Positions 1 to 64,000 of a DNA stretch of 64,000 nt are shown one piece after another. The DNA is from Euonymus europaeus. Its lineage: Eukaryota > Streptophyta > Magnoliopsida > Celastrales > Celastraceae. Positions within the stretch are counted from its first letter, which is position 1, and the number at the start of each line of letters is the position of its first letter. The notes under the pieces are model-generated. The model saw only the letters and a program-made list of their open reading frames with translations, did not search any database and was not told where the DNA came from. The stretch lies in the NCBI GenBank assembly GCA_963580455.1, contig OY756960.1, positions 25,231,238 to 25,295,237 on the forward strand, given 5' to 3'. A program made the position numbers and the translations under genes.

Positions 1-124
1 ACTTGAGTCAAAATTGAAAATTATTACTTCCGACAAGGTCTGTCTTTATGTACGATGATACCCTCGCAAACTTAACCCGAAAGATTGAATTGAGAATTAC
101 CTAAATTTTACCTTCAAGGAAATT

Positions 125-4484
<4,360 letters not shown>

Positions 4485-5064
4485 AACGTATTTAAGTTCA
4501 CTGTACTGTTGGCTTTCCTTTGAATCGCTGTGTCGTCCTCCTTGCTTTGTAGTTTGTATCTTCCTTTTTAGTAGCATTAAGCGAATAAACGTATATGTAC
4601 CGTACGATATGCCACCCACAAGTATTTCCATTTTGTGTGTAAATCAGAGTGCTAATGTGGATAATTTTTCCCTAAAACGTTTTCTTTTTTCAAACTTTCT
4701 ACCCCAATATTCCTACTTGCCTACAGTATATAGGGATCAGATTGTCAATGGCTTATATTATGATGCATTTCCTCAATCTCTTGGAACTTTGTTTGATTAC
4801 AGTGGGAACAAAATCCTCGAGCTTTCTGGGAACCAAAAACATGGACGCTTACCATATGGAGTTACCAGTTTATGTTTGATTATAGTGGACTTGCGTGTTA
4901 AACCGCTGCTTAAGCCAGGGATGACTCATAATAGGAGGTGGTGGAAGATCTAATAGCAGGGAGAAGCTCCTTCAGAGCAGCCATTACGAATAAGCAGCCT
5001 CGCGAGAGGAAGAAAGATTTCGACCGCGCAATACTATAGTGCTTTAAATAGGACTGATGTGGAC

Positions 5065-5147
5065 TGGGCTTGATAAATGGACAGAGGCTCTCCTCTCCTC
5101 TGATGAGATGGGCTAGATTGATTCATCCATATATGGGCCTTAGCCCA
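5065..5147 (+). promoter_or_regulatory. Cluster of TGGGCY (site II) boxes upstream of STT3A
   Basis: Four boxes are visible: TGGGCT at 5065 and 5109, TGGGCC at 5134, and the inverse AGCCCA at 5142. Such TCP-bound site II boxes are common in promoters of constitutively expressed plant genes, which fits a housekeeping oligosaccharyltransferase subunit about 400 bp downstream. The function here is inferred. Confidence 0.45.
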
Positions 5148-5462
5148 TGTCAAGTCCAGAACCACTTTTGACGACGTATCATAGCGTGTCTGATACGCCC
5201 ATGTGGCGATCCATCGGAGCTTGGCCGATCACAACAACGTCCGTCGTATATGCCATTTTGTACCCGCTACCTGTTGAAGAAAGAGGACATTGTCGTCATT
5301 CAACAGCAAGTCAGACATAGTTCCGTCATCTCATTGGCCGGGAATTGTTTCATCGTTTGTCTTAGACGAGCTCTCTTCTGCAACTACAAGGTCTCTCTTT
5401 ACTTTGGTCTACCCTGAAGAAGACCAGCCAACACCCTCTACATTTGGTGACAGAATCTAAGA

Positions 5463-5514
5463 ACTTCATCTCTCTGAAATTTGAGCTCACTTCATCTCTC
5501 TGAAATTTGAGCTC
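5463..5514 (+). repeat. Perfect 26-bp tandem duplication in the STT3A leader
   Basis: Two identical 26-bp copies (5463-5488 and 5489-5514) end 13 bp before the STT3A start codon. Each copy contains CATCTCTCTGAAATTTGAG. The duplication contains no ATG, so it lengthens the leader without adding an upstream start. Confidence 0.9.
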
Positions 5515-5527
5515 ACTTCGGCCGTCA

Positions 5528-8500
5528 ATGGCGGCCCCTGACACCGCCAAGGGAACGGCCCTGCGGTATGCCTTCGGGAACGTTCTCTCGTTCTTCATTC
5601 TTCTCCTGATCGGAGTCCTCGCCTTCTCGATCCGTCTGTTCTCCGTAAGATTGTCCAGATTTCTAGATCCGATTCATCTAATATTTCTTGTTTGCCTCCT
5701 CCTTGAACTCGATTGTGCATTCGGTTCAAGTACTTCTGTTTCGATAATGGAAAAGGAATTCAAATGAAATTATGAGCATGATATTCCTGATTTCTTCTTT
5801 ACTTTTTCCGAGAACCATTTTGTAGGAATTGAGAGTTCATTGTGTGTATTGTGGTACGTGCAGCCTCATTGGTGTGTTTTTGATTCGCAGGTTATTAAGT
5901 ACGAGAGTGTCATTCACGAATTTGATCCTTATTTCAATTACAGAGTCACTCAGGTTTCGCTTCTCGCCTCTTGTTGGCGCTTGCTGTTTGAAATGAACGA
6001 ATCACACTATTATTATTATTATTTTTACAAAAACTGTAATGCTGTATAACCGTTGTGTTTGTGGGTTTCAGTTCCTGACAAAAAATGGAATATATGACTT
6101 TTGGAATTGGTTTGACGATCGTACCTGGTAATTAAAATTTTATTTGGTTGGTGAAAGTTCCCATGGTATAATTCTTGTTTACTGGTGGTAATATGGACTT
6201 ACAAACTCAAACCCTTTTTTATTATGTTTAAGGTATCCCCTTGGTCGTGTGATTGGAGGGACTGTTTATCCTGGGTTGACATTGACAGCAGGCACCATAT
6301 GGTGGTGGGTATTTGAGAACCAGGGAAAAGAAAATTTAGCCATCAATTTGTTAACTTTTGTTCTTCCACGTGCATGTATTTTCACAGTTTCTTTTGTGTG
6401 GTCTCCACATGTAAGAACATTTGAATTTGTTGAGTCATACTTTCCCAGTTTATTTGAGTGTTCTTTGATGTCAGGTTGCTGAACTCTTTAAATATCCCGC
6501 TTTCTGTGGAGACCGTTTGTGTGTTCACTGCTCCGATTTTTTCGGCTTTTGCTTCCTGGGCAACTTACCTTTTGACTAAGGTTTGTCTCTTTGGTGTCCA
6601 TTTTTTTTAATATTTAGATTATTGACCTTAGGCTTGCTAGTTAATGATGTTTGGTATGCTTCTTTGGCAGGAAATGATGGGCGATGGTGCTGGACTGACA
6701 GCAGCGGCTCTTTTGGCCATGGTAAATTGTACAGGTTATTCAGAGTGTTTGATGGTTCCTCTTTCGTTTAGCCTGAAATAGTGAAATGTGATCAAGACTT
6801 ATAAAAGTTTACTATCACTCGTGTTCTTGTGATTTTGTTTTGGTAAAAGTGAACTGATGTTCTATTTTTTCTGTATGGTCAATGTACTGGATTCTCTTTT
6901 ATTATTATGGGTGGCTGTGTGCCTTAAATGCATGCTAACTTCCGTTGAACTTAAGCTACACTTATTCTTTTGAAACTTCCATTCTTTTGGAAAATATAGC
7001 TGGAGAAAAGGAACTATCTTTGGTGCCATTGAGTCTTCATTCAGATATATTCTAGATAATTTGTTTAAATGACTTAAGATTTTACTTTCCATGTCATTTA
7101 AATTAGAAATGATGGTTTAATTATCTTTGTAATTCTTGGGTTGCACACTGCTCTACAATATGTTTCTTTTTTATTCAGGAAAAAAGAACCATTTTCATTT
7201 GGCAGATGATATGAATTTTACTAGAGCGGATTAAAAGATCTAAGGATGTCAAAAACAAAGTCAAACTTTACTGAGTTTTTGTAGGTTTATATAATTATGA
7301 TGGCTTATTGGTGACAGAGCAAATATCCTCTGGTCAAGTGTGTGGACTTCGCTTATGGACTATTTTATTTAGGGAAGCCAGTAGAATGCTTTTAGGTGAA
7401 GATGGTTGATTCCTATGGCGGCTCTTCGTAATCTGGGTCATTTTTGTGTTTGTTTGCATACGACCATTCTCTAGGTAAAATTTAAAGAAACTTTTATATG
7501 GGGGATGAGCAATTGATTTGTAAATAGTGCATCAGGCAAATACATCTATATGGTATTCAACTTCTCCATCAGCCTTGTTTAAAGTTTATAGGTACTTCTG
7601 TTGAGAATCTGATGGAAATCATTTTTTCAATCTATTGCCTCGTAGAATGCAATATGTCTAGTTTGGTTGTTGTGTTTTTAAGGGATGGACTCTAAAGCTT
7701 GGTGCACAATTTAGATGTTGAGGTGACAGTATTTAACAAGAGTTGTGTTGCACGGAATACCCTGCAATTATGTCCCAATCCGTTTCCCTTCTTTTATGTA
7801 CTAATATGTCAATCAGAGAAAGTTGTTTCTCATCCACGTTCTTGCAGGTTCCATCATACATATCGCGATCCGTGGCGGGCAGCTATGACAATGAAGCAGT
7901 GGCTATATTTGCTTTAATCTTCACTTTCTATCTTTATATAAAGGTTAGATTTTTTTGGTAGTTTTGTGTTAGTTTCTGGGAAAAGTTGATTTATGAAATG
8001 AACTAATAGTAGTTCACTGTTCGTCAGTTATATTACTCGTGTCGGTTTCTCACTTGTTTTTTGTTTTTCATGATTACATATTTTCTTGATCATTATCTGA
8101 TTTGAATTCTTTTTTGTTCTTATGGAAGACGCTGAATACAGGATCCCTCTTCTATGCCACTTTAAATGCCATAGCATACTTTTACATGGTAAGCTTTATG
8201 CATTGGTGTGTTTTGGGGTTTCACTATAACACTCCGTTATGCTCGTGTTTATTGGCAAACTTTTTCCAGGTTTGTTCATGGGGAGGCTACACCTTTATAA
8301 TCAATCTGATTCCAATGCATGTGCTTCTGTGCATTGTAACTGGCCGCTACTCTTCCCGACTGTACATTGCTTATGCTCCTCTTGTAAGTATTTGCATTTC
8401 TTATGAAATTTCATCCCTAGCCAGAAGTGTGGCATTTGTTTTGGGGCCATAGAAAAAGGGCACGGCCCATAGGTTTTCTTTTTGGTAAGCTGTCACATGA

Positions 8501-11500
8501 CAGTGCTTTGGAAGAAACCATTTCAAAGGTTTACTTGTCAGTTATGTGAATGAAAATTGTATCATTTGCTAATCAAGTACGAACTTTGGGAGCAAAATAC
8601 ATTAAAATGTTGTTTGTCGAGGATTTTTTTTTCTTCCAGTCTTATGGTTGAAAGGAGTGTGTCCTTCCCTTGAACATTCAGCAACGCATAATGTTGACCA
8701 AGTTGAAAGAGCTCTGGGATAGAGTTAACAAGGTAAAATGGTGTAGCTTGGCCTCTTAAATTGTTCATGTAAGTTAAATTATTAGTGGGCATGTCATTAA
8801 GAGATTGAGAACTATTATATATCTGTGTAGGAGATAAACGGATGCTTCCTTTTGAGATCCCTCTAGAAGTTTGAAGATTGCTAATTCGTAACTTGCAATA
8901 AGGAAATTATAGCTGGCTCTTTACGAGTGAATTTTAATAAGAAGGAATTATCAATTAACAATGCTAAGTAATTCTTTGTTTTGCTTTGCCCCACATTCTG
9001 TAACCTTATCATAAAATAAACAAATTTAACTATTTCTCATATATTTCAAGATATATCTTTGAAATAATTGTTTTTAGCCCACAAATTGTACATCTTGGTC
9101 TTTGTTAATATTGTGTGTTTTATAATGCAGGTTGTCTTGGGGACCTTGTTAGCTGCACTGGTGCCTGTTGTTGGGTTCAATGCAGTCTTGACATCAGAAC
9201 ACTTTGCATCATTTTTGGTGAGTTTTTTTTTTCCTGCTCACATTTGGCTTTGTTTTTTTGTTGTTGTTTTCTTGATTATTGTTATTATTATTCTTTGCCC
9301 TCTGCACTTTTTTGATTTGCTTTTTGTCCCTTTGTTTATCTTGTGCCTGTTTTTGATATGGGAATTTCCCATGATAAATGAAAACGTAAGAAAAATGTTG
9401 ACAAGTCTTCCTGGACAGTTAGACAATACCAACTCTTTCCATTTTATTCTGTGCCACTTCATAGTTGTAGATGCTTAAAAATGTTTGAAGAATGATTTTT
9501 AATGTAACCGACATTTTTCATTGGAATACCCTTGGGACATGCTGAAAGTTTGGAATACTATGTGAGGAAGCTTGAATGTAGAAAGTGTTTCAAAATATTT
9601 TGGAACCAGATAACAGCATGATATCAACAAAACCTTCTGTTTGCCAAAAGGCGATGTTTCTCCACTTTTGTTATTATTTTTTTCTTTTTTATTTCTTTAA
9701 CATCTTCCTGTGTTGCTATTTTTTTCTTCAGGTTTTCATCATCATCCATGTAGTAGCTCTTGCATACTATATCAAAGGAATTCTTTCTCAAAAAATGTTC
9801 AAAGTAGCTGTTACGCTTGTTGTATCTGTTGGCCTGTAAGCTTCCATCTTCATTTCGTTCCTTAATATGTTAGAATCTATTTTATAACCAGTAAATGAGA
9901 TCAAATATTTAGGTAACTTATTCCATGCAAAACAACATTTAGGTCACTTATAGTTTTTCCAAATGGTAGAATTAGAATGGACTGGATCACTTAAATTTGT
10001 GCATGTGTACAAATAATTATGTGGAATGCAAATCTTACCTTTGTTGTTTTGCTTGAATTCTTCTTCAGGGTGGTGTGTTGTGCTGTGGTGGCAGTTCTGA
10101 TAGCATTGGTAGCCTCCAGCCCAACAAAGGGATGGAGTGGACGAAGTTTGAGTCTGCTTGATCCGTAAGTATAACTAAGACTTACAAGTCAAGTTCGTCT
10201 GATATGCTCACTTAGTTTTCACAATGAATTGGTGTTGTGGTTGGTAGATATTATATATTGGCTGACCAGACTTCTTGGAGATGCTGGATCAATTCCCAAA
10301 CCCCCAAACCACACCCCAAACTTTACCTGTTTGACCTGTCCATCAGAAACAGAGATAAATTAGTCCATATCATCCCATACCTTTTATTATATGCTTCTCT
10401 TGTGTTTTTTATTGCTTTGTTTCTGCTGCATTCTGACAGAACTTACGCAAGCAAGTACATTCCAATTATAGCTAGCGTTAGCGAACATCAACCCCCAACT
10501 TGGCCATCTTACTTCATGGACATTAATGTTTTGGCATTCTTGGTTCCAGCTGGCATTATTGTGAGTTACTATTTTTCTGCTTAGCGTTTCTTTCCTTTAA
10601 AAAGTTTTTTCTTGTAATTTGCATTAATGTTTTCCTGTTTTGGCAGGCATGCTTTTTGCCTCTGTCTGATGCAAGCTCCTTTGCGGTGCTTTATATTGTG
10701 ACATCTGTATATTTCTCGGGTGTCATGGTAAGTATATTATTGGGATTGCTCCTTCCAATTAAGATTCTTGTTTCTGCATCTCATAAGTTGAGGCTTTCCT
10801 TTTTGTGTGCTGTTACAGGTGCGCCTTATGCTTGTACTTGCTCCAGCAGCTTGTATCATGTCTGGGATTGCCCTGTCTCAAGCTTTTGATGTTTTAACAC
10901 GATCAATCAAGTTTCAGCTGCCTACACTATTGGGGAACTCACAAGTTGATGTAAGCTTGTTTCTTTCACTTTATACCTCTGGTTTTACATTATTTTAACG
11001 CTTAATGAGGAGCTTGAAGACTGAAATTTATTTTATATTTTGACCGTTAAGGCAGGGGATAATAGTTCTGGTAGTATTGTAGTCCAAAATGATGCAGCAA
11101 GGATTGATAAAAGTGAAGATAAACTGAGGGAGCGACCATCGAAGAAGAACAGGAAGAAAGAAAAGGAAAATGTAGAAATGGCATATCTTAAACCTAAGAA
11201 GGAAAAGAGGCTTTTGGTTTTACCTCTGGTGGCATCTGCTATTGCTATTTTCTTACTTGTGATGCTTGGTGCCTTCTATGTGGTATTTTCCCTTTCCCTG
11301 TATTTCGAAGTTTTCAAGAGCATGTCATATTCTTGCCCTGGCTTCTGCCACTTCTGTGAGCACATCCAACATATCATAATTGATTACTGAGACATTGCTT
11401 GAAATTATCTTAAGTTCCAGGAAAACTTTTACGGAACTATGGGCCCATCCAGCATTTAGTTACCACTTTTATGTTCCTCTCTTAAAATTTTAATCAGGGT

Positions 11501-14500
11501 CATGTTTTCCTTGCCAACAGAAATGCTATTTTAGCATCCAGAAACATAGAAGAAGAAGCATACCATTTTGTTGATTATCCTAACTTTGCAGAATCTGACA
11601 ACCTCAGGCAGATTTATCGTACCCAACTGTGAGAACAGTTGTATTCAAAATGGTATCTGCTCGTATATACAGATACCGTGTGGTTCACATGAAATCACTG
11701 TTGTAGTTGGGTTGGGGACTTGGGAGAGAAGACTGTTTTGGTTTTGTGAAGCAGTTGCATACAGTTTGCTACAATTTTAAAGATGTTTCATGATACTTGA
11801 GGAAAAACAATATATATTTTCAAAGGCATCCTCTGAACATGCTTCCCATCCTGAAAGATAAATTTCTTGATGACAATGATTTCAAACTGTGGGATAGATT
11901 TTTTTTATTAGTTGTGGAAATTATTTATAATTCCTTAAACTTGCTGGGAAGATTATAGTAGGGATTGCAAAACCCATTTTTCTGGCTCTTCATTTATCAT
12001 CATTCTTATTCAATACCTGTTATCCTCTAGAGTTTTCCATGAGTTTATGAATACAAGAATGAAGCCGAATCACTAAATCGGCTAATTGTTCAACCAGGAA
12101 AGTTCCATTGGGAGGATACCAATCGCATTGGACTCAATGAATGTCTTATTATACCATTTCTTGCACCTGTGGCATTTTGGCATTTGAAAGCTTCTTGTTC
12201 TACCATTTGTTTACAACAGTATTTCTTTAAGTAAATTGTACTCATTTGTATGTGCTTTACTCAATGAAAATGCCAAAAGCGTTTCATGTGGTTCATACTT
12301 CATACTGAGTTTATTCCTATCCTGTTGAATTACTTTGAAGTTCAAGACCCTTGGATGCTAATGTGCATTACCAACTCTAGAATTTTGAACGTCTACTGAT
12401 TCTCTGTTGGGAATTAGAGCAAAAGTTGAGTTGATGCTGATATTTCTTTCCCTTTATTTAACCATGGGGTAAATTTTTGTCTTTTCATGTCGGCCTATAC
12501 TGTTCAACCATTTATTTATCTTCTGATCAAAAGAGTCTTTTGGCAATCATAAGTGAACTTTATTCTTGTAGGTTCATTGTGTCTGGGCAGCTGCTGAGGC
12601 TTATTCGGCTCCTTCTATTGTCTTAACATCTCATTCACCTGATGGTGGTTTACATGTTTTCGATGATTTTAGAGAGGCATATGCCTGGTTGAGCCATAAT
12701 ACTGGGGTTGACGACAAAGTAAGTTTTCCCCAGAGTTTTCCCTTTCCCTTTTGTTGCTGTATTAGCCTTTTTCAACTATGTATCAGCTTTTTCATAGGAC
12801 CGTGGTTGTATGCAATTCTGTTAAATCCGTTCAAGAGTTTATTGTTATGATTGAATTTATTTCTATTCAAAGTTTTGTAATTATTATGCTATTCTTACAT
12901 TATCTGGATTATATACTTGTTCAGTGTCACTTTTCTATTTAGAAAGAAGTCGGTCTTCGATGTCAGAGCCCAAAATATTGCCCACCTTTGTTGTCATTTG
13001 CAATTTTTATTGTGGGCCTACTCTTTGTCTGAAATAATGGCAGGATATTATCAGGTGTCATAGCCAGTAACTTGTATCAATTTTTCATGTTATGTGTGTA
13101 TTAGATATGTATCACGTATCTGTACATCGTCCGTCCAGGCATGACATAAGGGAAACAAGAATATTGTAAACTGTATTCACACAATATATCAATAGAACCT
13201 GTGGCACTGTGTTCTCTTTAGCACGAATGGAGGTTATTCTAACTGGTGATATGTGTATTGATCGTCTTTCCTCTGGAATGATAAGTTGATGGGTTTTGTA
13301 GTTCATCTGTGTTCTTTTTGTTATCTCAATTTGATTAAAAATCCATTACCAATTTATATACAATGAAAGTAATCTTTTTTTGTTGAAATTCATTTTCAGG
13401 TTGCATCATGGTGGGACTATGGTTATCAAACAACTGCTATGGCTAACCGCACTGTCATTGTTGACAACAACACCTGGAATAACACACATATTGCTACTGT
13501 TGGTACAGCAATGTCTTCTCCAGAAAAGGCAGCCTGGGAAATCTTTAATTCGTTGGACGTGAAATATGTTCTAGTGGTCTTTGGAGGTTTACTTCCTTTA
13601 GTTAACCTGAGAAATTTTACTTTCAATAAATGTTTTTCCCCCCTTCTAATGGATTAGTTTACTTATTAGGTCTGGTTGGCTACCCCAGTGATGATGTTAA
13701 TAAGTTCCTGTGGATGGTTCGTATAGGAGGGGGTGTCTTTCCCCATATCAAGGAACCTGATTACCTTGTAAGTTTGTGGTAGTATATTTGCGGTCTAACT
13801 AATTTATATGTTAAATAATGTTTCCATTCTTGAACTGTTCTATAACTTGCCCTCATGTGACATGTCTGAAGAGAGATGGTCAGTATCGCATTGATTCTGA
13901 GGCCACGCCAACCATGTTAAACTGTCTCATGTACAAACTTTCATATTTCAGGTTTGGTTTCACCATTAACTTGTTACTCTTATTCGTGGGCATCTGTTAG
14001 CATGGTTGACTGATCATTTATATTTTTGATACAGATTTGTGGAAACTGATGGGAGAGGCTTCGACAAAGTGAGGCAGACAGAAATCGGGAAGAAATATTT
14101 CAAGCTTACCCATTTCGAAGAGGTTTGATGATCATAATTTTCATTTTCAAAAACTGCAATGTGAGGTTATGTTTAGATTTGGAGAGCACTTCATCCTTTC
14201 ACTTTCAGTCTATTTTAAAAGAAAAGAAAGAGTTCAGATCGTGAAATGTAATTATCCAAATTGCTACCATTCATAGTAAAGGAAAATGGTAAAAATGTCC
14301 TCCCCAAATGAACCATAAGATCTATTTCTTTTTCAATTTTATGTGACTTCATAATTGCAGGTGGCCGTTGAAAAATGGCGACCTGCAAAGGTTGTGCAGT
14401 GTCCACCAAGTGAAGTGGTATATCTGAGCCTTTGGAATATGCAGTAGTTTTATGATTCTTCGTAAATTTGTTCTTATTGGTGACTGGAGAGCATTGATGC

Positions 14501-14903
14501 ACCTTTCAATACTCTAATATTGGCCGAGATTACTTACTAGTATTGTGCTTAAGCAAAAACCTTGCGTCCATGTTATTTTGAGAGAATAATATGGACATGA
14601 TGTTGTTTTCCTTTGTATATTTTCTAGTGTGGTTAATCTGATATGATTTTCTTGCCTGTCAATTTAGGTGTTTACAACTCACCATTGGATGGTTCGAATA
14701 TACAAATTGAAACCTCCTAAGAACAGAATTAGGGGGAAAACAAAAAAATCGAAATCGGTAATTGTAAATTTCCCTCCATATTCATCAAGATATTGTGGCT
14801 TCCATTTACAACCAACCCATCATCTGCTTAACGAATCTTACTCGTTTCACAGCTGAAAGCAACCTCAAGAAGTGGTACAAGAAAGATTAACCCTTGGCGC
14901 TAG
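5528..14903 (+). CDS. STT3A: STT3A, catalytic subunit of the ER oligosaccharyltransferase (775 aa, 23 exons)
   Basis: Transfers the dolichol-linked oligosaccharide to Asn in N-X-S/T sequons in the ER lumen. Exons: 5528-5644, 5891-5953, 6072-6127, 6233-6304, 6475-6580, 6671-6721, 7848-7943, 8129-8188, 8270-8383, 9131-9217, 9732-9835, 10069-10164, 10440-10560, 10647-10727, 10819-10950, 11052-11282, 12572-12718, 13400-13586, 13670-13767, 13872-13951, 14035-14122, 14668-14757, 14853-14903. Catalytic features present are EFDPYF (Asp51), the DNE motif at 169-171, the SVSE loop at 353-356 and WWDYGY at 582-587. A multi-span hydrophobic N-terminal half precedes the lumenal domain, and a basic tail ends in NPWR. 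A lysine-rich stretch in exon 16 is the variable linker. Length and sequence match Arabidopsis STT3A more closely than STT3B. The acceptor of exon 16 (TTAAG) was chosen by frame. Confidence 0.96.
14361..14417 (+). other. Possible in-frame cassette exon inside STT3A intron 21
   Basis: A 57-bp open stretch sits inside the intron between 14122 and 14668. It has a pyrimidine-rich tract and GCAG acceptor before it and a GTATAT donor after it. It is in phase 0 with both flanking exons, so inclusion would add 19 residues ([10 protein letters not shown] and so on) between HFEE and VFTTHH without a stop. No STT3 protein I remember has this insert, so it may be chance. Confidence 0.3.
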
Positions 14904-15793
14904 AAAACATCGAGAGTGATATTTAAGGTTAGTTTCTGTAATTTCATATGATTGCAAGCAACCTTTAGAGAGTGGCCCGGTTATCATTTTCATTTAGAGG
15001 AATGCAGGTGATGATACAGAAGATTTTATAGTTTCATTCCCTGATCATGTAATTTGCCCGACGCTATAATGTTACAACACTGCAATTTTGGAAAGAAATT
15101 ACTGATTTGTTTTGAATTGGTTTTTCCTGATCATTACGAGGCACTATGGCGACTGTACTTTGATTTAGTACTTCTTGGGGTTGACTTTTAGGGTTGCATT
15201 ATGGTTCCTTGGTAATCCTGCAGTACCATCTTATGGTATTTTACTTGGGTTCTTATGGCGAATCCTAGCAGATTGGATCTTTTGTGATTTTTTTTTGTTG
15301 TTGAATTTTGCTCGTTGGCTGCTAACAATCGTTTTGGAGGATTGGGGAAAGCGTTAAATTGATGAATTTAGTCAAGTATATGGAGGTGGAGCTGCGAATG
15401 CGTATGTTTAGCTGTTAATAGACCAAGAGAGTTAGACCTGCCTGTAAAACGTGCAAGGTTAAAAATCAGTTCATTACGGGCAGTCTAAACGAGAGAGTGA
15501 AAATGTCTTTACTGTTTGTTTCATCGACGACAAGGAGTGCTCGATTGGAGTTTTCCTGGATTGATGGCCTTTAGAGCTCTGGTCTTTTGGAATTTATTAT
15601 ATCAAATTTATGTGATTTGAATTGTTCTTGGGTTACACTTACACCCTTGATGCCGTTAATAAGTTCTCTCTGTTAAAAAAAAACATTAATATTGTGGAGC
15701 CGATTCATTTTTCGAAATATATATGGAGTGCTTGGGCTAAAAATCATATAACATATAGGCCGAAGTAAAGTACCATTATCAAGAGCCTAATGT
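14904..15793. other. STT3A 3' flank, no gene seen
   Basis: This is AT-rich sequence with short open frames of no recognisable content. The STT3A 3' UTR probably covers the first few hundred bases. Confidence 0.5.
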
Positions 15794-15801
15794 AAAAAAT
15801 G

Positions 15802-16840
15802 CAGGGTTTTAAAAATCGTTCGAGGCGCACGCCTTGAGGCGCACCTTGAACTGAGGCGGAGCTCCGCCGATCCCAGGCGTACGCCTGGGAGAGTTCCATT
15901 AGAGGCTTACGCCTCTCATGACTGAGGCGTCCGCCTCAGGCATGGAGGTTCTGAGGCGGACGAGGCGTGCGACATGAAATCTGGGCTTTTTTTGGGCTTT
16001 CTTGCTCTGAAATTGAAAACCCAGCAAGTCAGCTCCACCTCACTGGTCTTTCGCAAGTCGCGACATCATGTTGCTCGCCCTGCCTTAGTTCGGCGACATC
16101 GCAGCTCTCCATAATGGCGATCTCCAGGTATTTCGTCTCTCTCTCTCTCTCTCACTCTTCTGCTTCTCAGTTCCTCTCTCTCTCTCACTCTTCTGCTTCT
16201 CAGTTCCTCTCTCTCTCACTCTTCTGCTTCTCAGTTCCTCTCTCTCTCTTATGCTCACTTTTCTTCTGCTTCTCAATTTGTCTCTCTTCTTTTCAGTTGT
16301 CTCTCTCTCACTTGGTCCCTGCTTCTGGAAATTCATCCCTGGCTCTGGAAAATCGCCCCTGCTTCTAGAAATCCTCTGCTTAGTTAATTACTTAATTGAT
16401 CTCATGTTTAGTTATTTACCCATGTATATATCTATTTCTATTATCTTTATATGCTCCTCCATGGCACAGTGGCACAATGACACTGCACTAGTTTTGTATT
16501 GTTTACTTGTTTTTATTTTTTTTTCGTTAATTTTTGTAAAACTAAATAACCGATGAGTGATTACTGATTACTATTAGTCTATCTGTAATTTGTCTATATA
16601 TATAGTCACCAGCAACTCAGCAAGGCAGCAATCAACTTTTAAACTTTTAGACTTTTGATGCTTTAATATCTTTTGAATTGATGAATGATGATATTCATAT
16701 TATTTAGAGTCATACACTTGAAGTGTTTAATTATTTTGTTGATTTACTTTGAGGCTTACGCCTCGATACGCCTTGAGGCTTACGCCTCGCCTCATATAAG
16801 GTAAGCGCCTCAGTTCCTAAAAACGATTTTTAAAACCTTG
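15802..16840. mobile_element. Non-autonomous hAT-type DNA transposon (1,039 bp) with 8-bp TSD
   Basis: Imperfect terminal inverted repeats begin CAGGGTTTTAAAAATCG on the left and, read inward on the other strand, CAAGGTTTTAAAAATCG on the right. They are flanked by a perfect 8-bp duplication, AAAAAATG, at 15794-15801 and 16841-16848. An 8-bp TSD with CA-RGG ends is the hAT signature. The subterminal zones are crowded with short palindromes built on GAGGC and GCCTC (for example GAGGCTTACGCCTC). No transposase frame is present, so movement would need a relative elsewhere. The interior holds a CT-rich minisatellite. Confidence 0.88.
16136..16250. repeat. CT-rich minisatellite inside the hAT element
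   Basis: About three and a half tandem copies of a 31-38 bp unit consist of a (CT)n run followed by ACTCTTCTGCTTCTCAGTTC. The copies differ mainly in CT run length. The serine/leucine-rich and Arg/Glu-rich frames across it come from the repeat and are not genes. Confidence 0.85.
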
Positions 16841-16848
16841 AAAAAATG

Positions 16849-17450
16849 AATATGATATTACTTGCCTTCTCCTAGTGCTCAGCCAAACATTGTCCAAAGC
16901 TAGCCACCCCCTCATTCCTGCTCATGCTGCAAAATGATCTACACAAAAGGGTTAAAATAACCATCTTAACTAAGTTTAGTTCTGTTAAAGAATAATACTC
17001 AGCTTTTGCATTCCCTAGAAAGAATGTACTCAGACAGGCGCACCTCACTCACTGCACTAATTAAATACTACATATCAGTTCCCAGACTACATGTCTAAAA
17101 CACACTCAATTGCTATATGTTGATAACTCAATCCTACACTGCCAGTTTCCATATTGAGAAGTATATACACAAATAGGATCAAAAAGATAGTATAAAGAAG
17201 GCTGAAGATACTCATCATAGTCGTCCGCAACACTTCTTGTGGAGAGGTGTTATTAGTGCCCTATGGCAAGATGCTTTCCCTGCCAGTATAGTTAACTATA
17301 CAGTTATCACCAATAGTCCCAACAGGAGCATTCCTCTGAAAAAGGACCAACCATAAGAAGTTGCAGGAGCTATTGATGTCTCAATGATAAATAATAAATG
17401 CTGGTAAGTTGAAAGGAGCGCCCCTGCAGTGTTTTTCCCATTGGAATAAG
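16849..17450. other. Gap between hAT element and UNC-13-like gene
   Basis: No gene was seen. The right part is likely the 3' UTR of the minus-strand UNC-13-like gene that stops at 17451. Confidence 0.5.
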
Positions 17451-20400
17451 TTACAGTTTCTTCGGAAAATTGTAAGTTTTCTTTATGAACTTTGCGGCTG
17501 TCTCATCATGCCGGTGACACAGAACTCGCAAGAGCGTGTTCGGCTCAGTAGGATTCCAGTGATCTGAAGTTGGCGGCAGTGGGAGCCTAGATTTAGCGGC
17601 AGAGCCATAATTTTCAAGGATCATACATTTAAATCGCTCGATAAGGCTCTCGGAATCAGTTTGATATAATGGAAGGATACTTTTAACAGTGCTTGACAAC
17701 TTATCTATTATATCAGCTGGCAGTCCATCTCCGTTAGACCAGAAGAGATCGGTGAGAAACTTAAAATCCTCCACAAGTATTTCAGAATCTTGCAAAGAAA
17801 AAGCACGGTAAGGGCCTCCAGCAAGTAAAACCAACAAGAATCCATCAAATGATGCTTTCATTATATCAGTAATAACACGTGTTCTGACCCTGTCATGCAC
17901 TGTAGAAGATATAATTTCCAAATACTGTTCAAGCTCTTGTAGAAAAGGTTCAATCCTGGAAGAAGGAACATCCCCAACATATAAACCATCCCAGAGGACA
18001 TGACTTAGTTCCTGGAAGACAACCTTACAAGCTGTCGCCTCAGAAAGTTGTTGAATCCCTTCCACACAAGCAGCAACTGAAAGCTCAAACCTTTTCCCCA
18101 TCCCATTTGCAATCTCATCCACACGAGTGGATTCTGAGTTCCTAAGCTGGATGATTGTCCTCTTCTCCAGGATATCCAGCTGCATTCGAATATGCTGCAA
18201 AGTATTAATCCGAACACATAATTGGGGTATCCCAAAAGAGTCTCCGTTTGTAGTCCCAGCCTGAGATTTCCTCCTCTGGATTATATGTGATTTATCTTTT
18301 TTTCTAAAAACACCATGAAATTTTGACCCGATGGAACATCTAGTTAAAGCAGGCAAAGTGGGAATGAATGTACTACGAGACCCTGCGAATCAAGGGAGAA
18401 ATTTCTCTTACTATAACAACTAGAAAGGTTAAATTGGAAAGATCTTTTGCAGGCTATGCCACACATACCACAGCCAGATTTTGTCATTGATATGTAGTTT
18501 TGAAGACATGTGTCCAGACCCATCAATAATTCAGGTAGCAAGACTGGATGCATAGGTATTGGCAAAAGGAAGAATGCCTCCAAGGTTTCATCTACAGTTC
18601 GTAGAACTTCAACTGCTGACGGAGCAAATCGCTCTTTATTGGCCCGAGGATTCCATACCTATAAGAGATATTGGCAATGTCAGCTCATTGGAAAATGTTA
18701 CTCATGTTCTATATCTAATTTGAATGATAATAGGGGAATTGGCTAGTGATAAGACAAGCATATTGACCAATGTGATTGTGCATTTACCACAACCAAAAAA
18801 AAAACTCATTTTTGGATGTACTTATGGCTTGAGAATACTATATCCAAGGGTTAAAGCAATTGCTCTGTATTTAACGTATTGGTATCCACATATTTTGAAA
18901 GAAAATATAGCAATGAAATATCAAAGCATATAATGATATTTGTATGCTGCCTTGTATCTCAAAGTGTCCCTTTTCCTGAATCCTGAGGTTGTTCCTATAA
19001 TTGTGGTTAAGAATATATGCTAGTGACAATTTCATTAAATCATGAAAAACAACAACTGAACAGGTCAGGTGCCAAGCAGAACTATAATAGATTAATGACA
19101 CACGAGTTGAACGAGGTTAAGGGGTACTGCAAGTTCGTACATTTGTTGATATATATCCAATCCAATAACTGGTCAGAACCTTCAAATCTCAGACAACCAT
19201 TAAAAGTTAACTCACAAATGGTTAAACAAGGACTCAAGTAAATTAGTAGATCACTTACCTCTTGCTGCAAATTCCTGTCAACCCATTCCTTGAGTCTGTC
19301 AACTCTTGTCCCAATCCATGACTTCACAAGGTTGGCAATTACAGCCTCAGCCTCATAAGGTGGCATCTCTTGTATTATGGACTTGCCACCATCCTCACTG
19401 TCTACTGCATCTTCAACGGCAATCTGCACAAGATCTTTCTCCAGTTTGTCAGCGTCTCTCAGCACTTGTATTGCATCAGGTGTCAACTCACTAACAGCGG
19501 AAACAAATTTCTTCAGCTCATTCCCGTAGCAAGAATGAAGAGTGGCCACGGCCACACCAGCGGCAAGAGTATGCCATCTCTTCATTATTGGACTAAACAT
19601 TGCCTTCTCATTGAAGGCCATTTCGCTAACTTCTTGTGCAAGAATAGAAAGGAGAGGAAGAGGATTCTGCTGTTTTTTATAGGATTTTCTGCTTGAATTC
19701 AGCTTCTCCACTCTCTGTCCTATGATAGATTAGAACATTCAGTATTGTATTTACAAAACGCCAATAGCTTTCAAAAACTTGGCCTAAAATACAAATAATA
19801 TATTGAATGTAAAATAATATAAATTATTAGAAGTTCCATGCTTACAGACTGTTATAAATTATTAGAAGTTCCATGCTTACAGACTGTTAAAGTAAGATAA
19901 ATTCCAGAATCATATCTACTACAAAAGATGTGTGTTTCATGCCCTGTAGTTTCATGTCAAAATTCTTCAAGAAAATGCAAATAATGGAACGTAAAGACTT
20001 GAGTTTCAAATGAGAAAGTTAAAATCGTCAAATGAGTCATGTTCCTAAATAAATATCAAATAAAAGATAAGCAATTATTACTACGGCTAATTTAACAGTC
20101 TACCAATACAAATAAAAATTATAATTGCATCCGTTTACTTGCCTGAGAAAAGGCTGCGCGTGATGATGATCTTATGTAGGAATCAATCCTGGAGCAAGCC
20201 ACATTGACGTCTTTCCTATTCCTATGATACTCATTGACTTCTGCCAATGTTTTTGCTGATAGAACTGCAAGGGAAATGACGTTTTGCATCAGTTCAATAT
20301 TATCACTATGGAAACTATCATGGTATGCAAGAAGTCTTTTCTCTGCCCAATCCAAGATTGAAATTAATATAGAGCTTAAGATCTTAGCGTAAACTGGATC

Positions 20401-22098
20401 CTTAGTTTCCTTCGCATCTTTCTCAACTTCCTCCATCAGATTGTTGGCTGCAAACAGTAGGTCACTTTCTACAAGGCCAGTTGTCACATAACGGTGAAAC
20501 AAAACCCACAAAAAGCAGAGGTTATGCATAATCTGGTTCAATCCAAGGGTTACCCAAGTCTTCTTTATGAGTTCCAAAACCTCATCAACTTCTTCAATCA
20601 CATTTGTTTCTTCATTAACATCAAAACAACAAACCTCCAAGAGCATTTGGTAGACTCTTAGGTTAAATGGAATCCCATCTGCCCAATGACACATCTCAGA
20701 AGCAGCCCCTCCAGATGATCGGCAGGCAAGAGACATAACAGCATCCCGAAGGGCTTGCAATGAAGGATTGTGCTTTCCGGTTTCCATTGGTTTTTCTAGT
20801 GCCCCACGAATAATCTGTTGGAGTTGCCGTGATGCACTGTCCCTCTTATCTATGGGCAAGTGAGGGTGCAAAAGGAGTCCAGCTTCAAGAAGCTTCAAAT
20901 TTCTCCTTTGCCAAGCTTCATGTTCTTGGAGGCTAGGGAAGTCTGAAGATTTGAGTTGCTGCAACAGCTCAAGCGGCAGAACAATTGACTCAAATCGTCT
21001 CCCGAGCTGTATAATGATATGGACAGAAGCTCAATCGTTAACTATTGTAAATAAGAAAGAATGAGGCAAAGGACCATCATGGGCAGAGATTTAAGAACAC
21101 ATGACAATCATATCATCATGATTAATTGGTAAGGCAATTAGGTGAAAAGAGAAGTAAATATTTCAAATTGGCATGCCTAACCAACAAGAAATAAATTACC
21201 TCGACTTTTAAAAAAAAAAAATTATGCACAAGTAACCAGGATTCCAACATGACTAGTTAAATAAAAATGTCTCAAAGAATTTCTAAATTTAGAGACCTAA
21301 AGCATGCCAAAATCTAATAAAACATTCAAAAAGAAACCATATTTCTGCCATTAGTCAGGAAAAAAAAAATAGCAAACATAAAAATATTAAGCAGAACCGC
21401 AGAAGTGGGAACACACAATGCTGAATATGATTCACAGCTAAATTTGCTTTCCTTCTAAAATTGGGTATTTCTGCATTTATGCCTCGCATATGATATCTAG
21501 TTATCAAAAAAGGGCAGGAATGGATGATCCAAATAAAAGGAATAATTTTCTTCCCCTATTATGTTTCTCAGTAACCAAGCAGAAAATAATCGCTCACCTG
21601 AGCAGAAGCAATCCTCAAAAACGCTCTCCTAACCCTAGAATCCACCTGCTCCGACACTCTCATCTGCACCCTCACCAATTCACCAACAGTCGCCATCTTC
21701 CTCGTTCCCGTCGAGTTGCCCTGCCCCTGACTCACTGAGTCACCGACGCTTCTCTTCTTAGTCGAAGCCGATTTCATCCCCAAAGCCTTCTTCACCTTGC
21801 TCGCGGCGGCCGAAGAAAGCGACCGCTGCAACGAAATCCCAGCCACCGGAGCGGCCGCCGCCGCCTTCTCAGCACGCTCGGACTGCGAGATGTAAGTCAA
21901 CGGCCTAGTTCCAGAAGTCCGGCATGATCCGATCAGGATTTCGTAGGCGGTTTCTCGGACCTCCAAGTCAGACAAATTCGGAGCCGGGTCACCGAACGGT
22001 GAGGGTAGAGACTCGATTGGGTAAATTGGCATGGTTATGTAATTGTGTCGCTTGGAGTCTCCCATGGACCTCCCTCTGTCTCTGAAGATACTGGACAT
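17451..22098 (-). CDS. UNC-13/MUN-like protein, DUF810 family (980 aa, 5 exons)
   Basis: Plant member of the MUN-domain (DUF810) family related to animal Munc13. The Arabidopsis relative PATROL1 helps deliver a proton pump to the plasma membrane; the role of this paralogue is inferred to be in membrane traffic. Minus-strand exons: 22098-21598, 21006-20143, 19714-19259, 18658-18469, 18382-17451; 981 codons with the stop. Recognisable blocks are LPSPFGDPAPNLSDLEVRETA near the N-terminus, VRVQMRVSEQVDSRVRRAFLR, WVDRNLQQE, FFLLPIPMHPVLLPELL, a C-terminal MUN region with SFDGFLLVLLAGGP, and the ending KKTYNFPKKL. It is closest to my memory of At2g25800 and At2g20010. Intron 2 is best read as GC-AG. 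The start at 22098 is the first in-frame ATG; a second ATG 11 codons on is possible. Confidence 0.94.
19715..20142 (-). other. GC-AG intron 2 of the UNC-13-like gene
   Basis: On the minus strand the donor reads CAG|GCAAGT, the classic strong GC donor, and the acceptor is GGACAG|AGA. This gives FSQ-RVEK, matching the family sequence (FAQRMEK or FAQRLEK). The competing GT-AG choice, 5 bp further in, would insert Ala-Arg-Gln. The homology argument favours GC-AG. Confidence 0.72.
19820..19889. repeat. Perfect 35-bp tandem duplication in intron 2 of the UNC-13-like gene
   Basis: Two identical copies lie at 19820-19854 and 19855-19889, each containing GAAGTTCCATGCTTACAGAC. Complete identity points to a recent event. 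Confidence 0.9.
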
Positions 22099-22128
22099 AT
22101 CTATCAGAGTAAAGTTTGCAACTTTTGC

Positions 22129-22131
<3 letters not shown>

Positions 22132-22162
<31 letters not shown>
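22132..22162. repeat. (GA)n microsatellite in the 5' leader of the UNC-13-like gene
   Basis: An uninterrupted AG run of about 31 bp starts 34 bp upstream of the start codon. On the transcribed strand it is a (TC)n tract, a common form in plant leaders. Confidence 0.9.
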
Positions 22163-22165
<3 letters not shown>

Positions 22166-22496
22166 GTTTAATCTTGCTTGTCTCTAAAGGAAGCTATGAT
22201 GCGCTCTCTGGTGCGGTGTCACGAACAAAAAGTGACAGAATTTGTGTCATTCCACTTTTGCTTCGTTTATGAAACAGAGAGAGTCGAAGAAATGATGTAT
22301 TAGACGACGACAATGATTTTTCTCAAAACAGAAATTCATGATTTCATTTTTTTCCCTTTGAAACAAACAAACAAAATGATGTATGTATGTAATAAACTCG
22401 TGTGTCTGTTTCAAATTTTCCTTTCTTATTTTCATGTTTCTGGATAAACTCCTGTATTTCTTCATCAAACACAAACGCTGTTTCTCATTGTAGTTT

Positions 22497-22568
22497 TGGG
22501 CTAAAGCCCATCAAAATATGGCTGCCCGGCCCATGATATTTTCGGAGATAGCATCGGCTAATTGGGCT
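22497..22568 (-). promoter_or_regulatory. TGGGCY site II cluster, promoter of the UNC-13-like gene
   Basis: TGGGCT at 22497, AGCCCA at 22505, GGCCCA at 22528 and TGGGCT at 22563 lie 400-470 bp upstream of the start codon. The first two form the near-palindrome TGGGCTAAAGCCCA. The function is inferred from promoter habit. Confidence 0.45.
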
Positions 22569-24989
22569 TTGTAAACTTCTGAGTGTAAGACTGATTTGAT
22601 TTGTTTCCCTGAAGGACCATGCCTAGATGAATTTGAAGTCTCTGGGCTTTAACCTGAAATTTTGACATATACTGACAAGCCCATATACAGCTGGCCAGTG
22701 AAAGTATTGAGCAGCAAAATTAGGGCCCAAGAAAAATTTACAAATGAGTTCGCTGCCAGGACCGTTTTCTGATGATATTTTGCTGCTTTTAATTATTCAA
22801 GTTTGCCCTGTTAGTGAAACGGAGCTACAGTTCACCAAATAATGGCTGGTTGAGCCCAAATTCATAATTGTACATTTATATTCTTCGATACTGTAATTCC
22901 TCAACCTACATGAGAGAGAAAAAAGACAAAAAAACCCAAATTGCCTGCACAAGAGAATAAACAGATTCGGTTTCCGGAATTTTCATGAAAATTGATATCC
23001 CCTAACACTATCCTCCGCTGAAACAAAAAGGGGGGGAGTACAACCTATGAACAAAACAATTACCATTTTTTTTTCTTGACATTTTACACCAACTAAACGA
23101 GAGCGGCATTCAGAAGAGACCACACGTGTGATTCTTCTGATTACATCAAATTATAACATTTTAAGAAGATCTGTCTAAGACTCTGCCGACGCATGCAGTC
23201 AATCCCTCAAAGCCCCTGCTGCTGCATGTAGGATTACAGTACAGTTTGTTCGATCTTTCAACACCGCACCGCCCCACCTTTGAGTGCCCGCCACATATGT
23301 AAAGAGTAAAGACTTTCGACCATCTCACTATCAATAACATGCATTTACTCTACTTGATCATGACTCAAGTTTTGGCTTCATATTAAGTCGGCATACATAG
23401 ACACCCCCCCCCCCCCCATCTTTAATTTTCATAATTAGAAGAATTTTGCTTTGGGGTCCATGGGCCCTAAAGCTACACGACAGGCTCCATCGATCCATGA
23501 TACATATCAATCTTTGGAGAGTACGTGGTGGTCTAAAAGTAATAGTCTTTTTTCACATCTTTTCTCTGTCGAACATTATAGTCGGCATGAATATATTCTG
23601 CTAAAACGTTTTTAGCACTCCACTCACTACTGTTCAAGTGAGTATAAATGGAATGTGTGTTTAAGATGAATTTGCGTCAATCATGCATTAGTCAAAACTT
23701 GAAGCAGACAAATGTAGTCAAATTGATACGTACTATACGTACACAAAAGTATACGCGCAATCAACACGCAACAGTACAGCTCAGCAGTTCAATGGTCAAC
23801 GCAAACACCGTATATGGCAGGTGGGACTGGGGCCGGTGCTGGTGGTTTCACGTACGGGAGATGTGGGAGCTAGGAGACCCAAATCTTGAAGCCGCGACTA
23901 ATTAAAAAAAAAAAACAGGGGACCCAAAAAAACCTCTCGGGCCAGCGATAAACTTTGAAAGTTTTGGTTGTTGCACGTGCAGAGCATGCCCTGAAGATGC
24001 CGATAATCGCTGTCATTGGTCACAAACCACCCGCTGCTCTGCTTGGATTTTTGTAAAACTACTTACCCCGTTAGCGTTTCTAATGCGTTTAACAATATTG
24101 AAAGCGTCTTTTGCTGGATCTTAAGTTTTAAGGGGTGATGCAACATGTGATAATCGAAAGGTTTTTAATATTTCAACTTAGTCACTGTATGTGTGTTCGT
24201 TCAGATATTTCAATTCAGTCACAATTATTTTAAAACTATGCTAAGACGATCACTAGAATCCAAAAGATAGAGTTCTCAAGAACGCAAGTTTGATTCTCGA
24301 GACTGCGTCTACAGCTAGTGGGTTTGATTCTCAAACTGTTGATATTCATTTGGGTTTAATAATGGCTTTTATTTTTATTTTAATAATATTATTAGAAAAA
24401 TTAGCCATGTTAGCATTGTGTAATCAGTCATTAACATCTTCATGCCACATCTATAATAATAACTATTTTCTAACAGTCAAAGAGGGTTTGATTATCCGTT
24501 TTATCCAAAATATGTGTGAGGCTTCGTTTTAACTCAGTTTGAGAACAATGGTGACTGAGTTAAAATATCAAATGGTGGTGTTAATCATCCCTGAACAAAA
24601 GCATCTCAAAGTTTTCATAATCCTATGTGTCAGTACATACATCACAGGATTTGAAAAATTTATGTACAGTGTCTCTATTGGATACTTTAACATTTTCTAA
24701 CATTAAAAATATTTTGAGTGATCACAAGTTGGATTAACCCTAAGTTTTAAAATTAACTCTATTAAATGAACACGTGGCATCCTCACGTGCTTTCTCTCTT
24801 TGTTCTATTAATTAATTATTTAATTTTGACTTATTTGGTCTATTCCAAGAAAATGTGAGTGGCATTAATGAAATCTTAAATCGGGTTAGTTTCAATAAGA
24901 AAGAAATCGACCTTGATCAGTGTTAGAAGAAAGGTAAGTGAACCCAACATCGAGGTTGGGTCCTTCTCCAATCCACTCACATTAGCATA

Positions 24990-25200
24990 CAACATCATTC
25001 ACTTTGGGTTATTTGATTCATTGTCGATACATGGAGCCTGTGAGACTTTATTCGTTTGGACTGTCGCCTTTGATACTTAGGCCCATAAAAGACCTTGTTG
25101 AATGATAAATGATTTGAGCTTTTCTTATAAATCACATCAATTGGAGAACTCCAAGCAATGTGGGATGACGAGTATTGACACATTCTCACACTTGTGGACT
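24990..25200 (-). repeat. Possible dispersed repeat with a CCCACATTG...TTATAAG core
   Basis: Read on the minus strand, this piece contains CCCACATTGCTTGGAGTTCT followed by GATTTATAAG. Similar CACATYG...TTATAAG blocks recur at 31.2 and 31.5 kb, and I have seen like blocks in dispersed plant repeats. No terminal repeats were found, so class and borders are unknown. Confidence 0.3.
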
Positions 25201-26940
25201 GAGTTTTGCCAGATTAAAAAAAATAGATAGGTAGATGTAAGGTCTAACTGTACCAATTGCTCTAATATTATATCATAAATTTTATTTTATTTCACTTGTT
25301 TCACGATATTATAAATTTTAAGCTATTTGATTCATAATAGATACATCAAATTCGCCCAACCTTATTTTTCTAAACCGTTGTCTATGGTATATACTTGACC
25401 CATAAATAAATAAATAAAAACCTTCATTTTGCAATTATATTTTGAATGCCTCTATGAAATCAAAATTCATGAAATGTACTTCCATCCTCCTCAGTGTGTC
25501 CTTGACATTTGGTACGTTTACGCGCTGGTTTTATGATGGGACGACATAAAACACTATTTCAAAAGTTAAATTTGCTTACCTTGAAACAGTGTGGAAGGCT
25601 GCAGGCCCACATTCAATGTACAAGAGCATCATTATTGTCTTTGATTTAAAACGTGTCAATTAACTGTTACAATAGAACAAAAAAATCCAACAGTAAATTT
25701 CACAATCAATTAATTTCTAAAGGTTCAATCATTTCAGCATATTTTAGTAGATCTTGAGTGTTGTTTTCTATGTTTCAATCATTTTTTAGAAGAATATTTT
25801 TTGTTGAACTTGTGATTTATCCCCCTCTTGAACTCCGTTAGCATGAAATATACATGGACTGATAGAACAAGAAGGGTCTCCATCGGTAAAATTAACGTCC
25901 AGTAGAAAGAAGAAAAAAAAGAGAGTTAATAGAACATTATATCATCGAAATATTGTCTATGTTATACTTTTGTCACCCAATATCTAAATTTAAATGTTTC
26001 AACTTAATCATCAAATTTTTATTTTTGTTTCATTTACATCACCTGAGCAGATTTGCTCAAAATTGAACAGTCAAATTGTCAATGTAACAGTTTGACTGTT
26101 AAAGTTGTTTGTCACATAAGAGCTTTTTTACACGAGGAAATATGCAACAAAAAAAAGTTGGACAAATGTGAGCACGCCACATGGAGTTACCATAAAACAA
26201 CAATTAAATCTTACAATCATAAATAATAATGGGGTCCATCCTATTTAGGCTAAACATCAGAGTAGTAACCTTCCACCCAAGTTTAGCTGATATACTTCTC
26301 CCCTGTTTTACAGCCAACACGGTGCGTTTCATATAGAGTTTTGACTTTTCATAACCACTGTTAAATAATCAAAATCTTAGTCAACAATTTTGGGTTCCAC
26401 AACTCGAATTTCTTTCATGCAATATGTATGGGCTTTAGTTTTTTGTGGCTCCCACACTTTTGGGTCGGGCCCATTGTTTTATTGATCCATCCATGTGCTA
26501 AAGAGATACATAAGTCATTAAAAGAGATAGTCATTGGACGTTTTTTGGTCAGAAGATTGTTTATGAAAAATAAAAGTATAAAAAACAGTACGAAATAGTA
26601 AATATCAGAGCGGTCAAATCCTGCTACGAATATATTTTGATTATGAATGTATTTTATTTTTAGAAAAATATATTTGCAATTGTGTGATCAAATTAATGAT
26701 TTGATTTCTCATTCCGTTGTCATTGATATCTCCCATGAAATATTCCGGTAGCTACTCAACTTTAAATAATTTGGGGCACGACGTGATAAGGAAATGTTAT
26801 AATTGTGTGACAAGCTAATTAGTAAGAGAGGTACGAGTACCTTTTTTTTTATTTTTATGTGGGTAATTTGCGACCTATCACCTAATCACAACGGTTAGTT
26901 TAATGCACACCACGAATAGTGAATATGGCTTCCATCGTTA

Positions 26941-27218
26941 ATTTTTTTTTCTCTATCTCTATTTGATAGACTCAATTGTTTTTTATACATATTGAAAAAG
27001 CATTATTAATATCATTGTTTTTTATATTCTTCAACCACTTCACTCACACTTTATTATTGTTAGAGATTAATATCATTTATTAATAAAAATGCACAACAAA
27101 TGATGATAAATTAGTAAACTATTGATTTTTTTTACTTATTCTTAATAAAAAAAATGAGCTATTATTTGGACAAATCAAAACAGAAAGTGAGTCTATCATC
27201 AAATAGAGACGGAGGTAG
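26941..27218. mobile_element. Stowaway-like MITE
   Basis: The left end contains CTCTATCTCTATTTGATAGACTC. The right end, read on the other strand, is CTACCTCCGTCTCTATTTGA followed by TGATAGACTCA. The ends are thus inverted repeats around a 280-bp AT-rich core, with TA at both borders. CTCCGTCTCT ends and a TA target are typical of Stowaway elements. There is no coding capacity. Confidence 0.65.
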
Positions 27219-27846
27219 TAATTACTAATAATTATCCGGAAAAATGTCAGATAATTAGTTTGAACAAACAGCCCAAAAGTAATAAATAATCATTAGCATA
27301 TAAAACTACATTGAATCGCTAAGCTGTCAGGAGCAGTTTAATGGAGATCTAACTAGTTGAATTGCTAAGCTGAGAATGGAAATCCTAACTACCTAATTAG
27401 TCAGAAAAGAAAATGAAAATCCTAACCACCCTATTAAACCCTAAAGGCATAGACGCATATATGTTAGGACTTAGGAGCTGATAATTTCATAAATTTGCAC
27501 TAAAGAATACACCTTGTAGAGTATATATTATTAATCCAATAAGAATTTAATAAAGAGGCATTAATTAATACTTATAAAATGATGCAAACCATGGCAGCTA
27601 CAAGTTTGGTTGTTGAAATGCAGCTGTCATCCAACAAAATAATGGAAGATTCGCACAATCAGCAACACATTCAAAATTGGGTTGCACTATTTATACCGCC
27701 CTTAAAATTTCTCCAAGCCCTTTGTCTCCTCGTGCATCGCATTAACAATTTAGAAGCTACCAAAAACACATTAATTACTACAAAATCACAACTAATTTTC
27801 TAGATTGATTTAGTCAATCATGGAAGTTTCCGGTCAAAATATTATA

Positions 27847-28050
27847 CTCTCTCCGTCTCTATTTAATAAACTCGTTTGTTTTTCACACGCATTAAGAAAA
27901 TTAAACTGATATTATTAAAACAATAAATTTAATTAATTTTTTTCGAATATTAAAACTACTACACTCACACCTTACTATAATTAGAATTTAATATAATTTG
28001 TTGATAAATATGCACATGAAATAAAGATAGATTAATAAACTGTCATCTAT
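27847..28050. mobile_element. Partial MITE of the same family
   Basis: It begins TA|CTCTCTCCGTCTCTATTTAA and then follows the interior of the 26.9-kb element at clear but diverged similarity (ACTACACTCACACCTTACTA, then TTGTTGATAAATATGCACA). The right inverted end is missing, so the copy is truncated; its right limit is approximate. Confidence 0.5.
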
Positions 28051-28580
28051 AGAATATTGGTAAAAAGAGATTTCTCTAAACACCTGAGGTTTATGAAATG
28101 TAAGATACACATGCATATAAATTTTTCATTTGATGACATGGCTCCCGTTTGTTTACTCTCAGACATTCTCAACTTTTACGCTTTACGAGAGCTTATACTC
28201 TATGAAACATACTCTGATCCAAACGGACCCATAATAAGATTAAAATTCAACGCGTATGATAACGCGTGATCATACTATCTGGCTCGATAGATAGAGATTC
28301 ACCCAATTGGTTCTTATCGTACAAATTGTCGTACATATGTTTAAAAGAAAAGGATTCATATTGTCTCCAATAGGGTTCGGGCTAAGTTCTGAGGGAATGC
28401 TGTGGCCTGTGAAGGAAGAAACAAAAAACAAAATTGGATGATTAAAGAAAGAAACAAAAAGCAAAGATTCTGCTTCTATCACTCTATTTTTCGTCCTGAA
28501 GAGCAAGCAAGGTATGAGAATTCATAAAAAGACGTGCTTGAACTAAAATTTTAATCTACAAAAAGATAAAAATAAATGCA

Positions 28581-29381
28581 CTAGTGTTGCCACAATAAGG
28601 CATCAAATGTAGCACCTGTAACAAAATTTTCTGTAAATGAAATCTGATCACTTAAATAATCGCAGTGAACCATTGAATCATAGTACCACGGTGTGTTATT
28701 ATTATAAAGCCAACCATCTAACACCGATTCGCCAAACACGAACTCTTCGCTCAACTCCGGCGACTCATAACTCGTTCCCAGGCTCGGTAACTCCACTATC
28801 TCACTTAACTCTTCTGGCGTCGACGCGTCATCCGTCGACGTCACCCCGGCTGTCGATGAAGGCGATTGAGTGACCGTTGATGATGAAGAGGAGGACGAAG
28901 AAGAAGAAGATGCAGTGGCTTTGGTGGTGGTGTTCTCCATTGAAGCGGCTTTAGCAGCGGCAGCTTGTACGTCTCGGGGAGAGTTGGAAGCGGGCCGGGG
29001 CAGTGACCCGGCGAGTTCAGGGAAGTTTAGGATCGCCGAACTGCCTTTGATGCTCAACGAGGCAACATCGTGTGCACGTGCCGCCATTTCAGGGGTCGAG
29101 AAGGTGCCCAACCAGATCCGATTCTTCTTCCTGGGCTCTCGGATCTCGGATACCCATTTACCCCACGCCCGCATTCGGACCCCCCTGTAAACCGGGTGCT
29201 CGCTGTTGTCCCTCGACCGCTTATTAGGCCTCTCCGTCTCACTCGAGCCACCCGAATCCACCTTTTCGGTTACCGGGTCTTTACTAAACCCAGAAAGCGT
29301 AGACCTTGACTCGGCTTCAGAGACAGATAAGGAGGAGTAATTGACACTTGATTCGGCTTCAGAGACAGCCGGATCAGTCAT
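28581..29381 (-). CDS. AP2/ERF transcription factor, DREB type (266 aa, single exon)
   Basis: Nuclear DNA-binding activator or repressor of the plant AP2/ERF family. One AP2 domain starts [20 protein letters not shown] and includes [19 protein letters not shown]. Val and a Glu-like position in the domain, with the trailing [13 protein letters not shown] and [11 protein letters not shown], mark the DREB A-4 group (TINY and ERF034/035 relatives). A basic KRSR precedes the domain. A long serine run and an acidic C-terminus suggest an activation region. The gene has no intron, as is usual for the group. Members often act in stress or cell-wall regulation; the role of this one cannot be told from sequence. 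Confidence 0.93.
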
Positions 29382-29507
29382 TGCTATAATCGCAAGTTGA
29401 AAATGCGTCGATTTGGTTCAGTGTAGGTTTTAATGGAGTATGGCCAGTAAGTGTTTGTGAAAATGCCTCAACGAAGATGTGCACTCTGTTGTTTGGGTTT
29501 GGGAGGC

Positions 29508-29514
29508 TTATATA
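29508..29514 (-). promoter_or_regulatory. TATA box of the ERF gene
   Basis: CTATATAAGCC on the minus strand lies about 130 bp upstream of the ERF start codon, a normal distance allowing a leader of about 100 nt. GGA/GAC-type triplet runs follow just upstream (29520-29546). Confidence 0.6.
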
Positions 29515-32100
29515 GAGAGTAGAGGAGGAGGAGGACGACGAGGAGGAATTAATTGTAAGGGAGGAGGATCACATAACAAGTAAGAGAAACGTGAGTGTAT
29601 ATAGCAAGCCCAACGACGAATACGACCTTGCCTTTTTGACCCCGTCATCGTAGTCGTATCTTTAATGATCCCAGCACACATATACATAAATAATACTAAT
29701 AGTAATAGTAGTAAAGTAGTAATTGTATGTGCATTTATTAAAGGCAGTATAAAGAGAGAGAGAAATAAAATGTACATACAATGCGAGAGGCAGCCGCCCT
29801 GGGAAGGAAGGAAGGAAGGATCTCAGTAGTTCACACAGCTGGCACAGCCATCTTGAGTGTTTGTTTACCTTCTCTCTGCTGAAATAAACCACTCTCTTAC
29901 TGTTTTTTAGTCTCTAAACCCACATTTAATTTACTGTATATATGTCACAACGTAGTTAATGAAACTATTATTGTGTATTTGTGTTGTGTGGGTCTAATCT
30001 CTGCTCTATATTGCTTAAAACTCTATTTTATGTACCCTACCATCCACTGGCTACTACGCATGAGTTAATTACTCACTAATAGTGGAGAGGGGAGTTTGCC
30101 TTTTTCTAGGGTTTACTCATCCTTTTCACTTTATTTAATATATAATTGGGGTATGCAAGCAGTGAATGGCGGCTTCATTACTTGGTGACAGAAGAAGTAA
30201 TTAATCAATTTGGACAAAAAAAGGAGAAGCCAAACTTGGACTCTAACAAGATGCATGATAATTGTTTCTCCAAGTGTCCTCATGAAAATGACTATTGTAA
30301 ATCAAGTTGTAATTAATCGGGATTAGGGAGATATATAAGCTAACTGGAGGAAGAAAAAAGTAATTAAGATTGAGAAGAAGAGTCTTTAATTACCTGTTGT
30401 AGCTAAGATTGGGGTCCCCATGTACATATAACAGTCTGAGAATGATCAATACTAGAGTTGCAGTTTGTCTTGGTTCTTTAACCTATCTATCTAAAGGATT
30501 AAAATATAACATTTGTGATCATCAACGTTATCTACTACATGTATCAAATTTTGTGAAAAATTGAATGCCCTTGCCTTGCATTAGTCAATATATATATATG
30601 GAGCCTTAATTCGCTGGTCCAACAATGGTTTTCGTTTTTACATGTATAGTCATAGTTGGTCAACAATGGTTTGATCAATTCATTGACCAAATTCGAATGG
30701 GTCCATGCATAATTGTTAGCCAGCTCATGGTACATTCGTGTAATTGTGCTTCTCAATTGGTCTGCTTCTTTTTGGCTACATTCAGGGTTTGAGTATTTAT
30801 ATCTGTGTCGTGTCAAATATGCATGATTGGGTACTGTATAATGCCTTGGTACAAAATCATGATCATATATATAATATAAATATAAATATATATAAAGAAC
30901 AAAATCTTGGACATGTCTTGTGTGATGTATATGTTTGTAGATATTTTTAAATTGATCATGATTATTTGGAAATATTTTAAAATTGATCATGATTATTTTT
31001 CTATATGTATTTATGTAAGTATGAATGTGATGTAATTCTGATATTAGTTATGAGTTATGACCAGTAAAGCCGTGATGAACGCAATCACAAGTTGTAGGGG
31101 CACGTGCTCGCCTTGAAAGTATAACAACTGCGCGCACACAGTTTGCTCTTTGATAAAATCTCACGTTCAAACATTATGGATTATCAGTCTAATTTATAAG
31201 ACAATACAAACATTTCATTGTCAATCTAGATTTTTAATAGCGAGTTACGTCAAATTTATGAGTTTGAGCTCAGACCTTCATTTTTCGCGTGTGCGTAAGC
31301 TTTCATCATTGATGCTTTCAATGAAGGTGGCATATGCCAAATACGTGCGTCCAAAGTTAATGAGCAGTATAGTGGTGATCAAATAATGACTAAAATATCT
31401 AAATGGGACCATCGGAAAAAAAGAAAGAAGACTGACAGACTATGACTGAAGTCTCCCGCCTAGTCACTGCCCAAGGACGTGCATACTCCTTAAGGAGGTG
31501 TGGAATGATGAGAACTCACATCGAAAAATTATAGGTTATTACTCTAGCTTATAAGGGAGAACAAATTTCTGATTGTCAACCTGAGTTTTCAATAGAGAGC
31601 TAGGTATAAACTGGAGAACTTGAGCTCACATATTTCTCACCTCTATTACACAAAAAAGTTGTCCCACGTACTTATTTAAATTAACAAAACACATATCCGA
31701 ATACAATTTTTTTCTTTTTCAATTTTCATAATTTAAGCTATTAACATTACATTCTTCACACATTCAATCACGTCAACAAAACATATTTACTAATTTATCA
31801 AAATCAGTACGTACTCATACTTTATCTCATTCATCCTCATTAACTTTTTCGCCATTTGTACGTGCTCTTAACTTCTTCATCCGCTACACAATCTCTACAG
31901 CTATCAAGCAAGTACTTGCTGTCAACGGTGGGCCCTCATTCATTGCAACTTCATTAGGCCCATTAACATCACAACTAATACTGTATATATAATTATAAAT
32001 GCTTCATGGGAAGCTTCAGGTTGGTTGTCCGCATTACTCTCCCACAATCTTTCATCGTCCTGACCTTTGTTTAGTGTACCAACCTCATTTTCCTATTCTT
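29515..32100. other. ERF upstream region and gene-poor DNA
   Basis: This stretch contains simple repeats near the ERF promoter ((GGA)n near 29525, (GA)n near 29755, and GGAA repeats near 29804-29820). A roughly 30-bp imperfect tandem repeat around TTGATCATGATTATTT lies at 30938-31000. Two diverged copies of one repeat are listed separately. Open frames such as 30544-30990 on the minus strand are low-complexity His/Tyr/Asn-rich and not credible genes. Confidence 0.55.
31155..31645 (+). repeat. Two diverged direct copies of an unknown repeat
   Basis: Copy A (about 31155-31292) and copy B (about 31512-31645) share a run of matching blocks in the same order: CTCAC, ATTAT-G-TTAT, CTTATAAG or TTTATAAG, ATTGTCAA, CAATAG or TAATAG, and TTGAGCTCA. 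I estimate roughly two-thirds identity by eye. They could be parts of two old insertions or the ends of one element with about 220 bp between them. Confidence 0.5.
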
Positions 32101-32114
32101 GTAGGAGATTTTCA

Positions 32115-32262
32115 TATTTGGGCCTATGTGGGTATGCGGCCCAGGTCGGAGGCAAGGTCCAGATAGTTTGTCATAACTCATAATCTGCTGATTTAAACGA
32201 ATGATTCACTTTAGTTTAGCCCAAGGACATCGTTTAAAATTGGGCCTTCTATGGCCCATGTA
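32115..32262 (+). promoter_or_regulatory. TGGGCY site II cluster without an assigned gene
   Basis: TGGGCC, GGCCCA, AGCCCA, TGGGCC and GGCCCA occur within about 150 bp. The two other clusters in this window (near STT3A and the UNC-13-like gene) lie just upstream of real genes. This one points towards 32.3-32.8 kb, where only small reading frames are visible. Confidence 0.4.
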
Positions 32263-32335
32263 ATGAGAACAGTTTTCCAGATAAAAAGAGTACCGTGTAC
32301 AAAGAAATTGGAGATACCTTTATGTTTGTTTCTCG

Positions 32336-32518
32336 ATGGAAGAAACTGTAGAACAAACTCCCGAACACTGGACAATTTCCCAAGGTGCACAAGCAGTGTC
32401 AACACTCAACAGAAGCGCACATTTCACAACGAGCAGCTTCATTATGGTTCTTCTTTTCCGACGACGAGTAAACCATCCATCCGTGGCCAAGCTTCCGGTT
32501 TGGTTTGACGACGACTGA
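32336..32518 (+). CDS. Small open reading frame, 60 codons, unrecognised
   Basis: The frame runs from MEETVEQTPEHW to KLPVWFDDD. It starts about 75 bp downstream of the last box of a site II cluster and has a higher GC content than its surroundings. I do not recognise the product. It may be a first exon, a small protein, or part of a non-coding transcript. No family can be assigned. Confidence 0.25.
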   Translation: MEETVEQTPEHWTISQGAQAVSTLNRSAHFTTSSFIMVLLFRRRVNHPSVAKLPVWFDDD

Positions 32519-32639
32519 ACCAGGAACTTCAGCTTCTCGGCATGTCTAATCCATCACTCTTTTCTCCCTACCTGAGCTGCAAGTGGAGTGCACACACTGC
32601 CATGGCAGCAGATATAGGAATCACCAAAGGCACCTGCCT

Positions 32640-32792
32640 TCATGCTGCAACCAAGTCATTAGATTCCTGGCGCCTAATCAATTTGGGAAGAGGAAGCCAT
32701 GAAAGTTCCGCATGAGCTACATGAGACACTGGCGAGAACACCAGGAGCGATTTTTGCGTCAGAGTGGAAAGAGATGAGAGGAATGTTTTCAT
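32640..32792 (-). CDS. Small antisense open reading frame, 50 codons, unrecognised
   Basis: This minus-strand frame begins MKTFLSSLSTLTQKSLLVF and ends RRQESNDLVAA. The N-terminus is Ser/Thr/Leu-rich with one Lys, in the style of an organelle-targeting peptide. Its stop overlaps an ATG (ATGA) that opens another short frame. It may be chance; I list it because the local composition looks gene-like. Confidence 0.2.
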   Translation of the reverse strand: MKTFLSSLSTLTQKSLLVFSPVSHVAHAELSWLPLPKLIRRQESNDLVAA

Positions 32793-32884
32793 GGAAATCA
32801 CTGTGCAAATCTCATCTGATAGAGATTTAATTACATAATTACCTAGATAATAACAATACCCACCAAAAAAATTCCAAATAGTTT

Positions 32885-33170
32885 ACTGAACCATAGTTTT
32901 AAAAATTGGATAATACTGTGGTTCGACCGTTAATATCGAAGACCGACAATCAATTTAATTTTTTGTCTATAGAACGTCAAATACACAGTTAAACCATGCG
33001 GTTGAATTGTGAAAAACGTATGATTGAATCGCAGTTAAACATGTTTAAAAATAATAAAATATATATTTATATACAAAATTGAAAAATAAATAAATATAGT
33101 TATATAAAATAGTAAAATACTTTATATAGTTATGCAAAATAATAAAATGATTTATATTGTTTGCCCTAGT
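32885..33170. repeat. Possible remnant of a TTTTAAAAATTGG-type repeat
   Basis: The block starting ATAGTTTTAAAAATTGGATA resembles ends of plant hAT-like elements, including the one at 15.8 kb. It leads into AT-rich sequence with repeated AATAAAATA-type motifs. No matching opposite end was found. Confidence 0.25.
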
Positions 33171-33598
33171 CTAGATAGATGTTTCTCAATCGTGATTCGT
33201 GAATATTGTTGTGAAGCCACTCTCATAAGCCCAATCCTGCACTTTCTTTTCTGAAGAACGTCAAAAATATATCAGCGCTTTTGTCTGCTTACTCCACTGA
33301 TTTTTTCCCGGTTCGGCTATCAGAAATGGTAATCCGGGAATCAGACGGTACCGTTTGATATGGTTTTCCAGAAATATCCCTTATCTTTCCAGTATTTTCT
33401 CCGTGTCTGGTGTTCTTCGTCCCTCCTCCAATCCATAGTCTGGACTCAGGACTCTGGGCACCACACACTTCATCAAGTTCACCGTGAATTCCACTAGCTC
33501 CGGCCGACAATACCCTTTTACGGCGTCGTTTTCGCTGCAGAAATTATTCCTTGTAATCACCTCATAGTGATAGCTGCTACTGCTGCACAAATCCACAA

Positions 33599-36497
33599 AT
33601 GGCCCTAAAATTGTTCCCCATTCCATTCCCAATCTTTACTCCTCCCCCCAAACCACATCCGTGTCCAGCACCTAATCCGGACCCAAACACGGCACGGCGT
33701 CCATCTACGGAGCTACGGTTCGCGCGGTGGAACAACGCCAACGCCGAGAAATTTGAGGAACGCCATCGCGCTCTTAAAGAAATCGAGGACGATATCCGTC
33801 GTCACCGACGTTTTAATGCATTCGATAGAATATCCAACACCTATAACCCTGCACCGCCCAAACCCATCACCACCAGGGATGGTTTCAAATCCATTGGCAC
33901 TCCTTCGTCTCCCTCTTCTCCCTCCATCCCTGGCAAAAAGTCCAAGTACTCCAAAGATCCCAAAAACCACCCTGCATTTCGGTATCTTCAGAAACCCAGT
34001 AAAACAGCAATTTCTCTCCCAAGGAACAACAATAAAGGCTATCCGACGACAGCACCACAGCCAGTGATTGACAGGAAAGCAGAGGTCAAACTTAGTGAAG
34101 ATGGACTAAGTTATGTCATTGATGGCGTACCGTTTGAGTTTAAGTACAGTTACACCGAGACTCCGAAGGTGAAGCCTTTAAAGCTACGAGAGGCACCCTA
34201 CGCTCCGTTCGGGCCCACCACTATGGACAGGCCATGGACAGGGCGTGCCCCGTTACCTTCCAGTAAGAAGAAGTTGAAGGAGTTCGATTCGTTTAAGTTG
34301 CCGACGCCACACATGAAAGGGGTGAAGCCAGTACAGTCGCCGGGCCCGTACTTGGGTGGGTCGGGGCCTAAGTACGTGTGGTCGAGGGATCAGATAATGG
34401 GGGAGCCATTGTCACAGGAGGAGATTGACGCAATGATCAATGGATGCAAAAAGGCGAATCGGCAATTGAATATGGGTATTGTCTGAATTCATGTGATTTA
34501 TTTTGTTATGTTGTGGTATATTTTTTTAAGATTGGAGAGGAAATAAAAAAAAGTGGCTTTTTGCTTGCTCAGGTAGAGATGGTTTTACTCATAACATGCT
34601 GGATAACATACATTCACACTGGAAACGAAGGAGAGTGTGCAAGATCAAATGCAAAGGAGTTTGCACAGTTGATATGGATAATGTGTGCCAGCAATTGGAG
34701 GTTAAATTATCTGGCTTACTCAATCACTCTTTGGGGTCACTGTTCTTTCTTTGCTTTGCTTGCTTATCCTTGTTCTTTATCATTCAGTGTTTGTTCTATA
34801 TTCAGTGTATTGGCTGTATATTTGGAACTTTTCCCCCCCTCCAACACATCCTGAATAAACATTGTGGTTTTATCCCATTTGTTTCCTTATGTTCATTATC
34901 CTAATGTCCCATCATTTTGCAGGAAAAAACTGGAGGGAAGATCATTTACAGAAAAGGAGGGGTGCTATACCTTTTCCGTGGTAGAAACTACAATTGGAGA
35001 ACTCGGCCCCGCTTTCCTCTTATGTTGTGGAGGCCTATTACCCCTGTATATCCAAGATTAGTAAAAATGGTGCCAGAGGGTCTAACATTAGAAGAAGCGA
35101 CTGAAATGCGTAAGAAGGGACACGCACTGGATCCAATATTCAAGCTAGGTAGTTTGCTAATTGCCATTTTCTTTAGATTTGAATAGGTTGAAAATCAAAA
35201 CTTACCTATCTGTATGTATTACAGGGAAAAATGGTGTTTATTGTAACCTCGTTAAAAATGTAAGAGAGGCCTTGGAAGAATGTGAGTTGGTCCGAATAAA
35301 TTGTGAAGGGATGAATAGCAGTGATTATCACAGAATTGGTGCCAAACTCAAGGTTTGTTAGATTCATCCGGTGGTTATCATTCATTCGCATATGATTAAG
35401 ACAATCAAATAAAATAAATAATCTCAATTTTGCAATTTCAGGATCTTGTCCCGTGTGTGCTAATGTCATTTAAGTATGAGCACATACTTTTGTGGAGAGG
35501 AAGGAACTGGAAGTCATCCCACCCAGAAACGGAAGATGACAACAGGGAAGCTGAAGGATCCGACACTGATAGCGCAATTTCCATCACAGCATCTTCAGAA
35601 GGCCAAGCATCATCAGCATCAAGCAGTCAATTTCTTTCATTTCATGATATGAGCACTAATTTGCTTAATATAGGCACATCTCCTGTGGGTTCTGAAGAGT
35701 GGAGAGAGGATTTATCTGCTTCAGAAGAAAGTACGTCTAACACAGCCATCAGTGCTATTTCAACTGTGCTGGAGATCAGTAAGGAATCTGCTTCAGTCGA
35801 TGCAGATTGTTCTGATGATAAGTTGGATGCCTTGAGGAGTACCACCGAGAGTACTAGCATGTCAGATTGCATGGTTATCAAGGATGAGATGTCCAAAGTT
35901 AATCATGATTTGTGTGAACATGGGACAACATGGAGTGACATGGGATCCACTGCTGTTGAATCAACTGATATGCTGCTGGTGTCTGACACTGAACCAGCTG
36001 GTGTTTTGAGCACAGAAATTAAGTTGGAGTCTTGCGTTCCAGGTTCTTTAAATCGTGAGAGGTTGCCAGATGTTACCGAAACCTTGCAAGATCTCAGAAA
36101 TCCAGAAAAGTCAAGTGTACCTTACACTGAGGGAGTCTTAAGGTTATGGAGGCAAGCTATTGAGAGTGGTAGTGCAGTTGTATTGGATGATGCTTCTTTG
36201 GACGCTGACATTGTTTATCAGAGGTCTGTGACATTTGCCCAGCGTGCTCCACCTGGCCCTGTCTTTGAGCATCATCCTAGATGGGTAGCACCGGCACGTC
36301 AAAAAAGTGATGAGAACGAGAGTTGTAGTGATTCCGTAGTGACAAAAGTTGCAACAGTTGCAAGGAAGAGAGAAAATAAAAAGGACTTGAAAATTGAAAG
36401 GAAAATTGTGAGAACAGAAGATTTGGATGGACAGTACGTTGACAAAGCCCCACAAGGTTGCCTAGGGGTAGATGAACTTGCTAAACTGTTGGCATGA
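33599..36497 (+). CDS. CAF1: CRS2-associated factor 1, chloroplast group II intron splicing factor (804 aa, 5 exons)
   Basis: CAF proteins bind the peptidyl-tRNA-hydrolase-like CRS2 and promote splicing of plastid group II introns. Exons: 33599-34475, 34573-34700, 34923-35148, 35225-35352, 35442-36497. The N-terminus is Pro/Ser-rich with few acids, as in a transit peptide. Two CRM RNA-binding domains follow: the first around residues 293-360 ([20 protein letters not shown], then [20 protein letters not shown]), the second around 392-485 ([20 protein letters not shown], then [10 protein letters not shown]). A long acidic Ser-rich region and the conserved ending VDELAKLLA complete it. It matches my memory of At2g20020 better than CAF2. 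In Arabidopsis this gene neighbours a DUF810 gene, as it does here across an ERF gene. Confidence 0.95.
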
Positions 36498-37029
36498 TCG
36501 TGTTAGCAGCATTGGAGAGAGGAAGTATTTAATAAAGTAATTATTATATGATCTCCAGCTAACATGCTTCATCAGTATTATCGTTTGGATATGATCAGTC
36601 TTACATGCCGCCTCTCTGCATCCTATGATCTTAATTCTCTTTGTATTTCATGTGCGTTTGTTTGGGCATGTCTTTGGCTTTAATACTTTTATCGAATGTG
36701 CCCAAAAACATGAAAACAAGAGGCGACTGAAGGTGCCTTAGAGAAGAGCAACTAGCAGTACTTGTTCGGGTTATAATATGTAGCAAGGCCCTCATTGTCC
36801 AATCAAATAGAGCACATGGATAGAGATTGGCTTCTTATACTCTACTATATCTTGCAGACTTGCACAATGAATTTCATGTATTTCTTTTTCATTTTATGTG
36901 CATGCATTTCTTGGTTCGGTTGGAAAATCATGTGTAACGACATATGTTTGTTCAATTGATAGAATACAGTTGAACTGATCCCAACTGTTAGAAGCTGTGT
37001 ATTAGGCTTGCTCTTTTGGTTTCCCAGCA

Positions 37030-38643
37030 GATTCTTCAACGAACTTTTTTCTGGAACCTCTGAGCCAGTGATTTTGCCAAAGAAGGTGTTATCTCCTCTG
37101 TGAACTTGTTTGGTCTCCGGCAACAGAAAGAAGATGAAGCAGCTCATGACAACAATCAGGCAAGCAAATAGCAGGAAAATTGCATATCGAAGGTGGCATA
37201 GCGAAATAAGGAGAAACTGAGCAACCAAAGCTGTGAAGATCATGTTGACAAAGACTTCCATACTCTGACCAGCGGACATTTGTCTCCAGAGGGAAGAGCT
37301 CACTTGGAACTAGCCATCCAAGGGGACCGCAGGATCTTCCAAAAGCCACGACTAATATGAATATCGCGATCAGAAGGAAGATGCTGAGACCTTTAGAGAG
37401 ATTTTCTCCTTGGTCAAATGTCAGTGCCAGAGTTATTCCCAACAGCCATTTGCAGATCAAAATGCTTAGTCAAGTAAGTATTTATGCTTACTGAATACAA
37501 TCCAAGAGAATTTTATAAGGCAGGATTAAAGTTCCTTTACCAGAATACCATCTTATCACTAGCCTCCAAGAACAAAGCACTCCTGCCAAATCTGTCCACC
37601 AAAGCCTTTGAAATAGGTGCACCAATGGCAAGTGCTGCTCTGGATTTGGTGGACGAATAAAGAGATGTATTGGAGCCAAAACCTAATCTCTGAAATATGA
37701 CAGGAGCATAGAATAGTATAATTATTGACAGTAAGTTGTTGGAACGCGGGAATTCCTATGGCTTCTTTTACCAACTGGGGGCGATTTTGTGGTACCTCTG
37801 ACTTTCTTCAGTAGTCTTCTTCCTTCATCTAATCTGCCGTGTTCTCCGAGACTATTCGGAGTCTCAGGAAGGTAAAGGCCCCCAACAAACATCAGAGTTG
37901 CTGGAACTACTGCCAAGCTAAGAGATAATCTCCATCTGAGCATCTCCATGGATGAAGCTTTTCAGTTCTATTATTTATGTTCGCTACCAGGATCCCTAAG
38001 CAGGTTGTTAGTTGAAATAATTGGTTTACTGCTCCTCGAATTTTTGCAGTATGAACTTATTCACTGCAGCTGCATTAACAACAGCACCTATAAAAGAAGG
38101 TGATTGATCCTACAAGTATAATGGCTCTTCTACCTTTGCTTCTGGTTACATGGGAGTTTACAGATCTGAAAACAAGCACGACGAAGTGTAGTGAGGAGGT
38201 AAACAATGTAAGGACCTGGTTGTCGTATATACAGTAATCTGTATCGTTTAGATGTTCCTGTTTCCTTAGGTATAACTTTTGGAAAGAATTCATTCAAGAA
38301 GCCATCCATTGAAGTAACCTCGAGCTGAAATCAGTATGGGAGGTCAATTTAATGTAACAATTTTATTGTTTTTCAGTGAACTTTTGGTACATAATCGGCA
38401 ACCTACTGTTACTTTTTCCAGAAATAAAGAGAACTTATATCAAGGCTTCAATCAGATCATTAGGCCAACCAATAGATTTTTAATGTCCCTCCAGAATGCA
38501 TGATTTACAGTAAGTAAAATTCATGATAAAAAACAGAGGACAGGCTCAAGCAAACTCACCAGAAATGCCAACATCAAACCCCAAAAGCGATCCTCCCACC
38601 GCTGCAACAATGCAGCAAAAGATGAAATACCCAGTGATGGAAG
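37030..38643 (-). pseudogene. Broken STP14-like sugar transporter copy
   Basis: Minus-strand blocks match the intact neighbour in the same order: exon 1 part (38643-38563, with its donor), exon 2 (about 38315-38075), fused exon 2/exon 3 sequence, exon 3 (to about 37540), and exon 4 (37450-37040). Lesions seen are loss of the first 20 or so codons with the ATG, single-base insertions near FFPK and near SITFF, a deletion that joins exon 2 to exon 3 and removes the intron, a short insertion after HPW, a deletion of about 90 bp after RVRGT, and a frameshift in the ELFPLET region. It cannot encode a full 12-span transporter. It lies tail-to-tail with CAF1. Confidence 0.9.
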
Positions 38644-39586
38644 ACCTTTATCTATCAATCAATCAACTGTTTAATGAAACAAGAAGAGTTGATCCTTTTG
38701 TCTTCCTGACCCTCCTACCATCATATTTCATTTCACAAACCTCTGTATGATATATGCATTATTGCTTGGACCTACATGTCCGATTGTTTTGGTTGTCCAG
38801 ACAAACTTTATCTTTTGGTTAGCAGACTTGAGTAGGTTTTTTTTACTGTTTTGTATGTTAGGAGTGTGATCTGCCTCCTTAGTTGTGAGTGTAACTTGAG
38901 GCATGCATAATTATGTTTTAAGAATATCATCACAGTGAAAATTTCTAAAAACAGTCCAAAGCCAAACTGAAAAATCAACTATATAGCACTCTAAATAGGA
39001 ACAAGATTAAGAACAATTTGACTAAATCCCCAACATTGATGGCAATATAATAGAACAGCCAGGTTTTATCCATGTTGGATATCTCATCCTCCAAGTTTCC
39101 ATCAACTAATACCAAAACAGGTAAAAATAAGCAATCCCAAACTCCGCATATATAGATTGTCTCATCTTATTGGTTAAGCTGACAGTACTTGTTTTGAGTT
39201 CATGAACTATAGAGATAGCAGAATTCACTAGGTCCTTCCAAGTTGGATAGAATACTAAGTATATTTCTTGAGCAATGTGGTCACAAAATCCTGTGTTATG
39301 CAAGTTCAGTAAGTTTCATCACCCATGTGAATGCCACAGCAATGAACAAAGAACTGACATTAGATTCTATGTTTGAATTTATCTATTTCGCATTGAATCA
39401 TAAATCAGTTTCCAAGAGTAGAAGCGATAGTTCTTCACATACTAGGAAAAAGGTTATTAATAGAGGAAACAATATAGTTGATGAATTCGAAAAACGAAAA
39501 ATTCACCATCCCATCGCTCTGAAAATCTAAGCGAAAGCCACAAACGTTGCGATCAAAAAAACTGTTTTCCTTTTCTTGTTGAGAGT

Positions 39587-41893
39587 CTAAGCTTGCTGTC
39601 CCGGCTTCATTTCTAACCCATTTTGATCTCCATTTCCAACGATTTTCTTCCAGAACCAGTGTTTTTCCCAAAGAAGGTATACCTCCTCTATTGGAACTTG
39701 TTTTGTCTCCGGCAAGAGGAAGTAGATGAAGATGGTCATGATGACAATCAGGCAAGCAAATAGCAGGAAAATTCCATATCGAAGGTGGCAGAGTGAAATA
39801 AGGAAAAACTGTGCAACCAAAGCCGTGAAGATCATGTTGACACACACCACCATACTCTGGCCAGCAGACCTCGTCTCCAGCGGGAAAAGCTCACTTGGGA
39901 CAAGCCATCCAAGGGGACCCCAGGATCTTCCAAAAGCCATGACAAATAAGAATATCGCAATCACAAGGAAGATACTAATTCCTTTTGAGAGATTTTCTCC
40001 TTTTCCAAATTTCAGTGCCAGAGTTATGCCCACAGCGACCTGCAGATCAAATTGATCAGTGAAGTAAGTATTCATGCTTAGTGAACACACGTCAAAGGAG
40101 TTTCATAAGGCTGGCTAAATGTTCATTTACCATACAGATTATCATCTCAGCACCAGCTTCCAAGAAGAAAGCTCTTCTGCCAAATTTGTCCACCAAAGCC
40201 ATTGAAATAAGTGCACCAACGACGAGTGCCCCACTTGATATGGCAGATGAATAAAGAGATGCATTGTCACCAAAACCTAAGCTCTGAAATATGACAGGAG
40301 CGTAGAAGAGTATAGAATTGTTGCCAGAAAGCTGTTGGAATGCAGGGATTCCTAGGGCTCCTACAATCAACTGGGGGCGATTCTTTCGTTGGAGTAGATT
40401 CCTGAATGGGTGCTTTATGGCTTTCGCTTCTTCGCTTGCTTCAAGCATATCAGCAAACTCCGCATCAACATTCTTGGTACCTCTGACTCTCTCCAGTACC
40501 TCTCTTCCCTCTTGTAATCTACCTTGTTCTACAAGACTATTTGGGGTCTCGGGAAGGAAAAGACCCCCAACAAACATCAAAGTAGCCGGGACAGTAGCCA
40601 AGCCAACAGATAACCTCCATCCCCAAGGATGAATCTTTTCAGTTCCATAATTTATAAAGTTAGCAACCAGAATCCCTAAACAAGTTGTCAGTTGAAATAA
40701 TTGGTTAACCGCTCCTCGAATTTTTGAGGGAGCCATTTCTGAAAGATATAATGGAACAGCCTGCGCAAGTACAACAGGAACACATTTAATACTCAAGATT
40801 TGGGATTATCCATTGCAACAAAAGTTCTGAAAGTATGTTTAGCTTACTTGGTTAGCAAATCCAATGCCTATGCCAAGAAAGACTCTTCCTAGAATCAGCA
40901 TTAAAATGTTTACTGCAGCTGCATTAATAACTCCTCCTATAAAGAAGGCGACTGATCCAACTAGGATACTGGCTCTTCGACCTTTGCTTCTAGTTACATG
41001 AGAGGCTGCGAAAGTGAAAACAAGGGCAGAAAAATATAGGGAGGACGTGAACAAAGTAAGAATCTGGTTGTCATATTTACAGTAGTCGGTTTCGTTCAGA
41101 TGTTCATGCTTCCTTCTGTAAATTTTTGGGAAGAATTTCTTTGTGAAATCATCCATGGAAGTGACTCCACCTGCAATCAATGGAAAAGGCCCAATTGCAC
41201 CAATCTTCAGCAAATTATATATACATAATCTGAACTGCAATTTTAAAAGAACAAATGAAAGACCAACTTGAAACTGTATTTCCCTTTCTTAGGGCTTGTT
41301 GGGATAAATTAGGTGCACTAGCAGCTTTCCTCTAAATGACTTCTCTGCCTTGCTATTACAAGTAATAAGGGAAAAAATATACTTTCTGCAACTTTTAAGG
41401 TGAAACTGAAGGAATTGAAGGAGGAACAAAATAACTTGAAAATCGAAAACTATTGTGGCAGTCGGATTGCAGCAAGAAACTGTACTCAAAAATTAAAGGA
41501 AAAGTTTAAAGTTTTTCTTTTCTTAATAATTTTATCAGCCTGAAGTGAATCGCCTTTGATCCGCACTGTTTAAAACTGGAAAAAGAATTATAACATAATC
41601 ACGATTTAACACTAAAAATATATATTTAAACCAGTCAAATCACACTGATAGAATCACTGAAATAGGGAGGAAAAAAAAAATGCAATCACCCAAATCAAAA
41701 TTCACAAGCCAGATAGGTGAAAGATGAATCAATGAAGGATTTGAAACTCACCAGACACACCAAGATCATACCCAAATAGAGATCCACCGAGTGCTGCAAC
41801 AATACAAGAAAATACGAAATACCCAGTAATCCTGTACTCATAAAGGTGAGCCCTTTTTAGTGTCCCTGCGCCTGTGAATCCTCCACCAGCCAT
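39587..41893 (-). CDS. STP14: STP14-like monosaccharide/proton symporter (515 aa, 4 exons)
   Basis: Sugar transport protein of the major facilitator superfamily, placed in the plasma membrane; Arabidopsis STP14 is reported to prefer galactose. Minus-strand exons: 41893-41752, 41170-40848, 40760-40131, 40039-39587; 516 codons with the stop. Signatures are GGSLFGYDLGVSGGVTSMDD, the GRR-like KGRRASILVG loop, GRVFLGIGIGFANQAVPLYL, LPETPNSLVEQGRL, GIPAFQQLSGNNSILFYAPV, DKFGRRAFFLE, GPLGWLVPSELFPLETRSAG and LLPETKQVPIEEVY. Twelve hydrophobic spans are expected. The C-terminus EMKPGQQA resembles STP14. A decayed copy lies just downstream, so the pair arose by tandem duplication. Confidence 0.94.
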
Positions 41894-42034
41894 TGTTTTC
41901 CTCTCTCTGTACTTTGTACTGCAGACACGCGAACGAACAGAAGATCTTAATGAATAGTGAACATCACTATAGGAGTATGTAACAGCTTTTTAGAGTCTAC
42001 GCTTGACAGAAAACAAACGGAACAACGACTCTCT

Positions 42035-42042
42035 TTTATATA
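42035..42042 (-). promoter_or_regulatory. TATA box of the STP14-like gene
   Basis: ACTATATAAAAGAG on the minus strand lies about 145 bp upstream of the start codon and is a near-perfect plant TATA element. Confidence 0.65.
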
Positions 42043-43061
42043 GTATAAATTTTAATAATATAATAGAGTCATTGTTTTCACTGTAGACCAAACCACAACC
42101 AGGCAGTTTTTTGCCCTTTCCCGTTTCACACATTTTGTGTGGTATCTTTTCTGTTATTTCAATTTTTTGGGATCACTTTTTTATTCTCGAAAGATATATA
42201 TCCAATCAGAGATATCAATAAAATTCTCCAGATTCTTTCCAAAACTGATTCATATCCAAATCTCTCAGACCCAAACGTTATAATGTTTGGGTAGAATTTG
42301 AAGATAAAGTTTGGATGATTGGATAAGCTACAAGTGCTGTACTTTGACTGAACAGCTCATTTTACTCTTTCATTCAAATTGTCCCAAGTTGACGCTAACT
42401 CATCCAAAATAAAACTCTCGTTCACAGTTGGGTTCTCAATAACTTCTTGCTTAATTCGCTGAGTCATGCATTATTTATGCGGTCTAATTTCTTTTCGTTA
42501 TACATAATATTTTGCCTTAATCTTTCTTTAAACATCCCAATTATTGATTAATATGTTAGAGGATGAAAGAGAAACAAATCTCGTGTACATAATTATTGAT
42601 TACTATGTTAGAGGATAAAAGATAAACAATTCTCGTGGATATAATTGCCGTATTTGATGGAGTAAAAAGGGATAAGATATAAGCAAATCTCATCCCACAT
42701 TAAATATATCGTTAGGAATATGTTAAAATTTTATATTAATAACATAAACACACCAGTCAAAGAGATAAAGAGATGAGGTTCGTTGACTTAATATTATTTG
42801 AGGGAAAAAAAACAATGTTCTTTGATTCAAGCCAAACCATGACTAGGCATTGTTGAAAAAATTATTTTTTTATTAAAAAATATAAATTCATCCTATGTTT
42901 GTTTGATTTATTGGTTTTTTTAATAGTTTATACCAAAAAAACAGACGAAAACAATCCTGCATGTAAAGTCAGCGTCGCCACATGCGACTAAAAAAGTTAA
43001 TTGAATTTGAATATCCGCCTCTGACAGAACTTTGGGTCTAAAACTTTTAGAGGGGCGGTCA

Positions 43062-43415
43062 GAGCAATCGCAATGGCGATATTTCTCATTCCTCTAATTT
43101 ATGTTATATAAAAAATTAAATCGCATATTCGTTAACATCATCAAAATATTTGTACAGTCACAACACTAAAACACAAATTTTTTTACATTTTTTATATTTT
43201 TTATTAACAAAACATCTATTTTTTTTAATTCATCCGTCCATTTCCTAACAAAATTATACTAAAATCAATACTGAATCCCATATTTTTTTATAAAAGCTAA
43301 AGTCATATACTCATCCACGTCATCAAAAACACATTTTCCAATATAACCACGTCATCAAAAACACACATTCTCATATATTATCCATTTCTCCTAAAATTAC
43401 ACCAATGCAATTGAC
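43062..43415. mobile_element. Candidate MITE with CAATCGCAATGG / CCAATGCAATTG ends
   Basis: The left end AGAGCAATCGCAATGGCG and the right end, read inward, AGTCAATTGCATTGGTG are imperfect inverted repeats. The core is AT-rich and non-coding. Ends of the GAGCATCCRCAATGG kind are common in plant MITEs. No clean TSD was found, so class and exact borders are open. Confidence 0.45.
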
Positions 43416-43466
43416 TTTGAATCAATAAAAAAAGAATAATTTGGAATCTTTGTAAAAACGAAACTA

Positions 43467-43700
43467 CTCCCTCCGTCCCATTTTAATTGTCATTTATTCC
43501 TTTTTGGGATGTCCCAAAATGCATGTCCATTTCAATTAATGAAAGCTATTTTTTTTCATTTTACCCTTATTTATACCTTTAACTTGAAAAGATCAACAGT
43601 TAACTCAACAATCACGCACATTATAAATAAGAGTATAAATGAAATATTTTCTTAAACTGTGTGAAAAAGTGAGGGGACGATTAAAATAGAACGGAGGGAA
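43467..43700. mobile_element. Stowaway MITE (234 bp)
   Basis: It starts CTCCCTCCGTCCCATTTTAA and ends in the inverse, ATTAAAATAGAACGGAGGGAA. TA lies immediately outside both ends (43465-43466 and 43701-43702). CTCCCTCCGT ends with a TA target are the Stowaway (Tc1/mariner-derived) signature. There is no coding capacity. Confidence 0.88.
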
Positions 43701-44721
43701 TATAATTTTTTTCTTTTTAAAAAAAATAAAGATTATAAGGTGTTTTAATGCATTTATAGCATGGTCCACTGTGGACCCCAAGCACTTGACATTATTGGAG
43801 GTCCACTAATGATCACTTGACAAAGTAAAATGGAAGTGTGAACGTCTTTATTAGCAAATTTGTCCTTTCGTTTTATCGTGGATGTGATCTCTTAGCATTT
43901 ATTTTGTGAGATTTGGGTCTACCTGTACAGTACAATGCTTGTATTTCAATCGAATTTCTAATGAGCAAATATGATTGGTTCCATTTTCAAGGACTTGCAC
44001 GTCACTGGGGGAAAATTGATGTGGTCATTAAACGAGTACTCTTTATATTCCACTTGCAAATGTGCTTCTACTTAATCTAATTAAACAAAGACTTGTTGCA
44101 CTCGTTTTTTTTCTCTTCCTTTGTCGATTAAACTTAAGAAAAATAAAGATTCCTAAAATTGAGTCAATAATAGGCAATATTACTTCAATGTTCCACTAGA
44201 AAGCTGAATTGGTGCAATATATTTTACCATTTATGTAAATGTAGGACCTATAAAAATGGAGACCAAATTAGGGGGAAAAAAATTAAATTATTTGTTTTGC
44301 AATGGTAGTTTTTTCGGTTAATAAGAACTTTATACGTTTATATCATTGTAGGATTGATGTTGGTACACAAATATCAAAATGAGAACAAGTGCTTGAAACA
44401 AAAACAAATATCCCCGTTGAACTTGCTTGCTTTAGTAGGACAAGAAATGATGACACTGAACAAAAGGCTTGCAAAACCACAATTTTTAATTTTTATTTTT
44501 TAGGAGGGAAGGGGACCATTGGGTTCTTTCTAAGCTGCATAATTAAGATGAGAGAATAACTTTTCTTCTTTTGCAAAATGAACAAAACTGCCCTCCCTTA
44601 TTTTCCTAGCTCTTGATCAAGTAGTCTTGAAAGAAAGGGGGAAAAAAACAAAACATTGAAACTGAACTCCAATTCCAAATATAGGTCAATTCATGTCATT
44701 CTGATTGGGAAATAGGGTAGC

Positions 44722-46203
44722 TCAAGGCCCAGATATCAACTCCAGGAATGTTTCAAAATCTTTTGCTGCACCACCATTAGGTGCAGCAGCCTCTACTGCA
44801 ACCTCTTTGAGTGACTTCATTTTCTCTCTCATTTCCTTCCCTTCTTCACGTCCCAATATGATTTCAAAGCACTCAAGCACTCCACTCTTTGTAAGCACAT
44901 CACCTTCAACTCTCAACCCAATCCCCCACACATCCTGTGCCATTGTTGCATTCATGAACTGCTCACCCCAGAATGGCCTACATATCAATGGAACACCACC
45001 ACCAACACTTTCAAACATGGATTGGTATCCGCAGTGTGTGATATGCACACCGGTTGATGGGTGTGATAACACTTGGGTTTGTGGCGCCCATGGCACCACC
45101 TTCCCCTGCATGCTAGTCTTCTCTACAAACCCTTCAGGCAATAAGCTACTGATTTCATCTCTAAGAGACCAAAGAAATGGGATGCCACTCTCTTCAAGAG
45201 CTTCTGCTAATGCCACCACCTCGTTACCGGGCAATTTTGCTGCGGTCCCAAAGCTAATATATGCAATAGACATGGCCTTTTGCCTGTCGAGCCATGACAG
45301 ACACCCTGTTGAGTCTGAGTCTGAGCCTGAGGGAGGCAGTGGCGGTGGTGGCAGCGATAAGGAGAGGAAACCCACGTAGAGCAATCGTTGAAATTTGGAT
45401 TTTAGATCAGTTGTGAGGAGGGGGTCGGTTATTTCTTCATAGGAGATTAGGAGAATAGCACTAACCCTAGGAATCAAATTAATGAGTTTATGTAGCATAC
45501 GATAAAAGAGCGGTGGTGAATCAGAACCCAAGACTAGTTGCTCTCGAAAATCTGCATCACGCAATACAGACAGTCCTGGTAAATCCAAGGCTTGGTCCTG
45601 TGGCTTTGAAGCACCATTTCCATTATCATGATCAGTGGGACTATCAACTCTACCAAGTCTACAACTATTGTTGTAGAATTGGCATATGATATCAGTGTAA
45701 ATGTGGGCAGAGAGGCAATGGGGTGAAGCTACCCATAAAGTCACCCATGGGATATGCAATTCCTCAGCCATCTCGCCAGCAAATGTCAAGAAGGCATCCG
45801 TCAACAAGCAGCAGATAGGCGTACCTGTCTCGGCCACAGTCGCTTCTATAGCACGTTTGAAGTTGTCAGGTGTTGCCTTAATGAAGAGCTCCAATTCATC
45901 TTGCAGGTTGCCTGAGAAGGGATGATCATCCTCTGGGATGCCATCAGCTACGTTGCAGACTTTTATGTTCAGTGGGAGGTTTGTCTTTAATGCTGCAGAA
46001 AAGAGAGTGTTGTTGGATTTCTCTGTGCTGAAAAAGGAAAACTGCAGATTTGGAGATGCCCTTGCTGCCGCCTTATACACCAAATTAAGGAGAGTTCGAG
46101 GGTGAGAGGCAAATGGGAATGCAAGAACAGCAATGTGACGCTTTTCTGAACTCTCTGTCATTACTGGCACCAAAGAATTCTCACTAAGATCATCACTACC
46201 CAT
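44722..46203 (-). CDS. Family 1 UDP-glycosyltransferase, UGT78-like (493 aa, single exon)
   Basis: Transfers sugar from a UDP-sugar to a small acceptor in the cytosol; UGT78 relatives act on flavonols and anthocyanidins. The catalytic-type His34 lies in FASHPRTLL and the activating Asp136 in CLLTDAFLTF. The 44-residue PSPG box runs from Trp372 (WAPQTQVLSH) to Gln415 (FWGEQ). Inside the box the usual HCGWNS is HCGYQS (Tyr393, Gln394), a rare change at the sugar-nucleotide site. Residues 280-300 carry a Pro/Ser-rich insert. MTESSEKRH at Met15 is a second possible start and would fit the family length better. The intron found in many UGT78 genes is absent. Acceptor and activity cannot be told from sequence. 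Confidence 0.9.
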   Translation of the reverse strand: MGSDDLSENSLVPVMTESSEKRHIAVLAFPFASHPRTLLNLVYKAAARASPNLQFSFFSTEKSNNTLFSAALKTNLPLNIKVCNVADGIPEDDHPFSGNLQDELELFIKATPDNFKRAIEATVAETGTPICCLLTDAFLTFAGEMAEELHIPWVTLWVASPHCLSAHIYTDIICQFYNNSCRLGRVDSPTDHDNGNGASKPQDQALDLPGLSVLRDADFREQLVLGSDSPPLFYRMLHKLINLIPRVSAILLISYEEITDPLLTTDLKSKFQRLLYVGFLSLSLPPPPLPPSGSDSDSTGCLSWLDRQKAMSIAYISFGTAAKLPGNEVVALAEALEESGIPFLWSLRDEISSLLPEGFVEKTSMQGKVVPWAPQTQVLSHPSTGVHITHCGYQSMFESVGGGVPLICRPFWGEQFMNATMAQDVWGIGLRVEGDVLTKSGVLECFEIILGREEGKEMREKMKSLKEVAVEAAAPNGGAAKDFETFLELISGP

Positions 46204-47156
46204 CCCAAAACACTATCAGACAACCAAAGGAAGAGAAACTTACATAATGCTTCAAGGAGGACAAACTTAGGAACGGTCATACATTAAAAGTTGCAGATGG
46301 GGGTTTTGAGTAGAACTCATTCATCACAAAGAACAGTTAATAATGTGATGTAATTGCATTTATAAATGAAGACTGTTACTTGATTGCATTTAAAATAAAA
46401 TATTGTGTCAACACCTTTGAACAACATTACCACCTTGATGGCAGGCAGCATACTTCAGTTGTCTAAAACATTTTGCCTAATAAATTAGGTAAACAAAAAG
46501 GTATCAGAAAAAATAGTAGAGAATGCAAATTCAACAATATCATAAATAATTGAATTAGAAAAGCTAAAAATGGTTTCAACTAGAAATAAGCAAACTAGAA
46601 CTTAATAAAGTAAAAAGGGGGAAATAACATTTTATTGAATATTGTCAAAATGATCAGAATTTCCACTCAAGGTCCAGTGCCTACTAGTTTGTACACACCA
46701 GGTCTCCAAGAAGACATACATGCTGTATGTACCAAGACAAAAGAATAATGAGGAGGACAAACAAACCAAGGCACAAGCCCCTCCATGCAAATCAGTAGCC
46801 ACTGAAGCAGTTTACTGGAAACTATAAGATCCTTTCTAAAGAAACACTTAACCCATTTTCATATACACCTATTTACAGAGGGAGAAAACAATTAAGAAAA
46901 GCAAAGGGTCAAAGATTCTATCACCTGAACTCTCCGCCAAATTTTTTATGACTAATTAGGGAGCATCAAATGCACCTTCATGAAATAAAAATAGCATAAG
47001 AGCAATTTCTGGGGCTTGCACCTTGCCTTGCATTCTCTGCCTTGATTCTGAAATTTATGGCCCCTAACTGCCCAACTGTGCCGAAAGTCAATCCCACTGA
47101 GGACCCCACCATTGAAAGGCTCCGAAAAACTGGATATGCCCAAGACAGTAGTTCCT
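46204..47156. other. UGT promoter and PKG-type gene 3' flank
   Basis: No gene was seen. A TATA-like CATTTATAAATG lies near 46360, about 155 bp upstream of the UGT start. The stretch near 46.9-47.15 kb is probably the 3' UTR of the minus-strand PKG-type gene. Confidence 0.45.
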
Positions 47157-50100
47157 CTACCAGTCATCAAACCATTCAGGAACACCGAGGTCTTCCACCT
47201 CCCTTGATGGGGAAGCTAGAGGACCGGCACATTCTTCTAAATGGCTCTCCGAACGTTGAGTAACACGGAAAATTATCTCATGAGGAACAGGCAAACTACA
47301 ATCTCTGATTCCATTCCAGTCCACACTGTGAAACCATGGATGACTTTTAACAGAATCAGGGCCTTGGCTTCCAAGTCTCGTACCTTCGTCAACTTCAAGT
47401 AACTGGAAGAGAAAAAAAATCAAACATGACACTAAGAATGTGATGTGTCTTTGCAAGCCAAATTGGAGGGAGCACGATTGTTAGAAATTGACCATGTAAG
47501 ACTAAAGATACCTTGCTGATGAGATCTGCAGCTTCAGTGCTTAAAGACTCCGTAAGATTCAACTGCCCTTTTGCAATCTTGACAAATGTATCGAACTCAC
47601 TCTCTCTCCATGATCCAAAAGGCATTTCACCTTTTAGCATATAATAAATCAAAACCCCAAGTGCCCACCTGCACAAATTTACATAAAAGTTGGTGCTCTG
47701 CAAATATACCAAATACAGATAAATGCACACCCGGACCACACTCAGAGAGAGAGAGACACAGGGAGAGTGAAGGAAAATTTGAAACAAGAAACCTCATAAT
47801 AGACACATGAATTACATGTTAAGGCCAATGAGCATTTTCCAGCTATGAACTCTCCATAATATCTTTCTTTTCCCCCTTAGAATGGAATGGAATTTTTTGT
47901 AAGAGTGCCGCCAAACTACGTGGTATCTTCTAGTTTATCTTTTCCAATTTTGTGCGTTATCTGAATAATTGTTGCTTTTGTGCTTCCTTTATTCTGTTTT
48001 TTTTAAATATTTTTTTCCCACCCAAAAGAAGAACAAAATGCTCACAAACCATTAACATAAAATCTAGCAGACACAGTCACGTGCTCAAAGTTTCTACATC
48101 TGTCACACACCGTTAGAGCATATTAGTATAAAAATATTTCTTTGGAAAGAAAAGTCTGCTGCTTAAATCAGGACTTAAAATTGTCATCCTTCCCCAATTT
48201 GATACATCACTTATCTCACAACTTGCAATGACCAAGACATTTCCTGTATATCACATCCATGTAAAGATGAGAGTAACAAAATTTCATAGATAGAAAATTA
48301 TTCAAATTAGAAAAGTATGTTTATTAAATCTTAAGTTTCAAATATTTGCTGACCTATGACATTTATCCTTTCAACATGCAGAATGTATACATTGTGATGA
48401 TAAATGGCAGGCTTTACTTTGTGAAAGTACTAAATCACTCAGTTGAGAGCCATGACAAATGATTCTTAACAAATGCTTTATACGCATTCCCATCAAATTT
48501 CATACAAACTCAGATATATGTTGAGCAAATCCATATGTTTCCCCCAATGGCTGCAAATAAATTGAATAATACATTTGACCTATGAAAATGTCAGACTTAA
48601 GGAGGTTCCAAAAGCATTATTCTAAATCTTATGATTCCATATACTTTCGCTTTTAGGAAGTTCTGACTCTTGGATTTTAATTTTGTAAGATATCATATCA
48701 TTATGTTGGTTTAGAGTGGACAAAGGAAAGCTCTAACTGGCAGAAAATTAACCACGTCTACACCACTAAATAAAGCATTTATTGAAGTAAAAGAAACATT
48801 AAAATAGGGTCAGCATGACAGATGTAGTACCAATCTGCAAGAAGACCATGGCCATTTCCCTGGACTATCTCTGGAGCTAATGAGTCTGTCATTCCGCATA
48901 TTGTAAATGTTCTCTCACCAGATAATTTCTTTGCAAATCTGAAGTCTACCAGCTAGAAGAGAGCACACGAAAGAAAAGATAAACAAATAAGATTACACAC
49001 CCTCCTCTCGTTTCTGGCTAAAAGAGAATAAAACTATGCACTTCTAAACACGCATTGCATTGATTCAGATAAAACTATGAGCAAAATGGATGACAAAGGA
49101 CACTACCCACCAACCTGTAAATGACCTGTTTGGTCCAGCATCAAAACATCAGGAGAAATGCCTCTGTAAAGAATACCATTCTGAAATTCAAATGGAAAAG
49201 AAATTTAAAAAGAAGAAAAATCTAATAATTAGCAACACAATAAATTCAACAAACAGAAAAAAGAGGATAAGCAAATTGTTAGAGTCTGACCTTGTGCAAA
49301 TCTTCTAAGGCAATAACCACAAACGCAGTACAAAATCTTGCAGATGGCTCATCAAGTGGAGTACGAAGTATAGAAGCCAAAGGGCAAGCAAGGCGGGTTT
49401 TAAGCAGTATGGCAGCATGAATTTGATCAGCACAAGTGCCTAGAACCTCTGGTACACAAGCATGAGAGCTCACACTCTTCATCAGATTCTTCTCTTTTAA
49501 GACTTGGGCTTCTTTCCCCAATTTCTTGACCCTCTGCTTTGAAAACCTTTTCAAACTAAGCATATTTTCTGACACGTCAAATAAGAATCAAAAGAAACAT
49601 TGTCTCAGCTTTGAAAAATATCACATTTTCACTACAGCATTACCATGCATCACAAGCGACAAGGCTATCTCCAAAGCAAGGATAAATAATCAGACAAAAT
49701 CATATATCTTACAAAATATTTCAGTAGCTTATCAAAAAAAAAAAACACATATTTAGAATTGTGCTTGTTCTTTCTCACAAAATAAGCCACCCAAGCAAAA
49801 ACTCCTAACTGCATTGGCAAAAAATAAGTAAAAAGAAGATAAAGCAATACAAAAATAACACAATCATGACATAAAGGGAGAGCAACCTGAATCTTTCAAA
49901 AGCACAAGCCCAATCTCGCTGCAATCAGTTGAATATAAGCATGTCTTCCACTCCTAGACAGACAATACTATTAGTTCATTTAAAAAAAGTTTCATTTAGA
50001 AACGAGCTCCAGGAAACACAACTAGGAACTAGACTCAACACCCTTACCAGATCTGAGAGGTGTACTTTGTCATGAGTAGATATATCAGTACTGCCAGCAC

Positions 50101-53100
50101 ATTCAATTTGAAGGACTGGACCATTTGATCTAAATGGTATCAAAGAGCAAAATCAGCAATATGAAACAATTTTGATCAAAACAATAAAAGTATAACAAAA
50201 AGTTGTCAGTTTCAATAACAAATACAAATATTGCATGTTATCTGTGTAAAGCAAAGGTTAGATAATCAAAAGATCAGGCACAATCTAAAGTTATTAGCAT
50301 ACTTCTGACTATAAAAATTCTTTTTCATTCAAAAAAAAAATTATTTATTTATCCATTTGAAGAAAAAGAAAAACATACTTCTGATCATCCTGTAAAACCT
50401 TTGCCAGTGGGCCAACAGCTGAATCAAACTTGTCCTTCGTTAAAACAGCACATACGACATCACCCACAGCAACTGCATTGAAATAAGTAATCTGTTCACC
50501 AAGGAGTGCCCATTCACCAAAATAGCTACCCTCTGTTTTCTCCAATGAGAGCTTATCATTGACCTGTGGATGATCATCATCTCCCTGATTCTCTGACTTG
50601 AGGCTGCAGATATTAGGACTACTAAGAAGTTCTGCATTGAAAGTGATTCTCACGTGTCCTTTCTGGATTAGGTATAATCCAAAAACTCCCTCATTCTGAA
50701 AATGTATGCGAATACCATAAGAAAGGTGAAACCGATTAAAAGCAGCACATTAATTAACAGAGCAACATTACCCAATCAACTATTGTCTGCCCATCTGAGT
50801 AAGAAACTTCAGAAAGATAATCAGCGATGCGACTCAACTGCAAGATTGTCAACCTCGAGAGAAGATCCACCGTCCGAAGCAACTTAAGGGATGACAGATT
50901 CAAAAACTCGGACATTAAAATTCCACGAAAATCTTCTCTTTTTAAGGCCCACAAAGTACCATGAGTCACAGCACGAACAGAGGCCTGGAGTGGCTTATTG
51001 TACCTGAAGGGTCATATAAACCAATGAAAACCAATGTAAAATGTACTCACAATTGAACCAGATGAAATATTTTCATTGACCATCTTCTGTTGCCTCGTAA
51101 CTGGTCTAGAACAAGAATACAAGATGAAATATTTTCTGTAATAGGGCTTTATGCCTTCAAGGCTGAGCTTATGGCATGGAATAATCTGTCCAACCTTAGC
51201 GCACAAAAGAAGAATTTGCAGCTGTTTCCTATGGCTTTTGTTTCTGTTCTTGATGAGAGTATTTGTTCCAATACAAAGCTTCAGTGCTCTAGTAACAATC
51301 TTCTTGAGGCTATATTTATTGCCACCTCATAACCTTGCTTGGTGGCTTATGAATAAAATTATTTTCCAACCAAAAAAAAAAATCAATTTTCTAATGAAGA
51401 ACACAATTCGCCAATTATGGGATAGCTTATTTCTTCTATTAGGGTCAAGCATCAACAACCAATTTTCCTCATGTAGACCATCAGAACAGTAATAATAGTT
51501 AAAACTCACATTAGTGCAAGCTCTCCAAAAGATGATAACTTCTCTGCTGTATACAGCTGCAAAACCTTGGGCACGTCTCCATTTTGTTCTTCCTGCACGA
51601 AAGTAGGCAGTGAGAAATAAATATCAAAGGGAAAGAGTACAAAAAACAACAGTTATGCATTAACTAGAGATGACTCTTCCAACCGGAGGTCCAACAGATA
51701 TCATTAATGATGGGAAAACATTAATAGTGGTTAATAATAAAATCATTACAAATTAAATAGAGCACTGCAAACATCCAGGAAAGGAAGCTATAATCCTGAA
51801 AGGACAGATGAAAAGGCCATCTTAATTGAGCATAAAAGACCAACCTGGATTGCGAAAACCTCAAATTCTCCACTGCCGACAACGTAGAAGCAATCACCTT
51901 CAGCACCCTGCCAGATAGAGAATAGCATTTAGGTTGTTCATCATAATAAGTTTCCTTAAATTCATATTTAATAAGAATAGTCCCTTCAGTTTTTTGTGCA
52001 ATCCAGAGGTTGACAAGCACAGTTTAGCATGGAGAAGGGATTCATGACAATAATAAGCCATGGCATGTATGAGAAAGACTGCAAATGGCTAGAGATTTGA
52101 AAGTGCGGAAAGAGTCCACGAAGCCACATTAGACCCCACCCAGCTGTTCAAAAGATACTAAAAATTAAACAAGACCTGCTTTTTCTACATTGCAAAATGG
52201 GCGAGGGGAAGAAAAGGGTCCCAAGAGGTGTTTACAGCACCATCTCATAGAACAGGAAACTTGTTCCTTTTGAATGGGTGACGTGTGACCACTGCTTGAT
52301 GAAGAAAGTATAGAGGTGCAAGTACTACTTTTTTTCATACACATAGAGCAAAGAAGTAAGAATATAAGATTTGCTATTAGTCTCATGTATAGCATTTGTA
52401 CCCTAACGTTATTCTAAGTCCAAATATGTTCTTCAGCCATTTCCAATTTTGAAGAGCATCTATGACCAATATGTATTTAGAGGACATCAGAGATAGAATT
52501 AAAGAATTGAGTTGAGAAATATCCACAACAGTGAAGGAGGCCAAATATATAAACAAAATGGGGGATGGGGCTAACCTGTTTAACAACAACATCTCCTGCC
52601 TGGACTTCAACTCTTTGCATGCAATCCAACAAAACATGACACTGAGAATCACTAAGCTTTCTGAAGAGGAAATGGTCACGCAATGCCCGCTCAATGTGTG
52701 CCTGTAGCACATGATCAAACAAGAACTTGAAAACAGTTTGAAACACTTATTTTCTCAAATAAAATTTGAATCCATTGGAAAAGTTAATTGACAGAATGTT
52801 AACCTCTTCTTCCCAAGTCTTCCTATGAGCTGGAGATGGAGGAGCCCAAACTTGTCCATTTTCTAGTGAGCTCTCAATGGCCCGAAGTCGTGCCCGTGAC
52901 AAATCATGCCTTACACGATGGTTTCTAGAACTCCACCTATATGATGCAGGAGATTCAGAACCTGTCAACTCAACAACTTGAGGAATCGTTGATCGTGGAA
53001 CAGCACCAAGACCTGTTGACTGACAGACAGCAGTCTGATACACACAACAATCAGTGAAAAACAAATAGAAGGCAATGCAATTCAATGGAAATAGAAAAAC

Positions 53101-54955
53101 ATATATTCAAAAGAAAATTAATCAGGACTCTTACATTAGTTAGCCCATTAATATGCACAACTATTACAGTAATATCATCTGTACGAGTTTCATATTGTAG
53201 CCAAAGTCGATAGGACTCTGCAACAATTGCAGCACATGCATCAGGGGGATCTTTATACTTGGCAACCTGGAAAGCAGCTTAATAAGGAAAATCGATGACA
53301 AAAATACCAGAGAAAATTCGGTGAAAATTCAACAACGAAAATATGATCGCAAATCATGAAATCCTGGGGGAAGGGAAAATAAACCGTCACTGGTATCAGG
53401 AATAAAGTTGACAAACTCAGCAAGTAACATGCTATAAGATGACTCAAGTCTTGTTTGCAACTTTTTAAGAGCATATGATTCTTAACGAAGAGAGTAAACT
53501 GAAAACGGGACCAGACCGACTCTTAAACCGCATCATTTTCCCCAATTCACCTTCTTGAAAGATACTAGTATCTGAGCCATTGTTTCAGCTTTAATGAATA
53601 AACGAGCACAGAATTTAAGTTGCTTAGTCAAGCTCCATTAGTGCTCTCCACACGAATTATAAGGTTGAAGTCACATACTTAAGACTAAATCATATGTAAT
53701 TTTCCCTCAAATTAATATGAGGCAATCACAGTAATAGTAGAGCTCATAATGTCTGGTGACAGAATTAAAACAAAGAATCCTACATCTCTGTCCAGTTAAC
53801 AAGAAAATAAACTGTTACTTTACTGTAGCTAACAAGTACTTAATCAAATAAGAACAGGAATATAACATAATTCAAACACCGGATAACACAAAAGACAAAA
53901 AGATACTATACCATGTCAACCACTGATTGGCTAGAAAGGAACTCAAACACCCCATCACTAGCAAGCACAAAGAAAGGATGATCTGGTGTGAGCTCAAAGA
54001 CCACAGTTTCAGGATTGGCAACGACCCCGATAGACTCCGCTATTGAATCCCCAATACTCCTAGTAAAAGCCGTGCCCGGATACATCCCATTTGGAACCCA
54101 CAACCTTGGTGGATCACCGTCGTCACTCTCCTCAGTGCCCCAACACTGCACATCCGGATTCTTCAACCCCTCAATCTGGTCCAATGTCAGCACCCTGGCC
54201 CCACAACGCTTGACCCTCTCCAATTCATCCGCTCGAAAAGGAGTCTGGTCTATGGACAAATCAACGGCCACAATATCCTTCCCTCTCCTCTCCGCTATAA
54301 CTGCCCTGGAGTCCCCGGAATTCGCGACGTATATCGTCCTCCCTCGCACCAACACTGTAATAGCGGTGGTTCCACTCATGCTATCATCCACGTTAGGATC
54401 GGCATGCAACTGTGAATTCGTGGCCAAAAACGAAGCGTGGCAAGCTTCCACAGCATCCGCATGAAACTTATTATCCCTCAACAAGTTCTCGCACAGCTTT
54501 CGCTTCGTAAACTGAGAGCAATGAGCCCCGAATTCTCCATGTCCGTCAAAAACCCCAAAGAAATGGTCGTCCAAACTGGTCCCGAAAGGCGTGTGTATAC
54601 AGAAGCTGTCCTGATTGGCCTTATCTAGGGCATCGGGGTAGTAACCACGCTGCGAGAGGAACGAGTACCGGAGCTCAAAGTTATCGGAGGGGACTTTCAC
54701 GGTTCTGGATCCGTCGGACGGAAGGAACTGTGCGGAGACACGAGAGAGGCGGGTGATACCAAGCTCGGAGTCTCGGGTATTGTTTGGCAGATTGATTCGG
54801 TCCCGGATTTCCGTTTCCTGATTGTCTGACGAAGCGGGAGAGAAGACGGCGACACCAGTAGTGTTCGAAGTGGTCGCATTATTAGGTATTTGTGGCTGTT
54901 TGATCCTCGGTGCACAGACCTCGCCGATGCAGGCTCTTGAGTAGACGCAACCCAT
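47157..54955 (-). CDS. PKG: PP2C / cyclic-nucleotide-binding / protein-kinase fusion, plant PKG type (1,081 aa, 15 exons)
   Basis: Orthologue type of At2g20050 and rice PKG, for which both phosphatase and kinase activity have been reported. Minus-strand exons: 54955-53912, 53266-53135, 53034-52804, 52701-52576, 51907-51845, 51592-51510, 51003-50772, 50695-50379, 50129-50048, 49953-49887, 49568-49291, 49180-49115, 48952-48831, 47668-47512, 47402-47157. Order: MGC N-terminus (myristoylation/palmitoylation likely), PP2C with DGHG at 137-140, [13 protein letters not shown] and ASDGVFEFL, then two cyclic-nucleotide-binding folds (FGELAL at 554-559, FGEWAL at 696-701), then a kinase-like domain (Lys799; [11 protein letters not shown]; ending PEWFDDW). 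The HRD site reads YRG (890-892) and DFG reads DFR (910-912). The start was placed at MGC rather than 15 codons upstream because of the lipidation motif. Confidence 0.94.
51060..51136. repeat. 15-bp direct repeat spaced by 47 bp in PKG intron 6
   Basis: AGATGAAATATTTTC occurs at 51060-51074 and again at 51122-51136. It could be the target-site duplication of a short insertion lying between the copies, or part of the events that brought in the neighbouring poly(A)-tailed piece. Confidence 0.7.
51137..51383 (+). mobile_element. Possible retroposed fragment with poly(A) tail in PKG intron 6
   Basis: On the plus strand, opposite to the host gene, a partly open stretch (reading [20 protein letters not shown]) runs to a stop. 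AATAAA follows at 51352, then a 12-A run at 51372-51383. A polyadenylation signal followed by a tail 15 bp later suggests reverse transcription of an RNA or a LINE end. No target-site duplication around it was confirmed. Confidence 0.35.
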
Positions 54956-56466
54956 CACTGGAAACTCATGGAGGATTTGATCTGATTGAGAAGATATCAA
55001 ACACTGAGCAAGTGAACTCCGTCACTCTGATTGTGAAACCGAGAATCAGAATCATAATCCAATCTCCATGGAAACAATTTCGAATATGCTAAAATGACGC
55101 AAAATTGGGTGAAAATCTAATTGGATTTTATTTTTGTACAGGAAAAAAGGAAACTAATGATTCACTTCGAATTTCTCTTAAATATATGATTGAAATTGGA
55201 AAACAAAATTCGAAATTAATAAAAGTTCTCGTCTTCTTGATCGGTACGTTTACATGGAAAGGATAAAAACCGTTACAGAAAAACAAGGAAAATAATTTAC
55301 AAAAGGAAGTAAAAAAAAAATAAAGAACATGAGCGAGACGCATCAGCAGTCCATGTGTGGAAGTCAGAGAGTCACAGCTTTTTCAGGCCAGTAAATGTGG
55401 GCCCAATAACTTTATTAGGTTGAAGTACAATGGGCCTGTGATGAGTGTGAGTGGTATGGTGATAAGGATCAACATTAGGGAAAGTCATTTTTATCAAATA
55501 CCAACCAATTTATTTGACTAAATAAAGCTACAATACTTGCTCATTGACGCCACGTAACTTTACTTAATTGTCGGGATGTACGTTTGGCAGATTTAACTAC
55601 CCGACTAATCATGTGACATAAAAAACGCCATTATTGACTAATATATACTTACGTGAAGGGCATGTATATATAGACAGAAGAATTCAATCCTAAAATGGAT
55701 TCTAGTTTTTTGGGACATTTGTAGAGGTTAAATCATTTTTGAGAATTCAACGGTATATTTTATTTTCAAAATAGAAATAAAATGTAATCTGAATTTTTTT
55801 AAAAATACCTTTTAATTTATATCGAATAATTTGGATTGATTAATCTCAACTGATAATTATCTGACACCGACTTTTGAGCATTTTGACAATTAACAATTGA
55901 CCACTCACCTTTGCATGGGTCGAGTGATAGTATGGGCCCAATTTTTTTGGGTTGGTCGATGATTGATTATCGGTTGATCGATAATGGATCGGTTGTGCGG
56001 TAAAATTGATCCACTACTAGCCCTTTCTGTGTATATTTACATGTAAAGAATAAATTAAATGGAGTAAATTAAAGCATTTTATGGCCCATGTTTAGTGTTT
56101 TGACCAGATTTGGACAATAGAGTCTCTTGCACTTGTTATAGTAGTTGGACTCTGAGCCCATGCTTTTGGCCCATATTTAGACACAAATTGGCCTGGGGAT
56201 GGAGACACAGTATTATACTATTATCAGTGACAGTAATTCAGTTATGTAATTGTGATTTGTGGTAAAATTTAGGCCCAGAGAAAGTTAAACAGACACACTT
56301 TATGTAATAGTACCTGAACTACGAAGCCCCATGATATCGGCCCAATACGATCCATCAAAATGCAAAAGTCACGAAGACTCTCCTCCATTCTCACTCATTG
56401 ATTATTTGACATTTGATTGTTCGCTTGGGTTCGATCGTGATTCTTGACCAGCGACGAAGAGCGAGG
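54956..56466. promoter_or_regulatory. Divergent promoter region of the PKG-type and FYVE genes, rich in TGGGCY boxes
   Basis: The two genes are transcribed away from each other from this 1.5-kb region. At least seven TGGGCY or GGCCCA/AGCCCA boxes occur between 55390 and 56345 (for example near 55392, 55431, 55934, 56083, 56155, 56169 and 56338). No TATA box is evident next to either gene, which fits site II-driven housekeeping expression. Confidence 0.45.
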
Positions 56467-59400
56467 ATGTTGGAGAAGATCGGTTTGCCGGCAAAGCCCT
56501 CTATGAGAGGCAGTAATTGGGTGGTCGACGCCTCTCACTGCCAGGGTTGTTCCTCTCAGTTCACTTTCATCAATCGCAAGGTTTGTTGTCACCTTTTGAT
56601 CCCAATTGTTCTTGATTTTTTGACATGGTTCTTCAATGCCCATCTCTCAAAATTATTTTTTTCTCCCTGGGTCCTATGTGTTATCGATATTGTGACCTAT
56701 GCAGTTTGTGTGGGAATCGTATTATTGGGGATTTATTTTAGTAATTCGGTGATGTGTAGGATTTGGGTGGACGAATTTCTGTGATATGTGTAGTTTAATG
56801 AATAGTGCTTGAGTGTTCTTTAGTTTAAATTTTATTGGATTGTATTGATCTCTTTTGAACTTTGCCTATTTATGTTCTACATTGTTTTTCCAAGCCTCAA
56901 TGTTTCAAATAAGAGATGGTTTGATTGTTTTAGCTTATCAACAAAAATATACTTCGATGAGCGTTTCAAATAAGTAGTAATGTCATTGGATAACTTTGGC
57001 TACTCAAAATTGAAGGTTCTTAATTTTTCTTCCATCAGTTCCTTGGATTTGAGAACGTTAAGATGAGATTTTAGAGTGTGTTATGAATAAGTTGATCATT
57101 TATATTTCTGCATTTTCAGCACCATTGCAGAAGGTGTGGGGGTTTGTTTTGTAACAGTTGCACCCAGCAAAGAATGGTTTTACGTGGCCAAGGTGATTCT
57201 CCAGTGCGAATTTGTGAACCATGTAAAAAGTTAGAAGAGGCTGCACGATTTGAGTTGCGACATGGTCACAAGAGTCGAGTGGGGAAAGGTTGTTCGCTCA
57301 TTCTCTTCACATATTACATTTTCTATTTCACTTTTCCTCATTGCGACTGACAATCAGTCTATTTTCATTTGTCTGATCTGTGATTCAAACTCTAAATGTA
57401 TCGTGTTTATCTGAATTTTCTTCGCTCTTTTCCTTTTGTTTTTCCATCAGCCTTTCTGATTTTAGATTACCTATAAGTTGGCTTGCACAGGGTGTTTTAA
57501 GCTTTCTTCTCTGCATCTCTTCATAAGGAGGCTCTGTTTTTCTCTTCTAAACCCAAGATATGGGTGAATCAAACAATGAACCTGATCCTAAAAAATACCA
57601 GGGATTGGTGAAAGGTTGTTCAATTGACCTTGGACAATATACAAATTAGTGTCTGCTTATTGTGTGCTGCATTATAATTTAAATTATGTTCATTATATCC
57701 TGCTACTTACCTCTGAGGGTAACTCGTTTACTAAAAATGTTTTCTTTTTTATTTTTGCATCTCTACTCTGAGTATTTGTATGATGTTGGCTGATTATTAT
57801 GGTGTTGAAAATCATTTCTGCAACGGTTCTCTTTTCCATTACTTTGCTGATGATTAAGGGGGTGTGGATGCGTGATAATAATACATGGAAACTAGTCATT
57901 TTACTAAATACCCTGGGATTGTATGGAAGTTTGTTGCTAGAAATGATTTCTTTAAGTATGCATATACAATATATTGCTTTATCCATTTTTCTTGTTGTTC
58001 AAGAATAAAATTTTCTTAGATGCATTTTATTTTCGATGGCTGCAGGATTTTCTGTAGGTGGATCAAATATCTCTAAGAAAAATGAAGATGAAATTTTGAG
58101 CCAGCTTCTTCGCGATGATGGAAAAGAATCCTTTGCATCAGGACATCAGTCTGACAATAGGACGTTTTCCAGTACTCGTAGCACTTCTAGCTGGGCGTCA
58201 TCTTCAAACATTCAAGAAGCTTCCATTCATGATGGTTTAGGAGAGATATCTAGAAGTCACTCTGCTGTTGAGCCAAATTTTGTACAAAATGAGATGGGAT
58301 CTGCAAGTCCTGAGGAGCTGCGTCAACGAGCTTCGGAGGAGAAAAATAAGTACAAAATTCTGAAAGGAGAGGGGAAACCTGAGGATGCTTTAAAAGCCTT
58401 TAAGAGAGGTAAGGAGCTTGAGAGGCAGGCTGAGGCTATGGAGATATTGATAAGAAAAAACCGTAGGAAAGTTACTCCTCCTGGTAACATGGTTGAAATC
58501 CGGGAGAAAGAGGCTCGTACTAAAGGTTCTGGCAGAAACCGAAAGCCACTTCCTCAGTTGAGTAATGAAAAGGTTGATTTACTAGCTGAACTCAAGGAAT
58601 TGGGATGGTCTGATATGGATATCCATGATCAAGACAAGAAACCGGGAAGTACAAGTTTGGAGGGTGAAATGTCTTCACTTTCTGGAGAAACCTCTCAAAG
58701 GAATGATAATAAGAAAAAGGTACCTCTTGGCATTGACAAGACCCAGGTTGTCGAGCATAAGAAAAAGGCTCTTGCGTTGAAACGTGAAGGAAAACTTTCA
58801 GAAGCCAAGGAAGAGCTAAAGAAAGCTAAAGTTTTAGAAAAGCAGCTTGAAGAGCAGGAACTCCTTGCCGAAGCTGAAGATTCTGACGATGAGATATCCG
58901 CATTAATCCGTAGTATGGACAATGAGGAACAAAGTGAATTGTCAAATCCACTTATTCAGGAGCAACACTTTGATATTGAGCATCTTATGGGAACCACTGA
59001 TGACCTTGATCTTGATACTAATTTTGAAGTGACAGATGACGATACAGAGGACCCAGAAATAGCTGCTGATTTGAAATCATTAGGTTGGACAGATGATTCT
59101 GATCATTTAGAAAACGTTACACCCCAGTCACTTGCTGTTAACCGGGAAGCACTTTTGAGTGAAATTCTATCCCTGAAAAGGGAGGCACTTAGTAAAAAAC
59201 GGACAGGCAATGTTGCAGATGCAATGTTGCATCTAAAGAAGGCTAAGTTACTTGAAAGGGATTTGGAAAACCTTGAACCTCATACTGACAATGTAATGGC
59301 CGGCAATTCCTCAACAATTCAGATATCTTCAAGTACTCGGACTGCTGATAAAATGTCAATGCCATCCAAACCTTTCTTGGATGATGGAAATGTGAGAGGC

Positions 59401-61793
59401 GGGGATTTTAATCTCACTGCAAAGAGTAGAGTGACAATTCAGAAAGAGCTCCTGAATTTGAAAAAGAAGGCTCTTGCTTTGAGAAGGGAGGGGAAATTTG
59501 ATGAGGCCGAAGAGGAACTGAAGAAGGGTAAGGTTCTCGAGCATCAGCTTGAAGAGATGGATACTACTTCCAAAATGAAGGTTGGGCACATGGCATTTGA
59601 TGGTAAGGGTCGGGGTTCAGCATTTGAGCATTCTGTGACTTCACAAGATCTGCCTGTTGCTGAAGATAGGGAAGATGTCACAGATCAGGATATGCATGAT
59701 CCAACATACCTTTCTCTTCTGAAAAGCATAGGCTGGAATGACGGACATGATGAGCCTGTTGGCTCTACACTTGAAGCCTCCATTCAAAATGATAAAGTTT
59801 CCCTGGAAACCAGCAAGATGACTTCTTGCATTGCTGCTGGGACATCCAGGAGAACTAAAGCTGAAATACAGAGGGAACTCTTAGGCCTGAAAAGGAAGGC
59901 TCTAGCTTTGAGACGTGAAGGAAAAGCTGATGAGGCGGAGGAAGTGCTTAGAATGTCAAAAGCATTGGAGGACGCGATGACAGAAATTGATGAAGCAAAG
60001 AAAGTTGAATCGTATAGGGCTGGTAGCAAAATAGGAGAATCCCCTTTTGGAACTGTGATTGAGGAAGTAGAAAAAGTTGCTACGGAGGAAGATGACGTTG
60101 TGGATGATCTGGGGGGTGATGGGGCCAATGATGAGGTGCAAGTACAAGCATCTACTGTTGGGAGTAAAATTTCTTCCTCTGCACCACTCGGAGAGATGGA
60201 GCCTATTCCTGATGAAAATGCTAGTCTCACCATCTCAGGTACGCAAAAAAATATTCCTCTTCTCAGGAAACTAAATGTTCATAGCCATCTCTTCCGATCA
60301 ATTGCAATAAATACTTGGGGCAATGATCCTGTGGTGGAAATGTTTTCTGAAGCATATTGTTTTTTATTCCTGATAGATGCAAGCTTAGGATTTATCTATT
60401 GATGATGTACTTTTTGGTTACACATTGTCCATGAAAAAAAAATGCTCCTCTTGCAGATCTCATGTAAATAGCAGTTTCACCGTTTGTTTTACCCCCAAAT
60501 TGTATTGCATCACCTAGTGCAACTTTTTACTTTAGGATGTGTTCTGGTTGTACGAGGCCTGAGAGATAATAATTTCAATATTTAAGCAATTTCTAATTGT
60601 GAACGGTAAGAATTGAAATATGGACCTTCATCCATAACAACTGGGCAATGCCCGGAATACAATTTGTTTGCTGTCTCTTATTCGGTCATTAACAGTGATG
60701 ACTGAAAGCTAGTTCTATCTCCTTGTGTGATTTATTTAGTTTATTATCTGTGGCAGCTTCTATATCACCAGCTCTAGTAAAGCAGATTAAAGAAAAAACA
60801 GAAGCAGGCAGTATGGGTTGCGAGAAAGCTCTTTCGGAGACTGGAGGAGACATTGTTAAAACTCAGGAGTTCCTCAGGCAAAAAGGATTAGCAAGCGCAG
60901 ACAAGAAAACAAGTAGATCCACAGCCGAAGGAAGAATTGGCTCGTACATTCATGATAGCAGGATTGGGGTACTGGTAGAGGTTAATGAAGACATGAAGCC
61001 GCATGTTAATGAAACAAAATCAGCACCGGGGAACACTTCTCAAAACAACCAAAATGTGCCTCGGGATACAATTTTGTCCCATAAGAAGAAAGCAGTTGCT
61101 CTAAAGAGAGAAGGAAAATTGGCAGAAGCACTAGAAGAACTCAGGCAGGCAAAACTGCTGGAGAAGAGTTGCCAGCAAGATAACCCTGAGAAAAAAAATG
61201 GGTTGCATGATATGCCGGCTTCTACATCGAACACTCCTTTGGCTGGACCGACAAGGGATAGTGCATCAAACTTGGCTCCAAAGCCAGCACCTGGACGTGA
61301 TCGGTTCAAGTTGCAACAAGAGTCTCTCAGCCATAAACGACAGGCTCTTAAGCTGCGAAGGGAAGGTAGGACCCAGGAAGCAGAGGCCGAATCTGAGTTG
61401 GCCAAGGCTCTTGAGGCACAATTAGAGGAGTTGGCTGCTCATGAACCAAGTAAGCCTTCTGTCAGTGGGGCAGGACTTGCAGATGATGCAGTTATGGAAG
61501 ATTTTCTTGATCCTCAACTCTTGTCAGCTCTAAAAGCACTTGGACTGGAAGACCCCAATACCGCACCACAAGCCCCAGCGAGGCTACAGCGTGTGACGGA
61601 TGTAGCAGAGCCTGCAAAACCAAGTGTTGGCAAGAATGAAAACCATGGCCAAGAGAGAATTCAATTGGAAGAGCAGATCAAGGCAGAGAAGTTAAAAGCA
61701 TTGAACTTGAAACGATCAGGAAAGCAATCTGAGGCTTTGGACGCTTTTCGCCGTGCCAAATTGCTTGAAAGGAAACTGAATTTGTTGGCATAA
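56467..61793 (+). CDS. FYVE zinc-finger protein with helical repeats and an EF-Ts-like segment (1,170 aa, 4 exons)
   Basis: Exons: 56467-56580, 57120-57288, 58046-60238, 60757-61793; 1,171 codons with the stop. The N-terminal FYVE domain is split by intron 1. It has WVVD, the basic RKHHCRRC motif, RICEPC and all four Cys pairs, so PI3P binding on endosomes is expected. The body carries about eight copies of a helix-turn-helix unit (type [20 protein letters not shown]) and four short LKxLGWxD-like motifs. Residues 826-902 at the start of exon 4 match the N-terminal UBA-like part of plastid EF-Ts ([49 protein letters not shown]) and stop just before the TDFV motif. The rest resembles my memory of At1g61690. 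The function is not known to me beyond lipid binding; a shorter form could end at 60402 if intron 3 is retained. Confidence 0.9.
60757..60986 (+). other. EF-Ts-like (TS-N/UBA) coding segment joined to the FYVE gene
   Basis: 77 codons with clear similarity to plastid elongation factor Ts, open throughout and in frame. The signature TGAGMMDCKKAL is altered to [12 protein letters not shown], and the match breaks after EVN, before CETDFV. The segment begins exactly at the splice acceptor, as expected if an EF-Ts exon with its own acceptor was copied in. Confidence 0.75.
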
Positions 61794-62410
61794 TATAAAA
61801 TTAAATGCCAGATTTGCTGCTTCTTTACATTCCTAGATATTGTGAACTAGAAATGTGAGAAACTTGTTACTGGGAAATTAATGTATGTACTTTGCAGGTG
61901 GTCTTCGTATGGTTGTAATTATCTTCATAAGGATATATGGGCCAAAATGTACACCATCTTTAATTTATGAGTGTGTATTGCATAAAAATATCTTTTAAAA
62001 TTCTAGAAAATCATAAATAGATGTATTTTAACATTGTGAATACAATCATGTATTTTTTTAGAAAGTAATTAAATTAATAAAAAATATGAATAATAGGATG
62101 AAATTTAAATTTAAATAATAACTTTTTACCTTTTGTTTATTTTAAAATGAATTTAAAATGTAACGGTTGAAATTTATTAATTTTTCAAAAAATTAGTTCA
62201 CCGTTTGGGAATAAGAATTAGGAAAACCCGGACTCCACTGGTTTAAGCTCTTTTCCTTCTGTTTCCTTCTTTATAATTAACTCGCTTGGAAACAAAATCA
62301 AGAAGGCAACACCCCTCTCAGTCGGTCTCTCTTGATTCTCTGTACGAACGTATCACCACCTCCTCTCACTCTCCATTACAGACGGACGACGAAAACCTGT
62401 GGAGAGGCAG
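61794..62410. other. FYVE gene 3' flank and glyoxalase promoter
   Basis: AT-rich with no gene. The last 150 bp before 62411 are less AT-rich and are probably the 5' leader of the glyoxalase gene. Confidence 0.5.
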
Positions 62411-64000
62411 ATGGTGGGAATACTTCCCATGGCTTCTTCCATTAGGCCTTCTCTCTCGACGTTCTGGTTCGCCGGTGCCTCTCGTTACGGTGTTTGTCTT
62501 TCCTCTTACAATCCTTCTAGGCGATTCGCCTATCTTGGCAGCAGTGAGGCTCTCTTCTAATTTTTCTAGTGTATGCATTAAACGCTGTTCAGTGCATATT
62601 CTTATAAATTGATTGATGAATAGGTATATGTTGATGTTTTACTAAATTAGTGGATTGTATTCACGACGTAAGAGGTGGTGGTGTCGGATTGACTGTGGCT
62701 GAATGAGAATATTCGGATTCGGTGTCTAATATGTTTTAGTAGAACAATTGAAAGAGATATTTCTTCATGCGGAGTTCAAGGTGTTTAGTGTCAGTGAGAG
62801 TGAAAACAGCATTCTATATCGAGTGAAATTGAAGTGATGTTGTGTTTTGTGCTGTATTGGCCGCACAATCGTGAAGTAGGGACTGGAATGGCTCCACGAG
62901 AAGTGCATCGGTTTTTTTATTCAATTTTCTGTCACTTTCCAAAACTAATTTTCAAAACATATCTTTTAAAAACCTGTTTGGCTAATTTGAGTTAGTCTGC
63001 ATGATTCGAGCTTTGCCTGTCTTGAGAATCATGAATATGATGTACCTCAAAGACATACCCTGTAATATCGCTTAAATTGTGGTTGATGTAAAGAGTACTT
63101 GTTTTCTGCCTTCAAATTATCATTTTCCTTATTGGGATACATTTTGTATAAAAGGTTGTATGTTAAAGTAAAAACTTGACATACTGGTAGAGTTGCTTCA
63201 ATGCAATATAGGAAATGTGCGCAAACAGGTGGGCCCCTGCAAAAAATAGCATTTACTATTTGGCTTGAATATCTAATCGAAGGAAGAATGATTGTGAGTA
63301 TTGATGTATCTAATTTGAAATAAGTCACTGACTTGTGATGTATCATGTGCTGCAATATATGAGTGTGCTGATAATGCTGATATGCTTACCAATTTTCATA
63401 AATCTGATTTGTTTTGCAGCCATTTTACAGTCACGCATCTTTGGCTTGAAAACTTCAAAGCTCTTGAGAAGTGAGGGTACAAGTGTTGGGGTGGCTGCTA
63501 GAAATATAGTACAAGCAAGCACATCTGCTGCTCAAGAAAATGTTCTGGAGTGGGTTAAACAGGATAAGAGAAGAATGCTTCATGTCGTTTATCGTGTTGG
63601 GGATTTGGACAGGACAATAAAGTAAACTACTTCTGGCTCGTTTCTTTTGTTCTCTTTTTATTTGATATGTTGTTTCTTATCTTCATTTGAAATGCTTAGG
63701 GTCAAACGATGATGTGATGACTGCAGATTTTACACTGAGTGCCTGGGGATGAAGCTACTTCGGAAGCGTGACATTCCAGAAGAGAGATACATTAATGCCT
63801 TTCTTGGTTACGGGCCTGAAGATTCTCATTTTGTTATTGAACTCACTTACAGTAAGTTATCTAGTTACTACTAGGTATTGACACCATCTTCTAACATCTG
63901 CTATGATATTGTGACACCTTTTAGCATGAGTCACCAGTGCACTGAGATAAGTACACAGAATACTGTATTTTATTCTTACATGAACCAATTTGTGAACTTC
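62411..64000 (+). CDS. GLX1: Glyoxalase I (lactoylglutathione lyase), plastid type, 3' part beyond window
   Basis: Isomerises the hemithioacetal of methylglyoxal and glutathione to S-lactoylglutathione. Exons in view: 62411-62543, 63420-63621, 63727-63851; the next intron starts at 63852 and runs out of the window. The first exon ([20 protein letters not shown]) is Ser/Arg-rich and acid-poor, a likely transit peptide. The catalytic domain begins [20 protein letters not shown], followed by [18 protein letters not shown] and [13 protein letters not shown]. The metal-ligand-type His and Glu are visible in MLHVVY and VIELTY. It matches my memory of At1g67280, a two-domain enzyme of about 350 aa, so roughly two-thirds is missing. 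The exon 1 donor was chosen by phase. Confidence 0.92.

What the first reader, a model, noticed from the sequence alone, without database searches (positions are those of the whole stretch)
60757..60986. Plastid EF-Ts exon fused in frame into a FYVE-domain protein
Exon 4 of a PI3P-binding FYVE gene opens with 77 residues that look like the EF-Ts N-terminal UBA-like domain plus the start of its core. They are in frame, free of stops, and start at the splice acceptor. The match ends just before the TDFV motif used for EF-Tu contact, and the TGAGMMD signature is altered. An organelle translation factor piece inside an endosomal protein suggests exon shuffling and possible new use as a ubiquitin-binding-like helical module.
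Basis: partly seen in the sequence, partly recalled or inferred. Interest (0 to 1): 0.75.

Follow-up and report, generated by a model that had tools for sequence, protein, structure and literature searches.

The report
Endosomal gene patched with chloroplast-factor fragment
In one plant, a gene for a protein predicted to bind endosomal membranes has had a stretch of its middle replaced by a piece of the nuclear gene for a chloroplast translation factor, apparently intron included and in frame, making a chimeric gene whose use is not known.

Summary
The gene at 56467-61793 encodes an N-terminal-FYVE protein (AT1G61690 type); its closest listed relative is from Tripterygium (Celastraceae). Residues 826-902 are the start of the first EF-Ts repeat of the plastid EF-Ts polyprotein (PETs). 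The 49 residues before intron 3 (from ~60091) match the PETs linker. As both exon ends around intron 3 are PETs, the intron most simply came with them: a genomic patch, not an mRNA copy. It replaces ~300 residues of the ancestral FYVE protein, including a conserved repeat. Of 361 proteins held, only the window's has both parts; the 120 listed FYVE relatives lack the piece. It deviates at 8 of 56 near-invariant PETs columns (120 PETs: at most 3), which argues against misassembly and against exchange-factor activity. Three UBA-like helices are still predicted, but no EF-Ts_N or UBA profile match is seen; the Tripterygium piece itself matches only below Pfam's cut-offs. The chimeric gene is well supported; transcription, splicing and function are untested. 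It is a new member of a known kind (exon-shuffled plant gene), of moderate interest.

The parts
56467..56580 (+). FYVE gene exon 1
   Evidence: open frame, GT donor follows
57120..57288 (+). FYVE gene exon 2 (FYVE zinc finger aa 21-75 spans exons 1-2; [10 protein letters not shown] and RIC present)
   Evidence: PF01363 E=7e-17
58046..60090 (+). FYVE gene exon 3, native part (LGW / RREG helical repeats), to about the left breakpoint (place uncertain by some 15 bases)
   Evidence: aa 57-770, 583 of 707 aligned residues identical to Tripterygium P0002
60091..60238 (+). end of exon 3, derived from the PETs linker (aa 777-825 plus first base of codon 826)
   Evidence: 37/49 and 38/49 identical to Tripterygium PETs P0122/P0123
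60239..60756 (+). intron 3 (518 bp, phase 1), inferred to come from the PETs gene; no trace found of the 93-residue PETs linker stretch that lies between the two pieces in Tripterygium P0122
   Evidence: both flanks are PETs; linker stretch not found in the intron; exon boundary at the same place in other PETs
60757..60986 (+). start of exon 4: N-terminal three-helix domain and start of the core of PETs EF-Ts repeat 1 (aa 826-902)
60987..61793 (+). rest of exon 4: native FYVE-protein C-terminal repeats to the stop
   Evidence: 229 of 267 aligned residues identical to Tripterygium P0002

Best explanation
A lineage-specific chimeric gene. In this plant's line, after it split from that of Tripterygium, ~0.9 kb of genomic DNA of a nuclear PETs gene (plastid EF-Ts polyprotein) took the place of ~300 codons in exon 3 of the class III FYVE gene. 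It carried the end of a linker exon, an intron and the start of the first EF-Ts exon, probably by DNA repair with a copied filler or another ectopic exchange (inferred). The PETs donor and acceptor sites came along and now define intron 3 (inferred), so the transcript is predicted to splice to one open frame: FYVE finger - repeats - PETs linker - EF-Ts N-domain - repeats. Shown: the sequence anatomy, the homologies, the absence from the listed relatives. Inferred: that it is transcribed and spliced so, that the protein still goes to PI3P membranes through the intact FYVE finger, and that the EF-Ts piece serves as a passive helical spacer in place of a lost repeat rather than as a nucleotide-exchange factor or a ubiquitin binder.
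For: 1170-aa open frame across four exons. EF-Ts match E~1e-13 to solved EF-Ts and 85.7% identity to Tripterygium PETs. The linker before the intron is PETs too. None of the 120 listed FYVE relatives has the piece; of 361 proteins held, 1, the window's own, has both parts. PETs of other plants show an exon boundary just before [10 protein letters not shown]: two Durio isoforms differ only by one Ala there, and two Rehmannia PETs proteins differ, among other places, by a 79-residue block ending there. Of the 120 proteins listed, 43 begin within 60 residues of this point with [ATSP]A before xISP, many reading like unspliced intron ends (WIAATISPAL); the window reads VAASISPAL in the same phase. 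The part behind the patch is as conserved (229/267) as the part before it (583/707).
Against: No transcript or second assembly was available. The host's own PETs gene could not be fetched, because the genome search did not complete. No Tripterygium DNA was at hand, so breakpoints, intron homology and dN/dS are not measured. Intron origin rests on its flanks and on protein-level traces. The 43 include one that reads like a spliced linker (ENVTTATISPAL) and 10 with a bare LDAATISPAL start; 10 more fell in 'other' and 3 were K-type. The other comparisons show indels elsewhere that say nothing about this site.
Confidence: 0.78

Rival explanations
1. Assembly or library chimera: a piece of the functional PETs gene was wrongly joined into the FYVE gene.
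For: One assembly only.
Against: The piece deviates at 8 of 56 near-invariant PETs columns; of 120 PETs proteins 71 deviate at 0, 36 at 1, 9 at 2 and 4 at 3. Over all 76 positions the window deviates from the PETs consensus at 13, the PETs at 4.7 on average and 8 at most (the columns were defined on the same 120 proteins, which favours them). A misjoined functional gene would hardly do so. Both joins are in frame; there are no N runs in the window.
Confidence: 0.05
2. The patch is real but is spliced out or disrupts the gene: transcripts bypass it, or the locus is a decaying copy beside an intact FYVE gene elsewhere in the genome.
For: No expression data. A conserved repeat and an LTG-containing motif are lost. 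In a simple neutral simulation the frame stayed open in 301 of 600 runs with substitutions only, so openness alone is weak evidence.
Against: With indels at 0.1 or 0.15 per substitution only 43 and 13 of 600 neutral runs stay open (rates assumed). The C-terminal part, 229/267 identical to Tripterygium, is reached in frame only through the patch unless other splice sites are used. The FYVE motifs are intact.
Confidence: 0.15
3. A variant of the best explanation, not exclusive of it: co-opted ubiquitin-binding module, in which the EF-Ts UBA-like bundle now binds ubiquitinated cargo at endosomes.
For: A three-helix bundle is predicted at pLDDT ~75-85; structural neighbours include UBA domains in ubiquitin complexes and the ESCRT-I UBAP1 SOUBA domain (middling Z). 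PETs is listed as UBA-like in a table of candidate receptors in PMC9400066 (passages seen).
Against: No EF-Ts_N or UBA-type Pfam match for the piece at E<=10; the Tripterygium piece gives EF-Ts_N 28.0 bits (cut-off 33.2) and UBA_7 12.5 bits (cut-off 27), so both are sub-threshold and the contrast is one of degree (HMMER's filters drop most weak matches). The model loop after helix 1 reads EAG, not MGF/MGY (motif recalled). AlphaFold follows the family alignment and is a weak test of point changes.
Confidence: 0.06

Closest known systems
Plant class III FYVE protein (AT1G61690 type; Tripterygium LOC120004975, P0002)
   Same: N-terminal classic FYVE finger followed by LGW/RREG repeats; 82% and 86% identical to P0002 before and after the patch (P0002 as listed lacks the first 56 residues). 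AT1G61690 is class III, FYVE at the N-terminus, function unassigned, in PMC3017826 (passages seen).
   Different: The window protein lacks P0002 residues ~718-1016 and has 126 PETs-derived residues instead.
Plastid EF-Ts polyprotein, PETs / EMB2726 (AT4G29060; Tripterygium P0122, P0123)
   Same: 49 linker residues and the first 77 residues of EF-Ts repeat 1, with a splice acceptor in the place where other PETs appear to have one.
   Different: No S1 domains, no EF-Ts core beyond EVN, no TDFV, degraded TGAGMMD, no PETs N-terminus.
Fusion (chimeric) genes of plants, e.g. the 310 of four Oryza species (PMC9199173, abstract and outline seen)
   Same: New gene structure by joining parts of two genes.
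   Different: Here a piece with (inferred) its own intron replaces an internal stretch of another gene; how many of the Oryza cases are of this internal kind was not looked up.

Membership tests
Class III plant FYVE protein | N-terminal classic FYVE finger with WxxD, R(R/K)HHCR-type and R(V/I)C motifs | tested here: met
   PF01363 E=7e-17 at aa 21-75; WVVD, RKHHCR, RIC in the translation; motifs as listed in PMC3017826
Class III plant FYVE protein | Full set of repeats and the DLLTGDD-type motif of eudicot relatives | tested here: not met
   Residues ~718-1016 of P0002 missing; L952, T954 and G955 invariant in the 12 relatives aligned, chosen from 120. The pattern LMDLL..W occurs in 11 of 120 and [LM]xDLL in 21 of 120, so the motif is loose outside LTG. 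That this set defines the class is my inference.
EF-Ts (nucleotide exchange factor) | N-terminal domain homologous to EF-Ts | tested here: met
   by pairwise search; no Pfam EF-Ts_N match
EF-Ts (nucleotide exchange factor) | Core with TDFV, and intact TGAGMMD signature (roles recalled) | tested here: not met
   Piece ends at EVN; TGAGMMD reads TEAGSMG
Ubiquitin-binding UBA domain | UBA profile match | tested here: not met
   No UBA-family match at E<=10 for the 76-aa piece or P0001; the Tripterygium piece also stays below the cut-off
Ubiquitin-binding UBA domain | Three-helix UBA fold | tested here: inconclusive
Ubiquitin-binding UBA domain | Binds ubiquitin | not testable with these tools
   needs a binding assay

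The most novel reading that the evidence does not exclude
A working, selected chimeric endosomal protein in which an intron-bearing genomic patch of a plastid translation factor replaced one of the protein's own helical repeats, keeping the donor gene's splice sites, so that a UBA-like bundle from EF-Ts now acts in PI3P-membrane trafficking.
Probability: 0.15. Interest if true: 0.6.

Novelty: new member of a known kind. Interest (0 to 1): 0.42.

Why it matters
It is a clean, apparently young case of exon shuffling in which donor, recipient, ancestral state and replaced sequence can all be named, and in which the donor's intron appears to have travelled with the coding pieces. That makes the step from random patch to usable protein testable in living relatives. 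If expressed, it shows that a trafficking protein can tolerate, or use, replacement of a conserved repeat by part of an organelle translation factor.

Tried and rejected
Expression by proxy: a 273-aa query spanning both junctions, for proteins of fragment size, gave 1544 hits of which the best 120 were listed; none of those 120 is chimeric. The searches with the full-length protein listed the best 120 of 982 (where only the 7992 candidates sharing most words were scored) and of 560; none of the listed proteins is chimeric. Unlisted hits were not seen.

The 93-residue PETs linker stretch of Tripterygium P0122 (and its counterpart in P0123) was sought in intron 3 and not found. Mobile-element marks: in 59700-61400 no direct repeat of 14 bases or more and one weak 17-nt inverted repeat, inside intron 3; a transposon-carried insertion is not supported, nor excluded.

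The first count of conserved PETs columns (112 of 120 proteins) was biased by its anchor pattern and was replaced, which takes the best ungapped 76-residue match to P0122 in each of 120 PETs proteins. A first look at GT and AG sites around the patch was not taken further. In the fold comparison, families not listed are not excluded.

A published report of such a fusion: none noticed in listings with the terms FYVE + EF-Ts + plant (1 paper), FYVE + elongation factor Ts (6 papers) and AT1G61690 (3 papers). Passages were seen only in PMC9400066, PMC3017826, PMC10050702 and PMC8343077, and the abstract and outline of PMC9199173. Searches were other listings. Most subscription journals are not in the library.

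Full report
What is there. Exons 56467-56580, 57120-57288, 58046-60238 and 60757-61793 on the + strand join to an open frame of 1170 residues; the three introns are GT-AG and the last is phase 1. The protein opens with a classic FYVE finger (PF01363, E=7e-17, aa 21-75) and goes on in LGW and RREG repeats. The closest listed relative is P0002, 'uncharacterized protein LOC120004975' of Tripterygium wilfordii, so the window very probably comes from a Celastraceae or near relative (inference). One relative (P0038) is labelled 'like AT1G61690' by its source; that is the class III FYVE protein of Arabidopsis (PMC3017826, passages seen).

The EF-Ts piece. Translation from 60756 matches EF-Ts of solved structures (best E=9.3e-14) and the first EF-Ts repeat of Tripterygium PETs P0122 at 85.7% over 77 residues. 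It ends at GVLVEVN, immediately before CETDFV of PETs. All 11 differences from P0122 lie in the first 54 of the 76 residues compared.

More than one exon. The 49 residues just before intron 3 are also PETs: they share 37 of 49 with the P0122 linker and 38 of 49 with P0123, which share 40 of 49 with each other. In P0122, 93 further residues lie between this linker and [10 protein letters not shown]; no trace of them was found in intron 3. Both exon ends around intron 3 are thus PETs, and the simplest reading is that the intron came with them.

Support for the intron origin from other plants. Two Durio PETs isoforms differ only by one alanine at TK|A(A)TISPAL, as expected of a shifted splice acceptor. 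Two Rehmannia PETs proteins differ, among other places, by a 79-residue block that ends exactly there. Two Castanea proteins differ by a 23-residue block after ETK, probably another linker exon boundary. Other pairs compared show indels elsewhere. Of the 120 proteins listed, 66 begin within 60 residues of this point by one pattern. By a narrower pattern 56 do: 43 with [ATSP]A before xISP, 3 K-type, 10 other. Many of the 43 read like unspliced intron ends (for example LLWIAATISPAL), as the window does in the same phase ([10 protein letters not shown]...TCTGTGGCAG|CTTCT). Not all do: one reads ENVTTATISPAL, and 10 have a bare LDAATISPAL start.

What was replaced. Alignment with P0002 leaves its residues ~718-1016 without counterpart. 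In 12 relatives, chosen from the 120, this stretch holds a conserved LGW/RREG repeat and a motif with invariant L952, T954 and G955. Stricter forms of the motif, LMDLL..W and [LM]xDLL, are in 11 and 21 of 120 relatives. Before the patch 583 of 707 aligned residues, and behind it 229 of 267, are identical to P0002.

How special. By local phmmer none of the 120 relatives listed has a significant match to the EF-Ts piece (best E 0.039). Of 361 proteins held, 360 from the database, only the window's own has both EF-Ts and FYVE-flank matches. Only the best 120 hits of each search were seen (of 982, 560 and 1544). A chimera would be expected near the top, since its score would gain from both parts.

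Is it a misassembly? The piece departs from 8 of 56 near-invariant PETs columns; of 120 PETs proteins none departs at more than 3. In all it departs from the PETs consensus at 13 of 76 positions, the PETs at 8 at most. The columns were defined on the same 120 proteins, which favours them, but the gap is wide. So it is hardly a copy of a working PETs gene misplaced by the assembler. It also argues that the piece no longer works as EF-Ts, in line with the missing TDFV.

Is the frame kept by selection? A neutral simulation run until 11 residues of the 76 had changed left the 126-codon patch open in 301 of 600 runs without indels, 43 of 600 with 0.1 and 13 of 600 with 0.15 indels per substitution. 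This is suggestive only; the rates are assumed and the window sequence stood in for the unknown start.

Verdict. It is best read as a genomic patch of PETs with its intron, replacing part of the FYVE protein, and specific to this lineage as far as the listed relatives show. The kind (exon-shuffled or fused plant gene) is known; 310 fusion genes are reported for four rice species (PMC9199173, abstract). Transcription, splicing, exact breakpoints and function remain untested; the host genome search did not complete (ten calls).

Noticed in passing
window 53909-55021 (-): Protein phosphatase 2C gene (PF00481 E=9.6e-34) upstream of the FYVE gene, on the other strand.
   Followed up: no
window about 62412-64000 (+): Start of what looks like a glyoxalase I-type lactoylglutathione lyase gene (judged from the translation and recall, not searched), running off the window end.
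   Followed up: no
   Followed up: no
   Followed up: no
window 17454-46212: Other ORFs with Pfam matches (ten ORFs scanned): PATROL1-like (17454-18389 -), AP2 domain (28584-29417 -), sugar transporter (40095-40805 -), UDP-glycosyltransferase (44725-46212 -).
   Followed up: no
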